This document shows positions 1-64,000 of a stretch of 64,000 bases of DNA, one piece after another. Position 1 is the first letter of the stretch; every line of letters begins with the position of its first letter. This DNA comes from an uncultured Bacteroidota bacterium (lineage in GTDB: Bacteria > Bacteroidota > Bacteroidia > Chitinophagales > Chitinophagaceae): positions 124,001 through 188,000 of the forward strand of contig CAIVKC010000045.1 of NCBI GenBank assembly GCA_903906365.1, in the 5' to 3' direction. Under the pieces are notes generated by a model. It worked only from the letters and a program-made list of their open reading frames with translations. It made no database searches and had not been told where the DNA came from. A program made the translations under genes and the position numbers.

Positions 1-402
1 AAAGGCGTATTTTTCATTATGACGGTTTCTATTAACAGGCCTCATTATATGACCAGCGCCCAGATTCGTGAAATCAGTGATGCGGGCAATGTGATCGGAT
101 CTCATACCTGGGATCACCATAACGTGAAAAAATACCAGGGAAAGGATTGGGAAATCCAGCTGGATAAGCCCACCAGGCAGTTGGAGTCCATAACCGGCAA
201 ACCCATCCGTTATTTTGCCTATCCATTCGGACTGTGGAACAAGCAGGCAATTCCGGAGCTGAAGAAAAGGAAATTTCTGGCCGCCTTCCAGCTGATTACA
301 AAAAGGGATGATCAGGAACCCCTCTATACCATACGGCGCATGATCGTCCCCGGTACCTGGAGCATCCCGACCCTTTACCATTCCATGAACCGGAATTTCT
401 AG
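1..402 (+). CDS. Polysaccharide deacetylase (NodB-type), C-terminal part
   Basis: The reading frame is open from the first base of the window, so the gene begins upstream and only about 133 codons are seen. The opening residues KGVFFIMTVS and the later SHTWDHH match the NodB homology domain; H-T-W-D-H is the His-x3-His metal-binding motif of carbohydrate esterase family 4. FAYPFG and the closing RRMIVPGTW are also typical of the C-terminal half of this fold. Family members remove N- or O-acetyl groups from chitin, peptidoglycan or other glycans, usually outside the cytoplasm. The N-terminal catalytic Asp motif and any signal peptide lie outside the window, so location and substrate cannot be judged. 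The internal ATG at base 19 is not the real start. Confidence 0.88.
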   Translation, partial: KGVFFIMTVSINRPHYMTSAQIREISDAGNVIGSHTWDHHNVKKYQGKDWEIQLDKPTRQLESITGKPIRYFAYPFGLWNKQAIPELKKRKFLAAFQLITKRDDQEPLYTIRRMIVPGTWSIPTLYHSMNRNF

Positions 403-920
403 ATAAGGGGGAAATAATTGCAGATGACCCATTGCTAAGAGGATGACCAGCTGTTCCATTGCTGCGGCAATTCTATTTTTAGACCAGTTTGCCTAGGACC
501 GCCAGAAAGCAGGTCAGCAGATTATTGAGCCTGCGTAAAATCCCAGGCCGGCACCACCCAGGTTGCCGGAGCTGTCCTGAAACGAAGGCTTTCCCTGGAT
601 GCCTGTTTCATCCGGGGGATATTGGTCTACAGGAAGGGTACCATATTACCCCGAATCCAGGTCCTGTGCCGGGGGGTAGGATAATGGCCGACTATTTTTT
701 TTATTGGGTTAGGCGCAGCGCCCCTTCAACTGGAGCGGCAGAGAGCCTGTTTCATCCCATACAACCAGGATGAGAACCTTGAAGCTGGTTTAATGGCCCG
801 GGATTTGTGCGGAAAGGTGCTGATTGCAGAAACTGTTTTGTATAAAGTATCTAACTTTGAAACCCGAATGGTCTGGAGGGACCAGGTATATATTTTTTAA
901 TTAATATTTAAACATATATC
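403..920. other. Intergenic stretch without a recognised gene
   Basis: About 520 bases separate the deacetylase from the DUF4399 gene. One frame is open from 489 to 773, but its translation is rich in Pro, Gly, Arg and Cys, has no recognisable domain, and looks like chance. The last 70 bases before the next gene are AT-rich and hold a promoter-like element, described separately. Confidence 0.5.
824..859 (+). promoter_or_regulatory. Candidate Bacteroidota promoter for the DUF4399 gene
   Basis: TAACTTTG at 852-859 matches the TAnnTTTG -7 element of Bacteroidota. Upstream, TTG occurs at 824-826 (25 bases away, rather far) and TTTG at 837-840 (11 bases away, too close), so the -33 element is weak. 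The site lies about 60 bases ahead of the ATG at 921. Confidence 0.35.
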
Positions 921-1427
921 ATGCGAACGATCAAATTCATCCCCTGCATTTTACTAGTAGGATTTGCAGCCTGCAACAACGCCAGTGAAAAAAAGGAAGT
1001 TTCAGCCGATACGACCGCCTCGGCTGCGACAGCGGACAGCAGCCATAAAATGGCAGAGCCCGTCATTGCCCCCCTGCCCGATGTTCCTGCAGGAGCCAAA
1101 GTGTTTTTTAAGAACCTGAAAAACGGCCAGACAGTAACCTCCCCCGTTAAAGTGGAAATGGGTGTGGAAGGCATTAAGTTAGATACGGCCGGAGCTGTGG
1201 TAGCCGGATCCGGGCATCACCATCTCCTCATCGATGCGGGTGATTCCATAGCGGCCGGGACTGTGGTTCCCAAAGACTCCACGCATCTTCATTTTGGTAA
1301 AGCACAGTCTGTGGCGGAGGTAAAACTTGCCCCGGGTGAGCATAACCTTACCCTGCAGTTTGCCGATGGTATCCATCGTTCTTATGGCTCCAAACTGACT
1401 TCCACGGTAAAGATTAAAGTGAAATAA
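921..1427 (+). CDS. DUF4399-domain lipoprotein
   Basis: A 168-residue protein with a lipoprotein signal: a basic start, a hydrophobic stretch and GFAAC, so the mature protein probably begins at Cys19 and is lipid-anchored in the cell envelope. A Ser/Thr/Ala-rich linker (about residues 20-55) leads to a compact domain with VFFKNLKNGQTVTSPVKV, GVEGI and SGHHHLLID, which are hallmarks of DUF4399. The His triplet and a second H-L-H-F segment suggest possible metal binding, but the family has no established function. It stands alone between a promoter-like site and a strong terminator, so it is probably transcribed by itself. Confidence 0.85.
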   Translation: MRTIKFIPCILLVGFAACNNASEKKEVSADTTASAATADSSHKMAEPVIAPLPDVPAGAKVFFKNLKNGQTVTSPVKVEMGVEGIKLDTAGAVVAGSGHHHLLIDAGDSIAAGTVVPKDSTHLHFGKAQSVAEVKLAPGEHNLTLQFADGIHRSYGSKLTSTVKIKVK

Positions 1428-1451
1428 TCGGATTTCCCCGCTGGATATTAT

Positions 1452-1501
1452 TCCCCGTTACCCGGGTTCCCAATAATGGGATCCGGGTAACGGGATTTTT
1501 T
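1452..1501 (+). terminator. Rho-independent terminator after the DUF4399 gene
   Basis: CCCGTTACCCGG at 1454-1465 pairs perfectly with CCGGGTAACGGG at 1483-1494. The loop itself can form a further TCCCA/TGGGA stem. Six T residues follow from 1496. The T tract is on the plus side only, so it serves the upstream plus-strand gene. Confidence 0.9.
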
Positions 1502-1593
1502 GCCATTCCAACCCCTGGTCTAAACAGGGCATGCTGCCGCAAATGAATGGTAATTCTACAAAACAGGGCCCTGCCGGACGGCCAGATAAATTA

Positions 1594-3303
1594 TTACCGG
1601 CTGCTCAGCAACTGAAGGATCAACCGGCGCTTTTGCCGGAAGCTTTTGATATCCAAATCGTATTTACTGAATTCATATACTTCCTGGCGGCAAAGTTCCC
1701 TGGCAATGTCCGGTTTTTTCTGTTCAAGCATTTTCAGGAGCTCATAATCCACGATGCCGTCCCGCATTGCTTCGAGCCTGATGGAACTTAAGATCTTACC
1801 ATTTCCCGGATAGGTGATGAAGGCATCTCCCCCGGGCATGATATTGCCCGCTTCGGGAATAATACCAGCAGTCTCTTCCAGGCAATTGTCGCTCCAAAAA
1901 TCCCAGCCCCAGTGCAGGTAGCCGGTAGCCCCAAAACGGAAATTGATCCAGTGCAGCAGCCTGGTCTTAATCAAAGGCTGTTCAATGAAACGGTTTGCGT
2001 ATTCATCCTGGGGTGCCAGGCAGGTATAAAACCAGACCTCATTGCCGGCCTCCTGCCTGTTTTTATAAAAGGCGTAATCGGAGTCATAAAAATCCAGCTG
2101 GGGGACCCAGACATCTACCGTGTTGTCGACCCCATGAGAATGGACCGCATCTATGAGTTTCAGGGAAGGGGCAATGCTTTTTATAAAGGCCGCGATCTGG
2201 GCGTATGATTTCTCATTACCCGGCTCCGGTTCATCGCAAATATGCTGCAGGTAGATTTTATCCCATCCTTTTTCCTTAAGATGGTTCAGCAGGGCAGGAA
2301 TGAACTGACGGTAGAAGTTCTGTGCATCCGGATCACTCACCGGCATATTGCGGAACCGTACGGTATCATTTTTCAGGTAGGGTGTCAACACGCCGAACTG
2401 CGCATACCAGTTTCCCATCCTTCCTCCGATATGGCCGCCCTCAATCCTTTCCAGGGTTCCCTCTGTTTGGAAGGTTTGGATGAAACGATCCAGTTTACTG
2501 AAATCAAAGTGAAAATTATTATCCTTTAGTTCAAAGGAGGTAAGGCTGAATATGGGTGTCATGATGACGTTCTGGTCGTAGTCTTTCATTTTCCTGGCTG
2601 CCACCTGCAGCCATTTCCAGTACCCGCCCGAAAACTCCACGGAATCCCTTCCGCCGCTTAATTTTTTCAGCTGATTCCGGTCCATTCCAAACCAATTGGT
2701 GACCAGCAGGCTTGTTTTGGGCACCGATACATCATATACCCTGACGGTAAATCTTCGGTTCATCGTAAAAGGCTGCCCGTCGACGGAGCCTTTGATGGAC
2801 AACATTCCGTTATAATCCCCAGCGGGAATTTCCAACGGAATACGGACGGTTAGCCAAATGGGCTGGGTTGTGAAATGACTCAGGTCTACCGAGGCCGTGT
2901 CAAAGATCGGGTCAGGATAGAAGCCCGATAGGGGAGTCAGCCTGTCTCGGGGGGGATTGGGCAATGGCCGTCCCACCCGTGTATAACCGACAAAACCCAC
3001 AAAGGTGTTTTTACCCAGCAGGTCCTGGTTGCGTGAAAGCTGCACCACAACCGCCGACAAATGGCGGATGGTCCGGGTGCTTCTTACCACGAACTGGAAA
3101 CTGGCGTGTTCCCCCCTGGCCACATCAGCCACCGGTTCAATGGCATCAAAAAAGGCCGTCTCCTTAAAGATCTTTTGCAGGGGATCCACTGCTTCAAAAC
3201 TGATCATGTCTTCGAGCTGCTCCCTGCTGAAAGCCTTGGGCTGTGCATGGAGAAAGGGGATAGACAAAACACCACTGACAAGTAATAAAAATAATGTTCT
3301 CAT
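1594..3303 (-). CDS. Secreted glycoside-hydrolase-like protein with DUF4091 domain
   Basis: A 569-residue protein with a signal peptide (MRTLFLLLVSG to about residue 20, LHAQ). The first third is a beta-rich region (ASFQFVVRST, PIWLTVRIPLEIPAGDYNGML) like the N-terminal sandwich of DUF4091 proteins. The middle looks like a TIM barrel (WDKIYLQHICDEPEP, with an acidic pair after a strand). The C-terminal part (LLHWINFRFGATGYLHWGWDFW, IRLEAMRDGIVDYELLKML) is the typical DUF4091 ending. Such proteins are predicted glycosidases of uncertain specificity. It is the last gene of a minus-strand set with cutC (42 bases upstream) and glycosylasparaginase, which points to breakdown of glycoprotein or host/plant glycans. 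Confidence 0.82.
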   Translation of the reverse strand: MRTLFLLLVSGVLSIPFLHAQPKAFSREQLEDMISFEAVDPLQKIFKETAFFDAIEPVADVARGEHASFQFVVRSTRTIRHLSAVVVQLSRNQDLLGKNTFVGFVGYTRVGRPLPNPPRDRLTPLSGFYPDPIFDTASVDLSHFTTQPIWLTVRIPLEIPAGDYNGMLSIKGSVDGQPFTMNRRFTVRVYDVSVPKTSLLVTNWFGMDRNQLKKLSGGRDSVEFSGGYWKWLQVAARKMKDYDQNVIMTPIFSLTSFELKDNNFHFDFSKLDRFIQTFQTEGTLERIEGGHIGGRMGNWYAQFGVLTPYLKNDTVRFRNMPVSDPDAQNFYRQFIPALLNHLKEKGWDKIYLQHICDEPEPGNEKSYAQIAAFIKSIAPSLKLIDAVHSHGVDNTVDVWVPQLDFYDSDYAFYKNRQEAGNEVWFYTCLAPQDEYANRFIEQPLIKTRLLHWINFRFGATGYLHWGWDFWSDNCLEETAGIIPEAGNIMPGGDAFITYPGNGKILSSIRLEAMRDGIVDYELLKMLEQKKPDIARELCRQEVYEFSKYDLDIKSFRQKRRLILQLLSSR

Positions 3304-3345
3304 GAGTTATAAATTAGGCTGTTAATGCATGGGGACCTTGCTGGT

Positions 3346-4080
3346 TTATTCCAGGTTTTGGAGCAGACGGATGATTTCCCGAATTTCAGCCGGGTCGGGC
3401 AAAGGGGTCTCCAGCGTTTCCTGCATCTGCTTATTGAGGTAACCCATCCGGGAGGCCTGGTTTATCCTGGCTGAAGTATGGAATTCCCTGGCACCGGTTT
3501 TTTGGGCCAGTTCCGAAATATTGGCTGCCCTCAATCCGGACCCGGGCATAATGATGATTCGTTCTGCGGCCTGCCGGATCAGTTCCTTTAGCAAGTCCGC
3601 TCCCTGGATGGCCACCGGCTGCTGTCCTGAAGTCAGGATTCTTTCACATCCCAGGGAGATAATGGTTTCCAGTGCCTCCATGGGGTCAATGGCCCAGTCA
3701 AAGGCACGGTGGAAAGTGACACCCATGGGGTAGGCTGATTCTATTAGTCTTGCAGCCTCTTCCCGGTTCACCCTGCCATCGGGATTTAACATACCGATCA
3801 CAACGCCGTCGCAACCCATTTGCCTGCAAAAAAGGATGTCTGATTGCATGACCTCGAACTCCTGGCGGCTATACAAAAAATCTCCGCCACGCGGCCGGAT
3901 GATGGGGTAAAGCTGAATATGGAGTTTTTCCCTGGCCATACGGATGGCCCCCTGGCTGGGAGTGGTACCGCCCTCTGCGGGACTGGCGCATAATTCCACC
4001 CGGACAGCTCCTGCCTGCTGGGCAATGAGGGCCGCTTCCACACTAAAGCAACAGATTTCTAGTTCAAACCGCATGGTCAT
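3346..4080 (-). CDS. cutC: CutC family protein
   Basis: A 244-residue TIM-barrel protein of normal CutC length. Diagnostic stretches are FELEICCFSVEAALIAQQAG, RVELCASPAEGGTTPSQG, PIIRPRGGDFLYS, CDGVVIGML, TFHRAFDW and ILTSGQ. CutC was named for copper homeostasis in E. coli, but that role has been questioned. Here it sits 27 bases behind a glycosylasparaginase and ahead of a glycosidase-like gene, a setting that suits carbohydrate metabolism better than copper. No metal transporter or chaperone is near. An in-frame Met two codons inside (4074) is an equally good start. Confidence 0.93.
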   Translation of the reverse strand: MTMRFELEICCFSVEAALIAQQAGAVRVELCASPAEGGTTPSQGAIRMAREKLHIQLYPIIRPRGGDFLYSRQEFEVMQSDILFCRQMGCDGVVIGMLNPDGRVNREEAARLIESAYPMGVTFHRAFDWAIDPMEALETIISLGCERILTSGQQPVAIQGADLLKELIRQAAERIIIMPGSGLRAANISELAQKTGAREFHTSARINQASRMGYLNKQMQETLETPLPDPAEIREIIRLLQNLE

Positions 4081-4107
4081 TTTTTGTTTGGTTCCGAGGG
4101 GGCGGAT

Positions 4108-5139
4108 TCAGGAAAAATAGCTTTCAGACCGATAGAGTTTTTCCTCTTTTCCGTTCTTGAGTGCATAGCTGAATCCTTTTTGTATGGCATAAGCGCCTAC
4201 TTCCCCTTTTTTATTCAGTGCCAGGAAGGCGACCTGTATGGAGGCCGCTTTTTCTCCCTTTATTTTGACAATCCTTTCTACCGCCCTGCGGCAGGCAGCT
4301 GCCGGGGAGAGCCCCTGCCTCATCAATTCCACCACCGTATGCGACCCGCAGATCCTTATGACATCTTCACCCTGGCCGGTAGCTGTTACCGCGCCTATTT
4401 CATTATCCACAAAAAGTCCTGCTCCAATGATGGGTGAATCGCCCAGCCTCCCGCGCATCTTAAAGCCCATTCCGCTGGTGGTACAACTGCCGCTGAGATT
4501 GCCTGCAGCGTCCATGGCCACCATGCCGATGGTATCATGGTTCCACTGGCCGTTCTCCAACCTGGCAGGAGCGCTGGGTCCGTTGGGATGCCTGTTTTCT
4601 ATATTGATGACCGGTTTGTATTCCGAGGTTTTCAACCACTGCTGGTAATTTCTTTTTGCATCTTCGGAAAGTTCCAAAGGTTCCAGCGGAAACCCCTCTG
4701 CGATGGCAAACTGCTGGGCTCCTGATCCGACCAGCATGACATGAGGTGTCTTTTCCATGACACGCCGGGCTACGGAAATGGGGTGCTTGATTCTTTCCAG
4801 GAAAGCCACACTGCCGCAATTGAACGACTCATCCATGATGCTGGCATCCAGGGTAACAAATCCATCCCTGTCCGGGTTGGCTCCCAGGCCAACGCAACAG
4901 TTCTGGGAAGCTTCCGTAACCCTTACCCCTGCTTCCACAGCATCCAGTGCCCTTCCCTGGCGGCTAAGGATTTCCCAGGCAGCCTTATTGGCCTCCAGGC
5001 CGTCGTCCCAGGTGGAGATCACTACTGGCTGACCAGTAGTCAGGCGGGGGGGCTCCCCCGCGGCGAATGATTTGACACCAAGCAGGGTACCCAGGGAACC
5101 CAGTAGTGATGAATGGAGGAATTTTCGACGATCAAACAT
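4108..5139 (-). CDS. N(4)-(beta-N-acetylglucosaminyl)-L-asparaginase (glycosylasparaginase)
   Basis: A 343-residue Ntn-hydrolase precursor. The N-terminus DRRKFLHSSLLGSLGTLLG resembles a Tat-type signal with the basic pair followed by a hydrophobic run, so export to the periplasm is likely. STWDDGLEANKAAWEIL, GRALDAVEAGVRVTE and DPDRDGFVTLDASIMD-like blocks are those of the alpha chain. WNHDTIGMVAMD contains the Thr (after HD) that becomes the N-terminal nucleophile on self-cleavage, and GSCTTSGMGFKMRGRLGDSP plus GAGLFVDNEIGAVTATGQGE form the beta-chain substrate pocket. The enzyme splits GlcNAc from asparagine in remnants of N-glycoproteins. It is the first gene of the set leading into cutC and the DUF4091 protein. 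Confidence 0.93.
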   Translation of the reverse strand: MFDRRKFLHSSLLGSLGTLLGVKSFAAGEPPRLTTGQPVVISTWDDGLEANKAAWEILSRQGRALDAVEAGVRVTEASQNCCVGLGANPDRDGFVTLDASIMDESFNCGSVAFLERIKHPISVARRVMEKTPHVMLVGSGAQQFAIAEGFPLEPLELSEDAKRNYQQWLKTSEYKPVINIENRHPNGPSAPARLENGQWNHDTIGMVAMDAAGNLSGSCTTSGMGFKMRGRLGDSPIIGAGLFVDNEIGAVTATGQGEDVIRICGSHTVVELMRQGLSPAAACRRAVERIVKIKGEKAASIQVAFLALNKKGEVGAYAIQKGFSYALKNGKEEKLYRSESYFS

Positions 5140-5284
5140 AAGTTCTTGAGTTGAAATTAAAATCGAATTTAGGTAATTTGATCATCCGCCGGCAAGTTTC
5201 TTCCGGAAAGGCCTACCCTTTGATCCATGGCAACCCGGGCCTGGTTGAGGGCGGGTGCATGCTTTTCGGACCGATTTTTTTTGG

Positions 5285-5306
5285 TTGCACAGGAGCCAGG
5301 GTGCAA
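5285..5306 (+). promoter_or_regulatory. Inverted repeat upstream of the CocE pair
   Basis: TTGCAC (5285-5290) and GTGCAA (5301-5306) are exact inverted repeats around a 10-base spacer, 24 bases ahead of the first plausible start of the hydrolase pair. It could be an operator or a small 5' leader hairpin. Six-base arms are short, so chance is possible. Confidence 0.3.
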
Positions 5307-5329
5307 TCAAAAAACGCTTACATTTAAGG

Positions 5330-7234
5330 ATGATAAAACCCCAGTTTATGAGATACCTTTTGCTGACCTGGATGATCGGTTGCTCTTCCCTTCTGTTTGC
5401 GCAGGGCAATTCCCAGGACAGTGCATGGATACGTGACAATTATTATAAGGTCGAGCGCTATATCACCATGCGGGATGGCGTGAGGTTATTCACGTCCATG
5501 TATATTCCCAAAGACAGTTCCGAGCCTCACCCGATACTGCTGAAACGCACGCCCTATTCCTGTGCACCGTATGGGGAAGATAAATTGGCTGCTGCCTGGC
5601 TGGGTTACCAGCGCTACTATTTCAGGGAAGGATATATCATGGTTACCCAGGACGTCCGGGGGCGATGGATGAGTGAAGGCGAATTTGTGGACATACGGCC
5701 CTTCAATAAAGAAAAGCAGGACAATACCCAGGTCGATGAGGCCTCTGATACCTATGATGCCATTGACTGGCTGGTAAAAAACCTGCCGCATAATAATGCC
5801 AGGGTTGGGGTGTTGGGTACTTCCTACCCGGGTTTTTATGCCAGTATGGCCGCCGCCTGCGGCCATCCGTCCCTGAAAGCCGTCAGTCCCCAGGCACCGG
5901 TTACAGACTGGTTCATGGGGGACGATTTTCATCATAACGGCGTGTTGTTTGAGATGGATGCCTGGGATTTCTATTCCGATTTTGGCAAGCCCAGGCCGGC
6001 TCCCACCACGATCGGACCTGCTGAATTTAATTTTTATACCCAGGATAACTACAAGTTTTATCTGCAGACCGGTTCCCTGAAGCATCTCTATTCCTATTCC
6101 GGAGACAGCCTGGCATTTTTAAGGGATATGTATGCCCATCCCAACCTGGACGAGTTCTGGAAAGCACGCAATGCCAGGGTGGCCATGTACCATATTAAAC
6201 CGGCCATGCTGGTGGTCGGCGGATTGTTTGACGCGGAGGATTGCTTCGGTGCCTGGAATTTATTCAAGGCCATCCGCCAGCAGAGTCCCCAGACCAACGC
6301 CCGCCTGGTCATGGGACCCTGGTACCATGGTCAGTGGGGAAGCAACGATGGCACCCATTTGGGCAATGCCCACTTTGGAAGCAATACCTCCTTTTGGTAT
6401 CAGAACCACCTTGAGATCCCCTTTTTCAATTATTTCCTGAAGGGTAAGGGTGCGGACCCCTCCCAGGCCACAGCCACTGTTTTTTTCAGTAGTGAAAACA
6501 ATTGGAAAAATTTTGGTCAGTGGCCCCCGGCCCAAAAGCAGGATATCCCGGTCTATCTTCTTGCTGGGGGTGCACTGGGTTTTGAAATACCAGCTGTGGG
6601 CCACAGCTATAGCGAGTACATCAGCGACCCGGCCCATCCAGTACCCTATAGCGAGGGGGTACATACCCAACGGACCCGGGAATATATGACAGATGACCAG
6701 CGTTTTGCCTCCTGGAGAACCGATGTGCTGTCTTTTCAGACAGATACCCTGGACGCAGACCTGACGCTGGCAGGCCCGGTGGTGGCTGATCTGAAAGTGG
6801 CCATCAGTACCACGGATGCAGATTTTGTAGTCAAGATCATTGATGTGTTTCCCGACAACTTCCAATACCCCGAATCCGCCGGCACCGGTGCCGGCGGGCA
6901 GCCAGGTGGCCCTCTGATGGGCGGATATGAGATGCTGGTACGGGGTGAAATCATGCGGGGCAGGTTCCGCAGGAGTTTTGAAAAACCCGAGCCGTTCAAA
7001 CCGGGCAAGACCGAAACCGTCGGGTTCACACTACCCGACGTGGCCCATACTTTCTGCAAAGGGCACCGCCTGATGATCCAAATCCAAAGTTCCTGGTTTC
7101 CGCTGGCCAGTATGAATCCGCAGAAATGGGTGGATGTCTACCAGGCTGACAATTCGGATTTTCAGAAATCGACCATTCGTATTTTCCATGACCATGACAA
7201 CGCCTCATCCATTATTTTACCCGTATTAAAATAA
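5330..7234 (+). CDS. CocE/NonD-family hydrolase, first of a tandem pair
   Basis: An exported serine hydrolase of about 634 residues. The frame is open further up, but the Met codons at 5330 and 5348 precede a signal peptide (MRYLLLTWMIGCSSLLFAQ) and are better starts. The alpha/beta-hydrolase core shows GTSYPG with nucleophile Ser165, GGLFDAED with Asp301 and PWYHGQW with His333, the triad of the X-Pro dipeptidyl-peptidase/CocE fold. The C-terminal third is the jelly-roll domain of this family (LAGPVVADLKV, MIQIQSSWFPLASMNPQ). Members cut acyl esters, beta-lactam amides or X-Pro peptides; the substrate cannot be read from sequence. It is followed after 3 bases by a paralogue, so the two are co-transcribed. 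Confidence 0.88.
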   Translation: MIKPQFMRYLLLTWMIGCSSLLFAQGNSQDSAWIRDNYYKVERYITMRDGVRLFTSMYIPKDSSEPHPILLKRTPYSCAPYGEDKLAAAWLGYQRYYFREGYIMVTQDVRGRWMSEGEFVDIRPFNKEKQDNTQVDEASDTYDAIDWLVKNLPHNNARVGVLGTSYPGFYASMAAACGHPSLKAVSPQAPVTDWFMGDDFHHNGVLFEMDAWDFYSDFGKPRPAPTTIGPAEFNFYTQDNYKFYLQTGSLKHLYSYSGDSLAFLRDMYAHPNLDEFWKARNARVAMYHIKPAMLVVGGLFDAEDCFGAWNLFKAIRQQSPQTNARLVMGPWYHGQWGSNDGTHLGNAHFGSNTSFWYQNHLEIPFFNYFLKGKGADPSQATATVFFSSENNWKNFGQWPPAQKQDIPVYLLAGGALGFEIPAVGHSYSEYISDPAHPVPYSEGVHTQRTREYMTDDQRFASWRTDVLSFQTDTLDADLTLAGPVVADLKVAISTTDADFVVKIIDVFPDNFQYPESAGTGAGGQPGGPLMGGYEMLVRGEIMRGRFRRSFEKPEPFKPGKTETVGFTLPDVAHTFCKGHRLMIQIQSSWFPLASMNPQKWVDVYQADNSDFQKSTIRIFHDHDNASSIILPVLK

Positions 7235-7237
7235 TTT

Positions 7238-9106
7238 ATGCCCATTACATCATGTATTCCATTGAAGGGACGGCTGCTGCTGTTGTTGCTTTGGCCGGTG
7301 GCCCTGTTTTCACAGTCGTTCCGCGAAGATTCCGTCTTTATCGCCGCCAATTACCAGAAAATGGAGTATATGATACCCATGCGGGACGGCGTGCGTTTGT
7401 TTACCTCTGTATATACGCCCAAAGATACCCGGGAAAGATACCCGTTCCTCATGGAACGTACCCCATATTCCTGTTTTCCATACGGGGCCGCAAAAATGCG
7501 CTTCGAAGGCCTTGGACCCAATCGGTGGCTGATGCGGGAGAAATACATTTTTGTATACCAGGATGTCAGGGGCCGCTATAAAAGTGAAGGAGATTTTGAG
7601 GAAATGACTCCCGCCAGGGAAGAGGACCGTTCCACAAAGCAAACCGACGAAAGCAGTGACACGTTTGATACCATTGAATGGCTGCTGAAAAATATCGGCA
7701 ACAACAATGGAAGGGTGGGACTCTACGGCATTTCCTATCCTGGGTTTTACGCCACCGCCTCCCTGCCCCATGCACACCCCGCCATTCGGGCCGTTTCACC
7801 ACAGGCACCGGTTACCGATGAGTTTATCGGGGATGATGCCAATCATAACGGGGCTTTCTTTTTGATGGATAATTTTGACTTTACCAATTATTTCCAGGGC
7901 ACCCGTATTGATTCAGGGACCAATTACCGCGAAATATTCAACGCAGTTTTCCCGGATGCCTATAGTTTCTATAAAAAGATGGAGCCTTTGGGAAATACCA
8001 ATGGATCCGCCTATTTTAACCATAAATCGAAAATTTGGGATGAGTACCTCAGCCATGATACCTATGATGAGTACTGGAAACAGCGAAATATCCGTACTCA
8101 CCTGAAAAATATACGACCGGCCGTGCTGGTCGTAGGGGGATGGTTTGACGCGGAGGATATGTTTGGCTCCCTGCATACCTACCAGGCCATAGATAAACAA
8201 TCGCCTGGCACCGATAACCGCCTTGTTATGGGACCCTGGACCCATGGAGCCTGGTCTGAGGGGGACTGGGACCATTTTGGCCCCTATCATTTCGGTCAGA
8301 ATCTAAATACCTATTTCCAGCAGGAAATGGAAACGAATTTCTTCAATTTCCACCTAAAGGATAAGGGGCGTTTCGATGCTGCCAAAGCAACGGTTTTTGA
8401 GACCGGCACCAACCAGTGGAAGCAATATGCGACCTGGCCTCCGTCCCAGGCCAGCCCCCGGTTATTTTACCTGGGTGAAAACGGAACACTCTCCACTGAA
8501 AACAGGGGCCATTCCGGCAGCTATGACGAGTATGTCAGTGATCCGGCCAACCCGGTGCCCTATACTTCCAGGGTCATGGCTGGCCGAAACAATGAATACC
8601 TGGTGGAGGACCAGCGCTTTGCCGCCCAGCGGCAGGACGTCCTTTCCTTCCGCACCGATACCCTGACCAGCGACCTGCTGGTCACCGGGCCGCTGAAGGC
8701 CGAAATCTTTCTTTCCACTACGGGTACCGATGCGGACCTGGTTATCAAAGTCATTGATGTGCTTCCCGAAAATACACCCGGTCCCCAGATGGGCGGTTAT
8801 GAGCGGATGGTGCGGGCTGAAGTCTTCCGTTGCCGATTCAGAGACAGTTTTGAAAAGCCAACCGCCCTGCGGCCCGGTGAAATCACCAGGATCAGTTTTG
8901 ACCTCAATGACATTGCCCATACCTTTCTCAAAGGGCACCGGATCATGGTTCAGGTACAGAGCAGTTGGTTTCCTTTGGTGGATTTGAATCCGCAGACCTT
9001 TGTCGACATACCGACCTGCAGGCCCGAAGATTTTAAAAAAGCGACCATTTGCATTTATCATGATGGCAGCCATCCTTCCAGCATCAGCCTGCCTGTTATA
9101 CAATAG
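7238..9106 (+). CDS. CocE/NonD-family hydrolase, second of a tandem pair
   Basis: A 622-residue paralogue of the preceding hydrolase with a signal peptide ending near LFSQ. Triad positions are Ser166 in GISYPG, Asp304 in GGWFDAED and His336 in GPWTHGAW. The two proteins share long identical blocks (YQDVRGRYKSEG-like, RAVSPQAPVTDEF-like, RTPYSCFPYG-like) and the C-terminal jelly roll, so they come from a tandem duplication. They differ around the lid region (about residues 205-270), where this copy has a different insertion, and in a Gly/Pro-rich loop near residue 505 that the first copy extends. This suggests that substrate range diverged while the catalytic centre was kept. The start lies 3 bases after the previous stop. 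Confidence 0.9.
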   Translation: MPITSCIPLKGRLLLLLLWPVALFSQSFREDSVFIAANYQKMEYMIPMRDGVRLFTSVYTPKDTRERYPFLMERTPYSCFPYGAAKMRFEGLGPNRWLMREKYIFVYQDVRGRYKSEGDFEEMTPAREEDRSTKQTDESSDTFDTIEWLLKNIGNNNGRVGLYGISYPGFYATASLPHAHPAIRAVSPQAPVTDEFIGDDANHNGAFFLMDNFDFTNYFQGTRIDSGTNYREIFNAVFPDAYSFYKKMEPLGNTNGSAYFNHKSKIWDEYLSHDTYDEYWKQRNIRTHLKNIRPAVLVVGGWFDAEDMFGSLHTYQAIDKQSPGTDNRLVMGPWTHGAWSEGDWDHFGPYHFGQNLNTYFQQEMETNFFNFHLKDKGRFDAAKATVFETGTNQWKQYATWPPSQASPRLFYLGENGTLSTENRGHSGSYDEYVSDPANPVPYTSRVMAGRNNEYLVEDQRFAAQRQDVLSFRTDTLTSDLLVTGPLKAEIFLSTTGTDADLVIKVIDVLPENTPGPQMGGYERMVRAEVFRCRFRDSFEKPTALRPGEITRISFDLNDIAHTFLKGHRIMVQVQSSWFPLVDLNPQTFVDIPTCRPEDFKKATICIYHDGSHPSSISLPVIQ

Positions 9107-9111
9107 CCAAA

Positions 9112-9693
9112 ATGTTTGGTATGACCCTAGACAAAGAATCCGCGATCGCAACAGTCAACATCGAATTCAAGGCCAGGACCACTGATCTTGCCGCCCAGGA
9201 AGAAAAACTTCAGGCGCTGCACCCCTATTTTGCGGGAGAGGACCATCAGGTAGACACTTATTTTCGAGTGCCCAGCGGGCGGCTGAAATTACGGGAAGGA
9301 AACATTGAAAATGCCCTGATCTATTATGAGCGGGATAATACCCCCGGGGCCAAACAATCAGACATACTGATCTATGCCCACCAGCCTGGCAGCGCTTTGA
9401 AGGGGATTTTGGAAAAAGCCTGCGGTATCCGGGCCGTGGTCGATAAACGGCGCCGAATCTATTTTATCGGTCATGTAAAATTCCATTTTGACAGGGTAAT
9501 AGGGCTGGGGGATTTTATGGAAGTGGAGGTTATTGATACCTCCCGAAAGGCTGATATTGGACAACTCAGGGAACAATGCGATCAATACGCCCGTTATTTC
9601 GGTATTAGCCCCCAGGATATGGTGGCGTTTTCCTACAGTGATCTGTTGATACAGGCTCGGCAAACCATTGAGGGGTCTCCTTCCGACGGGTAG
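9112..9693 (+). CDS. CYTH-domain protein, class IV adenylate cyclase-like
   Basis: A 193-residue protein whose N-terminus carries NIEFKAR, the E-x-K start motif of the CYTH fold. Further family marks are DTYFRVPSGRLKLREG, LIYYERDN, VVDKRRRIYFIGHVKFHFDRV and LGDFMEVEVI, alternating charged strands that line the triphosphate tunnel. Known members are class IV adenylate cyclases and tripolyphosphatases; this version resembles the group annotated as class IV cyclases, but no product can be assigned by eye. It begins 5 bases after the second CocE gene and probably shares its transcript. A Met three codons inside (9121) could also be the start. Confidence 0.8.
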   Translation: MFGMTLDKESAIATVNIEFKARTTDLAAQEEKLQALHPYFAGEDHQVDTYFRVPSGRLKLREGNIENALIYYERDNTPGAKQSDILIYAHQPGSALKGILEKACGIRAVVDKRRRIYFIGHVKFHFDRVIGLGDFMEVEVIDTSRKADIGQLREQCDQYARYFGISPQDMVAFSYSDLLIQARQTIEGSPSDG

Positions 9694-10019
9694 GGTGGTT
9701 TTGCCATTTGATTCCTGTGGCTGGGCCCCGGGCAATCTTCCATATGCAAAGCCCGTTTGTCTTAATCATGGGCTTTCTTCGTTTTGAAAAACGGGGGCAT
9801 TTCTATTAAGTAAAAATAACGGGAGTTTTTATTTATTACACCTATTTAGATATCTAGATTATCTTTATATTAGAAAGGTAATTCCACTTAAATTTAATGG
9901 CCTTTACAAAGGGAACGGACCAGCCGTTGGGAGGCAAAAGGATATCTACAGCGCCCAAATGATGGGCTATAGGTAATGGAAATACCCAGGAACAAAAGTA
10001 AACAGATGAATTTTCAACT
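9694..10019. other. Intergenic region between the CYTH and LytTR genes
   Basis: The first part is GC-rich and contains the hairpin AAAGCCC (9748-9754) / GGGCTTT (9770-9776), followed by CTTCGTTTTG and a second small CGTTTT/AAAACG stem. This could end the hydrolase operon, though no clean T tract follows. From 9800 the sequence is AT-rich and presumably holds the promoter of the response regulator; no convincing TAnnTTTG site is visible. No gene is seen. Confidence 0.4.
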
Positions 10020-10751
10020 ATGGGAATCCCGGTTAAGATACTGATCGTAGAAGACGAAATGCTCATTGCTGCCAATATCGCCATGCAGTTGCAGGCTTCC
10101 GGCTACCAAATTGTGGCCATTTATAATAATGGGGAAGATGCCATCGATCATATTAAAAGGGAAAGACCCGATCTTGTCCTGATGGATATACAGCTAAAAG
10201 GCGAGCTAGATGGCATAGCTACTGCGGCTGCCATGCAGGCGCACAGTGCGGTCCCTGTCATTTACCTGACGGCCAATTCTGATGAAACCCATTTCAATCT
10301 GGCCAAATTTACCAATCCCTATGCCTTTTTGTCCAAACCCTTCAAAAAGGATGACCTGCAATACGCCATTGATCTGGCATCCACAAAAATACTGGAGCTG
10401 AATAACTCGCCTTCCAATAACCGGGAGGAATATGTGCTTACCGATCGGATTTTTGTGAAGCATAACAATAGCCTGTCAAAAATCATTATACAGGATATTT
10501 TTTACCTGGAAGCGGAAAGAAATTATTGCCGGATATTCACCAAAAGCAATCAGTACCTACTGGTAAATCCCCTGCGCGCTTTTGAGGATAAACTGCCGGG
10601 TAAGTATTTTTTCCGTATTCACCGGTCCTTTATTGTAAATCTATTCCATATTGATGAAGTTGGATTGGCAGATCTCAAGGTGAACAATATGGTCCTTCCT
10701 TTGACCAGGCAGAGTAGGGAGGACCTTTTACAAAGGCTTCAGACTATCTGA
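10020..10751 (+). CDS. LytTR-family response regulator
   Basis: A 243-residue two-domain regulator. The receiver domain (residues 6-120) has the acidic pocket VEDE, phospho-acceptor Asp56 in LVLMDIQL, Thr in YLTAN and Lys106 in LSKPF. The C-terminal LytTR DNA-binding domain (about residues 145-243) shows IFYLEAERNYCRIFT, LVNPLRAFEDKLP, FFRIHRSFIVN and LPLTRQSREDLLQRL. Such regulators bind short direct repeats. The gene is tail-to-tail with a sensor kinase on the other strand, 36 bases away, which is its likely partner. Targets cannot be deduced here. Confidence 0.93.
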   Translation: MGIPVKILIVEDEMLIAANIAMQLQASGYQIVAIYNNGEDAIDHIKRERPDLVLMDIQLKGELDGIATAAAMQAHSAVPVIYLTANSDETHFNLAKFTNPYAFLSKPFKKDDLQYAIDLASTKILELNNSPSNNREEYVLTDRIFVKHNNSLSKIIIQDIFYLEAERNYCRIFTKSNQYLLVNPLRAFEDKLPGKYFFRIHRSFIVNLFHIDEVGLADLKVNNMVLPLTRQSREDLLQRLQTI

Positions 10752-10786
10752 GGGGATAGGGCAACTACTTTTATCGCGTATAAAAA

Positions 10787-12751
10787 TCAGGCTGTCTTTG
10801 GAAGCTTAAAATCCAACTCGATCCTGGTTCCTGTGGCTTTCTTTTTTTCCATCTTCCCTGATATCTGGTAGGTTAGCAGCTCAATCAGGCTAAGGCCAAA
10901 TCCTTTTTTTTCGGTGTCTTTTGCCTGGGATCCTATTCCATCGTCCTCATAGGCCAGTAACATCCTGAACCCTTGCAGCGGTGTAAGAGAGAGGGTAACA
11001 TTACCGGCTTTTTTACCCGGGAATGCATGTTTGAGGGAATTGGTTAATAACTCATTTACAATCAATCCCAGCGGGACGGCCGTATCAATATCAAGTTCTG
11101 TGGGAATCATGTCATAATGTATGGTAATCTGGCCGACAGCTCCGAAACCTTCGAGCACGTATTTTCCCAGGTCCATGAAATAGTCCTTCATTTCTATGGT
11201 AGCCAGGTTCTTGCCCAGGTAAAGTCTCCGGTGTATCATACTCATGGAATAGACCCGGCTCTGAATTTCATTCATGGCTTCCACTACGGCCGGATCTTTT
11301 ATCTGGGCAGTCTGCAGGCTGACCAGGCTGCTCACCACCTCCAGGTTGTTTTTTACCCGGTGATGAATTTCTTTGAGCAGAAACTCTTTCTCCTTGTTTT
11401 GTTTTTCAAGCAGTTTGTTCTTCCGGCGATTGATTTGCAGGGCCTTGTTAAGAAAAATAAGAAATAAAAATAGTAGTATGATAAAAGAGACGGCGTAAAA
11501 CTGGACAAGGCGCTGTTGTTTTAAGGCCAGCCGCTGGGCTGAGATGGTGATTTCCTTTTCCTTTACGTCAAACTGGGTCTGCAGCAGCGACATTCTCTGG
11601 TCGGCGCTGTCCGTATAGAGCTGCCCTTTTAAAGTGTCATACTTGGCGTAGGCTTCAAAAGCTTCCTTGTACCGTCGCTCCCTGGCCAGGGCATTGCCCA
11701 GTGTCTGGTAGGCCTGATTCAGGTAGTATTTATCTCCGAATAATGGGGTAGCAATCCGGATGCAGCTGTCCAGGCTGTTGATGGCTTCCCGGTTATCGCC
11801 CCGGGCATACTGGATCTGTCCCAAAGCAAGCCAGCTTCGCATCACCATGAAATTATTGTCCAGGAGCCTGGCATATTGGATGGCGTGGCTGGCTGCCGAG
11901 AATGCTTCTGAATAAAATTTGAGCTGAATGTTCAGCTCTGCCAAAAAGATATACGCATCGCTGAGGTTGTTGTAAAATCCGTATTTCTCCCCCATGGCAA
12001 TGGAGCGGGTAAAATAATTTTTGGCATTACTGAATTTTTTGAGCGCCATATAATTGAACCCGACGACAAAGAGGGTAAAATCATAGTCCAGATCCTCCAA
12101 TCCCCTGGCTTCGAATTGGTCAAGGGAACGGAGCCCGAATTCCAGACCCTTTTCAAACTTGTTTTGCTTCCAGAAAAGGTTGCTTAAATCGCTATAAGCT
12201 AATGCTATGGCCTTTTTGTCTTTTAGTTTTTCGCCGTATCTCAGTGAGATTTCGGCGTAATCAGCGGCTTTGTCCAGTTGCCCCCTGCGTTCAAAAACAT
12301 AACCCAGCTGGGTATTGAGGAAGGCCTGGTCCGCTTCGGTCACTTTGGATTTTGCCTGTTGGAGCACGTAAAAAGCATCATCGAGTCTTTCCATCCTAAG
12401 CAGGATGGCACCCTGGGTTATCTGGAAACGGCCGTTCCAAACCAGGTTTTTTTTCTTTTGCGTGGTATCCAGTCCCCTTACTGTGTATTTTAGGGCGCTG
12501 TCCAGATTGCGGGTATGCCAGTAGTAAGCCAGGTCATTTAGCACCGAAAAATACAGCGTGTCATTTTTGATTTTTGGGAGTTTCAGGGCCAGGGTGTCAA
12601 GGTATCCCGCCCCGAACTGGTCGGTCTCTACAAAGACCTTTTTGTAGGAAAGCGGGTGGGCCTCCTCAAAAGGCTGCGCTTTTCCTGAAAAGGGGATGAT
12701 ACCTCCCAGTAGCAATCCTGAAAAAATAATTTGATACAATGAACGGTTCAT
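10787..12751 (-). CDS. TPR-containing sensor histidine kinase (HisKA_2 type)
   Basis: A frame of 685 codons is open from 12844, but the Met at 12751 precedes a clear signal peptide (MNRSLYQIIFSGLLLGG to SGKAQ), giving about 654 residues. The periplasmic part (roughly residues 40-400) is a series of TPR-like helical pairs (for example AKNYFTRSIAMGEKYGFY, REAINSLDSCIRIA, YKEAFEAYAKYD). One membrane helix (FYAVSFIILLFLFLIFL) follows, then a coiled linker and LLKEIHHRVKNNLEVVSSLVSLQ with the phospho-accepting His of the HisKA_2/HWE-related class. The ATPase domain has VNELLTNSLKHAF and GFGLSLIELL. This is the standard Bacteroidota kinase paired with LytTR regulators. Confidence 0.9.
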   Translation of the reverse strand: MNRSLYQIIFSGLLLGGIIPFSGKAQPFEEAHPLSYKKVFVETDQFGAGYLDTLALKLPKIKNDTLYFSVLNDLAYYWHTRNLDSALKYTVRGLDTTQKKKNLVWNGRFQITQGAILLRMERLDDAFYVLQQAKSKVTEADQAFLNTQLGYVFERRGQLDKAADYAEISLRYGEKLKDKKAIALAYSDLSNLFWKQNKFEKGLEFGLRSLDQFEARGLEDLDYDFTLFVVGFNYMALKKFSNAKNYFTRSIAMGEKYGFYNNLSDAYIFLAELNIQLKFYSEAFSAASHAIQYARLLDNNFMVMRSWLALGQIQYARGDNREAINSLDSCIRIATPLFGDKYYLNQAYQTLGNALARERRYKEAFEAYAKYDTLKGQLYTDSADQRMSLLQTQFDVKEKEITISAQRLALKQQRLVQFYAVSFIILLFLFLIFLNKALQINRRKNKLLEKQNKEKEFLLKEIHHRVKNNLEVVSSLVSLQTAQIKDPAVVEAMNEIQSRVYSMSMIHRRLYLGKNLATIEMKDYFMDLGKYVLEGFGAVGQITIHYDMIPTELDIDTAVPLGLIVNELLTNSLKHAFPGKKAGNVTLSLTPLQGFRMLLAYEDDGIGSQAKDTEKKGFGLSLIELLTYQISGKMEKKKATGTRIELDFKLPKTA

Positions 12752-13094
12752 ATCTGCAGATGCCGTGGAAAGGCTGGTTTCCGATTTTAGGGTGCTGTCT
12801 GTTGACAGTACTGGTAAATGTAATACATCAATCCGACAAAGCAAATGGTATTTGCCGGTTCACACTTTCCCCTAAAGTGAACAGATGCGCCTTAAACATT
12901 TCCCGGGGCAGATGGTTCCGTTTGGCCGCTCATGTTCCGGGCGGGAAAAGACCGTTTTGTTGGGACTTAGCCATGGGCTTGGGTAAAAAATGGAGGAACT
13001 CGGACAATATTTTGGCACTTTGGGACCAGTTGTCCTGATTTCACTGGAAATAGATGGGATATTTAGGTAGCCGAGTATTAAAATTGAAATAGTT
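12752..13094. other. Divergent intergenic region, kinase versus cupin pseudogene
   Basis: About 340 bases hold the promoters of the kinase (minus) and of the broken cupin gene (plus). The short repeat CTGTTGACAG is present near 12796, and the end next to the cupin is AT-rich. No gene or convincing promoter consensus is seen. Confidence 0.35.
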
Positions 13095-13109
13095 ATGGGA
13101 CCAAAACAA

Positions 13110-13569
13110 ATGAATAAACCCATCAGGGTGACCCGGCTTGTTCTGTTTTTGGCCTGGTGTACTCACAAGGTATGGCTGAGGGCAACACTACCAGTACAAA
13201 CCAGCAGGTTCAGTACTTCACCGGGAATCCGGCAGACTGGCCCAAGGAACAGGACGCCGTTGTGTCAGCTCCCGGGAATCATCGGATCCTGCTGGAAAAT
13301 GAATCCGTCAGGGTACCCGGTGTAACCTTCGGACCCCGGGAAACAGCACCTGTCCATCATCACCAGTGGCCAATAGTTTTTTATATTCACACTGCCGGGG
13401 ATTTTATCGGCCTGGAAGGCGCAGGCAATGTCATCATGGATACCCGCAAACTGCCTGCCCCGCTCAAAGGTCCGCTAACCATGTACAAGGAACCCAAGCT
13501 CTGCACAGGGTCGAAAATCGGAGCCTGCGCATTACGTCACAAATGATCTGGGTCCAAATGAAAAAATAG
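13110..13569 (+). pseudogene. Exported cupin-domain protein, broken by two frameshifts
   Basis: Three reading frames must be joined to recover one protein. The first (from ATG 13110) encodes a signal-like start, MNKPIRVTRLVLF. After the T run at 13146-13150 the sense moves to the next frame, giving YSQGMAEGN, then NHRILLENESVRV, PVHHHQWPIVFYI and LKGPLTMYKEP, a cupin core with a His triplet. Near 13490-13502 the sense moves again and ends with LHRVENRSLRITSQMIWVQMKK. Both shifts are single-base-sized, so they are either true decay or sequencing indels in short homopolymers. In intact relatives this family is a small cupin with a metal-binding His cluster. Confidence 0.7.
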
Positions 13570-14023
13570 TCAGCACCCCGGGGGCAAAGCGGAAAATAAG
13601 GACAAAAAAAGGGGAGTCCCGGGTAGCAGCCGGAAAGGTAAAACGGCCTGTTTTCAGGCAGGGAGTCGGCCAAAGTAGCTGGCTAGCCGGGTGGACTCCG
13701 GGGGATATCTACCTTAGCTGCTTGCCGGGAAAGGAAGGCTAAAAAAATGGGCTGGGGGTATGGCCCGATACCGGAGGAAGGAAAATGCATCGCGCACTGA
13801 AAAAAGGGTAATGACCCTTGCAAACTAATTAGTGATCTCTTTAATTTTGATCTGCCCTTGCCTTCCGCATGGCAGGGTGGGGCCGGGCGGCTGCCGGAAT
13901 CTTGATCTCAATTGAAAGGTGTCATTGCCCTGGAAACTGAAAAAAAAACCGGGGGGGAAGGGTTCGGGTACACATTTGGGGTTATGGCTCCCGGCATTCA
14001 ATGATCAAACAAATACTTAAAAT
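13570..14023. other. Intergenic stretch without a recognised gene
   Basis: About 450 bases, G-rich on the plus strand, separate the broken cupin gene from the iminopeptidase-like gene. No frame gives a recognisable protein and no hairpin with a T tract is present. The last 25 bases are AT-rich and lead to the ATG at 14024. Confidence 0.4.
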
Positions 14024-15052
14024 ATGAAAGCACCTGTAATGGCGGTTCTTTTTTTTCTGATAGCTGCCGGCTGTCAAAACACCCATGAGCCAGGCCAATC
14101 CCTTACTGCTTCACCAAAGGACGACACAGCTTATGTCATCAAAACAGGCGGGGTAACCATGATAAGGGTCGATGGCAAGTACAATGTATGGACCAAAAAG
14201 GTCGGCAACGGAAAAATCAAAGTGTTGCTGCTGCATGGCGGACCGGGATTCAGCCATGACTATTTTGAATGTTTTGAGGATTTCCTGCCTTCCGAAGGAA
14301 TATCTTTTTATTATTATGATCAGCTGGGTTGCGGCAATTCGGATGCCCCGGCAGACAGTTCCCTGTGGAACCTGCCCAGGTATGTTGAAGAAGTGGAGCA
14401 GGTTCGCAAGGGACTGGGCCTGGATAGTTTTTATTTGTTGGGTCATTCCTGGGGCGGTATGCTTGCCATGGAATACCTGTCCAAGTACCAGTCTCATGTA
14501 AAAGGGGCGGTTATTTCCAATATGACAGCCAGCGTCGCCAGCTACGTGCCCTATGCCGAAAAACTGAAAAAACAGTTTCTTTCCAAATCAGAATTGCAGA
14601 CCTATGATTCCCTGGACAAACTCAAAGCGTATGACAAGCCGGCTTACCAGGACCTGTTGATGGGTAAACTGTACACCCATACGATTTGCCAGCTGCCGGT
14701 GACCCAATGGCCTGAACCCCTGTTGAGAACTTTCCGGAAGGCAAATACGTCCATTTACATGGAGATGCAGGGAGTGGACGAATTTCATATAACCGGCAAT
14801 TTCAAGGACTGGAATATGTGGGACAGACTCGCAGAAATCAAAGTGCCTACCCTGGTTATCGGGGGAATGCACGATGAGATGAACCCCGAAGATATTAGAA
14901 GAGAAGGCCGTCTTATTCCAAACAGCCATACCTATCTCTGCCCCAACGGAAGCCACCTGAGCATGTATGACGACCAGCGCAATTACTTTAACAGTCTGAT
15001 AGATTTTCTAAAACAGGTGGACGGCAATCAGTTCCTGCCGGATAAAAAATAA
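14024..15052 (+). CDS. Proline iminopeptidase-like alpha/beta hydrolase lipoprotein
   Basis: A 342-residue protein with a lipoprotein signal (VLFFLIAAGC; lipidated Cys about residue 17). LLLHGGPGFSHDYF is the oxyanion-hole HGGPG of the S33 prolyl aminopeptidase family; YYYDQLGCGNSD is the family's DQxGxGxS block; GHSWGGML carries the nucleophile Ser. GGMHDEMNP supplies the acid and GSHLSMYDD the His. Members release N-terminal proline or hydrophobic residues from short peptides, here presumably in the periplasm because of the lipid anchor. The next gene starts 17 bases later and is likely co-transcribed. Confidence 0.88.
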   Translation: MKAPVMAVLFFLIAAGCQNTHEPGQSLTASPKDDTAYVIKTGGVTMIRVDGKYNVWTKKVGNGKIKVLLLHGGPGFSHDYFECFEDFLPSEGISFYYYDQLGCGNSDAPADSSLWNLPRYVEEVEQVRKGLGLDSFYLLGHSWGGMLAMEYLSKYQSHVKGAVISNMTASVASYVPYAEKLKKQFLSKSELQTYDSLDKLKAYDKPAYQDLLMGKLYTHTICQLPVTQWPEPLLRTFRKANTSIYMEMQGVDEFHITGNFKDWNMWDRLAEIKVPTLVIGGMHDEMNPEDIRREGRLIPNSHTYLCPNGSHLSMYDDQRNYFNSLIDFLKQVDGNQFLPDKK

Positions 15053-15069
15053 TCTCCTAAACAGTTCAT

Positions 15070-15777
15070 ATGCCAGTAGCCAGCTCCAAATTCAAATTCG
15101 AACTTTCCGGGTATTATTTTACCGGGTTGATCGGGCTGGTCCTGTTGGGTTTCTGGCCCTCCTATTTTTCCAAGTTCTTCGACGGGAGCGGCCGGTTCAG
15201 TTTCTATTTCCATTTTCACGCAGCCGTGGTGGGTCTGTGGATTCTGCTGCTGATCATCCAGCCCCTGCTGATCCGCAAAAGGAAGATGGCCCTGCACCGC
15301 TTCCTGGGAAAACTCAGTTATGGATTGTTTCCGCTTCTTTTTGTCTCCATCCTTTTGCTGGCACATAGCCGCATCCAGGGACTAAAAGGGGACCTGGGCC
15401 TTAACCTGTTTGTCCCCTTCAAAGACCTGCTCATTATCGGTGTAGCCTATTACATTGCGATCCGTTACCGTTATACCGTGGATATCCACGCCCGGGGAAT
15501 GGTCGCCACGGGTTTGGTATGCATAGAACCGGCCCTGTCCAGGCTGCTATATAATACGACACACCTGGTGCCTTTTTATTATCTGGCGACTATTGCCGTC
15601 ATATACATATTGTTGATTGTACTCATTATCCGGGAACGGAAGCAGCCCGTCGGCCGCTGGGTTTTTCCCCTGATCCTTGGACTTTATGCAATCGTTCATG
15701 CCATCATCTTATTTCAAATAAGGATCGGACCCTGGGAACTTTTTTGCAAATGGTTTGCATCCCTGCCCATTACCTGA
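15070..15777 (+). CDS. Multi-pass membrane protein, unknown function
   Basis: A 235-residue integral membrane protein with about seven hydrophobic helices. Conserved-looking polar marks are FYFHFHAAVVGLW in the second helix region, RKMALHRFLGKLSY just after the third, and DIHARGMVATGL in the middle. The spaced His residues recall heme- or metal-binding membrane proteins of the DUF2306/cytochrome type, but this is only a resemblance. It follows the iminopeptidase-like lipoprotein by 17 bases. No function is assigned. Confidence 0.75.
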   Translation: MPVASSKFKFELSGYYFTGLIGLVLLGFWPSYFSKFFDGSGRFSFYFHFHAAVVGLWILLLIIQPLLIRKRKMALHRFLGKLSYGLFPLLFVSILLLAHSRIQGLKGDLGLNLFVPFKDLLIIGVAYYIAIRYRYTVDIHARGMVATGLVCIEPALSRLLYNTTHLVPFYYLATIAVIYILLIVLIIRERKQPVGRWVFPLILGLYAIVHAIILFQIRIGPWELFCKWFASLPIT

Positions 15778-15946
15778 AAGGGCGGAAAACCATGAAAGAT
15801 CGGTACGGGTACAAACAGGTATTTGCCCGCCCGCTTGCTGCAGGCTGTTGCATACCCCGGCTGCCAGGGATAAGCCGGCTTTGACAAGGCAGGTCCGAAA
15901 ACCCCCCGCATGTCGGATTGTGTTGATCAGACCATAACGGGTCAAT

Positions 15947-16408
15947 TCAGGCGGTTTGCGGCGATGGCTGCTTTCTTTTAGGAAGCCCCTTTCCATCCTG
16001 CAGCAGCTGGCAGAGGCTCTCGCTGGCATAGAAGGTCCATCCTTTGGCACAGTCAGCATAACATTCCAAACCCGGGATCAGTCCCCAATGGGTAAAGTCA
16101 ATGGTTGAGCCGCCGGCGGTAGGCGTGATCTCCCAAAGTAAACGGGTCCCTTTCCATTCGTGCTTGTCAGCCAGCCAGTGCAGGTAACAGTCAGTTACTT
16201 CCCAATGAATGGAGCGTCCTTCCCGGAGCTCAAGAACCCGGAAACTGACAAAAGTTTCTCCGAAGCGGACCGTAAAGACATCCTGGGTCTTAAGGGTGCT
16301 TCCTTCCAGATTTTCGGTCCACCATGCCCATACCCGATTAATGGCATCATAGGCTGCCCCGGCATCGGCAGTGCTTGAGAGGACAATTTTAAAGTGCTCA
16401 TTTTCCAT
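15947..16408 (-). CDS. SRPBCC (AHSA1-like) domain protein
   Basis: A 153-residue protein with a START/Bet v1-like pattern: VWAWWTENLEGS near the start, FRVLELREGRSIHWEVTD in the middle, LLWEITPTAGGSTIDFTHWGLIP and a long C-terminal helix (CAKGWTFYASESLCQLLQDG). It is the last gene of a three-gene minus-strand operon; its ATG overlaps the end of the ArsR-type gene (11 bases). AHSA1-like proteins next to ArsR regulators are common and poorly understood; they may bind hydrophobic small molecules. Confidence 0.87.
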   Translation of the reverse strand: MENEHFKIVLSSTADAGAAYDAINRVWAWWTENLEGSTLKTQDVFTVRFGETFVSFRVLELREGRSIHWEVTDCYLHWLADKHEWKGTRLLWEITPTAGGSTIDFTHWGLIPGLECYADCAKGWTFYASESLCQLLQDGKGLPKRKQPSPQTA

Positions 16409-16733
16409 GTTGGTTATTTTTGGTGTTATTTAATATGGATTCCAGTTTGGCGAATTTTGCAGCCCAGAACGAATCGAAATATTGGATCCATTCCCGCAGC
16501 CTGTCAAAACCTTCTTTTTGAATTGTGCAATATCTTTCGCGGCCCTGATCGCGAATGGAAATAAATCCGGCTTCCTGCAGTATTTTAATATGCTTGGAAA
16601 CAGCCGGTCTGCTGATCGGGAAATTGTCTGCGAGGTGATTGATCGTCAGGCTTTCTTTGGTCAGTAAATGCAAAATTTCCCTTCGGTTCTTATCGGCGAT
16701 TACTTGAAATACATCAAGGGTTGGCAGCGGCAT
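16398..16733 (-). CDS. ArsR-family transcriptional regulator
   Basis: A 111-residue winged-helix protein: FQVIADKNRREILHLL, LTINHLADNFPISRPAVSKHIKIL (recognition helix) and EAGFISIRDQGRERYCTI (wing). It has no ArsR-type metal-binding Cys pair, so it belongs to the group linked with SRPBCC proteins rather than to metal sensors. It overlaps both neighbours (20 bases with the upstream and 11 with the downstream SRPBCC gene), so the three form one operon. Two 16-base palindromes ahead of the first gene are its likely autoregulatory sites. Confidence 0.92.
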   Translation of the reverse strand: MPLPTLDVFQVIADKNRREILHLLTKESLTINHLADNFPISRPAVSKHIKILQEAGFISIRDQGRERYCTIQKEGFDRLREWIQYFDSFWAAKFAKLESILNNTKNNQHGK

Positions 16734-17166
16734 TTTTGTCTTTGTTGAGGTGATCGTCTATTTTTTTGATATTCTTGAGCCATCCTTCGTTCATGGCGTT
16801 GAACAGGGTGAAATGCTCCAGTTCACGGAATCCGCTATGCTCCAGGAAAAGTTCGGTTCCCCCTTCCTTTGGACGCAGGGTCCAATAGACCACTGAATCC
16901 AGGGTGAACTGCTGGTTTCCGGGCCCTGCCTTCCAGGAATAAGTAAGCTTCCGGTAAGGAACAATCTCCAGCACTTTGCAATGGAAGATGCCGTCAAGGT
17001 TCATTTGTGGAAGGGGGCGGGTCCTAAACTGGAATTCATAGCCGAGGATGGGAAGAAAATCATTGGGCATCAGCCACTGCTCCATCAGGGCGGATTGGGT
17101 GAGATATTCCCAGACCCGCTCGGGAGGATGGGCGAAATAAAGGTTGTGTGAAATGGTGGTAGACAT
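16714..17166 (-). CDS. SRPBCC (AHSA1-like) domain protein, first gene of the ArsR operon
   Basis: The frame opens at 17199, but those codons run through an operator palindrome, and MSTTISHNLYFAHPPERVWEYL starting at 17166 is a normal AHSA1 beginning; this gives 150 residues. LMEQWLMPNDFLP, GYEFQFRT, YSWKAGP, GTELFLEHSGF and the C-terminal NEGWLKNIKKIDDHL helix follow the family order. It is a diverged relative of the last gene of the operon. Its product may act with the other SRPBCC protein on the same ligand; this is inference. Confidence 0.88.
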   Translation of the reverse strand: MSTTISHNLYFAHPPERVWEYLTQSALMEQWLMPNDFLPILGYEFQFRTRPLPQMNLDGIFHCKVLEIVPYRKLTYSWKAGPGNQQFTLDSVVYWTLRPKEGGTELFLEHSGFRELEHFTLFNAMNEGWLKNIKKIDDHLNKDKNAAANP

Positions 17167-17171
17167 AATAA

Positions 17172-17187
17172 GTAACTTTTTGGTTAC
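17172..17187 (-). promoter_or_regulatory. Second operator site, imperfect palindrome
   Basis: GTAACTTTTTGGTTAC keeps the outer GTAAC/GTTAC half-sites of the perfect palindrome 28 bases further upstream. It lies five bases from the chosen start codon, in the leader of the SRPBCC-ArsR operon. Binding here would block transcription start or early elongation. Confidence 0.6.
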
Positions 17188-17199
17188 ATAAATATACAT

Positions 17200-17215
17200 G
17201 TAACTTATAAGTTAC
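17200..17215 (-). promoter_or_regulatory. Perfect 16-base operator palindrome for the ArsR-type regulator
   Basis: GTAACTTATAAGTTAC is a perfect palindrome. With the second site at 17172-17187 it forms a pair spaced 28 bases start to start, close to three helical turns. The position directly ahead of an operon that encodes an ArsR-family protein fits autoregulation. Confidence 0.7.
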
Positions 17216-17369
17216 GCAAATTTAAAATAATAAAACATGTAAATATTTGATTTTGAAATAAGTATGAACGGTATTCCTCCTCTGCAGCGGGCCCCATGGG
17301 GCCCAGGTAATCCCATGTATGGCAGATCCTACCGGAGAAAAGGGTCAGGTGGGTTGGGCATTATATGAC

Positions 17370-17402
17370 AAAAATGAAGCGGGTCTTACTGGAAGACCCG
17401 CT
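17370..17402 (-). terminator. Terminator after the globin-like lipoprotein gene
   Basis: AGCGGGTCTT (17378-17387) pairs with AAGACCCGCT (17393-17402) around a five-base loop. Reading the minus strand, the stem is followed by TCATTTTTG, so it ends the transcript coming from 17440. Confidence 0.75.
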
Positions 17403-17439
17403 TGAAAAGCATGGGCAAAGCTTTGCCTTAATATTTTGG

Positions 17440-18006
17440 TTACTGTTGTACCACCTGGGTCCTGAGGGACTCCACAATTTTACCCACACTGATCAGGGCC
17501 GGGGTAGTGGAAGGTACTCCCGCCTTGCCAGCTCCGGCAAACAAGTCTACTTCAAAGGCATTGAAGTCGCTGTTATCGGCCTTGCCGTTCATACGGGAAT
17601 TCTGAGCGGGGTCATGGGCTGCGACCATGGATTTTCCACCATAGGTATAGTCCTTGGCACCTGTTCCCACTGCCACGAAATCTGTCAGGTTCTTACTCAG
17701 GGCTTCAAATCCGGTCAAATTTCCGGATCCGACTTCAGCAAGCAGGGTGGTAAAATGTCCGTTGAGGGCGGTATCACCTGCAATGACAAAAATGGTACTG
17801 TCGATGATATTGCGTATCAGTAAACGCCCCTTTTCTATCATCTGTCCGGCATTGGAAGGATCTGGGACCATGGCGGTACCTCCCAGGGAATCATAGAGCG
17901 TGGGCATGGGGGCCGGAGTGGTTTTGTCACTTTTTTTACAGGACCCCACCGTAAAGGCTGTAATAACCAGGGCGATGATCATCGATACGAATGTTACTTT
18001 TTTCAT
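17440..18006 (-). CDS. Truncated-hemoglobin-like lipoprotein
   Basis: A 188-residue protein with a lipoprotein signal (FTVGSC, Cys about residue 23) and a short Lys/Pro linker. The mature part follows a group I truncated hemoglobin: TLYDSLGGTAMV at the start of helix B, NLTDFVAVGTGAKDYTYGG for helices E-F, and KSMVAAHDP with the His expected to be the proximal heme ligand, then FNAFEVDLFAGAGKAGVP. The B-to-E region is less conserved, so heme binding is likely but unproven. A globin anchored in the envelope is unusual. The gene follows an HMA-like membrane protein by 32 bases and is closed by its own terminator. Confidence 0.7.
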   Translation of the reverse strand: MKKVTFVSMIIALVITAFTVGSCKKSDKTTPAPMPTLYDSLGGTAMVPDPSNAGQMIEKGRLLIRNIIDSTIFVIAGDTALNGHFTTLLAEVGSGNLTGFEALSKNLTDFVAVGTGAKDYTYGGKSMVAAHDPAQNSRMNGKADNSDFNAFEVDLFAGAGKAGVPSTTPALISVGKIVESLRTQVVQQ

Positions 18007-18038
18007 GATTGTTTTTTTTGTGATGTTAAATAGTTGAC

Positions 18039-18467
18039 TTAGAATATTTGCCTGATGTAGTGATACAATTTATAGGTGGTGGAAGTCGAAGAAACCGGAC
18101 AGCCGCTCTGCATTTCTTCCTCTGTGGGTATATAACGCTGCGCCCTGTAATTGAGGGAAGCCGTCAGTTTATTTACAATCTGGCTGGCATCGGCTTTCAG
18201 GGGATAAAAAGTGAAAATACCAATCTCCGTTTTTGGATTTACCATCACATGGTCCACTCCAGGCTGCTGGTAAAGCCAGTCGGTTATCTTGCGGGCATCC
18301 TGATCATTGATATCCTGTTTGAAATCAATGCGGGCCATGGCCCTGGTCTTGGATGTCGGCGCCTGCGGCCGGGTAACCAGGTAGATATGCACTACCAGTG
18401 TGAGAGTCAGGAGCAATAAGGTGCTGCCGGCTCCAATTAAAATTTTCTTTAATAATTTCTTTTTCAT
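18039..18467 (-). CDS. Membrane-anchored HMA-like domain protein
   Basis: The frame is open to 18656, but the Met at 18467 begins a natural N-terminus (MKKKLLKKILIGAG), giving 142 residues. One hydrophobic helix (about residues 8-30) anchors a small domain with the pattern of an HMA/ferredoxin-like fold: ARIDFKQDINDQDARKITDWL, PGVDHVMVNPKTEIGIFTFYP, ASQIVNKLTASLNYRAQRYIP. The usual CxxC metal site at the first loop is missing; the only Cys is in QSGCPV near the C-terminus. It is directly upstream of the globin-like lipoprotein, so the two probably work together at the envelope. Confidence 0.68.
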   Translation of the reverse strand: MKKKLLKKILIGAGSTLLLLTLTLVVHIYLVTRPQAPTSKTRAMARIDFKQDINDQDARKITDWLYQQPGVDHVMVNPKTEIGIFTFYPLKADASQIVNKLTASLNYRAQRYIPTEEEMQSGCPVSSTSTTYKLYHYIRQIF

Positions 18468-18820
18468 AATACGTGCATTAATAGGCGGGTTGTTTAAAAA
18501 GATACCTGAATCAGATACGACAATAGCATGACAATAGATTTTCTGCTTTGAAAAAAACAATGGGTGGGTGTGTCCGGCGGGCAATGGGTTGTCCTTCCCT
18601 GATGGAATAACCAACCGCGCAGGTAAGCCTTGGGGGCCATGACCCGTTGTGGGCAAAAAAGAGCGTAAGGGCCATGGCCTCCGGAGGGCTTAGCGGCCAA
18701 GGCCTGCTGCATGGCTTATCCGGACTGGAATTAACCGGGGGCTGGATCAGGGAATTGTACCCGGGTTTACCTTAATTCCGCAAATTTTCCTAATTTCCAC
18801 TATTAACTAAAACTCACTGC
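18468..18820. other. Divergent intergenic region
   Basis: About 350 bases lie between the HMA-like gene (minus) and the permease (plus). The middle has many GGCC-rich short repeats without a clear hairpin plus T tract. The open frame on the minus strand up to 18656 is an extension of the HMA-like gene without coding character. The permease side holds a weak promoter, listed separately. Confidence 0.35.
18766..18798 (+). promoter_or_regulatory. Weak candidate promoter of the amino-acid permease
   Basis: TTTA at 18766-18769 and TAATTTCC at 18791-18798 are separated by 21 bases, the spacing of the Bacteroidota TTTG / TAnnTTTG promoter, but each box has one or two mismatches. It ends 22 bases before the ATG. 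Confidence 0.3.
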
Positions 18821-20527
18821 ATGTCCACCTCACTGTTTCGTAAGAAATCCCTCGATAAGATCATTCAGGACGCTGAAGCGGGTATAGGAGGAGACGGTCA
18901 CGCCAGTGATGGCTTGAAAAAAGTGCTCAATGTCCGTGACCTCACGTTTATGGGTATTGCAGCCGTAGTGGGCGCGGGGATTTTTTCAACAATTGGTACG
19001 GCAGCTTTTGACGGAGGCCCTGGAATATCCCTGCTTTTTGTAATAACTGCCATTACCTGTGGTTTTTCTGCCCTTTGTTATGCGGAATTTGCCAGCCGGG
19101 TTCCTATTGCGGGCAGCGCCTATACCTATGCTTATGTTTCCTTTGGGGAATTGATAGCATGGATCATAGGCTGGGCACTGATCCTGGAATATGCCATCGG
19201 AAATATTGTGGTGGCCATCTCATGGAGCGGATATTTCAACAACCTGCTGAAGGGGTTTGGCCTGAACCTGCCTGGCTGGCTGACTACAGATCCCAATACT
19301 GCCCGGGCCGCCTTTGATAAAGCCCAGTTTGCCTTGTCTCAAGGGACACCCCTGAACGAAAGCCTGCAATATGCGCAGCAGGCCTGGAACCACGCCCCGG
19401 TGTTGTTTGGCAAACATATTTTTGTGAACCTGCCTGCTTTTGTAATTGTGTGCCTGGTCAGTGCCCTGACCTATATCGGAATCAAGGAAAGTAAAAAAAT
19501 GACAAATTTCCTGGTCATTTTCAAAATACTGGTAATCATATTTGTGATCATCATGGGGTTTTTCTTTGTGAAGCCCGGGAACTGGACTCCGTTTATGCCC
19601 AATGGTTTCCAAGGGGTCCTCAAGGGGGTATCGGCTGTTTTTTATGCCTATATCGGATTTGATGCCATATCCACCACGGCGGAGGAATGCCGCAATCCAC
19701 AACGGGACCTGCCGCGGGGAATGATTTATTCTCTGATCATTTGTACCATACTCTACATACTGATTGCCTTTGTACTGACCGGTATGGTTCCCTTTACCGA
19801 ATTAAAGGTAGCCGATCCCCTGGCCTTTGTCTTTGACAGGGTAGGGCAGAAATGGATCGGGTATATTGTATCCATTAGTGCGGTGGTGGCTACCACCAGC
19901 GTGCTGCTGGTTTTCCAGCTGGGGCAGCCCAGAATATGGATGAGCATGAGCCGGGATGGCCTGCTTCCCCGGGCTTTTGGTAAAATACATCCCAAATACC
20001 AAACTCCCTGGTTTTCCACCATTGTTACCGGCTGCCTGGTGGCCATTCCTTCCCTGTTTATGGAAAGCGGCCTGATGACCGACCTTACCAGCATCGGCAC
20101 CCTCTTTGCTTTTGTACTGGTCTCAGGCGGCGTTCTCATGCTGCCCCGCCTGGTCAGCCTGAAAGGGGATACAAACCCAACTGGTAAATTCAGGCTTCCT
20201 TATATCAATGGCCGGTACATCGTTCCGGTACTCTATGCGTTGTTTATCTTTTTCTCCTGGCAACGTATCCTGGAGGGACTGGGTAATATGCGTACCGAAG
20301 GATTGCAGGAGGTACTCTTTCTGGTTTTTATTCTTATTGCCACGGTGCTGACCCTGCTCACATTCCTTCGTTCCTACTCCATCATACCCATCCTCGGGGT
20401 CCTTTTTTGCGCCTACCTGCTGATTGAGATCCCGGCCATTTCCTGGATGTATTTTTTTGGCTGGATGACCCTGGGGCTGACTATTTATTTCACTTACGGC
20501 AGGAAACGGAGTAAACTTTGTGACTAA
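18821..20527 (+). CDS. APC-superfamily amino-acid permease
   Basis: A 568-residue membrane protein with about 12 or more helices. DLTFMGIAAVVGAGIFSTIGTAA is the first-helix substrate motif of the cationic amino-acid transporter (CAT/YfnA) group, and ISTTAEECRNPQRDLPRGM is the signature loop after helix 6. A long soluble insertion (about residues 145-205) between helices 4 and 5 is usual in Bacteroidota members. It imports amino acids with protons or in exchange; the exact substrate is open. The gene stands alone with its own promoter region; no terminator is obvious after it. Confidence 0.93.
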   Translation: MSTSLFRKKSLDKIIQDAEAGIGGDGHASDGLKKVLNVRDLTFMGIAAVVGAGIFSTIGTAAFDGGPGISLLFVITAITCGFSALCYAEFASRVPIAGSAYTYAYVSFGELIAWIIGWALILEYAIGNIVVAISWSGYFNNLLKGFGLNLPGWLTTDPNTARAAFDKAQFALSQGTPLNESLQYAQQAWNHAPVLFGKHIFVNLPAFVIVCLVSALTYIGIKESKKMTNFLVIFKILVIIFVIIMGFFFVKPGNWTPFMPNGFQGVLKGVSAVFYAYIGFDAISTTAEECRNPQRDLPRGMIYSLIICTILYILIAFVLTGMVPFTELKVADPLAFVFDRVGQKWIGYIVSISAVVATTSVLLVFQLGQPRIWMSMSRDGLLPRAFGKIHPKYQTPWFSTIVTGCLVAIPSLFMESGLMTDLTSIGTLFAFVLVSGGVLMLPRLVSLKGDTNPTGKFRLPYINGRYIVPVLYALFIFFSWQRILEGLGNMRTEGLQEVLFLVFILIATVLTLLTFLRSYSIIPILGVLFCAYLLIEIPAISWMYFFGWMTLGLTIYFTYGRKRSKLCD

Positions 20528-20819
20528 TGCTTACAAAGCCCGGACCTTCCTTATGCCCCCCGTCCATAGAGGCAAAAATAACACCGGATGCTCCCCTGAG
20601 CGGAAAGAAGGAATTGGAAGCCTTTGCCTTTGGGCGGGTTCCTGATTATTTCCATATGGTCGCGGGCTGTAGACTCCAAAACAGGGGTAGCCTTCCCTTT
20701 ACGATGGAGGGACTTACAGGTGGTTAGGCTGGATTTGGGCCGTACGGTCCCGGGGCCAGCGATGATGGCGCTGTCCAGAATACTGGTTGAATCACCGAAG
20801 CATTGGTTATTTTTGCCGA

Positions 20820-21839
20820 ATGAAATTTCAAATTGGTGACAAGGTGTTGGTCCGTCATTCCGAGGAGGAAGGGGAGGTGGTTGATATCATAAACAGCAAG
20901 ATGGTCATGGTTGACGTCCGGGGGGTAAAGTTCCCGGCCTATGCCGATCAGCTCGATTTTCCTTACTTTAAACAGTTTACCGAAAAAAAACTCTTCCCTG
21001 AAAAAAAACAGAAAAAATTCATTGATCAGCTTCCCCGTGATAAAAAGCCCGATACAACCAGGAAGGAAACGGGCATGTGGCTTACGTTCCTTCCGGTCTT
21101 TGACAGCGACGAATTCGGGGATGATGTCGTGGAAAGCCTGAAAGTGCATCTGGTCAATGGCAATTCGGCGGGATACCGGTTCAATTACAAGCTTCAATAC
21201 CTGGGCAAACAGGGTTTTGAACTGGGCAATGAAGTACTCGGATTCCAGGATTTTTACCTCCATGATATACCTTTTGAAAATCTCAATGACAGCCCCGTTT
21301 TTGAATTTGATTTTATTCCCCTGGTGGCAGACAAAAAGCTGGCCGATCATTTTGAGAGCTCCGTTAAATTAAAACCCAAACAGGTCTTTACCAGGATTGA
21401 GGATATCAAAAAAAAGGGGGAAGCCACTTTTTCTTATAAACTCTTCGATCAATTCCCCGTCCGTGCAGTGGAGGAGAAAATGGAATTCGCTCCATTGAGT
21501 GCGGCAGGCTACAAGATTTACGAAGCCTCCAAAGCCCGCCAGCACCTGGAACAGGCCCGCTATGAGGTTGACCTGCACATAGAGAAGCTTTCGGATAACT
21601 GGAAGAACATGAGCAATTTTGAAATCCTGACCCTCCAGTTGGCGACCCTGGAAAAATACATAGACATTAATATGGCCCACCGGCTACCTTCCATGATCGT
21701 CATCCACGGGGTTGGCACGGGCAAACTGCGTGATGAGATCCATGAAATACTGAGGATCAAAAGAGGGATCAAGTCCTTTATTCATCAGTATGATCCCCGC
21801 TATGGCTACGGAGCTACAGAAATCTATTTCCAGTATTAA
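20820..21839 (+). CDS. DUF2027 and Smr domain protein
   Basis: The frame is open from 20787, but MKFQIGDKVLVRHSEEEGEVVDI starting at 20820 is the proper beginning (339 residues). The N-terminal 60 residues are a small beta domain like the one at the end of MutS2 linkers. The middle (about 85-240) is the DUF2027 region with repeated FD/FE segments. The C-terminus from YEVDLHIEKL to GYGATEIYFQY is a Smr domain, with DLHIE and the HGVGTGKLRDEI loop. Smr domains act as RNA or DNA endonucleases, recently linked to ribosome rescue; this stand-alone form lacks the MutS ATPase. Confidence 0.88.
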   Translation: MKFQIGDKVLVRHSEEEGEVVDIINSKMVMVDVRGVKFPAYADQLDFPYFKQFTEKKLFPEKKQKKFIDQLPRDKKPDTTRKETGMWLTFLPVFDSDEFGDDVVESLKVHLVNGNSAGYRFNYKLQYLGKQGFELGNEVLGFQDFYLHDIPFENLNDSPVFEFDFIPLVADKKLADHFESSVKLKPKQVFTRIEDIKKKGEATFSYKLFDQFPVRAVEEKMEFAPLSAAGYKIYEASKARQHLEQARYEVDLHIEKLSDNWKNMSNFEILTLQLATLEKYIDINMAHRLPSMIVIHGVGTGKLRDEIHEILRIKRGIKSFIHQYDPRYGYGATEIYFQY

Positions 21840-21970
21840 TCAAAAAGGCCGCCCCCATAGGCTGATGGATTAGTTTGCCTGGGCACTTGATAGGATTGCT
21901 TTGAATGACTGGTATCAGGTCATTGTGGTTCCCCGGAGGGCAATCCTGTGAAAATAGCTTATTTTTGCGG

Positions 21971-22331
21971 CAGGCTACCGGCCCAGCCATCGATCCCCTT
22001 TGGGGGTAGGAAAGTCCGGACAGCGCAGGGCAATGCACCGGCGAATAACCGGGTGGTGCGAAAGCACCAACAGATAGTGCCACAGAAAATTACTTTCCTG
22101 TTTCGGCGGGATAAAGGTGAAAACGTGGGGTAAGAGCCCACGGTTTGGTTCAGTAATGGCCCAGACGGGTAAACCTTGCATGTTGTAATGCCACGTAAAC
22201 TAACGTCTGAGGGCGGCTCGCCCGAGTTAGAGGGTAGGCAGCTAGAGGTGCTGAGTAATCAGCATCCCAGGTAAATGATGGCATCCCCTGAAAACGGGGA
22301 CTACAGAATCCGGCTTATGCGCCGGTAGCTT
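21971..22331 (+). ncRNA. rnpB: RNase P RNA, bacterial type A
   Basis: GGAAAGTCCGGAC at 22009-22021 is the universally conserved 5' core and ACAGAATCCGGCTTA at 22303-22317 the 3' core of RNase P RNA. Helix P1 is formed by GCTACCGGC (21974-21982) and GCCGGTAGC (22321-22329), which fixes both ends. In between are the expected elements GGGCAATGCACCGGCGAATAACC, GAAAGCACCAACAGA (helix P10-P12 region) and GGTAAACCTTGC. At about 360 bases the length is normal. The RNA cuts the 5' leader from pre-tRNAs together with RnpA, which is not in this window. Confidence 0.97.
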
Positions 22332-22333
22332 TT

Positions 22334-22362
22334 AATTAGCCGGTGTTTCCCACCGGCTAATT
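22334..22362. terminator. Hairpin between rnpB and the CPBP gene
   Basis: AATTAGCCGGTG (22334-22345) and CACCGGCTAATT (22351-22362) form a perfect 12-base stem just after rnpB. It also contains the stop codon of the convergent CPBP gene. Neither side has a real T tract, so it may act as a weak two-way terminator or as a 3' barrier for the RNase P RNA. Confidence 0.55.
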
Positions 22363-23286
22363 GCATAATAGATGGCCTGCGTATCCGCCAATTTCCATCA
22401 TCCAGGCCAGACCCAGGTGTACAATCAGCCCACCATATATGGAGCGGGTATGGTATACAATCACGCCCAATATCAGGCCTCCGAAATAGGAACTGATGCA
22501 TTCGGCCAGGGGTTTGCCGAAATGGATGGTGCAATAAAATGCGGCCATGGGCAATATGGCCTTCATGCCGGCAAACCGGATGAATCCCAGCACCAGGAAT
22601 CCGCGGAAAAATAGTTCAATGGAGATAAAGTCCATGCCATAGGACAACTCATAAAGCAATCTCCAGGGCCAGGCGGGGTGGGCGGACCCATTGATAAAGG
22701 CGACGGCCTGGTATTTGGGATAGCTGTGCAAAAAATCAGGTCTGCCGGAAGCCCATAGTATCAGTGGAATTACCAGCAACAGCATTTTGAAATAAGGGGC
22801 AGCCTTAAATCCGGTCAGGCTGCATCCAAAAAAGGTTTGTCCGGGGTAAAGGAATTTCCAGATCATCCAAAGGAAAAAAACCATGCCCAGCAGTTTGACC
22901 GGGGCCTGCAAAATCCTCGCCCAATATTGGTCCCAGGGAAAAGAAAAGGCCCGTTGAATCCAAGCAGGGGAAGGCCAGAGCATCATTTTGCCGGAAAAAA
23001 GCAGGGCTGCAGCTATTACCAGCAGGATGAATTGTTTTTTACCGGCAGCAGGCAGCCAGGCAGCCCTCCTGTACTGAAGCATCCAGGCCGTGGAATAGAC
23101 CGATAAAAAAAATAGCACAAAAACAATATACCCCAGCAGCAGGGAGAGGATCGACCGGATGGCCTTTTCCAGGCCCAGGCTGTAATTGATCAGGATCAGC
23201 AGACCCGTAAACAGGGTAGTCAACAGGAAGTCCAGGGGGCTGATGGCGCTACAATACTTTTTGAGGTAGCTTATAAATTCATTCAT
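22357..23286 (-). CDS. CPBP-family intramembrane protease-like protein
   Basis: A 309-residue protein with about eight membrane helices. The last third has the CPBP (Rce1/CAAX-protease-like) motifs: ISIELFFRGFLVLGF, FYCTIHFGKP and YGGLIVHLGLAWM. In the standard first motif two glutamates stand before FFRG; here the first is Ile and only one Glu is left, so activity is uncertain. Related proteins process prenylated peptides, bacteriocins or act as immunity factors. It is convergent with rnpB and lies just downstream of plsX (33 bases), so it may be a late gene of the DUF177-rpmF-plsX transcript. Confidence 0.8.
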   Translation of the reverse strand: MNEFISYLKKYCSAISPLDFLLTTLFTGLLILINYSLGLEKAIRSILSLLLGYIVFVLFFLSVYSTAWMLQYRRAAWLPAAGKKQFILLVIAAALLFSGKMMLWPSPAWIQRAFSFPWDQYWARILQAPVKLLGMVFFLWMIWKFLYPGQTFFGCSLTGFKAAPYFKMLLLVIPLILWASGRPDFLHSYPKYQAVAFINGSAHPAWPWRLLYELSYGMDFISIELFFRGFLVLGFIRFAGMKAILPMAAFYCTIHFGKPLAECISSYFGGLILGVIVYHTRSIYGGLIVHLGLAWMMEIGGYAGHLLCN

Positions 23287-23319
23287 GCAGACGAAGAATA
23301 TGGTCTGGGGGGAAGTTAC

Positions 23320-24264
23320 TCAATTGTTGCCGAAACTGGCCTTCATCTTGCCCAGCAGGTCGGTATCGATCATTTTGGCAGCCAGCCTGATCATGTTTTG
23401 AAAAGCCTTGCCATGGGAAATTCCGTGTCCGATGATGACCGGTTTGGCTACGCCCAGCACCGGGGTTCCGCCATAGTTTTCAAAATTAAACCGCTCGAAG
23501 TAGTCGTGGTGAATCTTTTTTTGATGTGTAATTTCATAGATGGATTCCGCCAGTTTCAGTATGATATTGCCCGTGAACCCTTCGCAGACCATTACATCCG
23601 TTTTATCCAGCAGGATGTCCCTGCCTTCGACGTTTCCGATAAAACGTATCTGGTTATTGTTTTTCAGCAGGGTATAAGCTGCCTGGGCCAGCAAATTACC
23701 CTTTCCTTCCTCTTCTCCGATATTGATAAGGCCTACCCGCGGGTTTTCAATACCCAGGATATGGTTGGCGTACAGGGAGCCCAGCACCGCGAACTGATTG
23801 AGGTTTTCGGGTTTGCAGTCAGCGTTCAGCCCTACATCCAGCAGCAGGCCGGTGGTTCCGTTCTCTTTGGGAATGAGCGTGCCGATGGTGGGTCTCTGGA
23901 CCCCTTCAATGGCTTTGATGCTGTACAATGCCCCCACCATCATGGCGCCGGTATTGCCAGCGCTGATGAAAGCATCCATTTTGCCGGAGGACAACAGGTG
24001 AAAACCGATGGAAATAGAGGAATCTTTTTTTTCCTTCAGGGCTTTGGTAGGGTGTTCATGCATCCCGATAACCTGCGGGGCATGAATAATTTGAACGGCG
24101 GCAGGGGGAATGTCAAATTCCTGCAGCAGCGGCTGCAGTTGATGCTGGTCACCGATCAAAAATAAAACAGCCGGGGACGAATTTTCGTTTAGATACAGGC
24201 GGACCCCTTGCACGGCTTCCCGTGGTGCAAAGTCGCCTCCCATCATGTCTAAACCAATATTCAT
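23320..24264 (-). CDS. plsX: Phosphate acyltransferase PlsX
   Basis: A 314-residue protein of normal PlsX length. Clear blocks are IGLDMMGGDFAPREAV, HAPQVIGMHEHPTKALKEKKDSSI, DAFISAGNTGAMMVGAL, NIGEEEGKGN, FIGNVEGRDILLDKTDVMVCEGFTGN and ILKLAESI. PlsX converts acyl-ACP to acyl-phosphate, the first step of phospholipid synthesis ahead of PlsY, which is encoded at 40.3-41.0 kb in this same window. It stands downstream of DUF177 and rpmF, a widely conserved bacterial order. Confidence 0.97.
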   Translation of the reverse strand: MNIGLDMMGGDFAPREAVQGVRLYLNENSSPAVLFLIGDQHQLQPLLQEFDIPPAAVQIIHAPQVIGMHEHPTKALKEKKDSSISIGFHLLSSGKMDAFISAGNTGAMMVGALYSIKAIEGVQRPTIGTLIPKENGTTGLLLDVGLNADCKPENLNQFAVLGSLYANHILGIENPRVGLINIGEEEGKGNLLAQAAYTLLKNNNQIRFIGNVEGRDILLDKTDVMVCEGFTGNIILKLAESIYEITHQKKIHHDYFERFNFENYGGTPVLGVAKPVIIGHGISHGKAFQNMIRLAAKMIDTDLLGKMKASFGNN

Positions 24265-24298
24265 CTCCGGTGCGCTAAAATGAAAACCAATCCGTGAA

Positions 24299-24490
24299 CT
24301 AGTTAATAGGAGATTGCTCGGCTACTACTTTTCCTTTGTAGAATAATTTTCCTTCGCTGACATGGGCACGATGACGCACGTGCATTTCGCCCGTAACGCT
24401 GTCCTTGCTCAGAGTAACCTTTTCGGCCTTGTAGTGCGTCCTTCTTTTGGCACTGCGCTGTTGTGAATGTCGTCTTTTCGGATTTGGCAT
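24299..24490 (-). CDS. rpmF: 50S ribosomal protein L32
   Basis: A 63-residue basic protein with MPNPKRRHSQQRSAKRRTHYKA, the standard L32 start. The Cys zinc ribbon found in some L32 proteins is absent (HVSEGKLFYKGK instead), as usual in Bacteroidota. It lies between DUF177 and plsX, with 25 and 34 base gaps, in the common yceD-rpmF-plsX order. Confidence 0.96.
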   Translation of the reverse strand: MPNPKRRHSQQRSAKRRTHYKAEKVTLSKDSVTGEMHVRHRAHVSEGKLFYKGKVVAEQSPIN

Positions 24491-24515
24491 AAATTCAATT
24501 TTTGGTATCCAAATA

Positions 24516-25061
24516 TTATTTGTCTAAATCTTTAAATTTTTCTAATCCCTTCCATACGGTACTTTGGGGAATATCTTCCTTGACAGTGAGCTTATTGAGC
24601 ATGTCAAGTACTTCTTTGTTACAATAGGGGCCTCCCATTTCTTCGGGCTTACACATCCTTTGAATGGGTATGCTTAGGTTGATAAATTCATAAATCCAGT
24701 CTGCCACGCGGAGATGACTTTCCCCTCTTGCAATGTAATATACATCAGGATCCTCTTCCTGTTCATTCATCGTGTCCGGTTCTTCGGCCAGCTTGACCAG
24801 GATGTTGAATTCATCCCAGAGGTCCATGGGCAGCATATTCCCGCAGCGGTCACAAACTATCTCAATTTTTCCACCCACTTCGAATTTAAGCAACATAAAG
24901 CCATTCTTTTTGTCTAAAGAGAGCTTTACATTGGCTTCGCAGTGGCGGAAGTCCTGCTGCTGGTATGCTTCAAAGAACTTATCGGTAATCCGGTAATAAA
25001 ATTCATGTATGCCGGGCTTCAGTCCCACAAAAGCTATTTCAAATTCCCTGCGGCTGCTCAT
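24516..25061 (-). CDS. DUF177 (YceD-like) protein
   Basis: A 181-residue protein with the DUF177 core: EANVKLSLDKKNGFMLLKFEVGG, VCDRCGNMLPMDL with a CxxC pair, and a C-terminal block with CKPEEMGGPYCNKEVLDML. YceD-family proteins are linked with 23S rRNA accumulation and are almost always upstream of rpmF, as here. It is the first gene of the DUF177-rpmF-plsX set. Confidence 0.9.
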   Translation of the reverse strand: MSSRREFEIAFVGLKPGIHEFYYRITDKFFEAYQQQDFRHCEANVKLSLDKKNGFMLLKFEVGGKIEIVCDRCGNMLPMDLWDEFNILVKLAEEPDTMNEQEEDPDVYYIARGESHLRVADWIYEFINLSIPIQRMCKPEEMGGPYCNKEVLDMLNKLTVKEDIPQSTVWKGLEKFKDLDK

Positions 25062-25194
25062 GAGTGCTTTTTAAAGAGCTTGCAAAATTAGTAAAAATTA
25101 TGCATAAATTGGCCGTTTTTTTAAGAAAACTTGGGTTTTGGGCTTCTGACTGCCGCAGAAAGCCGGAATTTTCGGCTTTAAGGACCATTTGGCA

Positions 25195-25222
25195 TCAAAA
25201 AGGGCAGGGGATCCCCTCCTTT
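25195..25222 (-). terminator. Candidate terminator after the acyltransferase gene
   Basis: AGGGGATCCCCT at 25206-25217 is a perfect palindrome that can fold as AGGG/CCCT with a GATC loop. It is flanked by AAAGG and CCTTT, which extend the stem with a small bulge. On the minus strand the hairpin is followed by five T residues, right after the stop codon of the gene at 25221. Confidence 0.45.
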
Positions 25223-26318
25223 ACCTGCTCCAGTCGGCAAACCGGGCTTTCAGCTTCAGGAAGTAGGTTTCATAATAGGTATAGGACAGGCTGGCCAACA
25301 GGACCGAAGACCCCAGAATCAGGATATAGATGATAATGTTCAGGGGGAGTGCCGGCAGGCCCTGGCCGTATTTTTTGGCCAGAAACAGCACTAAAAACAG
25401 GGGAAATTTGTGTAACAGGTAAAATCCGTAGGAAATCTTACCCATGTAGCTCATCACCCGGTTCTGCAAAGACAGTATGGAAGTCTCCGTATTGGCCAGG
25501 TTCAGGATCAGCAGGGTTACTACGACCGAAAAGAGTTCCTTATTCATCAGGGCCGGATGGGCAGGCTTTAAAAACAGGTAGCTGGCAAACATCAGGTAGG
25601 CAAGTACCTGGACATATTTATGGAAAAGCAGTTTTATGGAAAATCCTGTGGAAAAAATCTGATGCTTTTCATTGTAATACAACAGGGCAGCCAGGGATCC
25701 CAGCACCAGGTTTTCCACCCGGAAAAAGTACAGGCAATCCTTGAGCAGCAGCACCGCCGGGGTCTGGGGCAGAATGGCAGAAAGGACCTTGAGCAGGTAA
25801 ATAAGCGCAAAGAGGCCCAAAAATAGCCAAAGGATATTGCGCGGCTTTTTTACGCGCAGCAGGTGTGGCTGGATCAAATAAAACTGTTCTTCCACGCCGA
25901 TGGTCCATATGGGGTCTATGATATAGGGCAGCATATGAAGCACAAAGGCGATATTGGGCATAAAGAATATGCAGTAAAGCAGGGTGGGGAAGCTGAGATT
26001 GGCAGGGTAGATGAAATATCCAACAAAGAGCACCAGGAAATACAGGGGCCAGATGCGAAGCACCCTTCTCAGGTAGAAACTTTTGTAATCAATGGATTTT
26101 TTCACTTCCCTTTCCTGCAGCAGCAGGTATGTGATCAAAAAACCGCTCAGCACAAGAAAAATGCTCACCCCGATATATCCGGTATCCAGATTGAGGTATT
26201 GCTGGAATCCGTAGAGGACCTTGTGAATTTCCGTGTGCCAGATAACTACACAAAGTGCAGCCATTCCCCTGACTCCGTCCAGATTGGGGAAAAATTCTTT
26301 TTTTGCGGTAGGGGTCAT
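25221..26318 (-). CDS. Acyltransferase 3 family membrane protein
   Basis: A 365-residue protein with about ten membrane helices. FPNLDGVRGMAALCVVIWHTEI at the N-terminus carries the conserved His of the acyltransferase 3 family, GVSIFLVLSGFLITYLLL the second helix, and SFYLRRVLRIWPLYFLVL the conserved Arg cluster. Members O-acetylate or acylate surface sugars, peptidoglycan or antibiotics. No polysaccharide locus is adjacent, so the substrate is open. It is transcribed away from the two-component system at 26.5 kb. Confidence 0.92.
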   Translation of the reverse strand: MTPTAKKEFFPNLDGVRGMAALCVVIWHTEIHKVLYGFQQYLNLDTGYIGVSIFLVLSGFLITYLLLQEREVKKSIDYKSFYLRRVLRIWPLYFLVLFVGYFIYPANLSFPTLLYCIFFMPNIAFVLHMLPYIIDPIWTIGVEEQFYLIQPHLLRVKKPRNILWLFLGLFALIYLLKVLSAILPQTPAVLLLKDCLYFFRVENLVLGSLAALLYYNEKHQIFSTGFSIKLLFHKYVQVLAYLMFASYLFLKPAHPALMNKELFSVVVTLLILNLANTETSILSLQNRVMSYMGKISYGFYLLHKFPLFLVLFLAKKYGQGLPALPLNIIIYILILGSSVLLASLSYTYYETYFLKLKARFADWSR

Positions 26319-26571
26319 ATCAGGGGAGGGTCTAGGGGTTTTTCCAATTATGTTTAATGTATATTACAAGACATTTGCAGGTTGAAGATAATCCCGGTTC
26401 CTCTATATCCGCCGGCGGCGGCTGTCATTAACAATTCATTTTTTCCGGGCGGAATCCACCAGGATCGCTTGATGTCAAGGACCCTGGCCAGTTATTAAAC
26501 GGTAATTATGCCCAAAAAATATAATTTTGAGGCACTTTTATTGGATTATGGCTTATTTATTTGCGTAAAAT

Positions 26572-27249
26572 ATGAAAATACTCATTGTTGAAGATGAGAA
26601 AATGCTGAGCGACAGTATTTCCAGTTACCTGAAGCAGGAGAATTTCATATGCGATACCGCTGACAATTATCATGCTGCACTAGAAAAAATTGATTTATTT
26701 GACTACGACTGTATTTTGCTGGATATTTCCCTTCCTGACGGCAACGGACTCAATATCCTCAAGGAGCTCAAGGCCAATGATAAGACCGACGGGGTGCTGA
26801 TTATTTCAGCAAGAAACTCCCTTTCAGACAAAGTAACCGGCCTGCACCTGGGTGCAGACGATTACCTGCCCAAGCCTTTTCATCTTTCCGAGCTTGGAGC
26901 CCGGGTCAGTGCCATTATCCGCAGGAAAAAAATCAATGGCAATAACCTGCTCCGCTTTAATGACCTGATCATTGATACCCTGGCCCGTACGGTCAGTATA
27001 GGCGAAAAGCCGGTTGAACTGACACGAAAGGAATACCAGTTATTGCTTTATTTTTCCTATAACAAGGGAAGGGTTGTGTCAAAAAATGCCATTGCCGAAC
27101 ACCTTTGGGGCGATGAAATGGGTAGCGGATCCAACCATGATTTCCTCTATACCCACGTGAAGAACCTCAGAAGAAAACTGATGGCAGCCGGCGGGGAGGA
27201 TTATATTCAGTCCGTCTACGGAGTCGGTTATAAATTTGCCACCAATTGA
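26572..27249 (+). CDS. OmpR-family response regulator
   Basis: A 225-residue regulator. The receiver domain has VEDE, phospho-acceptor Asp51 in CILLDISLPDG and Lys in YLPKPF. The winged-helix effector has PVELTRKEYQLLLYFSYNKGRVVSKNAIAEHLWG and THVKNLRRKL with VYGVGYKF at the end. It overlaps the histidine-kinase gene by four bases (start TTG inside the stop), so the two are translationally coupled. The efflux genes from 28.7 kb follow in the same direction and are its likely targets. Confidence 0.95.
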   Translation: MKILIVEDEKMLSDSISSYLKQENFICDTADNYHAALEKIDLFDYDCILLDISLPDGNGLNILKELKANDKTDGVLIISARNSLSDKVTGLHLGADDYLPKPFHLSELGARVSAIIRRKKINGNNLLRFNDLIIDTLARTVSIGEKPVELTRKEYQLLLYFSYNKGRVVSKNAIAEHLWGDEMGSGSNHDFLYTHVKNLRRKLMAAGGEDYIQSVYGVGYKFATN

Positions 27250-28493
27250 AACTATTTACCAAATACAACCGGGTAAATATCATAGCCACCATCCTGGTGT
27301 TGCTTATCGGGAGTACCTGCTATTATTTCATCATCCGTTTTGTACTCATCAAGCAGCTTGACAATACCCTCAAGGTCGAGGAAGCGGAGATAACAGCTAT
27401 TGTCAGAACCCGTAACAGTCTTCCGGAGGCTACCAGATACAGGGACCAGATGACCCTGTTTACAGAGGTGGGCAGGCCCATGCGGCGAAAATTTTCAAAT
27501 ATTACCCTCTATGATTCTGCGCACCATGAATTCAATCCCTACCGCCGTCTTCAGTTTGCCTTAAACGTAAATGGGAAATATTTCCTGGCCTCTGTTACCA
27601 AGTCCGAAACCGAGACCGAGGACCTGCTGATCCTTATTGTGATAATCACCATGGCGGTTATTGTCCTGTTGCTGCTGATGCTTTTTTTGGCCAACCGGGT
27701 CCTGCTGCGAAAAATCTGGCAACCCTTTTACCATACCCTTCAATCCATCAGGGACTTCCATATATCCAGCCGTCAGGCGATTAAAGAGAACTCCTCGGAA
27801 ATTGATGAATTCAGATACCTCGACAAAGCCCTCAACGAGATGACAGGCAGGCTTGTGCGGGAATATGAAAGGGTCCGGATTTTTGCAGACAATGCTTCCC
27901 ACGAAATGCAGACACCACTGGCAATCATCAATTCCAAACTCGATCTGCTCATTCAGGACCAGGGTCTTCAGGAAAAACAAATGAAACAGCTGCAGGAAAT
28001 GTACGACGCGGTGGGAAGGATGAGTAAACTCAACCAGTCCCTGCTGCTGCTCACCAAAATTGACAATAATCAGTTTGTGGATGCAGAAACCCTCGATCTG
28101 GCCGGACTCATAACCCATAAACTTCGGCAGATGGAGGATATCACCAATGATTCCAACCTCGAAGTCACCCTTGCCCTGCAGCCTGTAACCCTGGCCCTGA
28201 ACGGATACCTGGCGGACATACTGCTCAATAACCTGGTGGGTAATTGTTTCCATCATAATGTGCCCGGTGGAAAAATCGACATTGAGCTCACCACCCGCCG
28301 GCTAACCATCCGCAATACCGGGCCGGCCCTTTCCTTTGATGCGTCCGCCATCTTTGAAAGGTTTAAAAAAAGTGACCGTTCCCAGGGGACGGGACTGGGG
28401 CTTGCCATTGTAAAACAGATCTGTGACAGCCTCCATTATACCATACGGTATGGATTTGAGCAGGGAATGCACACTTTTACCATTGATTTTTAA
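27246..28493 (+). CDS. Sensor histidine kinase
   Basis: A 415-residue kinase that starts with TTG overlapping the regulator's TGA stop. Two membrane helices (about residues 10-33 and 127-150) border a short periplasmic sensor. Then come a HAMP-like linker, the HisKA helix with FADNASHEMQTPLAIINSKLD (phospho-His) and an ATPase domain with LLNNLVGNCFHHN, IRNTGPAL and GTGLGLAIVKQIC. The small sensor domain is typical of metal- or stress-responding kinases that control RND efflux pumps. The partner is the regulator directly upstream. Confidence 0.94.
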   Translation: MKLFTKYNRVNIIATILVLLIGSTCYYFIIRFVLIKQLDNTLKVEEAEITAIVRTRNSLPEATRYRDQMTLFTEVGRPMRRKFSNITLYDSAHHEFNPYRRLQFALNVNGKYFLASVTKSETETEDLLILIVIITMAVIVLLLLMLFLANRVLLRKIWQPFYHTLQSIRDFHISSRQAIKENSSEIDEFRYLDKALNEMTGRLVREYERVRIFADNASHEMQTPLAIINSKLDLLIQDQGLQEKQMKQLQEMYDAVGRMSKLNQSLLLLTKIDNNQFVDAETLDLAGLITHKLRQMEDITNDSNLEVTLALQPVTLALNGYLADILLNNLVGNCFHHNVPGGKIDIELTTRRLTIRNTGPALSFDASAIFERFKKSDRSQGTGLGLAIVKQICDSLHYTIRYGFEQGMHTFTIDF

Positions 28494-28643
28494 CTTCAGC
28501 TTCTCTCCAGAAAGGGTCTTTACTTTTGAACTGGTGATAATGCCCGAGAACGGCCCTTCCCCCCGATGGCAGACCCGGGACCATGATCCCGGAACAACGG
28601 AGGGTATTTTGCCGGACAAAGCTTAATAAAGAAAATACATGAA

Positions 28644-28677
28644 CTTGAATAAATAGTGGCCAGGCTCCTTAAATTTG
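28644..28677 (+). promoter_or_regulatory. Candidate promoter of the RND efflux operon
   Basis: TAAATTTG at 28670-28677 is an exact TAnnTTTG -7 element. CTTG at 28644-28647 lies 22 bases upstream as a possible -33 box. Transcription would start near 28684, at the first ATG itself, which would make the mRNA leaderless or favour the Met at 28696 as the true start. Confidence 0.5.
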
Positions 28678-28683
28678 ACAACA

Positions 28684-29934
28684 ATGACGACCGGAATGAA
28701 GAGACTAATTCAAACTATTTTTTGTACTGCACTGATCTGCTCCCGGCTTTTTTCCCAAAACAATAACCTGGAATATTATGTGACCCAGGCCATGGCCAGC
28801 AGCCCCCTGCTGAAGGATTACCAGTACCAGCAGCAATCCGGCCAGCTGGACAGCCAGCGAATCAGGGCCGCCAACCGCCCCCAGGTAAACGGCTCCACGT
28901 TCAACAGTTATGCCCCTGTAATAGGCGGGGTGGGCTATGACCAGGCCATCAGCAATGGAGGGGCGTTTGCCACCCTGGTATCAGTCAATAAGACGATTGT
29001 AAGCAAAAAGAACCTCAATACCCAGTTTGAAACCCTGCATCTGCAGAATGAATCCCTGAAAAATACGGCCAAGATCTCCGAACAGGACCTAATAAGGACC
29101 GTCACAGCCCAGTATATAACTGCCTTTGGCATAATGCAACAGTTGAATTTTAACCGGGATATACTGGCCCTGCTCAAAAAGGAGGAAGTCATTTTAAAGA
29201 CCCTTACGGAGAGAAATGTGTACCGGCAAACCGACTACCTCACCTTCCTGGTTACCCTGCAGCAGCAGGGTTTGCTATGCCGACAACTGCAGATCCAATA
29301 TCAGAATGAATTCGGCACACTGAACTATCTGGCAGGCATCAATGATACCTCTTCGGTGTGGCTGCAGGAACCATCCATCCGCCTTAGCGGATTACCCCAG
29401 ATGTATAACTCGGTGTTTTTCAGGCAATTTGAGATTGACAGCCTCAAACTGACCAACAGCCGGGCCTTGGTGGACTTCAGCTACCGCCCCAAAACCAACC
29501 TGTTTGCGGATGCCGGGTTTAATTCCTCACTGGCCTATACGCCATACCGGAATTTCGGTACCAGTTTCGGATTCAGTGTGACCGTTCCCATCTATGACGG
29601 TCACCAGCGCAAACTGCAGTACAGTAAGATCAACCTGGCTGAGCTGACCCGAAATGCCTATCAGCAGTTTTTTACCAGCCAGTACCGTCAGCAGATTGCC
29701 CAGCTGACCCAGCAACTCCATGCCACCGATGAACTCATCGGTCAGATCTCCGAACAGATCCGCTATTCGGAAAGCCTCATCCAAGTCAACGGGAAGCTGC
29801 TGGAAACCGGGGATGCAAGAATCGCTGATTATATCATTGCCCTCAACAATTACCTCAATGCCAAGAACCTGCTTACGCAAAATGATATTACCCGCTACCA
29901 GATCATTAACCAAATCAATTACTGGAACAGATAA
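28684..29934 (+). CDS. TolC-family outer-membrane efflux protein
   Basis: About 416 residues with a signal peptide (MKRLIQTIFCTALICSRLFSQ; either the Met at 28684 or at 28696 may be the start). LEYYVTQAMASSPLLKDYQYQQQ and long Gln- and Ser-rich heptad stretches (such as QLTQQLHATDELIGQISEQIRYSESLIQ) are those of the TolC coiled-coil barrel, which is repeated twice. YRPKTNLFADAGFNSSL marks the strand region. TolC proteins form the outer-membrane channel of tripartite pumps. The adaptor gene starts 5 bases downstream, then the RND pump. Confidence 0.9.
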   Translation: MTTGMKRLIQTIFCTALICSRLFSQNNNLEYYVTQAMASSPLLKDYQYQQQSGQLDSQRIRAANRPQVNGSTFNSYAPVIGGVGYDQAISNGGAFATLVSVNKTIVSKKNLNTQFETLHLQNESLKNTAKISEQDLIRTVTAQYITAFGIMQQLNFNRDILALLKKEEVILKTLTERNVYRQTDYLTFLVTLQQQGLLCRQLQIQYQNEFGTLNYLAGINDTSSVWLQEPSIRLSGLPQMYNSVFFRQFEIDSLKLTNSRALVDFSYRPKTNLFADAGFNSSLAYTPYRNFGTSFGFSVTVPIYDGHQRKLQYSKINLAELTRNAYQQFFTSQYRQQIAQLTQQLHATDELIGQISEQIRYSESLIQVNGKLLETGDARIADYIIALNNYLNAKNLLTQNDITRYQIINQINYWNR

Positions 29935-29938
29935 AAAT

Positions 29939-30883
29939 ATGACCATGGCTATAGAAAGAATCCGGTTCTCCATCATTTTCCTGTGCTCCCTCCTTGTTTT
30001 CTTTTCCTGCAAACCAAAGGAAGCCGGGGAAACTGCCGGCGAAACAAAAGAAGCAACCGTCATCACTCCGGTCAAGGTTACCACCGTCAGTGGCGGCGCG
30101 CTGTCCGAATATATTGAACTCAACGCGGTTTCTTCCTTTTTACAGAAGAGCTATGTCAAAGCAAATGCCAACGGGTACCTCCAAACTGTAAATACATATA
30201 TTGGCAAGCCGGTGGAAAGCGGACAGTTGCTCTTCACCCTGAAGACAAAAGAATCCCAAAGCATCGGTAATGCGATCACCATACTGGACTCCAGTTTCAA
30301 ATTTTCAGGACTGATCAATATCACGGCCAGCGGTCATGGCTATATTACCCAGCTCAATCACCAGTCCGGCGATTACGTGCAGGACGGGGAGCAGCTGGCG
30401 GTTATCAGTGATATGAACAGTTTTGTATTTCTGCTGGATTTGCCCTATGAACTGCGCCCCTATGTGCTGCAAAAAAAGACCGTAGAGCTCATACTGCCGG
30501 ATGGCCAGCATTTGCAGGGAAATATTTCTTCGGCCATGCCGGTTGTGGATGCCACTTCCCAGACCCAGAGTATCATCATCCGGGTCAATCAGTATAAGGG
30601 CATACCTGAAAACCTGATCGCCAAGGTGAGGGTATTAAAGAACGAAAAATCAAGTACCCGTTCGGTGGATAAGGCGGCAGTGCTCACTGATGAAACCCAG
30701 TCTGAATTCTGGGTGATGAAGATGATCGATAGTTCCACGGCCGTTAAAGTACCCATCAAAAAGGGAATAGAAACGGGTGACCGGATTGAAATTTTATCGC
30801 CCGTTTTTTCCGATTCAGACCGCATTCTGATCTATGGTAATTATGGTCTGGCAGATACCGCAAAAGTTAAAATAGTTCAATAA
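29939..30883 (+). CDS. RND efflux periplasmic adaptor lipoprotein (HlyD-like)
   Basis: The frame extends upstream into the TolC gene, but MTMAIERIRF at 29939 is the natural start, giving 314 residues with a lipoprotein signal (LLVFFSC). The lipoyl-like halves are seen in YVKANANGYLQTVNTYIGKPVESGQLLFTL and GHGYITQLNHQSGDYVQDGEQLAVI. The alpha-hairpin between them is very short (about 20 residues), so this adaptor probably contacts TolC less deeply than AcrA types. A beta-barrel and a membrane-proximal part follow. It starts 5 bases after tolC and ends 5 bases before the pump gene. Confidence 0.9.
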   Translation: MTMAIERIRFSIIFLCSLLVFFSCKPKEAGETAGETKEATVITPVKVTTVSGGALSEYIELNAVSSFLQKSYVKANANGYLQTVNTYIGKPVESGQLLFTLKTKESQSIGNAITILDSSFKFSGLINITASGHGYITQLNHQSGDYVQDGEQLAVISDMNSFVFLLDLPYELRPYVLQKKTVELILPDGQHLQGNISSAMPVVDATSQTQSIIIRVNQYKGIPENLIAKVRVLKNEKSSTRSVDKAAVLTDETQSEFWVMKMIDSSTAVKVPIKKGIETGDRIEILSPVFSDSDRILIYGNYGLADTAKVKIVQ

Positions 30884-30888
30884 TACCC

Positions 30889-33800
30889 ATGAAAAATTTC
30901 TTTATTTCATATAAAAATCCCCTGACAGTAACCCTGGTCATGATCCTGATGGGGGGTATGTTTGCCTACTCCAGGCTGCAAACCTCCCTATTTCCGGAAA
31001 TCACCTTTCCCAAAATCAAGGTGATTGCTGATGCAGGCCTCCAGCCGGTGGATAAAATGATGGTCACCGTAACCAAGCCCATGGAAAATGCCATTAAGCA
31101 GATCCCGGAACTGGAATCGGTGAGAAGCACTACTTCCAGGGGAAGCTGTGAAATCTCTGCCTATATGAACTGGGGGGCCAATATAGATCTGAGCCAGCAG
31201 CGCATAGAGTCCAAACTCAATGAGATCAAAAATGATCTACCCAGCGAAGTCCAGATCCGGGTCGAAAAAATGAACCCTTCCATACTGCCGGTCATGGGCT
31301 ACACCCTGGAAAGCCATTCCAGGTCACCCATTGAACTAAAGCAGATCGCCAATTATACCATTAAACCTTTTCTTTCCCAGGTAAGCGGAGTTTCCGAAAT
31401 CAGGATCATCGGAGGCAAAACCAAAGAATACTGGCTGACCCTGAATGCACAGAAAATGAGCTCCCTTTCCGTGACTCCGGATATTATCAATACGGCCCTT
31501 GCTCAAACGGGATTTATTCGTTCTAACGGCTACCTGTCCGACTACCGGTTCCTGTACCTGACAGTCACCGATGCGACCGTCCACTCCACGCAGGATATTG
31601 AAAACATTGTCATCAGCAACAATGGTAAAAGGGTTATCCTCCTCAGGGACCTTGCCTCCGTTGACATCCGTGAAGCAGTGGAATATACCAAGATCAATGC
31701 CAATGGCAAGGAGGGCATCCTGGTAGCGGTCATCAAGCAACCCAACGCCAACCTGGTGGATATTTCTGCAGCCGTTGAAACCAAGATGAAGGATCTCACC
31801 AAGCTCCTGCCCAAGGATGTCAGTATACAGCCATATTATATTCAGGCCGATTTTGTACATGATTCGGTCAAAAGCGTCACAGACAGCCTCTGGATGGGAC
31901 TGGGACTGGCCATTGTCGTAGCCATTCTGTTCCTGCGGTCCCTCAAAGCGAGTGCGACCATCCTGATCACCATACCCGTCACCCTCTGTTTGACCCTGGT
32001 CATGCTTTATGCGTTTGGATACACTTTTAATATTATGACGCTGGGGGCCATCGCAGCCGCCATCGGTTTAATCATAGATGATGCCATTGTGGTAGTGGAG
32101 CAGATCCACCGTACCCATGAAGAGCATCCTGAGGAGCCATCCGGTCCGCTGGTACAGAAAGCCATTAAATACCTCCTGCCAGCCATGGTGGGTTCCTCCA
32201 TCAGCACCATCGTCATATTTATACCCTTTGTACTCATGAGCGGTGTGGCAGGTTCCTATTTCAAGGTATTGACCGATACCATGATCATCACCCTGGTCTG
32301 TTCCTTCCTGGTCACCTGGATCTGCCTTCCGGTCATTTACCTTTTACTCACCCGCAAGGCGGGTTCCCAGGCGATGAAGAAGAAATTCCTCAAGGTCCAT
32401 GATGTTAAAAAGCAGCGCTGGGTATCCTTTTTTATCCGCAGGCCTTATATCAGCCTGGCCGTGATGGCTGCGCTGGCCTTCAGTATCTATTGGATCCTTC
32501 CCCAGCTGGAAACGGGTTTTCTGCCGGAGATGGATGAGGGAAGCATCGTGCTGGATTATAATTCACCGCCCGGCACCTCCCTGGAAGAAACCGACCGGAT
32601 GCTTCGGGAGGTAGAGAAGATCATTACCCAGGTTCCGGAGGTAAGTGCCTATTCAAGAAGGACCGGGACAGAAATGGGCTTTTTCATCACTGAACCCAAC
32701 CGGGGTGACTACCTGATCCAGCTAAAGAAGGAACGCGGTAAGTCAACTGAGGAGGTGATCACAGATATCCGAAAACAGATCGAGGCCAGCCAGCCCGCCC
32801 TTCGCATTGATATGGGTCAGGTTATCTCAGATATGCTCGGTGACCTGATGACATCCGTTCAGCCAATAGAAATAAAAATATTCGGTGATGACCAGCGAAA
32901 ACTCCGGGAGCTTTCCGCCCAGGTAGCCAAAGCCGTTTCGGGGGTGAAGGGCGCGGCAGCCGACGTTTTTGACGGAGTGGTCATTGCCGGGCCTTCGGTA
33001 AGCATTGAACCGGATTTTAAACGGCTGGCCCAGTTCGGACTGACTCCGGCCAACCTGCAGTTCCAGTTGCAGACCTCCCTGGAAGGCAATATCGCCGGTA
33101 CCCTGCTGGAAAAGGAACAGGTGTCCAATATCAGGATGGTTTATCCGGGCAGCCGCAGGCTGAGTGTGGCTGATATCAGCCGACTGCAGATATTTCTGCC
33201 GGGAGGCAAACTCAAACCCATCACCGAACTGGCCACCGTAAAGGTAAATGCCGGAGACGCTGAGATTAAAAGAGAGAACCTCCAAACCATTGGCGTGGTG
33301 ACCGCCCGCCTCGACAGCCTGGATCTGGGTGCAGCCATCCGGGGCATACAGCAGCGGATTGCCTCTGAGGTGGTTTTACCCCAGGGCTACCACGTGGAAT
33401 ACGGCGGGGCATATGCCCAGCAGCAGCAGTCCTTTTCAGAACTCCTGTTGATCCTGATCACTTCCAGTTTGCTGGTTTTCGGGGTGATCTTGTTTTTATT
33501 CCGGCAATTCAGGGTGGCCCTGCTGATCCTGCTCATATCGGTGCTGGGTATTTCCGGGAGTTACCTGGCGCTTTATTTAACCCATACACCGCTGAATGTG
33601 GGCAGCTATACGGGTCTGATCATGATTGTGGGAATTATCGGGGAAAATGCCATTTTCACTTTTCTGCAATTCAGGGAATCCCTGCATACCCAGGGGGTGG
33701 ATGACGCCATTATATATTCCATTTCAACCAGGCTCCGTCCCAAATTAATGACTGCCCTGGGGGCCATCATCGCCTTGTTGCCATTGGCCCTGGGTATTGG

Positions 33801-33933
33801 AACGGGTGCCCAGTTACACCAGCCGCTGGCCATTGCCGTTATAGGCGGATTCGTCATTGCCTTGCCCTTGCTGCTGGTTGTACTGCCTTCCATGCTCAGG
33901 CTTCTTTATAAAAATACGCGGGTGCTGGCATAA
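30889..33933 (+). CDS. RND-family efflux pump inner-membrane subunit
   Basis: A 1014-residue pump of normal RND length. Helix 1 begins PLTVTLVMILMGGMFAYSRLQTSLFPEI. Helix 4 carries AIGLIIDDAIVVVEQIHR, with the two Asp residues of the proton relay. Helices 7-12 repeat the topology (VGIIGENAIFTFLQFRES in the second half). The porter segments contain ISAYMNWGANIDLSQQRIESKL. The sequence fits the HAE1/CusA broad group; the Met clusters of copper pumps are not obvious, so the substrate (drug, lipid or metal) is open. It is the last gene of the tolC-adaptor-pump operon behind the two-component system. Confidence 0.93.
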   Translation: MKNFFISYKNPLTVTLVMILMGGMFAYSRLQTSLFPEITFPKIKVIADAGLQPVDKMMVTVTKPMENAIKQIPELESVRSTTSRGSCEISAYMNWGANIDLSQQRIESKLNEIKNDLPSEVQIRVEKMNPSILPVMGYTLESHSRSPIELKQIANYTIKPFLSQVSGVSEIRIIGGKTKEYWLTLNAQKMSSLSVTPDIINTALAQTGFIRSNGYLSDYRFLYLTVTDATVHSTQDIENIVISNNGKRVILLRDLASVDIREAVEYTKINANGKEGILVAVIKQPNANLVDISAAVETKMKDLTKLLPKDVSIQPYYIQADFVHDSVKSVTDSLWMGLGLAIVVAILFLRSLKASATILITIPVTLCLTLVMLYAFGYTFNIMTLGAIAAAIGLIIDDAIVVVEQIHRTHEEHPEEPSGPLVQKAIKYLLPAMVGSSISTIVIFIPFVLMSGVAGSYFKVLTDTMIITLVCSFLVTWICLPVIYLLLTRKAGSQAMKKKFLKVHDVKKQRWVSFFIRRPYISLAVMAALAFSIYWILPQLETGFLPEMDEGSIVLDYNSPPGTSLEETDRMLREVEKIITQVPEVSAYSRRTGTEMGFFITEPNRGDYLIQLKKERGKSTEEVITDIRKQIEASQPALRIDMGQVISDMLGDLMTSVQPIEIKIFGDDQRKLRELSAQVAKAVSGVKGAAADVFDGVVIAGPSVSIEPDFKRLAQFGLTPANLQFQLQTSLEGNIAGTLLEKEQVSNIRMVYPGSRRLSVADISRLQIFLPGGKLKPITELATVKVNAGDAEIKRENLQTIGVVTARLDSLDLGAAIRGIQQRIASEVVLPQGYHVEYGGAYAQQQQSFSELLLILITSSLLVFGVILFLFRQFRVALLILLISVLGISGSYLALYLTHTPLNVGSYTGLIMIVGIIGENAIFTFLQFRESLHTQGVDDAIIYSISTRLRPKLMTALGAIIALLPLALGIGTGAQLHQPLAIAVIGGFVIALPLLLVVLPSMLRLLYKNTRVLA

Positions 33934-33960
33934 AAAAACCCCTGCACAACGGCAGGGGCC
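33932..33960 (-). terminator. Terminator of the DUF1080 gene
   Basis: CCCCTGC (33939-33945) pairs with GCAGGGG (33952-33958). Read on the minus strand the stem is followed by seven T residues, so it ends the transcript from 33985. It overlaps the stop codon of the convergent pump gene, which has no T tract on its own side. Confidence 0.85.
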
Positions 33961-33984
33961 TGTAAAAAACGCTAACATAGATCC

Positions 33985-34779
33985 TTACAACGGCCTGATC
34001 CAGATATTACGAAAGGATAGGGGTTCACTTTTATCGCCATGCGCCTGCAATTTGATGGGGCAGGGACCATGGACCTTATAATAGGGTTTGCCGATATAGC
34101 GCGTCTGGCCCTGCAGTTCAAAATTGTTTTGAACCAGCACCCCATTATGGAAGGCTGTCACGTGGGCTGGTGTCCTGACCGATCCATCTTCATTGAAGCG
34201 GGGTGCAGTCCATATGATATCATAGCTCTGCCATTCGCCAGGTTTACGGCAGGCATTTGCCAATGGAATACCCTGTTTGTAAATGGCGGCCGTTTGTCCG
34301 TTGACATAGGTAGTATTGTTGTAGCAATCAAGCACCTGCATTTCATAGCCATCATCGCCCGGGCCTGTGGAGGCCAGGAACACGCCGCTGTTCCCCCTTG
34401 CCTGGCCCGAACCCGTGATGTTTTCAGGAACCTTCCATTCAATATGTAACTGGTAATCCAAAAATGATTGCTTGGTGCGAATATTTCCCGCATTTTTTTC
34501 AACGGTCATTACCTGGTTGGCGACCTTCCACCTGGCTGGAGAAGTGCTGTCATTGACAGAAACCCACTGATCCAGGTTACTGCCGTCAAATAATATAATC
34601 GCATCAGAGGGGGCATCCGAACAGGTCTTCCCGGGTGTCACTATTTTAGGCACCGGACTGTATACTTCTGTGAGCTTGGGATCTCCTTCCTGGGCCTTCA
34701 GGGTCTGAAGGAATAGAAGGGCGGAAATACTTACCAGCAGAAATGTTTTCGGCAGGCTGTTGCAGGCAATTCGTTGCAT
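33985..34779 (-). CDS. DUF1080 (3-keto-disaccharide hydrolase-like) secreted protein
   Basis: The frame runs to 34887, but its first part crosses a hairpin, and MQRIACNSLPKTFLLVSISALLF at 34779 is a normal signal-peptide start; 264 residues. DAIILFDGSNLDQWVS is the classic DUF1080 opening, followed by QLHIEWKVPE, RGNSGVFLAS, YEMQVLDCYNN and the C-terminal FRNIWIRPL strand, together a concanavalin-like sandwich. Some family members hydrolyse 3-keto-glycosides made by GMC-type dehydrogenases, and a GMC enzyme is encoded at 61 kb in this window. Physical linkage is distant, so a shared pathway is only inference. Confidence 0.88.
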   Translation of the reverse strand: MQRIACNSLPKTFLLVSISALLFLQTLKAQEGDPKLTEVYSPVPKIVTPGKTCSDAPSDAIILFDGSNLDQWVSVNDSTSPARWKVANQVMTVEKNAGNIRTKQSFLDYQLHIEWKVPENITGSGQARGNSGVFLASTGPGDDGYEMQVLDCYNNTTYVNGQTAAIYKQGIPLANACRKPGEWQSYDIIWTAPRFNEDGSVRTPAHVTAFHNGVLVQNNFELQGQTRYIGKPYYKVHGPCPIKLQAHGDKSEPLSFRNIWIRPL

Positions 34780-34870
34780 GTGTAGATTTTGAAGATGATA
34801 AATAAAATAGTGAAACAATTTAGTATAAAAAACGAACATGGGGTAAAAAGGGCGCCATACGGGAAAAGAC

Positions 34871-34990
34871 AAAAAAAACCCCTTCATTTGAAGGGGAGCT
34901 TCCGTCCAGGAAAACTAACAAATATCTTTTTTTTGAAGTAGATCAGTTGTTTGGGTGATATATATGGTTTTCCCAATAAGATGCCATTTT
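34871..34990 (-). ncRNA. Candidate small RNA, copy A of a duplicated element
   Basis: On the minus strand this segment ends in CCCCTTCA (34879-34886) pairing with TGAAGGGG (34889-34896), followed by eight T residues, a strong intrinsic terminator. It matches copy B (35272-35390) through the terminator stem, CCGTCCAG, AACAAATATCT, GATCA, TATAT and TGCCATT, with homology reaching beyond 35040. A 14-codon frame (34943-34987, minus) begins ATGGCA as in copy B, but the peptides diverge, so the conserved product is more likely RNA. It ends 92 bases before the DUF1080 gene and could also act as its leader if read-through occurs. Ends are estimates. Confidence 0.55.
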
Positions 34991-35271
34991 ATAAATTATT
35001 ATAAATCAATTGTTTAATAATTATTTTCAAACCGAAAATTCCTGATTCTGGAATTTATTTCCCATTCTGCATACGGGGAGCCTTACAACCGGCTCCATCC
35101 GGCTGGGTCGATATGGGCTCGAGTGGTTTTGCAGTCCGCTGCATAGATCGCCATGCTGCTGGTGGAAAATAACACCCCTGCTGGTTGGTTCTGTAAATTA
35201 GCGGGGATAATTAGTACCCATCATCCTTTGATTACCGGTTTGCAGGCTCTCCTAACGTCAAGGGGTAGCAC

Positions 35272-35390
35272 AAAAAAAAAGCCCCTTCAGGTGAAGGGAC
35301 TCCGTCCAGAAAACCAACAAATATCTATTAAAGGGTATTGATCAATTCAAACAGGTATTTATATCAGGTCCAATTTGGTGCCATTATTCT
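35272..35390 (-). ncRNA. Candidate small RNA, copy B of a duplicated element
   Basis: On the minus strand this segment ends in the hairpin CCCTTCA / TGAAGGG (35283-35298) followed by nine T residues. It shares with copy A the block CCGTCCAG-AAAAC-AACAAATATCT and upstream homology to about 35450. Ahead of it, TTGACT (minus, 35424-35419) and CATAAT (35401-35396) are 17 bases apart, a textbook sigma-70 layout, although Bacteroidota normally use another consensus; transcription would begin near 35389. A six-codon frame starting ATGGCA (35364-35384) parallels copy A. No Rfam family was recognised by eye. Confidence 0.55.
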
Positions 35391-35450
35391 AAGTGATTAT
35401 GGCACAGGCAATTGAAAAAGTCAATTCCCGAAATTTTTTCCGGAATTTGG

Positions 35451-35740
35451 AATAATACTCCCAAAAGGAAACAATGGCCTGCCATGCCATGAGATGTTGG
35501 GTTGCTTTCCGTCCAAATAACGATAAACAGCTGAATTCGCCCATCAGGGGGATGAAGGAACCCCATGATTTTTACCGGGCATCAGTCAAATAGGTAGTTG
35601 AAAGGTAATTCTTTATGGATATGTAAAGATCGGGTAATGCACGGGTTGTTTTGGGAAGCCGGCTAGGAACTTGATGGGACAGCATTTTGGCCGAAGACTG
35701 GACTGTGCAGGGCGCAGCAAGCCCTCCTGGTTGACTTTTC
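35451..35740. other. Intergenic stretch without a recognised gene
   Basis: About 290 bases between the repeat pair and the downstream end of the membrane-protein gene. Open frames here are short and have no recognisable domain. No terminator for the membrane protein was found. Confidence 0.35.
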
Positions 35741-36436
35741 CTACAGCCTGGAGTAAGAGTTCAGGCTGCCTGGTTCCTGCAATTCGGGCTTTCCGGCAAA
35801 CATCCACAATCCCAGGGAACTGAGTAGGGTGGAAATCAGCATACTGATATAATAAATCATAAAAGTATCTTCAAAGTTGTTTTTACCTACCCCCAGGTAG
35901 CTAAACAGGTAGATCACGATGAAAATGCCATAGTCAAACAGAAAGGACCCATATACAAAGACCATGGAATTTTCCTGGGAATTATGCTCCATTTTCTGGA
36001 GGTATTCCATGACTTTCATAATGGAAAAGGCAATGGCAAAAAAAGTGCCCGCACCTATAATGATGGTGCTGGAAGTCATGTTATAACCTTTCCAGGCGAT
36101 CATACTGGCTTCAAACAATAGGAAGGCCAGCAGGGTCCAACGAATGATCTTCCGGTTTACCCCGGTGGTGGAAAACATGAAAACAAGCAGGACGACCGGG
36201 GCATCCAGCAGGTTATATAAAAGGGTAAGCTGCAGGTTCAGGGCATGATTGGTTCCAAAACCCAGCAGGGTAGGGGTATTCAAGAGTCCGTTGAGCAGCC
36301 AGTATAGGGCGGTAAATAAATAGGCTTTTTCAATTTGGAGTTTCCTATTTACAATGATTAACAGGGGAATGAAGCAACAGATGATGGCTGCATGGGAAAT
36401 GATGGAGTATAATATGGAGTATAGTCCGGTTTTCAC
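35741..36436 (-). CDS. Multi-pass membrane protein, unknown function
   Basis: A 231-residue protein with about seven membrane helices and few charged residues within them. The start MKTGLYSILYSIISHAAIICCFIPLLIIV enters the membrane at once; a positive loop NRKIIRW and an acidic loop (KMEHNSQENS) mark the topology. The C-terminal 20 residues are polar. No known family was recognised; similar lone seven-helix proteins are common in Chitinophagaceae. It is divergent from dnaG, with a strong inverted repeat in the shared promoter region. Confidence 0.72.
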   Translation of the reverse strand: MKTGLYSILYSIISHAAIICCFIPLLIIVNRKLQIEKAYLFTALYWLLNGLLNTPTLLGFGTNHALNLQLTLLYNLLDAPVVLLVFMFSTTGVNRKIIRWTLLAFLLFEASMIAWKGYNMTSSTIIIGAGTFFAIAFSIMKVMEYLQKMEHNSQENSMVFVYGSFLFDYGIFIVIYLFSYLGVGKNNFEDTFMIYYISMLISTLLSSLGLWMFAGKPELQEPGSLNSYSRL

Positions 36437-36482
36437 AGGGGGTAGAATTTGTAATACATTAAAAGCGAATATTCGGGAAATT

Positions 36483-36520
36483 TATTTTAGGTAGAACTAC
36501 TCGGTTTTATACCTAAAATA
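36483..36520. promoter_or_regulatory. Perfect inverted repeat in the dnaG divergent promoter region
   Basis: TATTTTAGGTA (36483-36493) and TACCTAAAATA (36510-36520) are exact 11-base inverted repeats separated by 16 bases. The site is 46 bases ahead of the membrane-protein start and 126 bases ahead of dnaG. Neither gene ends here, so it is not a terminator; an operator for a dimeric regulator is the simplest reading. Confidence 0.55.
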
Positions 36521-36646
36521 CTGTGCCTTAGAGGGTGGTTTTGTATGATTTAATAAAAAATTGGCCATCCGGGGACCATGAAAACCGGCCTTACCGGACC
36601 GAATCTATCCTGATTGCAGTAATTTCGGCTTTAAACAAACGGAGCA

Positions 36647-38581
36647 TTGATTTCCCAACAAACGATACAACAGATTCTGAGCCGCATTGATATTATTGAG
36701 GTAGTGGGTGGTTTTGTAAGACTTAAGAAACGAGGGGCCAATTATATGGGGTTATGCCCCTTCCATAACGAAAAATCGCCCTCCTTTACCGTCTCCCCGG
36801 TTAAGGAAATTTACAAATGCTTTGGTTGCGGCCGAAGTGGAAACACCATCAGTTTTTTGATGGAACATGAAAAATATACCTATGTGGAGGCCCTTCGGTG
36901 GCTTGCCAATAAGTATAATGTGGAGATAGAGGAAACAGAAAAAAGCCCGGAACAGAAAATCCAGCAGCAGCTTGCCGAGAGTCTTTTTATCATCAACGGG
37001 TATGCCCAGCGTTTTTTCAGTGAGGCGCTCCTGCATTCAGAACAAGGACAGGATATTGCGCTGAGCTACCTGAAACAAAGGGGGTTTCGTGAGGATATCA
37101 TCCGGAAATTCCAGTTGGGTTTTTGTCCGGAAGAGAGGGATGCTTTTGCCAAGGCTGCCTTGGCAGCCCAGTATAACCTGGAGTATCTGCAGAAAAGCGG
37201 ACTGGTGGTGGTTCGTGATGACAAGCCTGTGGATAATTACCGGGGGCGGATCATATTCCCGATCCATAACCAGACGGGTAAGATCATCGGTTTTGGGGCA
37301 CGCATTATTAAGAGCAATGACCGGGCACCCAAATACATCAATACGCCGGAAAATGAGATTTATTCCAAGAGCAAAATCTTATACGGCTCCTATTTTGCCC
37401 GCCAGGCCATTGATAAAAATGATGAATGCCTGCTGGTGGAAGGCTATACCGATGTCATTTCCCTGCACCAGGCTGGCATTGAAAACGTGGTGGCCAGCGG
37501 AGGCACCTCGCTGACCCAGGACCAGTTGAGGCTGGTAAAAAAATACACCAATAACCTTACCATTATCTATGATGGCGATTCTGCCGGTGTAAAGGCTGCC
37601 CTGCGGGGCCTGGATATGGCCCTGGAGGAAGGCCTGAACGTAAAGCTGGTCCTTATACCGGATAAAGAAGACCCGGACAGTTATGTCAACAAGGTAGGGG
37701 CAGATTCCTTCCGCGAATTCATTGCTGCCAACAAGAAGGACTTTATTCTTTTTCAATTGGAGGTTTCCCTGAAGGACGCCCAGGGGGACAGCAATAAAAA
37801 AGCGGCTGTGGTCAACCAGGTTGCTGAAACCATTGCAAAAATCAACAAGGCGGAAGATTTTACCAAGCAGCAGGATTATATCCGCCAGTGTTCCCAACTG
37901 CTGCGGATCGAGGAGGGGGGGCTGCATACCCTGGTCAATAAATTTATCCGGGAGCGGATTTCCAAACAGGAAAACAGGCAACCCGAACAACCTGCCGGAT
38001 TCCCGGAGGAAATTTTCCAGGAGCCGCTTTCCGGGGAAGAAGAATCCTTCCAACTGCTGTTCCGGGACGAAATGCACGAAAGAGCCATGATACGGTCATT
38101 GCTGGAATTTGGTATTAAACCCTGGGATGAAAACCGCCGGGTGGCCGATTATATTTTCGGGGAAGCCATTGACCACGATATGATTGATAATAAACAGCTG
38201 GTCCGGATTTTGGAGACTTACAGGACATGGTATGATGAGGGGCTGGAACCGACTGCCAGAAATTTTCTTTATCATGAGGACCAGACCCTGAGCGCTCTGG
38301 TCGTTTCCATCATGGATTTTCCCTATGAACTCAGCCTCAACTGGAAGGAGCATTTCGAAGGAAAGATAAACACCCGGGAGGATCTTTACAAAGAGGAGGT
38401 ATTTTCAACCCTTAACTACCTCAAGTTGCGAAAAATCAAACGGCTGATCGATATCAACCAGCAGGACCTTGAAAAACAGCATTCACCCGAAGAACAAATG
38501 GTGCTCATTCAGACCCACCAGCATCTCAAAGGCATGGAAAGGGACCTGCTCAGCAGCCTGGGTACCGTAATAGTCAAATAG
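36647..38581 (+). CDS. dnaG: DNA primase
   Basis: A 644-residue primase that starts with TTG, four bases after GGAG. The CHC2 zinc finger is CPFHNEKSPSFTVSP followed by YKCFGCGRSGN. The TOPRIM core has LLVEGYTDVISLHQAG, VVASGGTSLT and YDGDSAGVKAALRGLD. The C-terminal 200 residues are the helical helicase-interaction region, which varies between phyla. DnaG makes RNA primers at the replication fork with DnaB. Its end overlaps the convergent DinB gene by eight bases. Confidence 0.97.
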   Translation: MISQQTIQQILSRIDIIEVVGGFVRLKKRGANYMGLCPFHNEKSPSFTVSPVKEIYKCFGCGRSGNTISFLMEHEKYTYVEALRWLANKYNVEIEETEKSPEQKIQQQLAESLFIINGYAQRFFSEALLHSEQGQDIALSYLKQRGFREDIIRKFQLGFCPEERDAFAKAALAAQYNLEYLQKSGLVVVRDDKPVDNYRGRIIFPIHNQTGKIIGFGARIIKSNDRAPKYINTPENEIYSKSKILYGSYFARQAIDKNDECLLVEGYTDVISLHQAGIENVVASGGTSLTQDQLRLVKKYTNNLTIIYDGDSAGVKAALRGLDMALEEGLNVKLVLIPDKEDPDSYVNKVGADSFREFIAANKKDFILFQLEVSLKDAQGDSNKKAAVVNQVAETIAKINKAEDFTKQQDYIRQCSQLLRIEEGGLHTLVNKFIRERISKQENRQPEQPAGFPEEIFQEPLSGEEESFQLLFRDEMHERAMIRSLLEFGIKPWDENRRVADYIFGEAIDHDMIDNKQLVRILETYRTWYDEGLEPTARNFLYHEDQTLSALVVSIMDFPYELSLNWKEHFEGKINTREDLYKEEVFSTLNYLKLRKIKRLIDINQQDLEKQHSPEEQMVLIQTHQHLKGMERDLLSSLGTVIVK

Positions 38582-39158
38582 CCTGAACGACATGCCTGGC
38601 CTCCAGGATTCGCTGCGCCTGCAGGATATGCCTCTCATTGTGGGCGATAATAATGCGCAGGTTGTCGCCCAGCCTTAATGAAATTAGCCGAGTAAGGGGA
38701 AGGGGGACTTTGATCTTTTTGAGGTCTTTGCAGAATGCATGCTGAAGTACGTCATGGATGGTGTCCTGCTGTTGGAGGAATCTCTCCAGTACCTCCCTTC
38801 CATCATAGGCCTGACTTTTTGGTTGAAACATCCCGGGTGTTCGCAACCTGAATAAACTGCCGTCGGCCCTCGGCATGGTACGCTCGTAGATGAAATCTCC
38901 CAGCCATCCGGTCTGGAAATGGCTGGCCTTCACGTCGGGTGCTTTGGAGATTCTTTGCAGAATCTGGTCCAGGCTGATGCGGTGGGTGATATATAGATGC
39001 TCGAAAATCTCTGCAATACTCCATTTGTCTGCTGCCGGCCGCAGGTTAAGGTCCCCGTTATTGCAACGCAAGAAAGTTCTTGTATTGGATGAAATTAATT
39101 CGGTCCTGTCCACCAGATGGGATAGAAAGGATTTTTTCTCGTAAACAGGCATACACAA
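38574..39158 (-). CDS. DinB-family protein
   Basis: A 194-residue four-helix-bundle protein. ADKWSIAEIFEHLYITHRIS has the first His of the DinB metal site, and LRIIIAHNERHILQAQRILE has the paired His residues near the C-terminus. DinB-superfamily proteins include damage-inducible proteins and thiol transferases for bacillithiol or mycothiol; many are uncharacterised. It is tail-to-tail with dnaG, but such convergent overlap does not imply shared function. Confidence 0.88.
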   Translation of the reverse strand: MCMPVYEKKSFLSHLVDRTELISSNTRTFLRCNNGDLNLRPAADKWSIAEIFEHLYITHRISLDQILQRISKAPDVKASHFQTGWLGDFIYERTMPRADGSLFRLRTPGMFQPKSQAYDGREVLERFLQQQDTIHDVLQHAFCKDLKKIKVPLPLTRLISLRLGDNLRIIIAHNERHILQAQRILEARHVVQAI

Positions 39159-39378
39159 TTACGATTGTTATATCAGAGCGGCCATTGCCACAGAATAAGG
39201 TTAAAGGGCCTTTTTAATACAAAAATCCCTAAGGAGTCAAAGATAAGATTTGCCATCCGCGGATTTATTTTAATATATAAAATACCCAAAACCATTAGGT
39301 AATAACCAGGTTTTGGTAAAATACCCCCAGGGGGAACCCTAAGCCGTTTTTACCCATGGATAAGCCGCTTGTGGGAGA

Positions 39379-40044
39379 TTATTTTTCGCTGGGGTTGCTT
39401 TTGCCGGCAATGAGTTTGTCGATGGCGGATTCAAGCCTCCTGGTCCGGGTTTGCTCTTTTTTGGCGCTGGTCACCCAGGTAACATATTCTTTCTTGTTGG
39501 TGAAGGAAAGTTTGTCGAAAAAACTGGAGGCTACTTTGCTCCGGTTCAGTTCTTTTAAGAAATCCGAGGGTGGCTGTACAAGCCTTTTTTCCTGGTTTAC
39601 GCCTTCAGTGGCCAGGGGAATTCCTCCATTGGCCGATGCCCGGGTCTGAAAAGCAATTTGATCCGCCTTTTTAAAACGCATAGCCGTCCAAACATGGTCG
39701 AGGGCTACCTGCCTCACGGATTCAAATCCTTCAGAACTGAGACATTCCCAACTGCAGTCGCGGTTAAGGGTAGTGGCAATTTTGGAGGTCTTTTTGGGGT
39801 AGGCCACCCAAAGTTTGCCTTCGGTATGGAGGGCCGGTAACACCTCGTTGATGATACCGGTCAATTGGGTCTCGTTTACGGCAAATACTAAGGCAAAATC
39901 GATCTTACGGCTTTTGAGCAGGGGGGTGATGTTTTTAGCGAATGTTAACTTAAAAAACTGCTTTTCGATGGAGGAGGGCAAACCTTGTATCAGGAGGTTC
40001 TTTTCATCTTTAAGCTGAAGCTTTTCCAATAAAGTTTGTGACAT
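39379..40044 (-). CDS. YdeI/OmdA-type protein with N-terminal DUF3052-like region
   Basis: A 221-residue protein in two parts. Residues 1-135 (LLIQGLPSSIEKQF, IDFALVFAVNETQLTGIINEVLPAL, GKLWVAYPKKTS) resemble DUF3052. Residues 150-215 (PSDFLKELNRSKVASSFFDKLSFTNKKEYVTWVTSAKKEQTRTRRLESAIDKL) form the C-terminal OmdA/YdeI helical motif linked to bacteriocin protection or stress. The combination is typical of Bacteroidota proteins of unknown role. It stands alone, with AT-rich sequence on both sides. Confidence 0.83.
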   Translation of the reverse strand: MSQTLLEKLQLKDEKNLLIQGLPSSIEKQFFKLTFAKNITPLLKSRKIDFALVFAVNETQLTGIINEVLPALHTEGKLWVAYPKKTSKIATTLNRDCSWECLSSEGFESVRQVALDHVWTAMRFKKADQIAFQTRASANGGIPLATEGVNQEKRLVQPPSDFLKELNRSKVASSFFDKLSFTNKKEYVTWVTSAKKEQTRTRRLESAIDKLIAGKSNPSEK

Positions 40045-40336
40045 TCCGCTATTTTTATATTATGAGATTAAATTATCATACGATAAGCAGGGGACTGCAA
40101 ATTTAATCAAAGGAACCGGGCCCTGAAAAATTTTCCCCGTCAAATTCTGATTTATCCCCATTACCCAGTACTTTTCTTATATCACGCAATACTTTAGGTA
40201 AAGGTATATAAAATAATGATAATCAAAAGATAATAGTTTTCAATTAAAGGGTTGATTTTTTGAAAAGGTAAAGAACTGATAAATTTCCAGGTAGGTTGAA
40301 GGTTTAGAATCTGAATCCGGGAACAGTTTAGAGGGG

Positions 40337-41002
40337 CTAATGATCCCCAGCTGAATTACGGCGTTGACGCCTTCTGTCCCGGTATTTGAAGATAGGGACC
40401 TTGCTTTCGTTTCCACGAAGCAGGCGACTGATGTTCTTTTGGTGGGTTAGGATGACTAGCAGGGCAACGGCAATGGCAAATGCCCGGTATAGGTGTTCCT
40501 TTTCATTGAAAATGAATAGAATGAGGACAGCAAACGCCACACTGGCCAATATGGAACTCAGCGATACAAAGCGGGTCAGGTAAAGAACAAGCAGGAAGAC
40601 ACCAACGCAATATACAGCCACCAGGGGTTGGATGGCGATGATCATTCCAAACAGGGTGGCTACCCCTTTTCCGCCACGGAAATCAGCCCAAAGCGGGAAA
40701 ATATGACCAGCCACGGCAGCCAAACCCAGGCCAACCATGAAATTGGTCCTGGCACCTTCATCATGGAGGTAAAAAGGAATCAGGATGTACAGGCTCGTTG
40801 CTACCAGGCCCTTTAGCACATCAACGATCATTACAAAAGTTCCCCATTTAGAGCCGAGAACCCGGAAGGTATTGGTGGCACCGGCGTTACCGCTGCCATA
40901 TTCCCGGATGTCTATACCAAAAAAATACCTGCTTACCCAGAGGGCGGTAGGCACTGAACCTATCAGGTATGCTAATAATATAAGCAGAACCTCTCTCATC
41001 AA
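40337..41002 (-). CDS. plsY: Glycerol-3-phosphate acyltransferase PlsY
   Basis: A 221-residue membrane protein with five to six helices. The three PlsY motifs are present: LIGSVPTALWVSRYFFGIDIREYGSGNAGATN, PLWADFRGGKGVATLFGM and the conserved LTHQKNISRLLRGNES near the end. PlsY transfers the acyl group from acyl-phosphate, made by PlsX (23.3 kb), to glycerol-3-phosphate. A Met immediately inside (40999) is an alternative start. Confidence 0.96.
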   Translation of the reverse strand: MMREVLLILLAYLIGSVPTALWVSRYFFGIDIREYGSGNAGATNTFRVLGSKWGTFVMIVDVLKGLVATSLYILIPFYLHDEGARTNFMVGLGLAAVAGHIFPLWADFRGGKGVATLFGMIIAIQPLVAVYCVGVFLLVLYLTRFVSLSSILASVAFAVLILFIFNEKEHLYRAFAIAVALLVILTHQKNISRLLRGNESKVPIFKYRDRRRQRRNSAGDH

Positions 41003-41072
41003 ACGACTGGTTAAAGTTGGTATTCAAAAATAACTAAAACTCACGAATGTTATGACATTGTTAAGCATAATT

Positions 41073-41897
41073 TCAGGACAAAGTTTTCTCCAGCCGGATC
41101 GAAATCCAGCCTTCCCGGCTTCCTTTACTGATAACGCCCAACCCGGTTTCTACTGCCCGCTGGCGGACTTCCTCATAGTCCTGTTCCAGCAGACCGCTTA
41201 ATAACAAAACGCCCTGCTGTACCAATTGTTGCCCCATTTGTGGCAAATGCTGCAGAATTACATTCTTATTAATATTTGCCAGCAGGATATCAACCGGTTG
41301 GGAAGCCCTGGGGTTGGTCCCCTTTTCAACGGAAATAAGCCGGCATTGATTTTCAGCCAGATTTTCCAGGGCATTTGAAATGCTCCAGTCATCCATATCG
41401 ATCGCTTCAACGACGCTGGCCCCCAGTTTTTCTGCCAGGATGGCCAGCACACCGGTTCCTGTCCCGAAATCAAAAACGGTCTTATCCTTAAAATCGACGC
41501 CCTCCATGGCTGCGATCATCAGAAAGGTTGTGGCATGATGACCCGTTCCAAAACTCATTTTTGGGGTTATAATGACCTCATGGCGCACACCGGCGACCGG
41601 CTGGTGAAAAGAGGCCCGAATGGAACAGAAATCGCCTACACATACCGGTTCAAATTCCCTTTCCCAGATTTCATTCCAGTTTTGTTCCCGGATGAGGTGC
41701 ATGGAATGGGTCAGGCCAAAGGACTGCAGAATTTCCAGGGTCCGGCTGTCATCGTAAGCCTGCTGGGGGATAAAAGCCTGCAACAGCTTATCCTGTTCTT
41801 CAAATCCTTCAAAGCCAGCCTGGCTGAGCAGGGCCACTAGAATTTCGGACTGACCGGGCTCATGTAGTTCGATTTGAATTTTGATATAATCGCTCAT
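41073..41897 (-). CDS. prmA: Ribosomal protein L11 methyltransferase
   Basis: The frame opens at 41924, inside the terminator of pnp, but MSDYIKIQIELHEP at 41897 is the proper start; about 274 residues. The N-terminal domain recognises L11. The catalytic half has FGTGHHATTFLMIAAME, FDFGTGTGVLAILAEKLGA (AdoMet loop), IDMDDWSISNALENLAENQ and DILLANINKNVI. PrmA trimethylates several amino groups of L11. It lies just downstream of pnp but is separated from it by a strong terminator. Confidence 0.95.
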   Translation of the reverse strand: MSDYIKIQIELHEPGQSEILVALLSQAGFEGFEEQDKLLQAFIPQQAYDDSRTLEILQSFGLTHSMHLIREQNWNEIWEREFEPVCVGDFCSIRASFHQPVAGVRHEVIITPKMSFGTGHHATTFLMIAAMEGVDFKDKTVFDFGTGTGVLAILAEKLGASVVEAIDMDDWSISNALENLAENQCRLISVEKGTNPRASQPVDILLANINKNVILQHLPQMGQQLVQQGVLLLSGLLEQDYEEVRQRAVETGLGVISKGSREGWISIRLEKTLS

Positions 41898-41903
41898 AAT
41901 AAA

Positions 41904-41940
41904 ATGAAAAAAGGCCTGCAGCAATATAGTGCAGGCCTTT
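41904..41940 (-). terminator. Rho-independent terminator of pnp
   Basis: AAAGGCCTGCA (41910-41920) pairs with TGCAGGCCTTT (41930-41940) around a nine-base loop. On the minus strand the stem runs into a T tract (TTTTCATTTT). It lies 26 bases after the pnp stop and just ahead of prmA. Confidence 0.9.
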
Positions 41941-41965
41941 GGTATTGTATAATTTTATATTTTCC

Positions 41966-44107
41966 TTAGTTGCCCTGGGGCTGGTTGCCTTCGGGTTTAG
42001 GCATCAGAACCTTTCTGCTCAGCTTGAACTTGCCGGTTTTATGATCAATACCCAACAGCTTCACTTTGATCTGGTCGCCTTCCCTGAGGACTCCTTCCAT
42101 GGTTTCCAGCCTTTTCCAGGAAACCTCGCTGATATGCAGCAGGCCCTGTTTACCAGGCAGGAATTCCACGAATGCGCCGTAGGGCATGACGGATTTGACC
42201 TTGGCTTCATATACGGATCCCACTTCAGGCATCGCGACGATTCCTTTGATCCAGGCCACTGCCTTATCAAGCCCTTCTTTGGCAGGGCTGAAAATGCTGA
42301 CTTCTCCAAAATTGCCGACTTCCTCCAGGTTGATGGTGGTTCCAGTCTCGCGCTGGATTTCCTGTATGATCTTACCTTGTGGCCCGATAACTGCACCGAT
42401 AAACTCCTTGTCGATAAAGAGTTTTTCCATACGGGGGGCATGTGGTTTGACCTCCGGCCTGGCTGCGGGCAGGCACTCATACATAGCATCCAGGATATGG
42501 AGGCGTCCCTTGCGGGCCTGTTCCAACGCTTCACGCATGGTATCCATGCTCAGTCCGTCCACTTTGATGTCCATTTGGACACCGCAAATCCCGTCCCGGG
42601 TTCCTGTAACCTTAAAATCCATATCACCCAGGTGGTCTTCATCACCCAGTATGTCGGTGAGGATGGCATATTTACCATCAGTGGAACGCGTAATTAATCC
42701 CATGGCCACACCACTGACGTGTTTGGGAATGGGAACGCCTGCATCCATGAGCGCCAGTGAACCGGCACAAACCGTTGCCATGGAGGAGGATCCATTTGAT
42801 TCCAGGATATCACTCACCACACGAACCGTATAGGGATAATCATTTCCGGGCATCATTTTCTTGAGGGAACGCATGGCCAGATTGCCATGCCCGACTTCCC
42901 GTCGGCTCTGACCGCGCATCATTTTCACCTCACCGGTGGAAAAGGGCGGGAAATTATAATGCAGGAAAAACTTAGAATCGACGGATTTAGCCGCACTTTC
43001 CACCAGGAGTTCATCCAGCGGGGTTCCAAAAGTCACGGTGGTCAGGGACTGTGTTTCCCCCCGGGTGAACAGGGCTGATCCGTGGGGGGTAGGAAGGGGG
43101 TCTACTTCCATGGCCAGGGGTCTTACCTGGTCTAATTTTCTGCCATCCAGCCTGGTACGGTCATCCAGGATCATGTGACGGACGACTTCCCATTTCAGGT
43201 CCTCATAATATTTCTTAGCCAGTTTCTTATCCTTATCAGTGGCCTCTTCGCCCAGACTGGCCATGATTTCCTCTTTCAGTTTATCGTAGGCATCGCTGCG
43301 TTCATGTTTACCGCTGGCGGATTTTGATATTTCATAAACCCTGTCCTTGGCAAAGGCATAGACCTTCTGCTGGAGTTCCTCATTTTGTTCAGGCTTCTTA
43401 TAATCCCTTTTGGAATGCACACCGGCCAGGTTCCTGAGGTTTTCCTGCGCCTTGATCTGAATGCGGATGGCATCATGGGCAACTTCCAGGGCCTTCACCA
43501 GGTCCTCTTCGCTGCACTCTCCGGCTTCCCCTTCCACCATCATCAGGTTCTTGTCGGTAGCGGCAATGATAAATTCCATATCAGATTTTCCGAGTTCTGT
43601 ACGGCTTGGGTTGACTACAAACTGACCATCCACCCGTCCGATTCTTACTTCGGATATGATTTCTTTAATGGGAATATCAGAAACGGCCAGGGCGGCTGAG
43701 GCTGCCAGGCAGGCCAGCGCGTCGGGCATTACTTCAAAATCGCTGCTGACCAGGCTCACCAGAACCTGTACCTCGCAGAGGTAGTCTTCCGGGAACAGGG
43801 GTCTCAGAGCGCGGTCGATCAGGCGGCTGGTCAGGATTTCATAATCGTTCAACCTGGCTTCCCGTTTGAAAAAGGAACCAGGGATACGTCCTGCAGCGGC
43901 AAATTTTTCCTGGTAATCGACAGAAAGGGGAAAGAAATCCTGCCCTTCTTTGGGATCTTTATTGGCTACGACCGTGGCAAGAATGATACAATTTCCCTGA
44001 CGCACCGTAACGGCTCCGTCAGCCTGACGGGCCAGTTTGCCGGTTTCAATGGTGACTTCTCTGCCACCGCCTATGTCAAATGTTACGTTAATGGGTTGCG
44101 AAAGCAT
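41966..44107 (-). CDS. pnp: Polyribonucleotide nucleotidyltransferase
   Basis: The frame is open to 44119 with a TTG, but ATG at 44107 (MLSQPINVTFDIGGGREVTIETGKLARQADGAVTV) is the better start, giving about 713 residues. Two RNase PH domains (MFFPLSVDYQEKFAAAGRIPGSFFKREAR-like and RREVGHGNLAMRSLKKM), the KH domain (IIQEIQRETGTTINLEE) and an S1 domain (AKVKSVMPYGAFVEFLPGKQGLLHISEVS) are in order. The enzyme degrades RNA 3' to 5' with phosphate. It follows rpsO, as in many bacteria. Confidence 0.97.
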   Translation of the reverse strand: MLSQPINVTFDIGGGREVTIETGKLARQADGAVTVRQGNCIILATVVANKDPKEGQDFFPLSVDYQEKFAAAGRIPGSFFKREARLNDYEILTSRLIDRALRPLFPEDYLCEVQVLVSLVSSDFEVMPDALACLAASAALAVSDIPIKEIISEVRIGRVDGQFVVNPSRTELGKSDMEFIIAATDKNLMMVEGEAGECSEEDLVKALEVAHDAIRIQIKAQENLRNLAGVHSKRDYKKPEQNEELQQKVYAFAKDRVYEISKSASGKHERSDAYDKLKEEIMASLGEEATDKDKKLAKKYYEDLKWEVVRHMILDDRTRLDGRKLDQVRPLAMEVDPLPTPHGSALFTRGETQSLTTVTFGTPLDELLVESAAKSVDSKFFLHYNFPPFSTGEVKMMRGQSRREVGHGNLAMRSLKKMMPGNDYPYTVRVVSDILESNGSSSMATVCAGSLALMDAGVPIPKHVSGVAMGLITRSTDGKYAILTDILGDEDHLGDMDFKVTGTRDGICGVQMDIKVDGLSMDTMREALEQARKGRLHILDAMYECLPAARPEVKPHAPRMEKLFIDKEFIGAVIGPQGKIIQEIQRETGTTINLEEVGNFGEVSIFSPAKEGLDKAVAWIKGIVAMPEVGSVYEAKVKSVMPYGAFVEFLPGKQGLLHISEVSWKRLETMEGVLREGDQIKVKLLGIDHKTGKFKLSRKVLMPKPEGNQPQGN

Positions 44108-44114
44108 ATGGCTA

Positions 44115-44129
44115 TTCAACTTTGTTGAA
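44115..44129 (-). promoter_or_regulatory. Short leader hairpin ahead of pnp
   Basis: TTCAAC (44115-44120) and GTTGAA (44124-44129) form a perfect six-base stem with a three-base loop, eight bases upstream of the pnp ATG. In other bacteria a double-stranded leader ahead of pnp is cut by RNase III for autoregulation; a similar role here is inference. Confidence 0.4.
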
Positions 44130-44213
44130 CCATGGATGGCTCAGGCAGATCCAAGCAGCAAACCACAATTCGGGTTTAAAAATTAAATGATAATTTCTGA
44201 AAAATACCTGCAT

Positions 44214-44257
44214 ACAGAAAAAACTATTCCCAACCGGCATTCAGTTGGGAATAGTTT
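44214..44257 (-). terminator. Rho-independent terminator of rpsO
   Basis: AAACTATTCCCAAC (44221-44234) pairs perfectly with GTTGGGAATAGTTT (44244-44257), loop of nine. On the minus strand six T residues follow. It lies 17 bases after the rpsO stop and would separate rpsO from pnp. Confidence 0.9.
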
Positions 44258-44273
44258 TGGTATGCATAGTTTC

Positions 44274-44546
44274 TTATTTTCTGAGTCCTAATTTTTCGAT
44301 CAGCTGACGGTAACCCTGCAGATTCTGTTTGCTCAGGTAAGTAAGTAAACGCTTCCTCTTGCCTACCAGTTGCATCAGCCCGCGATGGGTGGAGAAATCT
44401 TTTTTGTTGGTTTGCAGGTGCTGTGAAATGCTGTTAATCCTTTCGGTTAACAGGGCAATCTGGCCTTCAATAGAACCAGTATTGGTGGCTTTGCCACCAA
44501 AATCGCTGAAAAAAGTTGCTTTTTTTTCCGTTGTCAAATAAGGCAT
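44274..44546 (-). CDS. rpsO: 30S ribosomal protein S15
   Basis: A 90-residue protein with TGSIEGQIALLTERINSISQHLQTNKKDFSTHRGLMQLVGKRKRLLTYL, the S15 signature region with the rRNA-binding His-Arg-Gly loop. It sits upstream of pnp as in most bacteria. A strong terminator follows, so pnp probably also has its own promoter between 44108 and 44213. Confidence 0.97.
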   Translation of the reverse strand: MPYLTTEKKATFFSDFGGKATNTGSIEGQIALLTERINSISQHLQTNKKDFSTHRGLMQLVGKRKRLLTYLSKQNLQGYRQLIEKLGLRK

Positions 44547-44712
44547 CTCAATTTTTTTTAAACATCCAAATAATATTCCGCTAATTTCGGCGGCAAAGGT
44601 AGAGGAAATATTCTGTATTTTGAAATTCTAATTAAAGTTAATCGCTCAGTCAAAGGGCAGAAATGGCAAAGTCAGGCTATTGCCGCTCCCCGGCCGGGCC
44701 AGCCAAAATACC

Positions 44713-45804
44713 GTGAAAAAGATAGTTTTTACCGTAACAAATGATCTCAATTATGACCAGCGCATGGCCCGGATCTGCACCTCGCTGGCCTTAAACGGCT
44801 ATTGGGTTACCCTGGTTGGCCGATTGAGGAAGGATTCCCTTGAACTGACTAATAAATCATATAATCAAAAAAGAATAAAATGTTGGTTTTCAAAAGGAAA
44901 GGTATTTTATATTGAATTTAATATAAGATTATTTTTTTATTTGCTTTTTCAAAAACAGGATGCCTTTTGCGCCATTGACCTCGATACCATCCTGCCCGTT
45001 TTATGGGTCTCCCGTTTACTGAGTATTCCAAGAATCTATGACGCCCATGAGTTGTTTTGTGAAATGAAGGAAATCGTGGAGCGCCCCCTGGTCTACCGCT
45101 GCTGGAAATGGATTGAGCGGGCCGCCGTTCCGCATTTTCCCCTTGGGTATACGGTTTGCGGGCCTATTTCTATGGAATTCAACCGGATGTACGGGGTGCA
45201 GTACAGGGTGATCCGAAACCTTCCCTTGTCGGCGGGTCAGCCGACCATTCCACCCGCCCGGGGAAGTTATATCCTTTACCAGGGGGCAGTCAACGAAGGC
45301 CGGAGTTTTGAAACCCTGATACCGGCCATGCGAGATGTGGAATTACCCCTGGTCATTTGCGGCGACGGGAATTATATGGAAAAGGCGCGTTCCCTGGTAA
45401 AGCAGTATGGTCTGGGTGAGAAGGTCATTTTTACAGGAATGGTCCTGCCCGCCGATCTGGTGAAATATACCCGGGGGGCGGCCATAGGCATTACCTTGTT
45501 TGAAAATGCCTCCCAAAGCAATTACCTGTCGCTGGCCAACCGCTTTTTTGATTACATCCAGGCGGCTGTACCGCAGCTATGTGTAAACTACCCGGCCTAC
45601 CGGGAAATCAACCAGGAGTATGAAGTGGCTGTTCTGGTCGATGACCTTCAGCCCCAAACCATTTCCCAGGCCCTGAACAATTTGCTGGGCGATGATGTTT
45701 TATACAGGAAATTGCAATCCAATTGTGTAAAGGCAGCCGCAGTTTATAATTGGCAGGAAGAGGAGAAAAAGCTGATCGGGTTTTACAAACAAATACTGAA
45801 TTAA
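44713..45804 (+). CDS. Glycosyltransferase, GT4-like
   Basis: Open from a TTG at 44680; GTG at 44713 (VKKIVFTVTNDLNYDQRMARIC) is the likely start, giving 363 residues. The start pattern fits the GT-B N-terminal fold, and YDAHELFCEM resembles the donor-side loop of glycosyltransferases that act near an undecaprenyl carrier. The C-terminal domain has YILYQGAVNEGRSFETLIPAM, VICGDGNYMEKARSLV and VIFTGMV, normal for GT4. Bases 44850-44950 are strikingly AT-rich (Lys, Asn, Phe, Tyr codons) compared with the flanks. A second glycosyltransferase follows after two bases, so they form a pair acting on an unknown glycan. Confidence 0.88.
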   Translation: MKKIVFTVTNDLNYDQRMARICTSLALNGYWVTLVGRLRKDSLELTNKSYNQKRIKCWFSKGKVFYIEFNIRLFFYLLFQKQDAFCAIDLDTILPVLWVSRLLSIPRIYDAHELFCEMKEIVERPLVYRCWKWIERAAVPHFPLGYTVCGPISMEFNRMYGVQYRVIRNLPLSAGQPTIPPARGSYILYQGAVNEGRSFETLIPAMRDVELPLVICGDGNYMEKARSLVKQYGLGEKVIFTGMVLPADLVKYTRGAAIGITLFENASQSNYLSLANRFFDYIQAAVPQLCVNYPAYREINQEYEVAVLVDDLQPQTISQALNNLLGDDVLYRKLQSNCVKAAAVYNWQEEEKKLIGFYKQILN

Positions 45805-45806
45805 AG

Positions 45807-46928
45807 GTGGAAAAGCATTTACATATTGTTTGCCTCGATGTACCCTATCCGGTTGATTATGGTGGTGTATTTGACCTGTTTTACAAGATTACTGCCCTTG
45901 CTGACGCGGGCATCGCAATTCACCTGCATTGTTTCGAATACGGACGTGGTCATCAGCCGGAACTTGAAAAATACTGCGTGGAGGTCAATTATTACCCCAG
46001 GCAGCAGGGGCATAAGGGATTTTCCCATAATATCCCCTACATCGTCTGCTCCAGATCCAGCCCTGAATTAATGGATAAACTGCTGTCCGACCAATACCCG
46101 ATTTTGCTGGAAGGAGTGCACTGCAGTTACCTGCTCAGAGATGAGCGCTTCAGGGAACGGAAGATTTTTTTGCGACTGCATAACATTGAATATAAATATT
46201 ACAGGCAGCTTTACCACAGTGAAAAGGGGTTGTTCAAAAAACTCTATTACTGGAATGAAAGCCATTTACTGAAGCGCTATGAAAAAGGGATTGCCAACCG
46301 GGCCTTCATCATCAGCGTATCAAAAAAGGATGCCCAGAGCTACCGAAGGGAATTCAATGCATCCCGCGTGGAATACCTGCCCGTATTTCTTCCCTTCAGG
46401 AAAATCAATCCCCTTGCGGGCAATGGTTGTTATTGTCTGTATCATGGCAACCTCTCGGTGGCAGAAAATGAATTGGCGGCTACCTGGCTGTTGGAAAAAG
46501 TCTTCAAAGGGTTGCATACCCCACTGGTGATTGCCGGTAAAAACCCGTCTGCCCGACTGCAGCGCCTCGCTCACGACCATCCCGATACCTGCCTGGTCAG
46601 CAATCCCTCCGAACAGGAAATGCAGGATATGATCGCCAAGGCCCAGATTAATATAGTGCCCTCCTTTAACGAGACAGGGGTCAAACTGAAATTACTCAAT
46701 GCACTCTTTAACGGAAGACACTGTATGATTAACCAGCAGGACACCGAAGATGGAGAACTCCAGTCGCTTTGCCATACCTTCCGGGATGCCGCGGAGTGCC
46801 GGGAGAAGGTCAGGTCACTGTATGAAACCCCGTTCACCCGTCATGATACTGCGCTGCGGGAAAACATCCTTTCAGATCAATTTGATAGCCACAGACAAGC
46901 CGGGCGGCTCATAGAATGGATATGGTAG
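45807..46928 (+). CDS. Glycosyltransferase, GT4-like, second of the pair
   Basis: The frame is open from 45750, overlapping the previous gene, but GTG at 45807 (VEKHLHIVCLDVPYPVDYGGVFDL) is the natural start, two bases after the preceding stop; 373 residues. YGGVFDLFYKI is a GT-B opening with the glycine loop. The C-terminal half has CLYHGNLSVAENELAATWLLEKVF, LVIAGKNPSARLQRLA and INIVPSFNETGVKLKLLNALFNGRHCMIN, where the acidic NETG-VKLKLL motif binds the nucleotide sugar. Its end overlaps the convergent ftsE gene by 20 bases. Confidence 0.85.
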   Translation: MEKHLHIVCLDVPYPVDYGGVFDLFYKITALADAGIAIHLHCFEYGRGHQPELEKYCVEVNYYPRQQGHKGFSHNIPYIVCSRSSPELMDKLLSDQYPILLEGVHCSYLLRDERFRERKIFLRLHNIEYKYYRQLYHSEKGLFKKLYYWNESHLLKRYEKGIANRAFIISVSKKDAQSYRREFNASRVEYLPVFLPFRKINPLAGNGCYCLYHGNLSVAENELAATWLLEKVFKGLHTPLVIAGKNPSARLQRLAHDHPDTCLVSNPSEQEMQDMIAKAQINIVPSFNETGVKLKLLNALFNGRHCMINQQDTEDGELQSLCHTFRDAAECREKVRSLYETPFTRHDTALRENILSDQFDSHRQAGRLIEWIW

Positions 46929-47598
46929 CATTATCGAGGACCTGTCCTTTTTCTGTCCTCAAGGTGCGGGCGGGGTATTTATTGATGACCAGGTAATCAT
47001 GCGTGGCCATTACGATGGTGGTCCCGTAGTCATGGCATATCTGGAATAGGAGCTGCATGATTTCATCAGAGGTTTCCGGATCCAGGTTACCGGTGGGTTC
47101 GTCGGCCAGGATCAACTTGGGTGAGTTCAACAGAGCCCTTGCCACATCCACCCGTTGTTGTTCTCCCCCGCTCATTTCAAAAGGTTTCTTAAATCCTTTG
47201 GATTTTAGGCCAACCTTATCTAATACATCCGCAATCTTTTCGTCCATGAGCTTTTCATCCTTCCAACCGGTGGCCCGGAGTACGAATTTCAGGTTTTCGT
47301 TGACGGTCCTGTCGGTAAGCAGCTGGAAATCCTGGAAGACCACCCCCAGATTACGGCGCAGGTAAGGAACCTTTTTCCAGTCCATTTCCCGGAGATTGAA
47401 ACCCACCACCTCCGCTTCCCCTTCACTGAGGGGCAGGTCACCGTAGAGGGTTTTTAGCAAACTGGATTTGCCTGTTCCCGTTTTGCCGACCAGGTAAACA
47501 AATTCTCCTTTGTTGATCACTATATTCACATCCCCCAGTATCAGGCTGGTACCCTGGTAGATATTTACTTTTTTTAACTGAACGATTACTTCTGCCAT
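46909..47598 (-). CDS. ftsE: Cell-division ATP-binding protein FtsE
   Basis: The frame extends to 47649, but [15 protein letters not shown] at 47598 is the usual start; 229 residues. Walker A is [10 protein letters not shown], the Q-loop [11 protein letters not shown], the signature [16 protein letters not shown] and Walker [14 protein letters not shown], with the H-loop MATHDY. The [16 protein letters not shown] and DEPTGNLDP wording is that of FtsE, which with FtsX governs peptidoglycan hydrolases at the division site. FtsX is not adjacent, as is usual in Bacteroidota. Confidence 0.93.
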
Positions 47599-47766
47599 AT
47601 CAAAGGTTGAGTGAAACAAAAGTAGGAAATAAAAGCCTAGGTTCGTCAAGGACCTGTCTTGGCGGGTAATCGGACCTGGCTGTCCCGAACGGGGCGGTAT
47701 CGCAATAAAACCTGACCAAAGGGGGTACCTAACTAAAAAATTGGGCAGCTCACTCTATAAACCGGC

Positions 47767-48936
47767 CTATGAAATGCGGGAAGTACCGTCTTCTATGGAT
47801 GCCATATAAGCTTTTAATTCCTGACCTGAAAAATCCAGGTAGGCCCTGGAGGCGGAATGGATCAGTTCATCAACAGCCTCCTCTCTGACCAGATTCAGGG
47901 TACATCCCCCGAAGCCCCCGCCCATCATCCTGGCTCCCAGGACCGAGGGGTTGTTTCGGACATGGTCAACCAGGAAATCCAGTTCTTCACAACTCACCTG
48001 GTAAAGATGGCTCAGTCCCTCATGGGTAACAAAAAGTTTGCTTCCAAAAGACCGGAGGTCGCCCTTCCGCAGGTCTTCGCAGGCCTCCAGCAATCGCCCA
48101 TTTTCCTCCACCACATACTGGCATCGGTGGTAAATCAGCGGGTCTTTTTGCAGAACGAACTCGTCCAGCATTTCCCTGGTTACGTCGCGCAGGCTGCTGA
48201 CCTCCGGGTGGTGTTTTCGGATCAGGGATACCCCCAGGTCGCACTGCTGCCTTCTTGTATTGTATTCCGAAGAAGCCAGGGAGTGTTTTATTTGTGTATC
48301 CATTAGTACTATCCGGATACCTTTGGTCAGAAAAGGCACATACTCATATTGGAGGGACCGGCAGTCCAGCCTGATTACATGGTCTTTTTTTCCGAACATG
48401 GAGGCAAACTGGTCCATGATCCCGCATTGTACGCCCGCATAGGCATGTTCTGCCATTTGCGACATTTTGACCAGGGTGAGCTTGTCTAAGCCCGTTGCCA
48501 GCCATTCATTCAGCGCCATGGCAGTTGCGCATTCCACTGCAGCGGATGAGGAAAGGCCGGCTCCCAGCGGTATATCTGCGACCAGGGCTGCCTCAAAACC
48601 CGGTACAGCGATGCCACGCTGAATGAACTGGTCTACAACCCCCAGTATATAATTGGTCCAGGAACCGGGTATTTTTTTGATTTCCCCCATCGGTACCCGG
48701 AATACTTCCCCCAGGTCCAGGGCATGAAGGACGATGGTCTGGTCCTGTCTGGGGGTTAAACTAAGGTAGGCCGCTTTATCAATGGCCGCGGGAAGCACAT
48801 ATCCCTCGTTGTAATCGGTGTGCTCGCCGATCAGATTGATGCGGCCGGGAGAGCGGGTGATGATGGAATGTTGTTGTACATGAGCTTTCAGTTTGGCGGG
48901 CAGGTTCAGGGGGGATTGCTTTGGAAGCATAATCAA
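47767..48936 (-). CDS. galK: Galactokinase
   Basis: A 389-residue GHMP kinase. SPGRINLIGEHTDYNEGYVLPAAID is the galactokinase signature, DIPLGAGLSSSAAVECATAMALN the GHMP phosphate loop, and GARMMGGGFGGCTLNLV the third motif. It makes galactose-1-phosphate for the Leloir pathway. The rest of the pathway (galT, galE) is not in the window. A GH5-like glycosidase lies just upstream (33 bases), which suggests joint use of galactose- or mannose-containing glycans. A Met at codon 3 is an alternative start. Confidence 0.96.
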   Translation of the reverse strand: MIMLPKQSPLNLPAKLKAHVQQHSIITRSPGRINLIGEHTDYNEGYVLPAAIDKAAYLSLTPRQDQTIVLHALDLGEVFRVPMGEIKKIPGSWTNYILGVVDQFIQRGIAVPGFEAALVADIPLGAGLSSSAAVECATAMALNEWLATGLDKLTLVKMSQMAEHAYAGVQCGIMDQFASMFGKKDHVIRLDCRSLQYEYVPFLTKGIRIVLMDTQIKHSLASSEYNTRRQQCDLGVSLIRKHHPEVSSLRDVTREMLDEFVLQKDPLIYHRCQYVVEENGRLLEACEDLRKGDLRSFGSKLFVTHEGLSHLYQVSCEELDFLVDHVRNNPSVLGARMMGGGFGGCTLNLVREEAVDELIHSASRAYLDFSGQELKAYMASIEDGTSRIS

Positions 48937-48968
48937 AAGGACAGTTTAATAAGAATTAGGAATAAGGT

Positions 48969-50033
48969 TTATTTTTTTTGCGTCTGGGATTTGATAAATG
49001 CAGTTTCCCGGGCATCATAGGGTCTTCCATCGGGCCTGAAAATGTCATGAAACCAGACCGGGGGTTCCGAGCCGTCCGGCACGGGAGTATCCCAGGCATA
49101 CATCGTATTGGTCTTGCCGGCAGTCAGTCCCCAGTTGATGGCACCCACACGGGCCTGTTTTAAGACGGGCAGGATATTGAAAAAGGTACTGTTGTGCAGC
49201 CTGGCCATATATTCGGTACAGATCAGCGGGCGGTGGTATTTACGCAAACTGTCGATACAGGCCTGGTGTTTTTTTTCGTCATCATAATTATGGTAGGTGA
49301 TAATGTCGGAATTGGCCAGCTGAAATGCATTGAACTGGGTAAGTTCCTGGTCCCAGATACCCGCCGATAAGGGTTGAGAGGGGTTGATCTGCCTTCCCCA
49401 AAGGAAAATCTTTTGCAACAGGACCATGCTTTTCATCCCGTAGGAGGAGTTGCCTGGTTCATTATAGAGGTCCCACAGCAGGATCCTGTGGTCATCGCGA
49501 AAAGTTGACAGGATATCCTTCACATATTTTTCCAGTGTTACCACCAGCTTCGGGTCATCGTAATATAATTTACCGGGATCCCTCAGCCAGCCCGAATTGT
49601 GAATTCCTTTCCTGGGGGCAGGCTGGGTACCTGCATGGTAGGATTCATTCCAGCAGTCATCAAAAAAAACGAACATGGTAATTATATGATGTCTTTCAGC
49701 AATCTGGAGGTATTGGCTGATTCTTTGTTTGAAGCCCGCCGGATCGATTTCCCAGGCCAGATGGTGCAAAAAAACACGCATGCAGTTAAAGCCGATGGAC
49801 TCCGCATATCCAAGTTCCCGGCTGATGGTTGCTGTATCAAAAGTCTCTGCCTGCCACATTTCCAGCTGGTTGATGGCAGTAGAGGGGATGAAATCACATC
49901 CGGTCAGCCAGTCTTGCTGACTGTACCAGGCATTGGCTTTTTCCGGACTCCATACCTTCCGAGGGTTTTGGCCAAAGGAAGGCGGGAAATAAAGGCAACC
50001 CATCAGGACAAATACATAGGCAAATGGTTTCAT
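48969..50033 (-). CDS. Secreted GH5-like glycoside hydrolase
   Basis: The frame opens at 50081, but MKPFAYVFVLMGCLYFPPSFGQ at 50033 gives a normal signal peptide; 354 residues. The TIM barrel has FNCMRVFLHHLAWEID, MFVFFDDCWN, LLWDLYNEPGNS (acid/base Glu in NEP) and RPLICTEYMAR (nucleophile Glu), the layout of clan GH-A cellulase/mannanase-like enzymes. Trp-rich ends (VWSPEKANAWYSQQDWL, INWGLTAGK) line the cleft. The exact substrate is open. It is upstream of galK with the same direction. Confidence 0.88.
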   Translation of the reverse strand: MKPFAYVFVLMGCLYFPPSFGQNPRKVWSPEKANAWYSQQDWLTGCDFIPSTAINQLEMWQAETFDTATISRELGYAESIGFNCMRVFLHHLAWEIDPAGFKQRISQYLQIAERHHIITMFVFFDDCWNESYHAGTQPAPRKGIHNSGWLRDPGKLYYDDPKLVVTLEKYVKDILSTFRDDHRILLWDLYNEPGNSSYGMKSMVLLQKIFLWGRQINPSQPLSAGIWDQELTQFNAFQLANSDIITYHNYDDEKKHQACIDSLRKYHRPLICTEYMARLHNSTFFNILPVLKQARVGAINWGLTAGKTNTMYAWDTPVPDGSEPPVWFHDIFRPDGRPYDARETAFIKSQTQKK

Positions 50034-50141
50034 GAGGCGTATTTGTTTCAAAATTAATTTTAAAAATGAAAATACCCGCAATCCGCCGTTATTTGTTTGG
50101 TTCCCTTTGCATCAGCCGGAATCAATTTGTTAGGCAAATGC

Positions 50142-50168
50142 AAAAAAGGGGATGAAATCTTCATCCCC
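50142..50168 (-). terminator. Terminator of the 149-residue secreted protein gene
   Basis: GGGGATGAA (50148-50156) pairs with TTCATCCCC (50160-50168) with a three-base loop. The minus strand continues with six T residues. Confidence 0.88.
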
Positions 50169-50198
50169 TGGTAAACAATTATATAGGTCAGGGCCTAC

Positions 50199-50648
50199 TT
50201 AATTCTTGGGCTTTTTGTCCATATCATGTACGGTGATAGCATAGGCGCCGTAATAAATGGAAATGATCTGGGTATAAGCCAGCAGCAACGGCTTTTCCCA
50301 GCCGCTGATGTCGGCCCAGTATTTTTGGAGCAGGTCAATATTATCGACGGGAATGCAGAGGTAATAATCCTTCTGCGATATTTTGGAACTGACAATCACC
50401 AAAATGGCACCCACTTCGTTTTTTTGTTCACGGATCAGGGCTTTTGAAACAAAATTGTAATTACCAAAGGCCCTTTCAAACAAATCATTGAAGTGATAGC
50501 CTTTTTTGGGATCGAGGCCTCCTTCGGTTTGCATACGATAACCTTTTGTCACATAATTGTATTCTTCCAGTGTGGTAGGGCTTGCTTTCTGGGCAAAAGT
50601 CTGTGAAAGGCAAAGCAGCAGACAGATGTGAAAAATCAGGAATTTCAT
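50199..50648 (-). CDS. Secreted protein, unknown function
   Basis: A 149-residue protein with a clear signal peptide (MKFLIFHICLLLCLSQTFAQ). The mature part is mixed alpha/beta with several Tyr-rich segments (LEEYNYVTKGYRMQTEGGLDPKKGY) and no Cys. The start context and its own terminator support a real gene. No family was recognised; similar small exported proteins are frequent in Chitinophagaceae. It is transcribed alone. Confidence 0.75.
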   Translation of the reverse strand: MKFLIFHICLLLCLSQTFAQKASPTTLEEYNYVTKGYRMQTEGGLDPKKGYHFNDLFERAFGNYNFVSKALIREQKNEVGAILVIVSSKISQKDYYLCIPVDNIDLLQKYWADISGWEKPLLLAYTQIISIYYGAYAITVHDMDKKPKN

Positions 50649-50893
50649 ATTTAATTTTTATTGATCATATCAATAACGGTCGCTGGGGATAATTATTTTA
50701 CAGATTGTTAAGGCGGGGTGCCGGCTAATATAGACCGCTTGTTTCCCTTTTATTGGCCTGTTGACCGGGACTTGTGGGTAAATGGGAGGAAAATTATCTA
50801 CAGATTTCCCCATGGGTGGACCAAATAGCGCCTGTAACCGTGTACTTGAATTCTGGCAAGCTTTTTTCCCCTGCCTTGGTAAACGATCAAACA

Positions 50894-51073
50894 ATGAAAA
50901 ATTCTTTAAAGCCGGTCCTTTCAGTTCTGATGATACTATTGGTTTCCTCTTTTTTTATGACAGGATGTGTGGAGCATCGCTACTATCATGAGCATCGCCA
51001 TCATTCTGTGGAGTATTATCGCCACAGAAACATGCCTCCGCCCCCCGGAATAGAGCTTGACATACATAACTAA
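50894..51073 (+). CDS. Small His/Tyr-rich lipoprotein
   Basis: A 59-residue protein that starts at the inner ATG at 50894; the frame further upstream (from 50774) lacks coding character. The signal (SVLMILLVSSFFMTGC) places the lipidated Cys near residue 25. The mature part, VEHRYYHEHRHHSVEYYRHRN followed by Pro residues, has seven His and five Tyr within about 20 residues, which suggests metal (Zn, Cu, Ni) or heme binding; this is inferred from composition only. A strong terminator follows at 51165, so it is a single-gene transcript. Confidence 0.65.
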   Translation: MKNSLKPVLSVLMILLVSSFFMTGCVEHRYYHEHRHHSVEYYRHRNMPPPPGIELDIHN

Positions 51074-51164
51074 CTCAATTCCCCTCTAAAGGCAATGCAG
51101 CCACCGGGTCGCTGCGCGTTACCCTGGGCCGGTAATTTAGCTCACTGAAGACCTTATTTTAGAG

Positions 51165-51209
51165 CAGGGGGTAACCAGAGGAAATTTCCCAGGTTACCCC
51201 TGTTTTTTA
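51165..51209 (+). terminator. Terminator after the small lipoprotein gene
   Basis: CAGGGGGTAACC (51165-51176) pairs with GGTTACCCCTG (51192-51202), with one bulged G; an inner GGAAA/TTTCC pairing extends the stem. Six T residues follow. Confidence 0.85.
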
Positions 51210-51266
51210 TAAACGGGGCACCCTCAAAACCATAAATACGTAGTTTGCTGCCCTATTTCAGAATCT

Positions 51267-52184
51267 ATGAGGTGTAAACTTGGGATGCTGCTGGTTTTTA
51301 CCGGTTTTATTTCTACAGGGTTCAGCCAGGTCCGCTTTAAGGATTATGTTTATCCGGACCTGGAAATCCAAAGAAATATCCCCTATATTCCCGGTCAACT
51401 GCCACACAAAGGGGCGGCGGCAGGCAGGCTGGACCTTTACCAGCCCAGCGGGGATACCTCTGCCAAAAGGCCGCTGGTCATCTGGCTTCACGGGGGAGGT
51501 TTCAAATTTGGTAACAAGACTTCTCGGGGAACTCCTGTATGGAGCCAGACTTTTGCCAAAAGGGGGTATGTATGCGCCGCTGCCAATTACCGGCTCAGCA
51601 AAAGGCATCCGCTGAACAATTATAAGGACCTGGTCATGGGATGCGAGCAAGGCGTGGAGGATGCCATGCAAGTGATGGCATTTTTCCGGAAAAATGCCGC
51701 ATTGTACCGGCTGGATACGAGTCGGTTTTTTCTGGCAGGAAATTCAGCCGGTGCCATGATTGCCCTTCAGGCTGTATACAGCAGTCTGTCCGACCTAAAA
51801 GGACTGGCGGGAACCCCCGATTCGCCGGAATTCACCAGGAAGGAAAATACCTGCCAAGTGGCCGGCATCATCAGTTTCTGGGGATCCATTTTTGACTCCG
51901 CTTGGATGAAGAATGCACGGGTTCCCATGGTCTTTGTTCATGGAAGCAGGGACAGGGTGGTTCCTTTGGATCAAAAACCCGGCATTGCGATGTACGGAAG
52001 CCTGGCAATCCACCGTTGGGCTGATTCACTGGGCATTCCCAACCGGTTGAAAATTGTTGCAGGGCGCGGACATGAATTGCAAAAACATTTTAACCCATTA
52101 TGGTCAGGAATTTCTGCCAAACGTCGTCAACTGGAAGCAGGCCAGTTTGCAGCTGATTTCCTTTATGACCTTTTCTTTCGGTAA
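51267..52184 (+). CDS. Secreted alpha/beta-hydrolase (carboxylesterase-like)
   Basis: A 305-residue protein with a signal peptide (LVFTGFISTGFSQ). WLHGGGFKFG is the HGGG oxyanion motif of hormone-sensitive-lipase-like esterases, and FLAGNSAGAMIALQ carries the nucleophile Ser. The acid is expected in VHGSRDRVVPLD and the His in GRGHELQKH. Such enzymes cut short-chain esters, for example acetyl groups on plant polysaccharides. The gene stands alone between the small lipoprotein and a convergent GNAT gene. Confidence 0.88.
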   Translation: MRCKLGMLLVFTGFISTGFSQVRFKDYVYPDLEIQRNIPYIPGQLPHKGAAAGRLDLYQPSGDTSAKRPLVIWLHGGGFKFGNKTSRGTPVWSQTFAKRGYVCAAANYRLSKRHPLNNYKDLVMGCEQGVEDAMQVMAFFRKNAALYRLDTSRFFLAGNSAGAMIALQAVYSSLSDLKGLAGTPDSPEFTRKENTCQVAGIISFWGSIFDSAWMKNARVPMVFVHGSRDRVVPLDQKPGIAMYGSLAIHRWADSLGIPNRLKIVAGRGHELQKHFNPLWSGISAKRRQLEAGQFAADFLYDLFFR

Positions 52185-52419
52185 CGGTTCCTTTTTTTGG
52201 ATACCCGGTCAATGAATCACTATTCTTTCATAGCCTCCTTCTCCTTCAGCCTGAAAACGGGGATTCATTCGATGTCCCGCTGAAATATCCAACATCAGCC
52301 GGCTGGCACATGGTGCAGACATAACAAACAGGGCCGGCCCGGAAAAAGACTGTTATAAATGTTTACCGGGTAGAAGAATAACCCCAGATATTAAGAATTT
52401 GGCCTTTTTTTCCAAGAAT

Positions 52420-52929
52420 CTATATCGGGGGAGCCTCCCTAATGTTGCTTTCATGGTTTTTTTCCAACAGGGGCAGTCCGGTAGCTTTTGACAAACTTCT
52501 GGCCAGCCAGGCACCTTCGGGGCTAAAATTCCATACAAAGAGTACTTCAATGGGAAAGGTTTTCCGAACCTGTTCTATGGCCCGCAGCGCGATTTTTTTG
52601 GTGAGCCCCTGGTTTCTGAATTCGGGCAGGGTCATGGCCGAACATAGGTAGAGCGCGCGGCAGGGTGTGCCGGGGGGTGTTTTGTCCAGCAGCTCCTTTT
52701 CGGAGATGGTTCCGCCCAGAAATGCATCCATGATTTCCCGGGTAGTGGGAATTAACAAAACCCAGCTTGCTGGCCCCTGCGGGGTAGAATATTCCGACAG
52801 GGTGGAGGGGTGGAGGCACTGCAGCTGTTCTATGACGGACTCATTGATATTCAGCTGTTGGGGATCATTTTGAACAGCAAAGGTATCGCTGGCCAGCTGC
52901 AGCATTCTTTCGTAATTTGATAAAGCCAT
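52420..52929 (-). CDS. GNAT-like N-acetyltransferase
   Basis: A 169-residue protein. The acetyl-CoA binding segment is LYLCSAMTLPEFRNQGLTKKIALRAIEQVRKT, with the R-x-x-G-x-T/K pattern of GNAT motif A shortened to RNQGLTKK. The flanking strands (ASWVLLIPTTREIMDAFL, VLFVWNFSPEGAWLARSL) fit a GNAT core, but overall the fold is diverged. Substrate is unknown. It is convergent with the esterase and divergent from the Kelch gene. Confidence 0.72.
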   Translation of the reverse strand: MALSNYERMLQLASDTFAVQNDPQQLNINESVIEQLQCLHPSTLSEYSTPQGPASWVLLIPTTREIMDAFLGGTISEKELLDKTPPGTPCRALYLCSAMTLPEFRNQGLTKKIALRAIEQVRKTFPIEVLFVWNFSPEGAWLARSLSKATGLPLLEKNHESNIREAPPI

Positions 52930-53098
52930 ATTTCAGGGATGGTGGGTTTCAAATGCCTAATTCGGCCTGACCCGGGCCCCTCAAAGTTAAGGGTATTGAT
53001 CGGGGTAACTGCCATCTGCCGGATCCAAGGGTACTTCCCCAGGCGAAATAGAAGAAACTACCTAAAAGTGAAATGAACTAACTCAAAGGCCTTATATA

Positions 53099-53123
53099 GG
53101 CCTCTATTGCCATACTAGAGGCC
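53099..53123 (+). promoter_or_regulatory. Leader hairpin upstream of the Kelch lipoprotein gene
   Basis: GGCCTCTA (53099-53106) pairs perfectly with TAGAGGCC (53116-53123). A further AGGCC just upstream (around 53087-53091) could pair with the first arm instead, so two exclusive folds are possible. The site is about 60 bases before the ATG. It has no T tract, so it is not a terminator. Confidence 0.45.
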
Positions 53124-53184
53124 CTATGATTGACGTTAATCCCCTGTTATTATCCATTATCCAGGTTTTCTTAAACATCCAAAT

Positions 53185-54303
53185 ATGAAAAACAAACTGC
53201 CTAAAGCCGTGATATACGGTCTTGCGTTGTTGTTACTGCAATACCTCTACTCCTGTAAAAAAAGCGACACCCTATCTCCGATTAACCCTCCCCAGCGCCA
53301 GCCGGTTACCGTACCAGTTTATACGAAAGTACAGTTCAGCGGGACCTCGGCCCTCTCTGCAGCCAGGCAAAATCTGGTAGCGGGTGCAGCCGGAAATAAA
53401 ATTCTGTTTGCCGGCGGGTTTAACGGACCTTCCTTTTTTTCAACAGTGGATATTTTCGATGTGCCTACCGGTACCTGGACCTCGGCTATGCTCAATGGGG
53501 CCAGGGAGAACCTGTCGGCCGCGTCTGCCGGATCGAAAATAGCGTTTGCAGGAGGTTATTCCGGGGATTCCTATTCGTCCAATGTGGATATTTACGATGC
53601 CACATCCAATACCTGGTCCCAGGGGCAGTTGAGTGTGGCACGCCAGAACCTGGCGGCAGCCGGTGCCGGCAATAAAATCCTGTTTGCCGGTGGTTTCAAT
53701 CCCTCGGCCAATGCGGCTGACGTGGATATCTATGATGTATTGGCAGGAACCTGGACAACCAGCCAGCTGAGTGTGCCAAGGGCAATGCTTGCCGCAGCCG
53801 CTGCCGGCAATAAGATTGTCTTTGCAGGAGGCACCAATACCCGCACGGGCACCATATATGCAACTGTTGATATCTATGATGTAACTACCGGTGTCTGGTC
53901 GACTGCTACGCTCAGTGAAGCCAGGTACGGTCTGAGCGCAGCATCAGCTGGAACCAAGATCGTATTTGCCGGAGGTTCCAATGCTGCCGGAAATTCCTCC
54001 GCTGTCGATATTTATGACATATCTACCAACCGCTGGACTACCGCCACTTTGAGTGAGGCCAGGTACGGACTTTCTGCAGCAGGAGGGGGGACCAAGATTC
54101 TTTTTGCAGGAGGGTATAGTAACTCCCTTTCTTCCACAGTGGATATATACGATATTACCACCAACAGCTGGACCTCGGGCCAGTTGAGTGAAGCACGCGC
54201 CGGTCTGGCAGGGGCTTGTGCGGGAAACAAAATACTCTTTGGTGGGGGTTACCTAAGCTCCGATTTTTCAAAAACGGTGGACGTATTTACCCTTTCAAAT
54301 TAA
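53185..54303 (+). CDS. Kelch-like beta-propeller lipoprotein
   Basis: A 372-residue protein with a lipoprotein signal (LLLLQYLYSC, Cys about 24). After a Pro-rich linker it is built of seven repeats of about 47-50 residues, each with ARxxLxAAxAGxKIxFAGG and then VDIYDxxTxxWTxxxLS. The last repeat ends in VDVFTLSN, so the first blade is closed by the C-terminal strand, giving a seven-bladed propeller. Kelch propellers bind proteins or sugars, and galactose oxidase has the same fold, but no copper ligands are apparent here. The repeats are unusually uniform in DNA and protein, which suggests recent internal duplication. Confidence 0.85.
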   Translation: MKNKLPKAVIYGLALLLLQYLYSCKKSDTLSPINPPQRQPVTVPVYTKVQFSGTSALSAARQNLVAGAAGNKILFAGGFNGPSFFSTVDIFDVPTGTWTSAMLNGARENLSAASAGSKIAFAGGYSGDSYSSNVDIYDATSNTWSQGQLSVARQNLAAAGAGNKILFAGGFNPSANAADVDIYDVLAGTWTTSQLSVPRAMLAAAAAGNKIVFAGGTNTRTGTIYATVDIYDVTTGVWSTATLSEARYGLSAASAGTKIVFAGGSNAAGNSSAVDIYDISTNRWTTATLSEARYGLSAAGGGTKILFAGGYSNSLSSTVDIYDITTNSWTSGQLSEARAGLAGACAGNKILFGGGYLSSDFSKTVDVFTLSN

Positions 54304-54331
54304 TTAGCCCTGGTTCCGAGAGCTAAATAAT

Positions 54332-54359
54332 GGCAAAACCTTGTTTTGCCCTTTTTTTT
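54332..54359 (+). terminator. Terminator of the Kelch lipoprotein gene
   Basis: GGCAAAAC (54332-54339) pairs with GTTTTGCC (54343-54350) around CTT; eight T residues follow from 54352. It lies 28 bases after the stop. Confidence 0.92.
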
Positions 54360-54475
54360 GGCCCGACCCTCCCCGACAGGTGGCACAGCAGGGAAGACTG
54401 GGTTGATTTTGGAACCATAAAATTGTTTTGGAATAAAAAAATAAGGGGCATTTATCAAAGGGGCGGTCAGACTCC

Positions 54476-55309
54476 TTAAAACAGTTTGAGCTGCCGACCA
54501 AACGGCAGGGCCTGGGTCGCATTGTCTAAAACAGCGAATTGCGCGCTGTCTATGCAATAAACCGGGGTTTCTTCATAACGCGTAGCAATGATGATTTTCG
54601 TCTCTTTGGCATGGGGAGTGAACAGGGAACGAACCAGATCGGGATCATTGTTGTTTTTTGAGAGATGAGCCAGCAGGAGATGGCTCATGAAAGTCGGCCT
54701 GTGCCGGGTAAATAGTTCCAGAGCCTGATCATTGGATAAATGACCCATCCCTCCCGTTATGCGCTTTTTGAGGTAGGCCGGGTAGGATCCCTCCAACAAC
54801 ATCTTTACGTCATAATTAGATTCCAGGAATGCGGCATGACAAACCTTAAAATAGCGAATCAGGTTGTCACAGATTATCCCGATGTCTGTAAAAACACCGA
54901 TGGTCAGGTGTCCGTCCGAAATGACAAAGCTGTATGGATCGGAGGCATCATGATACTTTGGAAACGCCGTAATACGCAGCTGACCGATGGCTACCGGCAG
55001 GTGGGGGGAGAACGCATAAACCTGGTCCTTATTGAGTACAAGCCGGCCGTTTTGAAGGGTATTGGGGGTAATATATACGGGAAGTTGGTATTTTTTGGAA
55101 AGTACCTCCAGTCCATGGATGTGGTCTGCATGCTCATGGGAAATAAAGATGGCTTTGACCAAATGCATAGAGAGCCCCAGGCGCTTCATCCTCTTTTCGG
55201 TTTCCCTGCAGGATAAACCGGCATCCACAAGCACAGCTTCCTTGTCATTCCCTACATAATAGCAGTTTCCATTGCTTCCGGAATTCAGAGAGGCGATATC
55301 TAAAGGCAT
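54476..55309 (-). CDS. MBL-fold metallo-hydrolase, WalJ/YycJ type
   Basis: The frame opens at 55414, but MPLDIASLNSGSNGNCYYVG at 55309 is the standard start; 277 residues. LASLNSGSNGNCYYVG-type start, FISHEHADHIHGLEVL (metal-binding HxHxDH) and ITGGMGHLSNDQALEL are features of the YycJ/WalJ group. These enzymes are thought to act as 5'-3' DNA or RNA exonucleases; in Firmicutes walJ belongs to the walRK operon, which is not present here. The gene stands alone and is preceded by the short transcription unit described at 55449-55620. Confidence 0.9.
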   Translation of the reverse strand: MPLDIASLNSGSNGNCYYVGNDKEAVLVDAGLSCRETEKRMKRLGLSMHLVKAIFISHEHADHIHGLEVLSKKYQLPVYITPNTLQNGRLVLNKDQVYAFSPHLPVAIGQLRITAFPKYHDASDPYSFVISDGHLTIGVFTDIGIICDNLIRYFKVCHAAFLESNYDVKMLLEGSYPAYLKKRITGGMGHLSNDQALELFTRHRPTFMSHLLLAHLSKNNNDPDLVRSLFTPHAKETKIIIATRYEETPVYCIDSAQFAVLDNATQALPFGRQLKLF

Positions 55310-55441
55310 AAGACTAATTAGCCGGCAATTTATGTTATTATAGGCTGGGGCTGCTAATAAATTCGCCGGCAGATTTTGGCAAAATATCGCCCCCCTGGTA
55401 AGCATAGCCCGCAATTTTCTTTACCGTGGCAAATGCCTGGC

Positions 55442-55469
55442 ATAAAAAACCACTACCATCGGTAGTGGT
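55442..55469 (-). terminator. Strong terminator of a short transcription unit
   Basis: ACCACTACC (55449-55457) pairs with GGTAGTGGT (55461-55469) with a three-base loop; on the minus strand TTTTTTATG follows. It is 133 bases ahead of the WalJ-type gene and does not follow any ordinary gene on this strand. Confidence 0.85.
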
Positions 55470-55511
55470 CCCGGAAATGATTCCGGCAGATATTTGAATG
55501 GAGTAACCCGG

Positions 55512-55559
55512 TCAGGCGATACCAACCGAAGGTTTCCATGAATGATCTGTAGATAGCAT
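55512..55559 (-). CDS. Possible 15-codon small ORF with a strong ribosome-binding site
   Basis: ATG at 55559 opens a frame of 15 codons (MLSTDHSWKPSVGIA). AGGAGG lies at 55570-55565, five bases upstream, a near-perfect Shine-Dalgarno that is rare in this phylum. A promoter (TTTTG 55620-55616, 20 bases, TAATTTTA 55595-55588) precedes it and a terminator follows at 55469. The peptide has no known match by eye; it could be a leader peptide, a small toxin or chance inside a small RNA. Another hairpin, CCGGAA/TTCCGG (55471-55486), lies between ORF and terminator. Confidence 0.4.
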   Translation of the reverse strand: MLSTDHSWKPSVGIA

Positions 55560-55587
55560 GAATACCTCCTTTTTCTTTGATGAATGA

Positions 55588-55620
55588 TAAAATTATAAAA
55601 AGAACCATTGAATAACAAAA
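55588..55620 (-). promoter_or_regulatory. Bacteroidota-type promoter of the short transcription unit
   Basis: On the minus strand TTTTG (55620-55616) is followed after 20 bases by TAATTTTA (55595-55588), one mismatch from TAnnTTTG. Transcription would begin near 55582 and run about 140 bases to the terminator. Confidence 0.6.
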
Positions 55621-55731
55621 CCTAATTCCTTTTTTTGGGATCATATGCCGGCTCCGTGAACTCACGCCCGCCCGCCGGCAGTCCCGGGTTAAAATTAGGC
55701 CCTTGTAAGCACGGACCCTTTCCTTCATTAA

Positions 55732-55759
55732 AAAGGCCGGGGTAATCACCCCGGCCTTT
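55732..55759 (-). terminator. Terminator of the T9SS cargo gene
   Basis: AAAGGCCGGGGT (55732-55743) pairs perfectly with ACCCCGGCCTTT (55748-55759), with a four-base loop and T tract on the minus strand. Confidence 0.92.
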
Positions 55760-55784
55760 ATCCCAACCTGATGAGCAGGCTTAA

Positions 55785-57104
55785 TTATCTGACTTTAATG
55801 AATTTACGGGCTGTTGATTGAGAACCTGCGACCACCCTGACGATATAGGTTCCCTGGGGAAGTTCTGCTACATGAATGGTTTCCGTTTGCGGGGCAGAAC
55901 CGTTGGTCTTGATATGGACCAGGCTGCCATTGAGGCTGTATACGCTGTAGGTGACCGCCTTGTTTTGCCATCCGGCGGGGATGGAAACCTGCAGATCCGT
56001 TGTAGTGGGGTTGGGGAAAGTAGAAACGGTAAGCTGCTCTGATTCATTTTCATTTCTTACAGTAACTACTTCAGAATAAAGGTACTTACCATTCATATCT
56101 ACCATTCTCAAGCGATAGTATATGATCCCCGCGCTGGCGGTTCCAATCTTATCATCGAAATGGTAATTTTGCTTGATTCCGCTATTGCCATCTGCGATTA
56201 CAATACCCTGTTCATCGTAGGACTGACCATCAAAACTACGCTCTACTTCAAAATGACTGGCTTCCCTTTCCATGGTTGTTACCCAATTGAGGGATACTCC
56301 ATCACTGTTAATATTCTTTTGGGCTGTAAAAGATTCCAGAAACACAGGCAACAGGTTAAAGATGGCGGAATAGTTGAATTTCTGAAACCAAAGGCAATTC
56401 ATACGGTTGGCAGCACCGGTAGAACCGGAGGTAATCTGGGCTCCGTACCTGATGGTAATAGAGCTCACGTTCAGGTATTTTGCGGTTACCATCACGGTTT
56501 GATTGGTTGTATCGATACCGGGTGCGTTGAAAGTAGGCGCTGTGAATTTTTCGCCGCTGATAATGGTGCCTGCGCTTCCTGCCACACCGATTGTATCGGT
56601 AACCATCCCGCGAGTGAGGCTGCTGGGACTGTTTTCAGTATAAGTTGCAGAACCAAGGGCCGTGAACTGCTCCTGAAGGGTACCACCGTCACCATCTACG
56701 TCAACGGCAGTTATGTAAACACTGTCCTGCACGAGGGGCGCCAGGGTGCCCGGCTTAACAAACTGAATGTTGAATTCCATCCACCAGCTGGCTGGACCGC
56801 TTGCATTTCCGCCGTTATAGGTAACCATTGGCTGAAAAGCCTTTCCATAACCGGAACCGGTCATATCCACCGTGTCCAGGGAGACAAGGTTTGAAGACCT
56901 CTTATTAATCGTCACCAGGGCGTCTACGCCCGAGGCAACATTTGAAAATTTGTACACTGCACCATCAGCACCATTCGTACCAGAATACAGTACGGGGTTT
57001 TGAAAGCTATAATTTTGAGAAAAGGAAAATGCGCTGATTAAGCAACTGGCAAATAAAAGAAGCGCTTTTTTGGTAAGGGTCTGGGTTGTGTTGATTTGTT
57101 TCAT
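55785..57104 (-). CDS. T9SS-exported protein with C-terminal sorting domain
   Basis: The frame extends to 57143, but MKQINTTQTLTKKALLLFASCLISAFSFSQ at 57104 begins a proper signal peptide; 439 residues. The first 220 residues form a beta-rich domain with Gly/Asn-rich loops and the Asp-rich ITAVDVDGDGGTL, possibly calcium binding. A linker (FLESFTAQKNINSDGVSLNWVTTMEREASHFEVERS) typical of Bacteroidota cell-surface proteins follows. The end (FPNPTTTDLQVSIP to RKFIKVR) is a type A T9SS sorting domain, so the protein crosses the outer membrane. No catalytic domain was recognised. Confidence 0.88.
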   Translation of the reverse strand: MKQINTTQTLTKKALLLFASCLISAFSFSQNYSFQNPVLYSGTNGADGAVYKFSNVASGVDALVTINKRSSNLVSLDTVDMTGSGYGKAFQPMVTYNGGNASGPASWWMEFNIQFVKPGTLAPLVQDSVYITAVDVDGDGGTLQEQFTALGSATYTENSPSSLTRGMVTDTIGVAGSAGTIISGEKFTAPTFNAPGIDTTNQTVMVTAKYLNVSSITIRYGAQITSGSTGAANRMNCLWFQKFNYSAIFNLLPVFLESFTAQKNINSDGVSLNWVTTMEREASHFEVERSFDGQSYDEQGIVIADGNSGIKQNYHFDDKIGTASAGIIYYRLRMVDMNGKYLYSEVVTVRNENESEQLTVSTFPNPTTTDLQVSIPAGWQNKAVTYSVYSLNGSLVHIKTNGSAPQTETIHVAELPQGTYIVRVVAGSQSTARKFIKVR

Positions 57105-57484
57105 GGTTGGGATTTGAGTATATAAAAGCCAATATGCTGCCATAATTATAAATACCTAGTATACATATGGTTATACGTTTATGACTTGACAAAATATTCC
57201 CATATTGGGAAAATTGATCTCATTTAGGAACATATTTCATGACTGGAATGCTGGAAAGAATGATCAGGGGAGTGGAAAAGGGTCCTTTGGTATCCTTATA
57301 TTGATTAATTGATTAAAAGAAGTTCCCACAGAAGGAATTGTCCTGAATTTGGATGCTAAGGGGAAACCAATAAATACTAATAAGTGACAAATGCTTTCCA
57401 TTAAGAGGTCAAACCATTCTTTTCTTATAACGGCTTATGCCTGCTGTAGTGAAGGCGAAACTGTCCGGTTTTTGCAGTTTGGCT
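57105..57484. other. Intergenic region between T9SS cargo and Crp/Fnr genes
   Basis: About 380 AT-rich bases. The only clear structure is the palindrome TTCCC-ATATT-GGGAA at 57197-57211, some 95 bases ahead of the T9SS start, which could be an operator. No gene is seen. Confidence 0.4.
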
Positions 57485-58045
57485 TTATCTGGAATGTATA
57501 TTGCTCAAAGTGACTTCTGAAATGCCGATATAGGAGGCCAGGAATTTTCTTGGAACTCTTTGTAAGATGTCCGGTTCGTTTTTTAACAGATATTCATACC
57601 GTTTCTTGGCTTTAAGGGAGCGAATTGACATGGCACGGCGTTCACTTTTTTGATAATAAGAGGTAATTAATTTACGTCCGTTTATATTAAATGACACGAA
57701 TCGTTGATAGATATCTTCCAGTTCATTATAAGTTAAATAGTACACAGCGGTTTCTTCGAGCGCCTGAATACTTTCCGTGCTTATGATTTGATCAAAGAAA
57801 CTGTTTACGGAGATGGCTATGTCCCCCTCTTTCATAAACCAGGCCGATATGTCCTTATTATCTTCGGTATAATAGCAACGGACTAAGCCCTTTTCAATAA
57901 AAAAAATATGGCGGGAGATATGCCCTTTTTTGAGTAAATAGGTTCCTTTCTTGAACGTTTTGTATTGTAGAATAGCCAGGAGGTGGTTTTGTAATTCATC
58001 GGGTATCACATGAATCTTATTCAAAAATGTCATTAGACTATGCAT
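57485..58045 (-). CDS. Crp/Fnr-family regulator
   Basis: A 186-residue protein. The cyclic-nucleotide-like domain (residues 1-120) has YLLKKGHISRHIFFIEKGLVRCYYTED and ISAWFMKEGDIAIS, where the Arg/Ser contacts of CRP are not kept, so cAMP binding is unlikely. The short C-terminal HTH is LQRVPRKFLASYIGISEVTLSNIHSR. Such Bacteroidota Crp/Fnr proteins without the full winged helix are very common and mostly uncharacterised. The start at 58045 follows AT-rich sequence. Regulon unknown; the T9SS gene downstream is one candidate. Confidence 0.88.
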   Translation of the reverse strand: MHSLMTFLNKIHVIPDELQNHLLAILQYKTFKKGTYLLKKGHISRHIFFIEKGLVRCYYTEDNKDISAWFMKEGDIAISVNSFFDQIISTESIQALEETAVYYLTYNELEDIYQRFVSFNINGRKLITSYYQKSERRAMSIRSLKAKKRYEYLLKNEPDILQRVPRKFLASYIGISEVTLSNIHSR

Positions 58046-59236
58046 ATTTTGCCAATGTTTGGTTTAAGTATAAAAGAAGTCATCGGCAACAATCTTTCAA
58101 TCTGAATATAAATATACCTGCTCTGTTTTTTAAAAAAGAACCTGGCACCTAAAAAATAGGGGTAATATTGGTTTTATAAGAGAAAGAAATTAGAAGATTG
58201 TAAGTACAAATAACGGATAAGTATATACTATATAGAATGAATGCTATTTATATTTAATTTTTTAGTTTTGAATTTGAAAAGATTGATCAATGAAAAGGTC
58301 GCCGTTTCCTTTATCAGCGAAACGATATCTTCAGCATGTCGATGAGGGAGGGGCAGATTTGGACAAGGTTCTTTTTGACTTCATTGGGGAGGGGCTTCAT
58401 TGGATTTCCCCCGACCCCGGGATTTCAACCACTTTACTTCGTGTCCGCATAAAACCCCTCTGAAATGAGGTTAATCAAGGGGGCAAGGACTGCACATTCA
58501 TTAAGCGGACAATAGGGTTAAATTTTCAGTTTCGTAAATAGTAAGATTTTGACTAAAAGAAGTAATTTATGCAGAAACTACCACAGAATGCCATCCTTTT
58601 CTCCCTAGTATGCCGCCATATTCAAATGGCTGGCCTGTAATGATGGTAGATTCACCCCATGGTAAGACCCGCTTTTTATGGCTGCTTTGTCTGGTCATTC
58701 CGGAAATAGGGTTGAAGTGATGGACGGTTTAATGGCAGGCATTGTTCCCCTCATGATGATGGTTTTCCGATTTGATGGCCTTTCAGCAGGAAGTTTTATA
58801 ATACAGCCTGGTTGATTTGTTTTACTCTACCCTTTCTGCCATGCTGTAGAATCAAGGAGTGAAAATACCTGCCAAGGGGGGTGTTTTCACCTCTAAAGTA
58901 CATTCAGGCAGACAGTAAATTTGCAATGATACCATTCACTGTTACACCGTATCTATGGTTTTGATCAAGCCAGTATTTCCGCGGGTGGCTATGATTGAAA
59001 ACCAGTGCATCAAAGGCAGCCTTGCTTATAGCTTGGCTGCCTTCTTTGTCTCTATAAATGAATTGCTGGTCAATGAAAGCAAAGCGGGAGAATTATACAT
59101 AAATCCGAGGTCAGGTATGAAGCCTTTTCGGCAACTGTTTTGCCAGTTCCCTTTAGCCTGTCTGCACGGCATTCGTTTGATGTAAAATTCATTCAGTGAG
59201 TATGATACACACCAAACAGGATGAGGGAGAATAGAA
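58046..59236. other. Gene-poor region of about 1.2 kb
   Basis: No normal gene is visible. A 57-codon frame starts at 58290 and is listed separately. The frame 58955-59185 (plus) and short minus-strand frames around 58900-59050 show no recognisable domain. The region mixes AT-rich parts (58100-58280) with near-average parts, which may be remnants of decayed genes. No insertion-sequence ends or repeats were found. Confidence 0.45.
58290..58463 (+). CDS. Possible small protein of 57 residues
   Basis: ATG at 58290, after an AT-rich leader with TTTTG and A-rich context, opens 57 codons ending at TGA 58461-58463. The translation (MKRSPFPLSAKRYLQHVDEG to LLRVRIKPL) is balanced in composition, with an amphipathic helix-like middle (GGADLDKVLFDFIGEG). 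It has no recognised family. It may be a real small gene or a remnant of a longer one. Confidence 0.3.
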   Translation: MKRSPFPLSAKRYLQHVDEGGADLDKVLFDFIGEGLHWISPDPGISTTLLRVRIKPL

Positions 59237-59629
59237 TTAATAAGTATAAGCCGTAACGGTAAATTGGACAAAGTCCTTTTTTATTTTATCAAACGATTTT
59301 CTGAAAGCAAGGTACCTTTTCTTGAGGTCCGTATGTTTGTCTTCCAAAAAGGTTTTACGGCTTAATGAACTCATTTGCCTGGCATCCGCGGCCAATTTCA
59401 TCTTTAGCAGGTGCATGACATGTTTAAGTTCGTCCATTTCCATTCTTTGTTGCACAAAGTCCTTCTTGAAACGATCAGAATCATTTTTTACCTGGGCGTT
59501 TATTTTCTTTCCTTGTAACTCTTCCAGATAGTCTCCAAATATCCGCAGGATCGTAATATCATTGTTTAATTCGGCAATCCAGAGCCTGTAGCGTAAGTGG
59601 AGGCTCATGAATGTGGGTGTATTGGGCAT
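59237..59629 (-). CDS. Small coiled-coil protein, unknown function
   Basis: A 130-residue protein dominated by charged helices: LEELQGKKINAQVKNDSDRFKKDFVQQRMEMDELKHVMHLLKMKL and LEDKHTDLKKRYLAFRKSFDKIKKDF. The heptad-like spacing suggests a helical hairpin or coiled coil. No signal peptide, Cys or membrane segment. Cytosolic, function unknown. Codon use is like the neighbours and length is stable, which supports a real gene. Confidence 0.62.
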   Translation of the reverse strand: MPNTPTFMSLHLRYRLWIAELNNDITILRIFGDYLEELQGKKINAQVKNDSDRFKKDFVQQRMEMDELKHVMHLLKMKLAADARQMSSLSRKTFLEDKHTDLKKRYLAFRKSFDKIKKDFVQFTVTAYTY

Positions 59630-60011
59630 AGCAATTTTTTAGAGAAGCGACTTATTAATTAAATCTGGAGAAAGTTAATTCAAAATTTACAGATGTCCTT
59701 ATTTTATAACATTTAAAGAAATGAGAAACTATCAAAAATGGTTCATCCAGCGAGATAATCCGGTGGCAAGGGATGGATCAATTAAGCAAGGCTTAGCTGA
59801 ATGGTTGCCGGTGTTTTAGCTGATCCTTGATAACAGGCTGCCAATTTTCGTTTTTTGTTTACCCATATTGTGTATCTTAGAACCATGACTTGTAAGCATG
59901 TAAATTATTTTTAATCAGTTGTTTATATGGTTGGATCCACACGCAGGATTCAGTGGCCAAGGGCGAAAAAATGCTATTTATCGATAACTAACGCACTAAA
60001 AATAACCGGAT
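59630..60011. other. Intergenic region ahead of the carbohydrate-oxidation genes
   Basis: About 380 bases, AT-rich. A 32-codon frame (59721-59819, plus, MRNYQKWFIQRDNPVARDGS start) has a good A-rich start context but no other support. TATCTTAG near 59873 after a TTTTTTG could be a promoter with too short a spacer (15). The downstream gene starts at 60012. Confidence 0.35.
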
Positions 60012-60926
60012 ATGGTCAAATCATCCAGAAGGCAATTTTTACAGGCTTCTGCCGCAATTATGGCAAGCTACTATGTCTCTTCGGCATTTAAGCGTTTAGG
60101 ACCAAAACTGAATTTGTCCTTTTCTACCCTGGGCTGCCCGGATTGGGAATTCCGGAAAATCGTGGATTTTGCCTCGGCCCACCAGTACAGTGGCCTTGAG
60201 ATCCGGGGTATCCAAAGACAAATGGATCTTCCCCTGTGTGAGATATTCAGTAGTCCGCAAAACAAAAGGGATACGATGAATATGATGCGCGACTATGGCC
60301 TCCAATTTGTAGACCTCGGGTCATCTGCTACCTTACATTTTTCCGATCCAAAGGAACGCTCCAAGAACCTGGACGAAGGGCGACGGTTTATTGATTTGGC
60401 CCAGGAACTTAATTGTCCATTTGTACGGGTGTTTCCTAACCTCTTTCCCAAGGACCGTGAAAAAAAGGAAACCATGGACCTGATTATTAAGGGCCTGCTG
60501 GAATTAGGGGAACATGCAAAGGGCAGCCAGGTATCTGTATTGATCGAATCCCATGGCGACCTGATTCATACTGCGGATTTGGAAACCGTCATGCGGGCTG
60601 CAGGGAATGAACATACAGGTATGATTTGGGATATTACCAATATGTGGACGGCCGGCCGGGAGGCGCCTTCCTTTGTGTATGAAAGGTTGAAGACGTTTAT
60701 CCGACATACCCATGTCAAAGATGCCCAACTGGTTGGAAACGACCTTCATTATACATTGCTCGGCCAGGGAGAGGTGCCTGTCATGGATGCCCTTGACCTG
60801 TTACGGGACGGGGGATATAAAGGATATTATAGTTTTGAGTGGGAAAAGTTATGGCACCCTGAAATACTGGCTCCTGAAATAGCCATCGCTGATTTCTCGG
60901 AAAAAATGTACGCCCATTTCAAATAG
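60012..60926 (+). CDS. Sugar phosphate isomerase/epimerase family protein (TIM barrel), exported
   Basis: A 304-residue protein with a Tat-like signal (SSRRQFLQASAAIMASYYVSS). The xylose-isomerase-like TIM barrel shows LSFSTLGCPDWEF, YSGLEIRGI, FVRVFPNLFP, VLIESHGDL (metal-binding Glu/His), MIWDITNMW, FIRHTHVKDAQ (metal His) and YYSFEWEKLWHP. These are the typical metal ligands of the family. Such exported proteins accompany GMC dehydrogenases in glycoside 3-oxidation pathways, where they can act as 3-keto-glycoside epimerases or lyases. The GMC gene follows after 52 bases. Confidence 0.88.
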   Translation: MVKSSRRQFLQASAAIMASYYVSSAFKRLGPKLNLSFSTLGCPDWEFRKIVDFASAHQYSGLEIRGIQRQMDLPLCEIFSSPQNKRDTMNMMRDYGLQFVDLGSSATLHFSDPKERSKNLDEGRRFIDLAQELNCPFVRVFPNLFPKDREKKETMDLIIKGLLELGEHAKGSQVSVLIESHGDLIHTADLETVMRAAGNEHTGMIWDITNMWTAGREAPSFVYERLKTFIRHTHVKDAQLVGNDLHYTLLGQGEVPVMDALDLLRDGGYKGYYSFEWEKLWHPEILAPEIAIADFSEKMYAHFK

Positions 60927-60978
60927 TGCAGGGGGACTTTTTGCCTGATTATTCAACCATTAAAAATATTGAAACATT

Positions 60979-62679
60979 ATGCCAGGAGATACTTTGCTAG
61001 TAAACGGTAAGGCCCAAAAGCAAAACAGTTATGATGCCATCATTGTGGGTTCCGGAATTACAGGTGGCTGGGCTGCCAAAGAGCTCTGTGAAAAGGGGCT
61101 CAGGGTCCTTTTGCTGGAACGGGGCGAACAGGTGGAACATCCCAAATATCCCACTTCTACTATGAATGTCTGGGAATTCAGCCATAGGGGACTCTTGACC
61201 CGGGAAGATAAACAGAAACATTTCATACAGAGCCGGCACTGGTCTTTTCGTGAAGACAACAAGCATTTCTATATCAATGACCAGGAAAATCCTTACCAGG
61301 AAACCAAACGTTTTGACTGGATTCGCGGAAATATAGTAGGAGGTCGTTCCCTGCTGTGGTCCAGGGCTTGCTACCGCTGGAGTGACCTGGATTTCGAAGC
61401 CAATGCCAAAGAAGGTATCGGGGTAGACTGGCCCATTCGATACAGGGATATTGCACCCTGGTACGATTACGTGGAGTCCTTCATCGGGGTAAGCGCCAGC
61501 TATGAAAAGATACCCCAGTTACCCGATGGTAAATTCCTGCCTCCCTTTGAAATGAACGCCGTTGAAAAGCTGTTCAAGCAAAAGACGGAATCAAAATTCC
61601 CGGAACGTAGGGTTATCATAGGAAGGACCGCCAATCTGACAAGGCCAATTCAGGGCAGGGGACAGTGCCAGGCGCGGGATCTGTGTCACCGGGGGTGCCC
61701 GTTTGGGGCCTATTTCAGTACCAATGCATCCACCATTCCCGCAGCTTACGCCACCGGACGATTAACGGTCAGACCCCATTCCCTGGTCAATCATGTGATA
61801 TACGATGAAAAAATCCAGCGGGCAACCGGGGTGGAAGTACTGGATACCAGTACCAATCAGACCATCCAATTCCATTCCAGGATCCTTTTTCTAAATGCCT
61901 CCACGGTGGCTACTGCTTTTATCCTGCTTAATTCCATTTCTTCCCGGTTTCCCCAGGGACTCGGAAATGGCAGTGATCAGGTCGGGCGCAACCTGATGGA
62001 TCACCATAAGGGACTATCCGCAACTGCTTCAGTGGATGGATATCTGGACAGTTATTACTTTGGAAGAAGACCTACCAACATTTATATTCCCCGTTTCCGG
62101 AATGTAAATAAAAGAGATACAGCTTATCTCAGGGGCTTTCATTACGGGGGAAACGCTTACCGCAGCCGCCCGGATGGGGCTGGTCAGCTGGGAGCGCCCC
62201 TGAAGAAAAGCCTCAGCGAACCGGGACCCTGGAAAATGAGCCTGTATGCCTTCGGTGAATGCCTGCCCTACCAGGAAAACCGCGTTACCCTTCATCCCGT
62301 GAAAAAGGACACCTGGGGAAGACCCCAGCTTCAATTCAATTGTGAGTTTAAACAAAATGAATTGTCCATGCACAAGGATATGGGCTCTACAGCAGCAGAG
62401 TTATTGGAGTCGGCCGGATTTTCCGACATTCATATCAACAACGAAATTTCCTTTCCCGGAAACGCCAATCATGAAATGGGCACTGCCAGGATGGGCCGTG
62501 ATCCAAAAACTTCCGTACTCAACGGATTTAACCAAATGCACGAAGTCCCCAATGTTTTTGTAACAGATGGATCCTGCATGGCCTCCGGCTCCTGTGTGAA
62601 TCCATCACTGACCTATATGGCCCTCACCGCAAGGGCCTGTCATCATGCAGTGGAAGAGCTGAAAAAGCAAAACATCTGA
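60979..62679 (+). CDS. GMC-family FAD-dependent oxidoreductase
   Basis: A 566-residue flavoprotein. The FAD-binding Rossmann motif is DAIIVGSGITGGWAAKELCEKGLRVLLLERG (about residues 16-46). A second nucleotide block is RGNIVGGRSLLWSRACYRW. CQARDLCHRGCPFGAYFS is a Cys-rich loop common in Bacteroidota GMC enzymes. Catalytic His residues are in ANHEMGTARMG and SCVNPSLTYMALTARACHHAV. It lacks its own signal peptide. In related clusters a small Tat-exported partner (gluconate 2-dehydrogenase subunit 3) is encoded next to it; none is seen here, although the start of a Tat-exported isomerase lies upstream. It probably oxidises a sugar or glycoside. Confidence 0.92.
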   Translation: MPGDTLLVNGKAQKQNSYDAIIVGSGITGGWAAKELCEKGLRVLLLERGEQVEHPKYPTSTMNVWEFSHRGLLTREDKQKHFIQSRHWSFREDNKHFYINDQENPYQETKRFDWIRGNIVGGRSLLWSRACYRWSDLDFEANAKEGIGVDWPIRYRDIAPWYDYVESFIGVSASYEKIPQLPDGKFLPPFEMNAVEKLFKQKTESKFPERRVIIGRTANLTRPIQGRGQCQARDLCHRGCPFGAYFSTNASTIPAAYATGRLTVRPHSLVNHVIYDEKIQRATGVEVLDTSTNQTIQFHSRILFLNASTVATAFILLNSISSRFPQGLGNGSDQVGRNLMDHHKGLSATASVDGYLDSYYFGRRPTNIYIPRFRNVNKRDTAYLRGFHYGGNAYRSRPDGAGQLGAPLKKSLSEPGPWKMSLYAFGECLPYQENRVTLHPVKKDTWGRPQLQFNCEFKQNELSMHKDMGSTAAELLESAGFSDIHINNEISFPGNANHEMGTARMGRDPKTSVLNGFNQMHEVPNVFVTDGSCMASGSCVNPSLTYMALTARACHHAVEELKKQNI

Positions 62680-62771
62680 ACGGAGGCCAGGCTCATTCAT
62701 TATAACCAGCCACAGGTCTTTACGCGCGCGTCTATTAAACCTGGATAAATGGTACCCTTGGTTTAAAGTGG

Positions 62772-62791
62772 AATTCATTTTAAAATGAATT
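62772..62791 (+). promoter_or_regulatory. Perfect 20-base palindrome upstream of the alcohol dehydrogenase
   Basis: AATTCATTTTAAAATGAATT is a perfect palindrome 71 bases ahead of the ATG at 62862. A palindrome without loop and without T tract is more likely a protein-binding site than a terminator. Confidence 0.5.
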
Positions 62792-62823
62792 TACTCCCTT
62801 TGGGGCCTTTTCTGGAAAGCGAT

Positions 62824-62840
62824 GTAATTTTTGGAGTTAC
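62824..62840 (+). promoter_or_regulatory. GTAA-GTTAC inverted repeat resembling the ArsR-type operator
   Basis: GTAATTTTTGGAGTTAC resembles the second operator of the SRPBCC-ArsR operon (GTAACTTTTTGGTTAC at 17172), with one extra base. It lies 21 bases ahead of the alcohol-dehydrogenase start. The likeness may be chance. Confidence 0.25.
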
Positions 62841-62861
62841 CTTTCAGAAAATAGCATTATC

Positions 62862-63902
62862 ATGGCGTTAGCAAATATTACCAGGGCAATGGTGCTGGAG
62901 GGTCCGGGCCTTCCGCTGGTCATGAAATCCCTCCCGCTGCCCGTACCCGCTGCCCGGCAGGTACTCATCCGTGTAATTGCCTGCGGGATATGCAGGACGG
63001 AATTGCACATCCTGGATGGAGAATTACCCCACCCAAAGTTGCCCCTTGTTCCAGGTCATGAGGTGGTTGGGCGGATCGCAGACCCCGGGGCTCCTGGGGG
63101 AAGGTTTGCCATGGGAAATCTGGTGGGCGTTTCCTGGATAGGATATACCTGCGGCGCCTGTCGGTATTGTCTGCAGGGAGCGGAAAACCTCTGCGAAAAA
63201 GGCCTCTTTACTGGGTATACCCTGGATGGGGGATATTCCGAATATATGGTGGCCCATGAAGCCTATTGTTTTCCCCTGCCTACAGGTTTTGATACGGCAG
63301 ATGCTGCACCCCTGATGTGTGCGGGATTAATTGGCTTCAGGTCTTATGCCAAGATTCCTTCCAGTGCTGTCAAAATTGGCATATATGGTTTTGGCGCTGC
63401 CGCGCATATCCTCATACAGGTAGCCAATTTTCAGCAAAAAAGAGTATATGCTTTTACCAGAAAGGGTGATGTGGCTTCCCAGCAATTCGCCATGAAACTG
63501 GGCGCAGCCTGGGCAGGGGATTCCCTGCAGACCCCTCCCGAAAAGCTGGATGCTGCCATTATTTTTGCTCCGGAAGGAAGCCTTGTAGTCAAGGCCCTCG
63601 AAGATGTGGATAAAGCCGGGACCGTCATTTGCGGCGGAATCCACATGAGCGATATCCCTTCATTTCCCTATAGTATACTCTGGGAGGAAAGGTCTGTGTC
63701 CTCGGTGGCCAATCTTACCAGAAAAGACGGCTCCGCCTTTTTGCAACTGGCCAGTGAGTTTCCTATCCATACTTCCGTAAAAACATATCCACTGCTGCGG
63801 GCAAATGAGGCCCTTGAGGATCTGCGGCATGGAAGGCTGCAGGGGGCAGCGGTTCTTTTAATGGACCCTTTAACCGGAAATGCGACACCAAGCGCCGGAT
63901 AG
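62862..63902 (+). CDS. Zinc-dependent alcohol dehydrogenase
   Basis: A 346-residue medium-chain dehydrogenase. VIACGICRTELHILDGELP has the catalytic-zinc Cys, PGHEVVGRI the zinc His, and GYTCGACRYCLQGAENLCEK the four structural-zinc Cys. The NAD(P)-binding fold is IGIYGFGAAAHILIQVA, where the GxGxxA pattern (GFGAAA) is kept. The sequence fits the zinc-binding class that oxidises primary alcohols such as ethanol or reduces aldehydes. It is 182 bases downstream of the GMC gene, past two inverted repeats, so it is probably transcribed on its own. Confidence 0.92.
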   Translation: MALANITRAMVLEGPGLPLVMKSLPLPVPAARQVLIRVIACGICRTELHILDGELPHPKLPLVPGHEVVGRIADPGAPGGRFAMGNLVGVSWIGYTCGACRYCLQGAENLCEKGLFTGYTLDGGYSEYMVAHEAYCFPLPTGFDTADAAPLMCAGLIGFRSYAKIPSSAVKIGIYGFGAAAHILIQVANFQQKRVYAFTRKGDVASQQFAMKLGAAWAGDSLQTPPEKLDAAIIFAPEGSLVVKALEDVDKAGTVICGGIHMSDIPSFPYSILWEERSVSSVANLTRKDGSAFLQLASEFPIHTSVKTYPLLRANEALEDLRHGRLQGAAVLLMDPLTGNATPSAG

Positions 63903-64000
63903 TTTTGATAGGCTTTTTCCGCTATGCCCGTGTATATACAATCTGATCCTTTATCACCGGAGAATATTCCAAATTGCAAAGCATGGATCCAGCCAAGTAG

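What the first reader, a model, noticed from the sequence alone, without database searches (positions are those of the whole stretch)
34871..35450. Two paralogous small-RNA-like units with intrinsic terminators
Two copies of about 180 bases in the same orientation share many words in the same order, yet lie in a stretch without an ordinary gene. Both end on the minus strand in a hairpin (CCCCTTCA/TGAAGGG) with eight or nine T residues. The block CCGTCCAG-AAAAC-AACAAATATCT just ahead of the terminator is nearly unchanged, while the 5' parts have diverged except for ATGGCA. This pattern fits two related regulatory RNAs with a conserved seed or structure, kept after a local duplication. No known RNA family was recognised by eye.
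Basis: partly seen in the sequence, partly recalled or inferred. Interest (0 to 1): 0.72.

Follow-up and report, generated by a model that had tools for sequence, protein, structure and literature searches.

The report
Twin sigma-54-type small RNA genes
Two neighbouring stretches of non-coding DNA look like sister genes for about 90-base regulatory RNAs, each with its own activator-controlled switch, and the same kind of switch recurs before other small-RNA-like units and surface-protein genes in related bacteria.

Summary
Two paralogous minus-strand units (c1 near 34871-35053, c2 near 35272-35452) end in intrinsic terminators and carry no conserved ORF. Two same-genus genomes hold the unit at the same place, between the 231-aa gene and the DUF1080 gene; one of them has a further copy elsewhere.

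The conserved 5' "ATGGCA" is probably not an RNA seed. It is part of an element with fixed spacing in all five units: TTCC-N7-GGA[AT], 53-55 nt, then GGCAY-N4-TTNG. This looks like a sigma-54 promoter (-24/-12) with an enhancer site. Searched alone, the element gives 61 hits in 29 of 33 genus genomes (4 are units it was built from) against 4 for the reversed control. It stands before small-RNA-like units (many with TTGACGGCCATCAATAG) and before secreted-protein genes. A relaxed form hits 94 of 394 family genomes, with much chance; in one genus it heads tandem arrays of five small-RNA-like units. RpoN is present in all 33 genus genomes.

Best reading: twin, enhancer-activated sigma-54 small RNAs of about 86-90 nt, arranged like Qrr, GlmY or CrcZ, in Bacteroidota. 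Transcription, activator and targets are untested, and the -12 base departs from the canonical C. New family, known kind of control.

The parts
35039..35053 (-). c1 upstream inverted repeat TTCC-N7-GGAA (proposed enhancer-binding-protein site)
   Evidence: same element 53-55 nt before GGCA in all five units (GGAT instead of GGAA in one)
34986..35009 (-). c1 AT-rich box between enhancer site and promoter (position of the IHF-like box of other sites)
   Evidence: in 23 of 47 genus sites an IHF-like WATCAANNNNTTR with at most 1 mismatch, 20 of them 19-20 nt before GGCA; about 9% in shuffled spacers. c1 itself is a poor match by eye
34973..34986 (-). c1 proposed sigma-54 -24/-12 element TGGCATCTTATTGG
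34871..34960 (-). c1 proposed RNA, about 90 nt (start inferred from the -12 position; end = terminator T run)
   Evidence: inference from the geometry; terminator
34901..34909 (-). c1 conserved 3' core CTGGACGGA just ahead of the terminator
   Evidence: identical in all five units
34871..34896 (-). c1 intrinsic terminator: CCCCTTC / GAAGGGG stem, loop AAAT, 8 T
35438..35452 (-). c2 upstream inverted repeat TTCC-N7-GGAA (proposed enhancer site)
35370..35383 (-). c2 proposed sigma-54 -24/-12 element TGGCACCAAATTGG
35272..35357 (-). c2 proposed RNA, about 86 nt (start inferred)
   Evidence: inference from the geometry; terminator
35301..35309 (-). c2 conserved 3' core CTGGACGGA
35272..35303 (-). 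c2 intrinsic terminator and 9 T
33985..34779 (-). neighbour downstream: DUF1080 / 3-keto-disaccharide hydrolase gene (PF06439)
   Evidence: next to the unit in G256 and G262 too, and on the same fetched stretch as the 231-aa gene in five other genus genomes without a detected unit
35741..36436 (-). neighbour upstream: gene for a 231-aa protein, membrane-like by eye, no Pfam match
   Evidence: relatives in 31 of 33 genus genomes, own included

Best explanation
c1 and c2 are tandem sister genes for small regulatory RNAs. In each, an enhancer-binding activator would bind the TTCC-N7-GGAA repeat centred about 60 nt upstream of the -24 box, DNA bending at the AT-rich box between them would bring it to RNA polymerase holding sigma-54 at GGCAY-N4-TTNG, and the polymerase would make an RNA of about 86-90 nt that ends at the intrinsic terminator. 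The RNA would act in trans by pairing with mRNAs, with the conserved block before the terminator as the likely contact site. Shown by sequence: homologues, synteny, fixed promoter geometry, recurrence of the same element before other terminator-ended units and before secreted-protein genes, conserved terminators. Inferred: that sigma-54 reads the element, which activator binds it, where the RNA starts, and that the RNA works by base pairing.
For: Homologues at the same place in G256 (E 3.4e-7) and G262 (E 2.2e-4), and a further copy at G256:C6 (E 7.2e-4). Spacing from operator end to GGCA is 53, 55, 54, 53, 55 nt in the five units, while GGCA to CTGGACGGA varies from 73 to 93: this suggests a protein-bound DNA module rather than an RNA motif. 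Genus-wide the module gives 61 hits in 29 of 33 genomes, 4 of them units it was built from, against 4 for the reversed control. In 14 of the 47 an ORF of over 100 aa starts 15-76 nt past GGCA, as expected of a promoter; four of the five such proteins scanned have a T9SS sorting domain in Pfam or NCBIfam. RpoN (PF04552) is in 33 of 33 genus genomes. In the family search, which imposed TGGCAY and one G only, many sites read TTTGGCACG. In 8 of 16 GACGG-type units the next ORF is convergent, so those RNAs cannot be its leader. In Flavobacterium psychrophilum -24/-12 promoters drive exported and gliding genes and one was confirmed by mutagenesis (passages of PMC9723704).
Against: No transcript data. 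The base at the -12 C position is T 22, A 13, C 9, G 3 of 47; it is G in c1, A in c2, and C in only one of the five units, so these are poor sigma-54 -12 boxes by the consensus that I recall. T10, T11 and G13 were imposed by the genus pattern, so their conservation is not independent. The CTGGACGGA units are clear in three of 33 genus genomes only. The module was built from these units, so its two matches in the window are by construction. No shared fold beyond the terminator. No target was sought. The activator is unknown. Two genus genomes with RpoN (G261, G264) have no site in the relaxed search.
Confidence: 0.62

Rival explanations
1. Small RNAs driven by the housekeeping or another sigma factor, with an activator at TTCC-N7-GGAA; GGCA lies at the RNA 5' end and serves as a seed.
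For: c2 has TTGACT-17-CATAAT upstream; an activator centred about 60 nt upstream of the start would also give fixed spacing; the -12 base is mostly not the canonical C.
Against: That sigma-70-like match is not above chance (2 found, 2.5 expected) and I do not see it in the homologues (by eye). The Bacteroidota primary -7 box TAnnTTTG (given in PMC9723704, passage) does not fit at constant spacing (by eye). GGCAY-N4-TTNG recurs before ORFs whose other leader sequence looks unrelated, which a seed would not explain.
Confidence: 0.2
2. The units are regulated leaders (attenuators) of the downstream DUF1080 gene, made from an activated promoter and stopped at the terminator unless relieved.
For: c1 ends 91 nt before the DUF1080 start, same strand, and the same order is kept in G256 and G262.
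Against: c2 ends about 400 nt further up with its own terminator. A TTTTTATACTAAATTG-like box before DUF1080 is also seen in relatives that lack a detected unit (by eye). In 8 of 16 GACGG-type units the next ORF is convergent. No antiterminator fold was seen, though none was searched for systematically.
Confidence: 0.1
3. Short peptide genes, or decayed duplicates without function.
For: ATGGCA could begin 14- and 6-codon ORFs in c1 and c2; G256 and G262 have one copy at this place.
Against: The ATG is not conserved and no frame is kept. Operator, promoter element, 3' block and terminator all persist while the rest has diverged.
Confidence: 0.08

Closest known systems
Vibrio Qrr small RNAs (LuxO / sigma-54) (recalled; only a search listing seen)
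   Same: Multi-copy small RNA genes of about 100 nt, each with an activator site, a -24/-12 promoter and an intrinsic terminator.
   Different: No Rfam match of the window units; another phylum; tandem here; activator unknown; Hfq not examined here.
E. coli GlmY (QseF/GlrR, sigma-54)
   Same: Small RNA with an enhancer-dependent sigma-54 promoter (passages of PMC7073468). IHF sites are recalled; that text holds no mention of IHF.
   Different: Different sequence and neighbours; not a tandem pair (recalled).
Pseudomonas CrcZ / CrcX / CrcY (CbrB, sigma-54)
   Same: Family of related RNAs from RpoN-dependent promoters under one activator (passages of PMC8657755).
   Different: These RNAs sequester Hfq-Crc (same passages); no such binding sites were tested here.
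Bacteroides FopS / GibS small RNAs
   Same: Multi-copy paralogous small RNAs of Bacteroidota with a conserved single-stranded block and a terminator (passages of PMC11697453).
   Different: FopS uses the primary-sigma promoter and a 5' seed. The paper says FopS was deposited in Rfam; the window units match no Rfam family, but I did not check that release 15 holds FopS.
Flavobacterium psychrophilum sigma-54 regulon (motif SM4)
   Same: -24/-12 promoters before exported and gliding-motility genes (passages of PMC9723704).
   Different: The passages that I saw tie no small RNA to SM4 and do not mention an upstream TTCC-N7-GGAA element; the full list of its promoters was not seen.

Membership tests
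sigma-54 (RpoN)-dependent promoter | -24 element (T)TGGCAC with GG | tested here: met
   GGCAY in all sites by pattern; T before it was not imposed in the genus search and reaches at least 70% of 47 sites; TTTGGCACG in many sites of the family search (TGGCAY imposed)
sigma-54 (RpoN)-dependent promoter | -12 element with GC at fixed spacing from GG | tested here: inconclusive
   G at the right spacing (imposed by the pattern), but the next base is C in only 9 of 47; c1 G, c2 A
sigma-54 (RpoN)-dependent promoter | RpoN encoded in the genome | tested here: met
   33 of 33 genus genomes, G000 included
sigma-54 (RpoN)-dependent promoter | Upstream enhancer-like inverted repeat at set distance | tested here: met
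   53-55 nt from GGCA in the five units; 61 hits against 4 control in 33 genomes
sigma-54 (RpoN)-dependent promoter | Dependence on RpoN and an activator | not testable with these tools
   needs mutants or in vitro transcription
trans-acting bacterial small RNA | Stand-alone unit with own promoter and intrinsic terminator, no conserved ORF | tested here: met
   by sequence only:
trans-acting bacterial small RNA | Stable short transcript | not testable with these tools
   no RNA data
trans-acting bacterial small RNA | Base pairing with target mRNAs | not tested
Any Rfam family | Covariance-model score at the gathering level | tested here: not met
   no hit in the window units or their homologue loci; sub-threshold hits only
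6S RNA | Long hairpin with central bubble, conserved widely across relatives | tested here: not met
   no such common fold; the units are clear in 3 of 33 genus genomes
Transposon or prophage end | Many dispersed copies or a mobile-element context | tested here: not met
   own genome: 2 places below E = 1; viral contigs 0 with the unit pattern

The most novel reading that the evidence does not exclude
One enhancer-binding activator and sigma-54 run a family-wide RNA-and-surface regulon in these Bacteroidota: several unrelated small RNA families, some in tandem arrays of five, are switched together with T9SS-secreted proteins, exopolysaccharide genes and single-domain response regulators, so that RNA copy number tunes a change of cell surface. 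c1 and c2 are one local duplication within it.
Probability: 0.4. Interest if true: 0.75.

Novelty: new member of a known kind. Interest (0 to 1): 0.58.

Why it matters
The Bacteroidota small RNAs that I met in print were those of Bacteroides (FopS/GibS) and Flavobacterium (Rfp18). A sigma-54-type promoter signature that can be searched by pattern gives a route to find more, suggests when they are made, and links them to secreted surface proteins. It makes a direct test possible: remove one sigma factor or one activator and ask whether all units fall silent together.

Tried and rejected
Known RNA family: Rfam at gathering score gave only RNase P elsewhere in the window, and the lenient search only weak, unlike families. 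Peptide gene: rejected, start codon and frame not conserved. 6S RNA: rejected by distribution and fold. Transposon end: rejected. Housekeeping promoter: a sigma-70-like match in c2 is at chance level.

DNA search of 244 family genomes with c1 gave matches in 17 genomes at E up to 0.01, G000 among them; outside G000 they are short (20-54 nt) and I set them aside on length alone (of their loci only the first 1200 bases of L009 were looked at, short of its match). A sequence-only model (R2) over 394 family genomes gave 124 genomes at E up to 0.1; beyond G000 and G262 the best was 4.2e-4. I scanned the fetched loci L096-L132 for the CTGGACGGA core and saw no full unit among the new ones; two partial look-alikes (L111, L117) were not followed up. 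That scan missed G000:C30 (R2 E 2.61), which later proved to be a GACGG unit, as did G256:C47 (R1 E 0.056); so weak model hits can be real. R2 on 31 further genus loci: 0 hits at E up to 1. Pattern GGCA...TTNG...YTGGACGGA in 394 family genomes: 46 genomes; the hits outside G000 and G262 look like chance or coding from the printed strings; their loci were not read. CTGGACGGA followed by T6 in 33 genus genomes: 22 genomes, and outside G000, G256 and G262 I saw no unit-like hit by eye in the printed strings. Pattern scan of genome contigs: 52 stretches, of which I judged 3 true by eye (G256 twice, G262 once). Plasmids: 1 irrelevant match. GACGGCCATCAATAG over 394 family genomes: 7 genomes; the three outside the genus lack promoter and terminator by eye.

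A tree of the 231-aa protein puts the three unit-bearing genomes together (support 86/87), but the DUF1080 tree does not (3 changes) and is weakly resolved; so a single origin is likely, not proven.

Full report
What is there. On the minus strand of the window, between a gene for a 231-aa protein (35741-36436, no Pfam match) and a DUF1080 / 3-keto-disaccharide hydrolase gene (33985-34779), lie two units in the same orientation as both genes, c2 first and c1 second. Each ends in an intrinsic terminator with 9 or 8 T. In the 4.66-Mb own genome only c2 matches c1 significantly (E 2.5e-8; next 1.03). The alignment shows shared blocks from a TTCC...GGAA repeat upstream to the T run.

Homologues. 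A model of the two copies (R1) finds the unit in two other genomes of the genus: G256 (E 3.4e-7) and G262 (E 2.2e-4), both between the same two genes, and a further copy in G256 at C6 (E 7.2e-4) between other genes. By contig names and lengths these two genomes are MAGs titled Bacteroidetes bacterium (JABDAZ01 and JAFEAE01). The other R1 hits in 33 genus genomes lie at E 0.056 or worse; the best of them, G256:C47, later proved to be a unit of the sister type described below. In five relatives the two flanking genes are on one fetched stretch without a unit that R2 detects: about 95 nt apart in two, about 470 nt in one, and about 1.8 kb in two, one of which has a 518-aa ORF in between. The tree of the 231-aa protein groups the three unit-bearing genomes (86/87); the DUF1080 tree does not.

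What is conserved, and how. In c1, c2, G256a, G262 and G256b the distance from the end of TTCC-N7-GGA[AT] to GGCA is 53, 55, 54, 53 and 55 nt, whereas from GGCA to CTGGACGGA it is 76, 73, 76, 81 and 93 nt. Fixed spacing upstream and loose spacing downstream point to proteins on DNA, not to an RNA fold. GGCA is followed by Y, N4 and TTNG in all five. This is the layout of a sigma-54 promoter: -24 TGGCAY, a G twelve bases after the first G of GG, and an inverted repeat upstream for an enhancer-binding protein. That the consensus is TGGCAC-N5-TTGC, and that promoters such as glnAp2 read TTGGCAC-N4-TTCGC, I recall and took from no call.

Test of the promoter reading. The module TTCC-N7-GGAA, N40-70, GGCAY-N4-TTNG was searched alone in 33 genus genomes: 61 hits in 29 genomes, 4 of them units it was built from, against 4 hits for the pattern read backwards (totals added by me from the per-genome columns). 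In the window it occurs twice (with N50-58), in c1 and c2, by construction; 300 simulated windows gave none. In the loci held, rescanned with N50-58 and GGA[AT], 47 distinct sites have the full module, 46 of them spaced 53-56 nt. A 48th without TTNG was dropped; 46 of the 47 have GGAA, so about 15 of the 61 hits were outside that spacing range or not in the held loci; and a few of the 47 (for example L250 and L272) look like chance. Of the 47, 23 carry an IHF-like WATCAANNNNTTR with at most one mismatch, 20 of these starting 19 or 20 nt before GGCA; in shuffled spacers about 9% do. RpoN is encoded in 33 of 33. Against: the base that should be C at -12 is T 22, A 13, C 9, G 3; it is G in c1 and A in c2.

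What the element drives. Of the 47 sites, 5 are the CTGGACGGA units, 16 head units with GACGGCCATCAATAG (up to two mismatches; 12 of the 16 exact), and 26 are others. In 14 of the 47 an ORF of more than 100 aa starts 15-76 nt past GGCA. Of five such proteins scanned, three have a T9SS sorting domain above the Pfam cut-off (L277 in the own genome, L281, L294), a fourth, L309, is above the NCBIfam cut-off only, and the fifth, L310, has none. Several others among the 26 are units, some with a terminator found, upstream of a long ORF that in the one case scanned (L282) is a membrane pyrophosphatase. In 8 of the 16 GACGG units the next ORF of 120 aa or more is convergent, in 7 it is on the same strand and in 1 none was seen (a simple ORF picker). 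G256b carries both GACGGCCATCAATAG and CTGGACGGA, which ties the window units to this larger set. The own genome has one GACGG unit (C30) and one T9SS-protein site (C13) besides c1 and c2.

Beyond the genus. Of the hits whose loci were read, many outside the genus look like chance or coding. The convincing ones read TTGATTATCAAT...TTTGGCACG or close to it and stand before genes for a response regulator, a NusG-like protein (UpxY model below its cut-off), a DUF1972 glycosyltransferase and a DUF4402 protein (one of each scanned), and, in genus g32, before tandem arrays of five related, apparently terminator-ended units 330-940 nt apart (G192, G031). These arrays have no Rfam match. Two genus genomes, G261 and G264, had no hit.

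How it most likely works. An activator on TTCC-N7-GGAA and sigma-54 polymerase on the -24/-12 element would start RNA about 26 nt past GGCA, giving RNAs of about 90 (c1) and 86 (c2) nt with the conserved block UUUYCUGGACGGA just before the terminator. The 5' ATGGCA would lie outside the RNA. Action by pairing is the usual mode for such RNAs and is inferred, not shown. Confidence: real transcription units about 0.85; sigma-54 control about 0.75; trans-acting small RNA about 0.7; the whole statement 0.62.

Compared with what is known. The layout is that of Qrr (recalled; listing only), GlmY (passages) and CrcZ/CrcX (passages). In Bacteroidota the nearest parallels that I saw are the multi-copy FopS small RNAs under the primary sigma (passages) and the sigma-54 regulon of F. 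psychrophilum, which includes exported and gliding proteins (passages). The comparative sigma-54 paper PMC12316311 does not contain the words sRNA, small RNA or non-coding in its held main text (passages and word counts). A search for Chitinophaga + sRNA + sigma54 gave no paper, and in the listings of related searches I saw nothing of this kind; these cover only the held open-access library.

Verdict. The kind of control is known; the RNA families and the promoter shared with surface-protein genes appeared in nothing that I found in those searches.

Noticed in passing
L354:1018-3340 (G192:C3) and L355 (G031:C9, minus strand): Tandem arrays of five related, apparently terminator-ended units in genus g32, each with the TTCC-N7-GGAA ... 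GGCAC promoter element; recurring words such as TTTACAGAT and ATAGAGGAG by eye; no Rfam match.
   Followed up: partly
L278:2270-2460 (G000:C30), L279, L280, L282, L283, L284, L286, L288 and others: Genus-wide small-RNA-like units with GACGGCCATCAATAG (12 of 16 exact) in diverged surroundings; TTGA/TCAA could close a hairpin with a CGGCCA loop.
   Followed up: partly
L282:4809-5153; similar in L284, L286, L287, L288, L291: Units with the same promoter element, some with a terminator found, upstream of a 724-750-aa ORF; the one scanned (L282) is a membrane pyrophosphatase. Some are rich in CCTAAACCC-like words.
   Followed up: no
L277:1297-2709 (G000:C13) and L281, L292, L293, L295, L296, L305, L307, L312: ORFs of about 430-470 aa behind the same promoter element; the two of this length that were scanned (L277, L281) have a T9SS sorting domain.
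   Followed up: partly
L345, L346, L347, L352, L364, L371; L368, L330; L337: In other genera the element stands before response-regulator-like ORFs (L345 scanned), DUF1972 glycosyltransferase-like ORFs (L368 scanned) and a NusG-like ORF (L337 scanned).
   Followed up: no
window 34811-34836 (minus strand): A box like TTTTTTATACTAAATTGTTTCA before the DUF1080 gene recurs in relatives with and without the units, perhaps that gene's own promoter (by eye).
   Followed up: no
L090:2972-4528: In one relative an ORF of 518 aa lies between the 231-aa gene and the DUF1080 gene; L091 has a gap of similar length with a similar sequence by eye.
   Followed up: no
window 21974-22333 (+): RNase P RNA, bacterial class A.
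   Followed up: no
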